Positions 1 through 6,861 of a DNA stretch of 6,861 nt are shown one piece after another. Numbering within the stretch: position 1 is the stretch's first letter; the number at the start of each line of letters is the position of its first letter. The notes under the pieces are model-generated. The model ran no database searches, was not told the origin of the DNA, and saw only the letters and a program-made list of their open reading frames with translations. Source of the stretch: an uncultured Eubacteriales bacterium (GTDB lineage Bacteria; Bacillota_A; Clostridia; Lachnospirales; Lachnospiraceae). The stretch is taken from assembly GCA_902803345.1 (NCBI GenBank), contig CADCPV010000046.1:1-6861 (forward strand), given 5' to 3'. The position numbers and the translations under genes were made by a program.

Positions 1-2
1 CA

Positions 3-452
3 GAGATGCATGAGATTTCGACGACGGCGATGATTGTGATGCCGCAGCACTGCAACGGATATGCGAAGCCGAGGCTTTTCGGCGGACAGCTGATGGCCTG
101 GATTGACGTGATCGGGGCAGTGGCAGCGCGGCGCTATACCAACAGCGCGGTCACGACGGCGCGGGTCGATAACCTGAACTTTATCGCGGCAGCCTACCTG
201 AATGACACGGTGGTGCAGGAGGCGCGTGTGACCTGGACCGGCAAGACTTCGCTTGAAGTGCGGGTCGACAGTTTTGTGGAGCATCTCGACGGCACACGGA
301 CAGCCATCAACCGCGCGTATCTCGTATTTGTCGCGCTGGATGATGAGGATAAGCCGAAGCAGGTGCCGCCCTTCATCCCGGAAACCGAAGAAGAACAGGC
401 GGAATACGAAGCGGCTGTACAAAGAAAAGAGATCAGAAAGAGGGGCTCCTGA
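3..452 (+). CDS. Acyl-CoA thioesterase, hotdog fold (5' end probably outside window)
   Basis: Likely hydrolyses acyl-CoA thioesters to free acid and CoA in the cytosol; substrate range cannot be read from the sequence. Counting from the ATG at 6, the hallmark is NGYAKPRLFGGQLMAWID (residues 17-34), the helix and glycine-rich turn of BACH/YciA-type thioesterases. It is followed by VDNLNFIAAAYLNDTV and TGKTSLEVRVD, the beta-sheet part, and NRAYLVFVALD near the end. About 150 residues fits a single-hotdog enzyme. Family members usually have some ten more residues before the MPQH motif, and the frame is open to the left edge, so the true start is probably upstream; no ribosome binding site can be seen for the ATG at 6. 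The NGY...RLFGG turn appears two residues longer (KP) than in the relatives I recall. The C-terminus is a charged helix rich in Glu and Lys. The TGA lies inside the loop of the terminator that follows. Confidence 0.88.
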   Translation, partial: EMHEISTTAMIVMPQHCNGYAKPRLFGGQLMAWIDVIGAVAARRYTNSAVTTARVDNLNFIAAAYLNDTVVQEARVTWTGKTSLEVRVDSFVEHLDGTRTAINRAYLVFVALDDEDKPKQVPPFIPETEEEQAEYEAAVQRKEIRKRGS

Positions 453-467
453 AAAGCTCCTCTTTTT
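438..467 (+). terminator. Intrinsic terminator of the thioesterase gene
   Basis: A 10-bp stem (AAGAGGGGCT at 438-447 with AGCTCCTCTT at 455-464, one G-U pair) closes a 7-base loop and runs into a T tract at 463-467. The stop codon of the thioesterase gene lies in the loop, so the terminator begins inside the coding region. Its T tract abuts the -35 of the next promoter. Confidence 0.82.
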
Positions 468-493
468 GTAACCCTACCCTCCAGAATATCGTC
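467..493 (+). promoter_or_regulatory. Putative ECF-type promoter of the sigma/serpin operon
   Basis: TGTAAC (467-472), a 17-base spacer, then CGTC (490-493) matches the bipartite ECF promoter pattern known from Bacillus sigma-X, sigma-M and sigma-W (TGWAAC, 16-17 bases, CGWC). It sits about 55 bases before the sigma factor start and nothing in the gap resembles a housekeeping promoter as well. Autoregulation by the encoded sigma factor is the natural inference. The -35 starts in the last T of the upstream terminator tract. Confidence 0.6.
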
Positions 494-546
494 ATAGAGA
501 GTGAAGCGGTATCAGAACCAGCTGCTTTCCGGAAAGGACCAGATCC

Positions 547-1107
547 ATGGATGACGAGAAGATTATTGAATTGTATTTCGCAAGGGACGAACAGGCTGTA
601 CGCGAAACAGAAGGCCGCTACGGGCCGCTGCTTCGGCGGACTGCGGAAAATGTGCTCGGAAGCCCGGAGGAGGCGGAAGAAGTCGCGAACGATGTGCTGT
701 ACCGGGCCTGGAACAGCATTCCGCCGGAGCGCCCGAAGGTTTTCGGGGCCTGGCTTCGGAAGATCACACGCCGGGCGGCAATCGATGTGCTGAGAACCCG
801 TTCCCGTGAAAAGCGCGGCGGCACGGAGTATGATGTAGCACTGTCTGAAATCGAAGAGATGGCTTCCGATTCGGACGGACCGGAGGATGTGATCGGCGCA
901 AAGGAACTGGCGCGGCTGATCAATGCCTGGCTTAGGACGCTGGACCGGGAAAAACGGCAGGCTTTTGTGCTCCGTTATTTCGATTCGGAAAGCGTCAGAA
1001 GTATTTCAGAAATCCTCATGCGTTCGGAGTCCTGGGTCAAGATCACGCTGATGCGGCTTCGCAGTGCACTTGCGGAATATCTCAGAGGGGAGGGCTATAT
1101 CCTATGA
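547..1107 (+). CDS. ECF-family RNA polymerase sigma factor
   Basis: This 186-residue protein should bind core RNA polymerase and direct it to its own promoter class. The sigma-70 region 2 spans roughly residues 20-90. It includes EEAEEVANDVLYRAW (41-55), the acidic core-binding helix, and FGAWLRKITRRAAIDVLR (66-83), the -10 recognition part. An acidic linker (about 95-118) leads to region 4 (about 120-182), with a helix-turn-helix in RSISEILMRSESWVKITLMR (151-170) for -35 recognition. Where many ECFs have a G-T-V-K or similar turn, this has S-W-V-K. There is no extra C-terminal domain. The start is supported by GGAAAGGA at 531-538, 8 bases before the ATG. The stop overlaps the next start as ATGA, implying translational coupling to the serpin protein, the usual arrangement for a sigma factor and its membrane anti-sigma factor. 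The regulon is unknown. Confidence 0.92.
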   Translation: MDDEKIIELYFARDEQAVRETEGRYGPLLRRTAENVLGSPEEAEEVANDVLYRAWNSIPPERPKVFGAWLRKITRRAAIDVLRTRSREKRGGTEYDVALSEIEEMASDSDGPEDVIGAKELARLINAWLRTLDREKRQAFVLRYFDSESVRSISEILMRSESWVKITLMRLRSALAEYLRGEGYIL

Positions 1108-2624
1108 AAAAAGAACAGTGGAAAGATACATTCAGTGACGCGATGAATGAACTCAGCGATGAATATGTTCAGGAGAGCAGAGAGAATACAAAAAGCGGAA
1201 ATGTCCGGAAAAAGCGCATCATTGCAGGCCTTGCAGTCGGTCTTGCAGCCGCAGCCGCAGTGGTGATCGGCGTAATTGCAGGGCCGAAGATTTTCAGTAA
1301 GGAACCGAAAACGACTGCATCAGGTGTAGTGGTCGAAACACAGGAACCTGAAAACGGGGAGAAAGCAGTGAACATTGAAAACTGTGCGCTTGTCACAGCG
1401 GAGTATCCGGAACGGATTGTGCCGCCTGAGGATTATAACAGCAGCCTGTGGAACGAGAAGTATGAAGAAACCCGCTGGCGCCGGGAACTTGCAAAAAACT
1501 ATGAAGGCAGATTGACGGATTTCACGAAAGAGAGTGTAAAGGCACTGCTTTCGGAAGAAGAAACAAATCCGCTCGGTTCGCCCGCGAATTTCTATCTTGC
1601 GCTTGCAATGCTCGCAGAAGCCTCCGAAGGAGAGACGCGGCAGGAAGTGCTGAATGTCCTCGGAGTCAGCAGCATTGAAGAACTCCGGACGATCACGAAC
1701 GCTTACTGGAATGCAAATTATAATGAAAGCGCATACGAAAACTGTCTTCTTGCCTCCTCTGTCTGGCTGAATAAGGGACTTCCGTATCAGGAGGAGAAGC
1801 TTCTGACCTTCCGGGATCAGTATTACGCTTCCGTTTTCCAGGGACCGATGGGTGATGCCGGGTATGATCAGGCGCTTCGGGACTGGATCAATGACCAGAC
1901 CGGGAATCTTCTGTCGGACAGCCTGAAAGGCCTTTCCATGGATCCGCAGGGTGTGATGAACCTTGTGACGACCGTATACTTTAAGGCAGCCTGGGCAAGC
2001 GTTTTCAATTCGGACCAAACCATAGAGAGTGTCTTCCACGGGAGGGTATCCGATTCGACCGTATCCTTTATGCGTAATGACGGCAATATGACGGCTTACT
2101 ATGCCGGCGAGAAATTCGGTGCGATCAGCCTTCGCTGCGGCGATCAGGGAGAAATGCTTTTCTTCCTCCCGGACGAAGGTGTGGATGTCCGGAGCCTTGT
2201 GGAAGATCCCGAAGCCTTGAGCCTGATGGCAGATTCTTCAGAGGATCTATGGGAAAAGTGGCAGGACAGGATGGCTTACCCGCTTATCCACCTGTATCTC
2301 CCGAAATTCGATATTTCCTCTGAAAAGGACCTGAAGACCTGTATGCAGGAACTTGGAATCGAAAAGGCCTTTTCCATAACAGATGCAGATTTTTCAGGCA
2401 TCCTTAATACGACAGATCCTGTTTTCTTAAGCAAGGTTCAGAACAATCTCCGCGTCGCAATTGATGAGAACGGTGTGACTGCCGCTTCGATGATCGATAT
2501 GATGCTTGCCGGCGCCGCAATACCGGAACAGGAGATCGATTTCAGGCTCGACCGGCCCTTCCTGTTCGCGCTCCGCTCGGATGTCGGAGACCTGCTGTTT
2601 GTCGGTATCGTGGAGCAGCTCTGA
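1104..2624 (+). CDS. Membrane-anchored serpin, probable anti-sigma factor/protease inhibitor
   Basis: A 506-residue protein with three parts. Residues 1-38 are a short charged cytoplasmic segment (MNELSDEYVQES, then RKKR) resembling the N-termini of anti-sigma-like proteins encoded after clostridial ECF genes. There is no HxxxCxxC zinc motif. Residues 39-60 form one hydrophobic Ala/Val/Ile-rich helix, with positive charges on its N side predicting cytoplasmic N-terminus and outside C-terminus. After a linker, residues about 140-506 are a serpin: NPLGSPANFYLALAML (155-170), NLVTTVYFKAAW (286-297), MLFFLPDEG (351-359), LYLPKFDISSEKDL (397-410), ADFSGI (428-433) and DRPFLFAL (483-490). The hinge ENGVTAASM begins at E455 (P17). 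Counting as in antithrombin puts P1-P1' at Ala471-Ala472. Serpins trap serine or cysteine proteases covalently after loop cleavage. GGGGAGGG (1086-1093) precedes the start, which overlaps the sigma stop by 4 bases. The serpin assignment is firm; the anti-sigma role is inferred from position and topology. Confidence 0.9.
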   Translation: MKKEQWKDTFSDAMNELSDEYVQESRENTKSGNVRKKRIIAGLAVGLAAAAAVVIGVIAGPKIFSKEPKTTASGVVVETQEPENGEKAVNIENCALVTAEYPERIVPPEDYNSSLWNEKYEETRWRRELAKNYEGRLTDFTKESVKALLSEEETNPLGSPANFYLALAMLAEASEGETRQEVLNVLGVSSIEELRTITNAYWNANYNESAYENCLLASSVWLNKGLPYQEEKLLTFRDQYYASVFQGPMGDAGYDQALRDWINDQTGNLLSDSLKGLSMDPQGVMNLVTTVYFKAAWASVFNSDQTIESVFHGRVSDSTVSFMRNDGNMTAYYAGEKFGAISLRCGDQGEMLFFLPDEGVDVRSLVEDPEALSLMADSSEDLWEKWQDRMAYPLIHLYLPKFDISSEKDLKTCMQELGIEKAFSITDADFSGILNTTDPVFLSKVQNNLRVAIDENGVTAASMIDMMLAGAAIPEQEIDFRLDRPFLFALRSDVGDLLFVGIVEQL

Positions 2625-2640
2625 CTGACCCCGAATTCAC

Positions 2641-2669
2641 TTGCATCCTCCTGAAAAATGTGTTAAGGT
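2641..2669 (+). promoter_or_regulatory. Possible sigma-A promoter of the aldo/keto reductase gene
   Basis: TTGCAT (2641-2646), a 17-base spacer, then TAAGGT (2664-2669) preceded by TG at 2661-2662 gives an extended -10 form. The -10 matches TATAAT at only three positions, so this is the best candidate in the 94-base gap and not a strong call. No clear terminator for the serpin gene is visible in the same gap, so read-through is possible. Confidence 0.4.
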
Positions 2670-2718
2670 TATCTCAACAGACAGTTCGTGAAACAATACT
2701 GACAAGGAGGACTTAAAC

Positions 2719-3840
2719 ATGAGTGATTACTTCGGAAAAGACACGTTCAAGCTCGGATTCGGACTGATGCGGCTGCCGAAGCTTCCAAACGGTGACATTG
2801 ACGTCGAGCAGGTCAAGGTCATGGTCGACAAATTCATCGCGGCGGGCGGAACCTATTTTGATACGGCCTATGTCTACGACGGCGGCAATTCCGAAAAGGC
2901 CGCGGGTGAGGCGCTAATTGCACGCTACCCCAGAGACAGCTATACGATCGCGACGAAGCTGAATGCGCGTGTTGCGGCGAACGCAAAAGACGCGAAAAAG
3001 CAGTTCCTGACCTCGTTAGAGCGCATGGGTCTGGAGTATGTGGACTACTACCTTCTTCATGCAATGCAGGAAGGCAATTTCCGCAAGTACGAGGAGTACG
3101 GCATCTGGGACTATGTGAAGGAACTGAAGGCGGCGGGCAAGATCCGCTACTACGGCTTCTCCTTCCATGATTCGCCGGAGCTTTTGGAGAAGCTTCTCAC
3201 GGAGCATCCGGACGTTGATTTCATTCAGCTTCAGATCAACTATGCAGACTGGGACAACCCGAATGTCGCGTCCCGCCGCTGCTATGAAGTCGCGAGATCT
3301 CACGGCGTTTCGATTACGGTCATGGAGCCTGTGAAGGGCGGGGCTTTAGCGAACCCGATCCCGGAGGTACAGAAGCTTCTGAAAGAAGCAAACCCCGACG
3401 CTTCCTTTGCTTCCTGGGCAATCCGCTATGTGGCGTCGATGGACGGCATCATCACGGTGCTTTCCGGCATGTCGAACATCGCGCAGATGGAGGACAACCT
3501 TTCCTACATGAAGGATTTCAAGCCGCTTTCACAGGAAGAGCAGGGCGTCATCCGCAGGGCACAGGCAGCCCTGAACGCAGCCGGCGAAATCCCCTGCACG
3601 GCCTGCCATTACTGCACGGACGGCTGCCCGATGCAGATAGCGATCCCGGAAATCTTTGCTGCAATCAACGAGTACAAGCGTTATAAAAATGATTTCCAGA
3701 TGCGCCGGAACTACGGGCTCGCGACAAGAAACGGCGGAAAGGCTTCCGACTGTATCCAGTGCGGCCAGTGCGAGGGCGCCTGCCCGCAGCACCTTTCGAT
3801 CATTGAGCTTTTGCAGGAGTGCGCAGCGACGGCAGAGTAA
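2719..3840 (+). CDS. Aldo/keto reductase with C-terminal 4Fe-4S ferredoxin-type domain
   Basis: The 373-residue cytosolic protein is predicted to reduce a carbonyl (or run the reverse reaction), with electrons possibly passing through iron-sulfur clusters; the substrate is unknown. Residues about 10-275 form the aldo/keto reductase barrel: GFGLMRLP (13-20), YFDTAYVYDGG (46-56), ATKLN (78-82) and YLLHAM (111-116). The catalytic tetrad is readable as Asp48, Tyr53, Lys80 and His114. The C-terminal region carries two Cys sets, C293-C296-C299-C303-P and C345-C348-C351-C355-P. Both are of the CxxCxxCxxxCP type, enough for two 4Fe-4S clusters. Such fusions are common in anaerobic Firmicutes. AAGGAGGA at 2704-2711, 7 bases upstream of the ATG, fixes the start. 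No intrinsic terminator is evident between its stop and the riboswitch promoter. It appears monocistronic and its neighbours do not reveal its pathway. Confidence 0.93.
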   Translation: MSDYFGKDTFKLGFGLMRLPKLPNGDIDVEQVKVMVDKFIAAGGTYFDTAYVYDGGNSEKAAGEALIARYPRDSYTIATKLNARVAANAKDAKKQFLTSLERMGLEYVDYYLLHAMQEGNFRKYEEYGIWDYVKELKAAGKIRYYGFSFHDSPELLEKLLTEHPDVDFIQLQINYADWDNPNVASRRCYEVARSHGVSITVMEPVKGGALANPIPEVQKLLKEANPDASFASWAIRYVASMDGIITVLSGMSNIAQMEDNLSYMKDFKPLSQEEQGVIRRAQAALNAAGEIPCTACHYCTDGCPMQIAIPEIFAAINEYKRYKNDFQMRRNYGLATRNGGKASDCIQCGQCEGACPQHLSIIELLQECAATAE

Positions 3841-3876
3841 ATCAGATCGGGGCAGGCAGATTTCTTTGAAAATTGC

Positions 3877-3904
3877 TTGCATTTCAGCGGTGATATGTTA
3901 TAAT
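3877..3904 (+). promoter_or_regulatory. Sigma-A promoter of the glycine riboswitch/symporter unit
   Basis: A consensus -10 TATAAT (3899-3904) is preceded by TG at 3896-3897 (extended -10), with TTGCAT at 3877-3882 as -35 across a 16-base spacer. Transcription would start near 3911, just before the leader strand of the riboswitch. This is the best promoter in the window. Confidence 0.82.
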
Positions 3905-3914
3905 AGCGAACAAA

Positions 3915-4092
3915 TCTATATGAAACCTGCAGGAAAGCGCAGTAGAAGCGCACCGAAGGAGTAACACTCTCAGGTGGTTTTTGACAGAGAACCGGAGACT
4001 GCAGGCGGATAGAACTTTGGAGACGCCCGGGGAATTCCGGGGGCCGAAGGGGCAACGGGTTTTCCCGAAATCTCTCAGGCAAAAGGACAAAG
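3915..4092 (+). promoter_or_regulatory. Tandem glycine riboswitch (two aptamers)
   Basis: Two consecutive gcvT-type aptamers bind glycine and control the downstream symporter. Aptamer 1 (3926-4005) is closed by CCTGCAG/CTGCAGG (3926-3932 with 3999-4005). It contains the core CACCGAAGGAG and CTCTCAGGT (3967-3975), followed by GACAGAG. Aptamer 2 (4015-4092) is closed by CTTTG/CAAAG (4015-4019 with 4088-4092). It contains GGCCGAAGGGGCAA, a CGGG-TTTT-CCCG hairpin (4056-4067), CTCTCAGG (4072-4079) and AAAAGGACAAAG. The leader TCTAT (3915-3919) is complementary to ATAGA in the linker (4009-4013), matching the leader-linker helix and kink-turn known to join the two aptamers. The conserved cores leave little doubt about the class. 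Aptamer 1 is the more compact, lacking the extra hairpin seen in aptamer 2. Confidence 0.95.
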
Positions 4093-4139
4093 AAGACCAT
4101 CGCTGATTTTACGGAAGTGTTTTCTGTTTGTTTTACCTG

Positions 4140-4163
4140 AGAGCCGGTTCTGCCGGCTCTTTT
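4140..4163 (+). terminator. Riboswitch-controlled intrinsic terminator
   Basis: An 8-bp stem AGAGCCGG (4140-4147) with CCGGCTCT (4153-4160) closes a 5-base loop and is followed by TTTT (4160-4163). It lies 47 bases after aptamer 2 and 51 bases before the symporter start. The segment CCTGAGAG (4136-4143), which includes the first four bases of the stem, is the exact reverse complement of the conserved CTCTCAGG of aptamer 2 (4072-4079). This provides a competing pairing and makes the segment the expression platform. Confidence 0.85.
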
Positions 4164-4214
4164 GCTGTTTCCAATGCTTCGGAAGAGAAAAGGAAGAGGA
4201 GTAAAGGGGGAATT

Positions 4215-5759
4215 ATGGAACAGTTTCTGGAAAAACTGACAGACGTCAACAATGTGATCAACAGCTATGTATGGACGCGTATCGGCCTGTGGCTTCTGAT
4301 TGCAGTCGGCGTAATCATGACTGTGGCAACCGGCTTTTTTCAGGTCGGGCATCTCCGCTACTGGATGAAGCAGACGATCGGCAGCATCTTCAAGAAGCAC
4401 GTCATCGGTCACACGAAGGAGCGCGGCGCGATTTCGCCGTTCCAGGCACTCTGCACGGCGCTTGCCGCAACCATCGGAACCGGCAATATCGCAGGCGTCG
4501 CAGGCGCCATCACAATCGGCGGCGCAGGCGCGGTATTCTGGATGTGGATCGCAGCCTTTTTCGGCATGATGACAAACTATTCGGAAAACGTGCTCGGTAT
4601 TTATTTCCGCCGCAGAAACGATAAGGGCGAATGGTCCGGCGGCGCGATGTATTACCTTGCGGACGGTCTCGGCGGTTATAAGAACATGAAAGTGGTCGGA
4701 AAGGTGCTCGCGATCATGTTTGCAATCTTCGCGGTTCTTGCGTCCTTCGGTATCGGCAACATGGGCCAGACCAACAAGATTGTCGCAAATATCGAGGCAG
4801 CCTTCCCGATTCAGGCACTTTCTTCGAAGGTCCTGTACGGAAATATTACGGTTTATGCGCTTGTGATCGGACTTGTCCTGATGGTCCTTGCCGGACTCAT
4901 TATTCTCGGCGGACTGAAGCGGATCGCTTCCTTTGCGGAGAAAATCGTTCCCTTCATGGTGATTCTGTTTGTCCTCGGATCGCTGTTTATCATCGGGAAA
5001 AACTATCAGGAAATCCTGCCGGCTTTCGGTGCAATTTTCAAAACCGCTTTCAAGCCGGTTGCAGTCGCGGGCGGAACCATCGGCTACCTGATCTCGGTCG
5101 TTGTGACGCAGGGCTTCAAGCGCGGCGTTTTCAGTAACGAAGCAGGTTTGGGCTCTTCTGTCATGGTCCACAGCAATTCGAATGTTGCAGAGCCTGTGAC
5201 GCAGGGCATCTGGGGCATATTTGAAGTTTTTGCCGACACGATCGTTGTCTGTACAATGACCGCACTTGTAATCCTGACCTCCGGCGTATACAACCTGTCA
5301 ACCGGAACGCTTCTGGAGGGCACCACCGACGCGACGCTTGTCGCCTCCGCCTTCAACAGTGTCTTCCCCTGGTTCAATATCGGTCAGCGTTTCGTCGCAG
5401 TCGCGATGTTCCTGTTCGCCTTTACGACGATCCTCGGCTGGTCCCATTACGGTGCGAAAGCTGTGGAATACCTTCTCGGAAGCAAGGGCGTCCTGATTTA
5501 CCGGATCCTCTTTGTATTGATGGTGGTCGCCGGCGGCATGATGACTTCCTCTCTTGCCTGGGACATATCCGACACCTTCAACGGCCTCATGATGATCCCG
5601 AACCTGATCGGTGTCGTTGCGCTGATGCCGCTCGTCCGGAAGATCACCAAAAACTATATGGACCGCCGCATGCACAATAAGAAAATCGCCGCGATCCTTT
5701 CCTTCGACGAAAAGACCCAGGCCGAAGCAGAAGCGCGCGTGAAAGACGGCGCGATGTAA
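4215..5759 (+). CDS. Alanine/glycine:cation symporter, AGCS family
   Basis: A 514-residue polytopic membrane protein that probably imports alanine or glycine with sodium or protons. Family motifs are FQALCTALAATIGTGNIAGV (76-95), GGAGAVFWMWIAAFFGM (102-118), SGGAMYYLADG (141-151), and the signature FKRGVFSNEAGLGSS (301-315), followed by TQGIWGIFEVFADTIVVCTMTALVILTSG (329-357, in two pieces TQGIWGIFEVFA and DTIVVCTMTA). About ten to eleven hydrophobic segments can be counted between residues 22 and 475. The tail from about 476 is charged and cytoplasmic. The ATG at 4215 is chosen because AAAGGGGG at 4203-4210 precedes it and the family N-terminus (short amphipathic helix, then the first membrane segment) begins there. 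An in-frame TTG at 4128 would run through the terminator hairpin. The glycine riboswitch upstream strongly supports glycine as a physiological substrate or signal. Confidence 0.95.
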   Translation: MEQFLEKLTDVNNVINSYVWTRIGLWLLIAVGVIMTVATGFFQVGHLRYWMKQTIGSIFKKHVIGHTKERGAISPFQALCTALAATIGTGNIAGVAGAITIGGAGAVFWMWIAAFFGMMTNYSENVLGIYFRRRNDKGEWSGGAMYYLADGLGGYKNMKVVGKVLAIMFAIFAVLASFGIGNMGQTNKIVANIEAAFPIQALSSKVLYGNITVYALVIGLVLMVLAGLIILGGLKRIASFAEKIVPFMVILFVLGSLFIIGKNYQEILPAFGAIFKTAFKPVAVAGGTIGYLISVVVTQGFKRGVFSNEAGLGSSVMVHSNSNVAEPVTQGIWGIFEVFADTIVVCTMTALVILTSGVYNLSTGTLLEGTTDATLVASAFNSVFPWFNIGQRFVAVAMFLFAFTTILGWSHYGAKAVEYLLGSKGVLIYRILFVLMVVAGGMMTSSLAWDISDTFNGLMMIPNLIGVVALMPLVRKITKNYMDRRMHNKKIAAILSFDEKTQAEAEARVKDGAM

Positions 5760-5787
5760 CGAAGCGGGCTTGTCTGACTGCGATAAG

Positions 5788-5834
5788 AAGATCCCCCCGG
5801 GATGAACGAAAAAACGTCATCCCGGGGGGATCTT
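5788..5834. terminator. Bidirectional intrinsic terminator between convergent units
   Basis: A perfect 18-bp stem (5788-5805 with 5817-5834, core ATCCCCCCGGGATGA) encloses an 11-base A-rich loop. On the plus strand the stem runs into TCTTTCTT (after the symporter). On the minus strand the mirrored stem runs into TCTTCTTATCG (after the lipoprotein gene ending at 5882). The near symmetry lets one hairpin end both transcripts. Confidence 0.9.
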
Positions 5835-5881
5835 TCTTGCAGGCAAGTTTATCAATTCCAGGCGAATGCCCGGATTCCTGT

Positions 5882-6577
5882 TTATGGCTTCGTCGCCGGG
5901 ATTTCGCGCGCGACGGAGCCGTCGGGATTGTATTCCGTGCCGTCGTAATCACCCATTTCCTGAATTTCGAGGCCGTTTTCGTCGGTCACACCGGTTCCGC
6001 CCCAGCCGCACCACATCTCGACGTAATTGTCGGGAGAGAGCATCGTGTAGGTATAGGCGCAGGACCCGGCGCCTGTGAGATCACCCGTTTCCATATCATA
6101 GGTGTAGAATTCCTGCACGCACTGCACATCCGGGCTGCCCTCAGTATAAGTATAATAGGTGCGGAATTCCACGTGAAAGTCGTATTCCTCGCTCTTTTTC
6201 TCCTCCAAAAACTCCCGTACGCGGCCTTTTTCGTCTTTGACATGGGTTTCGACACCCTGCACGTCTTCGAAGGTGAAGGGCTCTTCCTCTCTGGTCCAGC
6301 CTTCCGGAAGCGCATCCGGATCGGGCTCTTTTGAAGTTTCTTCCGTGGTCTCCTCCGTGGTTTCTTCGGTTGTTTCCTCCGTTGTCGTTTCGGTTGTCTC
6401 TTCCTCCGTCGTTGTTTCCGTGGGAGCTGCCGTCGTGGTGGGCGCCTCGGTTTCGGCAGAGGTTCTTGTCTCGTCACCGTAATCGTCGATATTAACTTTT
6501 GCCTTCTCTACCTTGCAGCCTGAAAGCAGGCTGATCAGAAGAACCGCTGTAAGCAGCCGGGCGATTGTCTTTTTCAT
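5882..6577 (-). CDS. Lipoprotein with Thr/Glu repeat linker, unknown function
   Basis: A 231-residue exported lipoprotein. The N-terminus is a signal peptide with KK, a hydrophobic stretch and the lipobox LLSG-C (Cys21), predicting lipid anchoring to the outer face of the membrane. Residues about 40-88 form a disordered, low-complexity linker made of Thr, Glu, Ala and Pro, with near-perfect TTEE repeats at 66-81. Residues about 90-231 make a soluble domain with many Tyr, Thr, Asp and Gly residues and three cysteines (153, 173, 190), for example FYTYDMETGDLTGAG and YVEMWCGWGGTG. I do not recognise the domain; alternating Tyr/Thr strands suggest a beta-rich fold. AAGGAGGTG (6582-6590, minus strand) stands 4 bases before the ATG and fixes the start. 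That site overlaps the stop codon of the upstream gene, and the 11-base gap implies one operon. The plus-strand hairpin at 5788-5834 ends it. Confidence 0.88.
   Translation of the reverse strand: MKKTIARLLTAVLLISLLSGCKVEKAKVNIDDYGDETRTSAETEAPTTTAAPTETTTEEETTETTTEETTEETTEETTEETSKEPDPDALPEGWTREEEPFTFEDVQGVETHVKDEKGRVREFLEEKKSEEYDFHVEFRTYYTYTEGSPDVQCVQEFYTYDMETGDLTGAGSCAYTYTMLSPDNYVEMWCGWGGTGVTDENGLEIQEMGDYDGTEYNPDGSVAREIPATKP
6332..6421 (-). repeat. Degenerate 12-base coding repeat (TTEE linker)
   Basis: This stretch encodes lipoprotein residues 53-82, where Thr-Thr-Glu-Glu recurs. The DNA repeats with period 12 but synonymous positions vary (GAA/GAG and the ACN codons), so the repeat is conserved at protein level more than at DNA level. 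It probably forms an extended spacer between membrane anchor and domain. Confidence 0.75.
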
Positions 6578-6588
6578 CTTGCACCTCC

Positions 6589-6861
6589 TTAGAAATCTTC
6601 TCTGTCCTCGCTGTGGGAACCGACATTGCCGTTCTCGGCGTTCTGAAGCGTCAGAATATAATCGCCGTTCTGCTCCAGTGTGAAGCGGTCACCGGCGCCG
6701 CCGTTCTGAAGACGCGCATAATAACCGTCATCGCCGAACATTTCCTTCATACCGAACCAGCTGCCGGACCCGGAAGCGGTCTTCAGCACATAGGTGCCCG
6801 AAGGAAGCCATACTGCAGCGGTATTGCCGGACCGGATGTATACACAGGAAACCAGGATCTC
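6589..6861 (-). CDS. C-terminal part of a probable extracytoplasmic protein (runs off right edge)
   Basis: The minus-strand frame is open from the window edge to a TAA at 6589-6591, giving 90 residues of a longer protein. It reads VYIRSGNTAAVWLPSGTYVL, then a Gly/Ser turn, WFGMKEMFGDDGYYARL, FTLEQNGDYILTL and a tail GNVGSHSEDREDF. The pattern (strand, P-S-G-T-Y turn, aromatic WFG...GYY segment, strand) resembles a small beta-sandwich-like module, usually C-terminal, that I recall from secreted or membrane proteins of Clostridia. I cannot name the family. A GTG at 6789 could serve as a start for a short protein, but the upstream codons are in the same style and remain open, so a truncated gene is more likely. 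Its stop lies within the Shine-Dalgarno of the following lipoprotein gene, so the two are probably co-transcribed and perhaps functionally linked at the cell surface. Confidence 0.72.
   Translation of the reverse strand, partial: EILVSCVYIRSGNTAAVWLPSGTYVLKTASGSGSWFGMKEMFGDDGYYARLQNGGAGDRFTLEQNGDYILTLQNAENGNVGSHSEDREDF

Follow-up and report, generated by a model that had tools for sequence, protein, structure and literature searches.

In the window, the whole stretch of 6,861 nucleotides analyzed here, two overlapping genes probably encode an ECF sigma factor and a membrane anti-sigma factor whose serpin outer domain reports protease attack. We assign this reading a probability of about 0.6. 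Comparison with relatives supports the view that the ECF gene, the cytoplasmic head, and the serpin form one unit, and the anti-sigma role of the head-bearing serpin protein is well supported by the same comparison. From this unit and by analogy with known anti-sigma factors, we infer that the head restrains the sigma factor. The proposed trigger, protease attack on the reactive loop, is less well supported, and release of the sigma factor would follow from such an attack.

Organization of the two-gene locus

The first gene (547 to 1107, plus strand) encodes a sigma factor of 186 residues. Region 2 (approximately residues 24–87) and region 4 (approximately residues 129–175) were detected by the Pfam models Sigma70_r2 and Sigma70_r4_2, both above the cut-off. 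With regions 2 and 4 only and a length within the ~150–200 residues of the group, the protein is an ECF sigma factor. Its stop codon overlaps the start codon of the second gene in an ATGA (1104 to 1107), and this gene (1104 to 2624, plus strand) encodes a single-pass membrane protein consisting of a cytoplasmic head, a transmembrane helix, a stalk, and a serpin domain on the outside. Hydropathy places the helix at approximately residues 39–58 (1218 to 1277), and hydropathy combined with the positive-inside rule predicts that the protein spans the membrane once, with its N-terminal segment in the cytoplasm. The head (residues 1–38; 1104 to 1217) is anti-sigma-like, and two helices (residues 3–15 and 20–29) were weakly predicted in it with low confidence. 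It contains neither Cys nor His and lacks the HxxxCxxC motif that zinc-type (ZAS) anti-sigma factors carry in their cytoplasmic domain.

The stalk (approximately residues 59–88; 1278 to 1367) is probably disordered, as the block pLDDT of the model is 30–57. It is followed by an ordered N-terminal extension of the serpin (approximately residues 89–137; 1368 to 1514), delineated by the model and structure alignment, and by the serpin domain (residues 138–504; 1515 to 2615), which was defined by its Pfam match, the model, and structure matches. PF00079 was the only Pfam family above the cut-off in this protein, which is a member of the serpin superfamily by fold and Pfam match. The hinge and reactive-center loop (residues 455–475, ENGVTAASMIDMMLAGAAIPE; 2466 to 2528) were assigned from the sequence and the model. 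The initial annotation had described the ATGA overlap, a cytoplasmic head of ~38 residues, a single membrane helix, and a serpin on the outside, and all of these were confirmed in the window.

A candidate autoregulatory promoter of the ECF type (TGTAAC - 17 bp - CGTC; 467 to 493, plus strand) was found by pattern match. A G+C-rich hairpin with a T-run, judged by eye, lies at 440–472 behind a thioesterase-like gene (6–452) and leads straight into the −35-like TGTAAC of this candidate. Further along the window are an aldo/keto reductase with 4Fe-4S domains (2719–3840) and a sodium:alanine symporter (4128–5759). The nearest syntenic kin among the examined loci is a MAG contig (L030; isolate RUG11805) that starts inside the serpin and shows 83–87% DNA identity to the window over the reductase and symporter regions. 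On the minus strand, 5882–6577 is predicted to encode a lipoprotein whose stalk is repetitive and rich in Thr and Glu (TTTEEETTETTTEETTEE...); no family was found in it above the cut-off.

Association of the head with ECF genes

A protein search with the window serpin yielded 598 relatives, and in 103 of the best 120 of them at least 29 residues precede the membrane helix; the remaining 17 are lipoproteins, forms with a short N terminus, or fragments. Residues 1–24 of six close relatives (P0002–P0006 and P0009) are identical to those of the window at 17–22 of the 24 positions, even in P0006 and P0009, whose overall identities are 46% and 44%, respectively. Another close relative, P0007, has no head at the start of its predicted protein. 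Scanning one genome per species identified 484 confirmed relatives, and the best 80 loci were examined. An ECF gene lies directly upstream of the serpin gene in 49 of the 80 loci, or 50 with L016, where only the C terminus of the ECF protein is visible at the contig edge and was counted by eye; 50/80 is not a prevalence figure because the loci were picked by similarity to headed proteins. The same 4-bp gene overlap occurs in 29 of the 49 loci, as judged by automatic start choice. Sigma70_r2 was matched by all 50 ECF proteins (the window and the 49) and Sigma70_r4_2 by 42 of them. The gene pairing, a point set beforehand as a possible refutation, is thus kept across the relatives (50 of 80 loci). 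As expected for a membrane anti-sigma factor, its gene follows an ECF gene directly and is conserved together with it.

A profile of the head was cross-validated in two folds, half of the sequences being used for training and the rest for testing. Among the 80 loci, 46 (including L016) have both head and ECF gene, one has the head only, four have an ECF gene without this head, and 29 have neither; 46 of the 47 cross-validated common-head serpins therefore come with an ECF gene, in folds that were blind to relatedness (the heads of L022 and L039, which fall across folds, share 20 of 26 leading residues). The sole exception, L025, has just 300 bp of upstream sequence. The four ECF-linked serpins outside the profile carry other heads, namely the window's own long type (L001) and a YKxA type (L042, L065, and L069) accompanied by diverged sigma factors. 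The 29 loci with neither comprise 28 lipoproteins and one fragment (L030). Each of the 28 full-length serpins without a head fits a loose lipobox pattern, and no ECF gene was found upstream of the 27 that have at least 400 bp of upstream sequence; the 28th (L068) starts at a contig end.

Run against 10 whole genomes, the profile gave 26 matches, of which 9 are serpins and 17 are non-serpin proteins (L090–L106). All 9 serpins (several being training sequences) and 16 of the 17 other proteins lie directly behind an ECF gene, and the head is therefore a module that accompanies ECF genes whatever its outer part. The outer parts of the 17 proteins are varied, and the consensus of their heads is M-K-x-E-x-L-x-x-A-I-G-x-x-D. 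Pfam detected no serpin in any of them (for L098, over the part contained in its locus). L106 matched DUF4367 just above the cut-off, L103 matched DUF4179 below threshold (18.2 bits versus a cut-off of 30.1), and the remaining 15 had no Pfam match at E up to 0.01. No Pfam family was named for the head itself in the 17 proteins scanned, and it looks like an undescribed anti-sigma domain family. The weakest matches, L096 and L097 (E about 0.008), cover part of the profile only, and L097, a weak partial match, has no visible ECF gene. L098 lies behind an ECF gene whose own profile match is weaker (4e-12); the same head is followed there by what seems to be the beginning of a membrane protein whose hydrophobic segment is longer.

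The head also co-varies with the sigma factor. In 49 systems, head distance tracks sigma distance when serpin distance is held constant (partial r 0.51), and in the 46 systems without YKxA heads the partial r is 0.32; none of 2000 permutations gave values as high. Sigma and serpin distances are barely correlated with each other (r 0.11–0.16).

An order-wide sample covered 147 genomes from the same order as the Flavonifractor genome G001; matches were obtained in 55 of them, and 30 loci were examined. The common head occurs with an ECF gene in 11 loci and without one in a single locus (L219, with 1.5 kb upstream visible), 6 loci have an ECF gene and a different head, and 12 have neither. Eight of the 11 are new, as L207 and L209 are the same as L003 and L047, and the serpin domain of L211 is identical to that of L079. 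All six ECF-linked serpins lacking the common head bear another head, typed by eye: YKxA in L217 and L223, a 'KYLYDATAHI'-like head in L226, L228, and L229 (L226 and L229 being near-copies), and 'KNKDEL' in L225. Among the 12 loci with neither, L231 has a 33-residue N-terminal segment of other sequence, with no ECF gene in view. In L224, L227, and L230, a short arginine-rich anchor of ~12 residues stands before the membrane helix without an ECF gene, which is the plain anchored form.

In a quick serpin-domain tree of 119 rows, 37 of the 115 inner branches are starred. The head state takes 26 changes, and the six YKxA heads take 6, at least 5 of them on supported branches. Most of 200 pairings yield seven independent pairs on starred branches, and the head accompanies the ECF gene in all 7 (p 0.016); a few pairings give 6 of 6 (p 0.031). 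For the first 80 loci, the head labels behind these pairs were given with the ECF gene already in view; the cross-validated profile agrees for 46 of these loci, and the remaining ones and the order-wide alternative heads were labeled by eye, with L231 (33 residues) and L206 (22 residues) as 'anchor'. The near-orthologues L223 and L206 (80% identical proteins, 90% identical neighboring DNA, and 84% identical serpin DNA) provide a close-range case. L223 has the ECF gene and a full head, and in L206 the ECF stretch is missing and the head is shortened, with the membrane helix and serpin retained, a case in nature of the ECF gene and full head being lost or gained together. The genome of L206 (G001) also has an ECF-coupled serpin elsewhere (L003/L081). 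The comparison supports the view that serpins occur fused to several dissimilar heads, an ECF gene accompanying each of them. The earlier proposal that the cytoplasmic segment is conserved along with the sigma factor is borne out by the cross-validated table, the order-wide sample, the tree pairs, and the identity of the first 24 residues (17–22 of 24).

At the level of the class, a serpin is present in 120 of 291 genomes. A sample of 100 serpin loci was drawn by hand, one each from 100 of the 120 serpin-positive genomes and mostly the best-scoring listed serpin per genome; the 20 omitted genomes had mainly truncated or contig-edge matches. An upstream ECF gene was found in 1 of the 100 loci (L201), in a sample that is non-random and under-represents the window's clade because of the locus choice and the omitted genomes. 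Most of the others are lipoproteins or secreted. In L130, L189, and L196, less than 450 bp precede the matched domain, and L189, at a contig end, has a YKxA head. Only a minority of clostridial serpins are coupled to an ECF gene, rare at 1 of 100 sampled, and the coupling was seen mainly in the window's serpin clade.

The promoter pattern TG[ATC]AAC-N15-18-CGT[ACT], which follows the ECF promoter consensus and was chosen after sight of the window site, occurs upstream of 5 of the 50 ECF genes (the window, L001, L011, L031, and L063) and not of the other 45; across 200 shuffles, the mean was 0.28 and the maximum 3. It is also present before 2 of 25 lipoprotein serpins (L028 and L041; TGAAAC-N16/17-CGTC, ~60–70 bp upstream), which have no neighboring ECF gene and may possibly be controlled in trans. 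An open promoter motif search gave nothing clear, being dominated by ribosome-binding-site-like and low-complexity pairs.

Proposed mechanism and rival explanations

Here, we propose a mechanism for the window's system. The head (residues 1–38) would tether the sigma factor to the membrane, with the serpin outside. When a serine protease attacks the reactive loop, the serpin would trap the protease and change its shape irreversibly; the protease is probably elastase-like because small residues surround P1. The shape change would alter the membrane-proximal segment and expose the stalk to site-1 cleavage, followed by intramembrane proteolysis. The ordered extension (residues 89–137) is a plausible relay to the stalk. 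In tengpin, an N-terminal extension maintains the native state (PMC6718151), and by this role loop insertion could loosen the stalk-adjacent segment and open it to site-1 cleavage. The freed sigma factor would transcribe its own operon, yielding more serpin and probably other defense genes, so that the system would act as a single-use alarm that also neutralizes the attacker. A further proposal, to which we give somewhat less than even odds, is a suicide-substrate alarm in which the irreversible stressed-to-relaxed transition of the serpin, set off by one molecule of a host or rival protease, is the ECF input, and in which such receptors have been assembled several times in gut Clostridia via different anti-sigma heads.

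With P-numbering counted from the hinge, P1–P1′ is probably A471–A472. The hinge of inhibitory serpins (P17–P9) is ExGTEAAAA, where x is Glu, Lys, or Arg (PMC8233489). The window hinge, ENGVTAASM, matches this consensus at P17, P15, P12, and P11 and differs at P16, P14, P13, P10, and P9. P9 is Met in the window and mostly Tyr or Phe in relatives, P14 is mostly Val or Cys, and many relatives have EEG[VC]xAAA(Y/F). The reactive loops of headed, ECF-linked serpins and of lipoprotein serpins are alike; the loop is therefore not specialized for signaling, and the target proteases are probably similar. In the window model, residues 460–471 of the loop have pLDDT values below 50, and alignment to native tengpin, judged from its end residues only, starts at residue 91. 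Cleaved or loop-inserted serpins account for many of the best structural matches, and for this reason the model is silent on the native state. The sigma factor and head of L001 were modeled together with AlphaFold as a read-through fusion, from an alignment of this fusion, the L065 read-through fusion, and sigma-only rows. In the L001 fusion (pTM 0.62), the sigma part is confident and the head is a helix of intermediate confidence (block pLDDT values of 48–82), and the model carries no interface information. The top Foldseek matches of the L001 model are ECF sigma factors, several from sigma/anti-sigma complexes, and are uninformative on the head. An A-x-A signal-peptidase-like (site-1-like) motif after the transmembrane helix is absent from the window stalk, as inspected by eye. 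Such a motif occurs in 35 of 51 headed serpins (23.0 expected by shuffling) and, similarly enriched, in 16 of 27 lipoprotein serpins (10.0 expected; L033 left out), and it is therefore not specific to headed serpins.

The sigma factor might merely drive production of a membrane-anchored serpin, the N terminus being an anchor that passes no signal inward. This view accords with the lipoprotein serpins of the same clade, which are anchored without a neighboring ECF gene, and with the 33-residue N-terminal segment of L231, where no ECF gene is in view. For an anchor alone, however, a lipobox (28 loci) or the bare basic anchor of ~12 residues (L224, L227, and L230, without an ECF gene) would suffice. 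The head accompanies the ECF gene, also on the 17 non-serpin proteins, 16 of which follow ECF genes, and its first 24 residues are conserved far above the whole protein in the window's distant relatives. The anchor-only alternative raised in the initial annotation is thus disfavored and now very unlikely, since serpins that lack an ECF gene mostly have a lipobox or a bare basic anchor in place of the head, with L231 as an exception.

The protein could also be an anti-sigma factor in which the stalk or the head-proximal region is the protease target, so that a clip by any surface protease frees the sigma factor and the serpin just protects the cell or the stalk. The long stalk, modeled with low confidence as if disordered, and the likeness of the reactive loops in ECF-linked and lipoprotein serpins fit this explanation, which we consider unlikely but worth weighing. 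A simple clip site would not need the ordered extension that joins the stalk to the serpin body, an argument that is weak because lipoprotein serpins share its conserved YP-containing segment. That the serpin domain is instead a non-inhibitory sensor of a ligand, heat, or crowding, with loop insertion as a reversible or one-way switch, is suggested by the departure of ENGVTAASM from the inhibitory consensus (PMC8233489); yet P17, P15, P12, and P11 fit, and many relatives have EEG[VC]xAAA(Y/F); we regard a non-inhibitory sensor as quite improbable. Against the preferred reading of an anti-sigma factor reporting protease attack, we count the partly canonical hinge, the promoter motif at 5 of 50 ECF genes, the lack of an AxA motif specific to headed serpins, the shared loops, and the class-wide 1 of 100, as well as the headed or head-like proteins without a visible ECF gene (L025, L219, and L097) and the other N-terminal segment of L231.

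Relation to known systems and significance

The closest known system is SigV/RsiV of Bacillus subtilis and Clostridioides difficile, which also pairs an ECF factor with a single-pass anti-sigma factor, the N-terminal region of RsiV being cytosolic (PMC5014341, PMC6066255). The outer domain of RsiV binds and inhibits the enzyme that it senses, lysozyme, and site-1 and then site-2 cleavage follow (PMC5014341, PMC6066255). RsiV, which has been placed in ECF30 (PMC6066255), is a precedent, and sensing by an inhibitor domain is therefore already known. In contrast to RsiV, the outer domain here is a serpin in place of DUF4163/DUF3298, a protease rather than lysozyme is the expected target, the serpin would react irreversibly, and the window head is of another sequence type. 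Pfam gave no match to DUF4179, DUF4163, or DUF3298 in the window protein at E up to 1, and with the RsiV domains absent, the protein lies outside the RsiV family. The YKxA heads of L042, L065, L069, L217, and L223 presumably resemble RsiV-type heads.

Further comparisons are with SigI, a different type of sigma factor, and with the serpin of Bifidobacterium breve, whose expression reportedly responds to proteases by way of a separate sensor kinase and regulator, the serpin itself not being the sensor. SigI/RsgI of cellulolytic clostridia are likewise sigma/anti-sigma pairs with exchangeable outer sensor domains, but the accessible text names carbohydrate-binding or glycosidase modules as these domains rather than protease inhibitors (PMC3413522). 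The B. breve protein, under a two-component system, is also a gut bacterial serpin with autoregulated expression (cited in PMC8201313). For Siropins, tengpin, and other secreted or lipoprotein bacterial serpins, the accessible text of PMC5127057 mentions neither a sigma partner nor a cytoplasmic head; Siropin 2 is predicted to be extracellular and Siropin 1 intracellular (PMC5127057). No description of a serpin acting as an anti-sigma factor was found in the accessible literature, which does not cover the large ECF reclassification. We know of no described sigma-factor pathway with a serpin receptor. The earlier statement that no system of this kind had been described stands insofar as no serpin so used was found, but it must be narrowed, since RsiV/SigV already combines inhibition and sensing for lysozyme (PMC5014341).

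If the proposed reading is true, this would be the first known sigma-factor pathway with a serpin as the receptor. The functions of bacterial serpins have been called relatively enigmatic (PMC8233489), and the reading would give them a signaling role. Serine proteases are raised in inflammatory bowel disease (PMC8201313), and the perception of host and microbial serine proteases by gut commensals becomes testable. The short modular head, for which Pfam offered no family name among the 17 scanned proteins, would couple varied outer domains to ECF factors. With such a pair, gut and rumen Clostridia may both block a protease attack and signal it to the cell interior.
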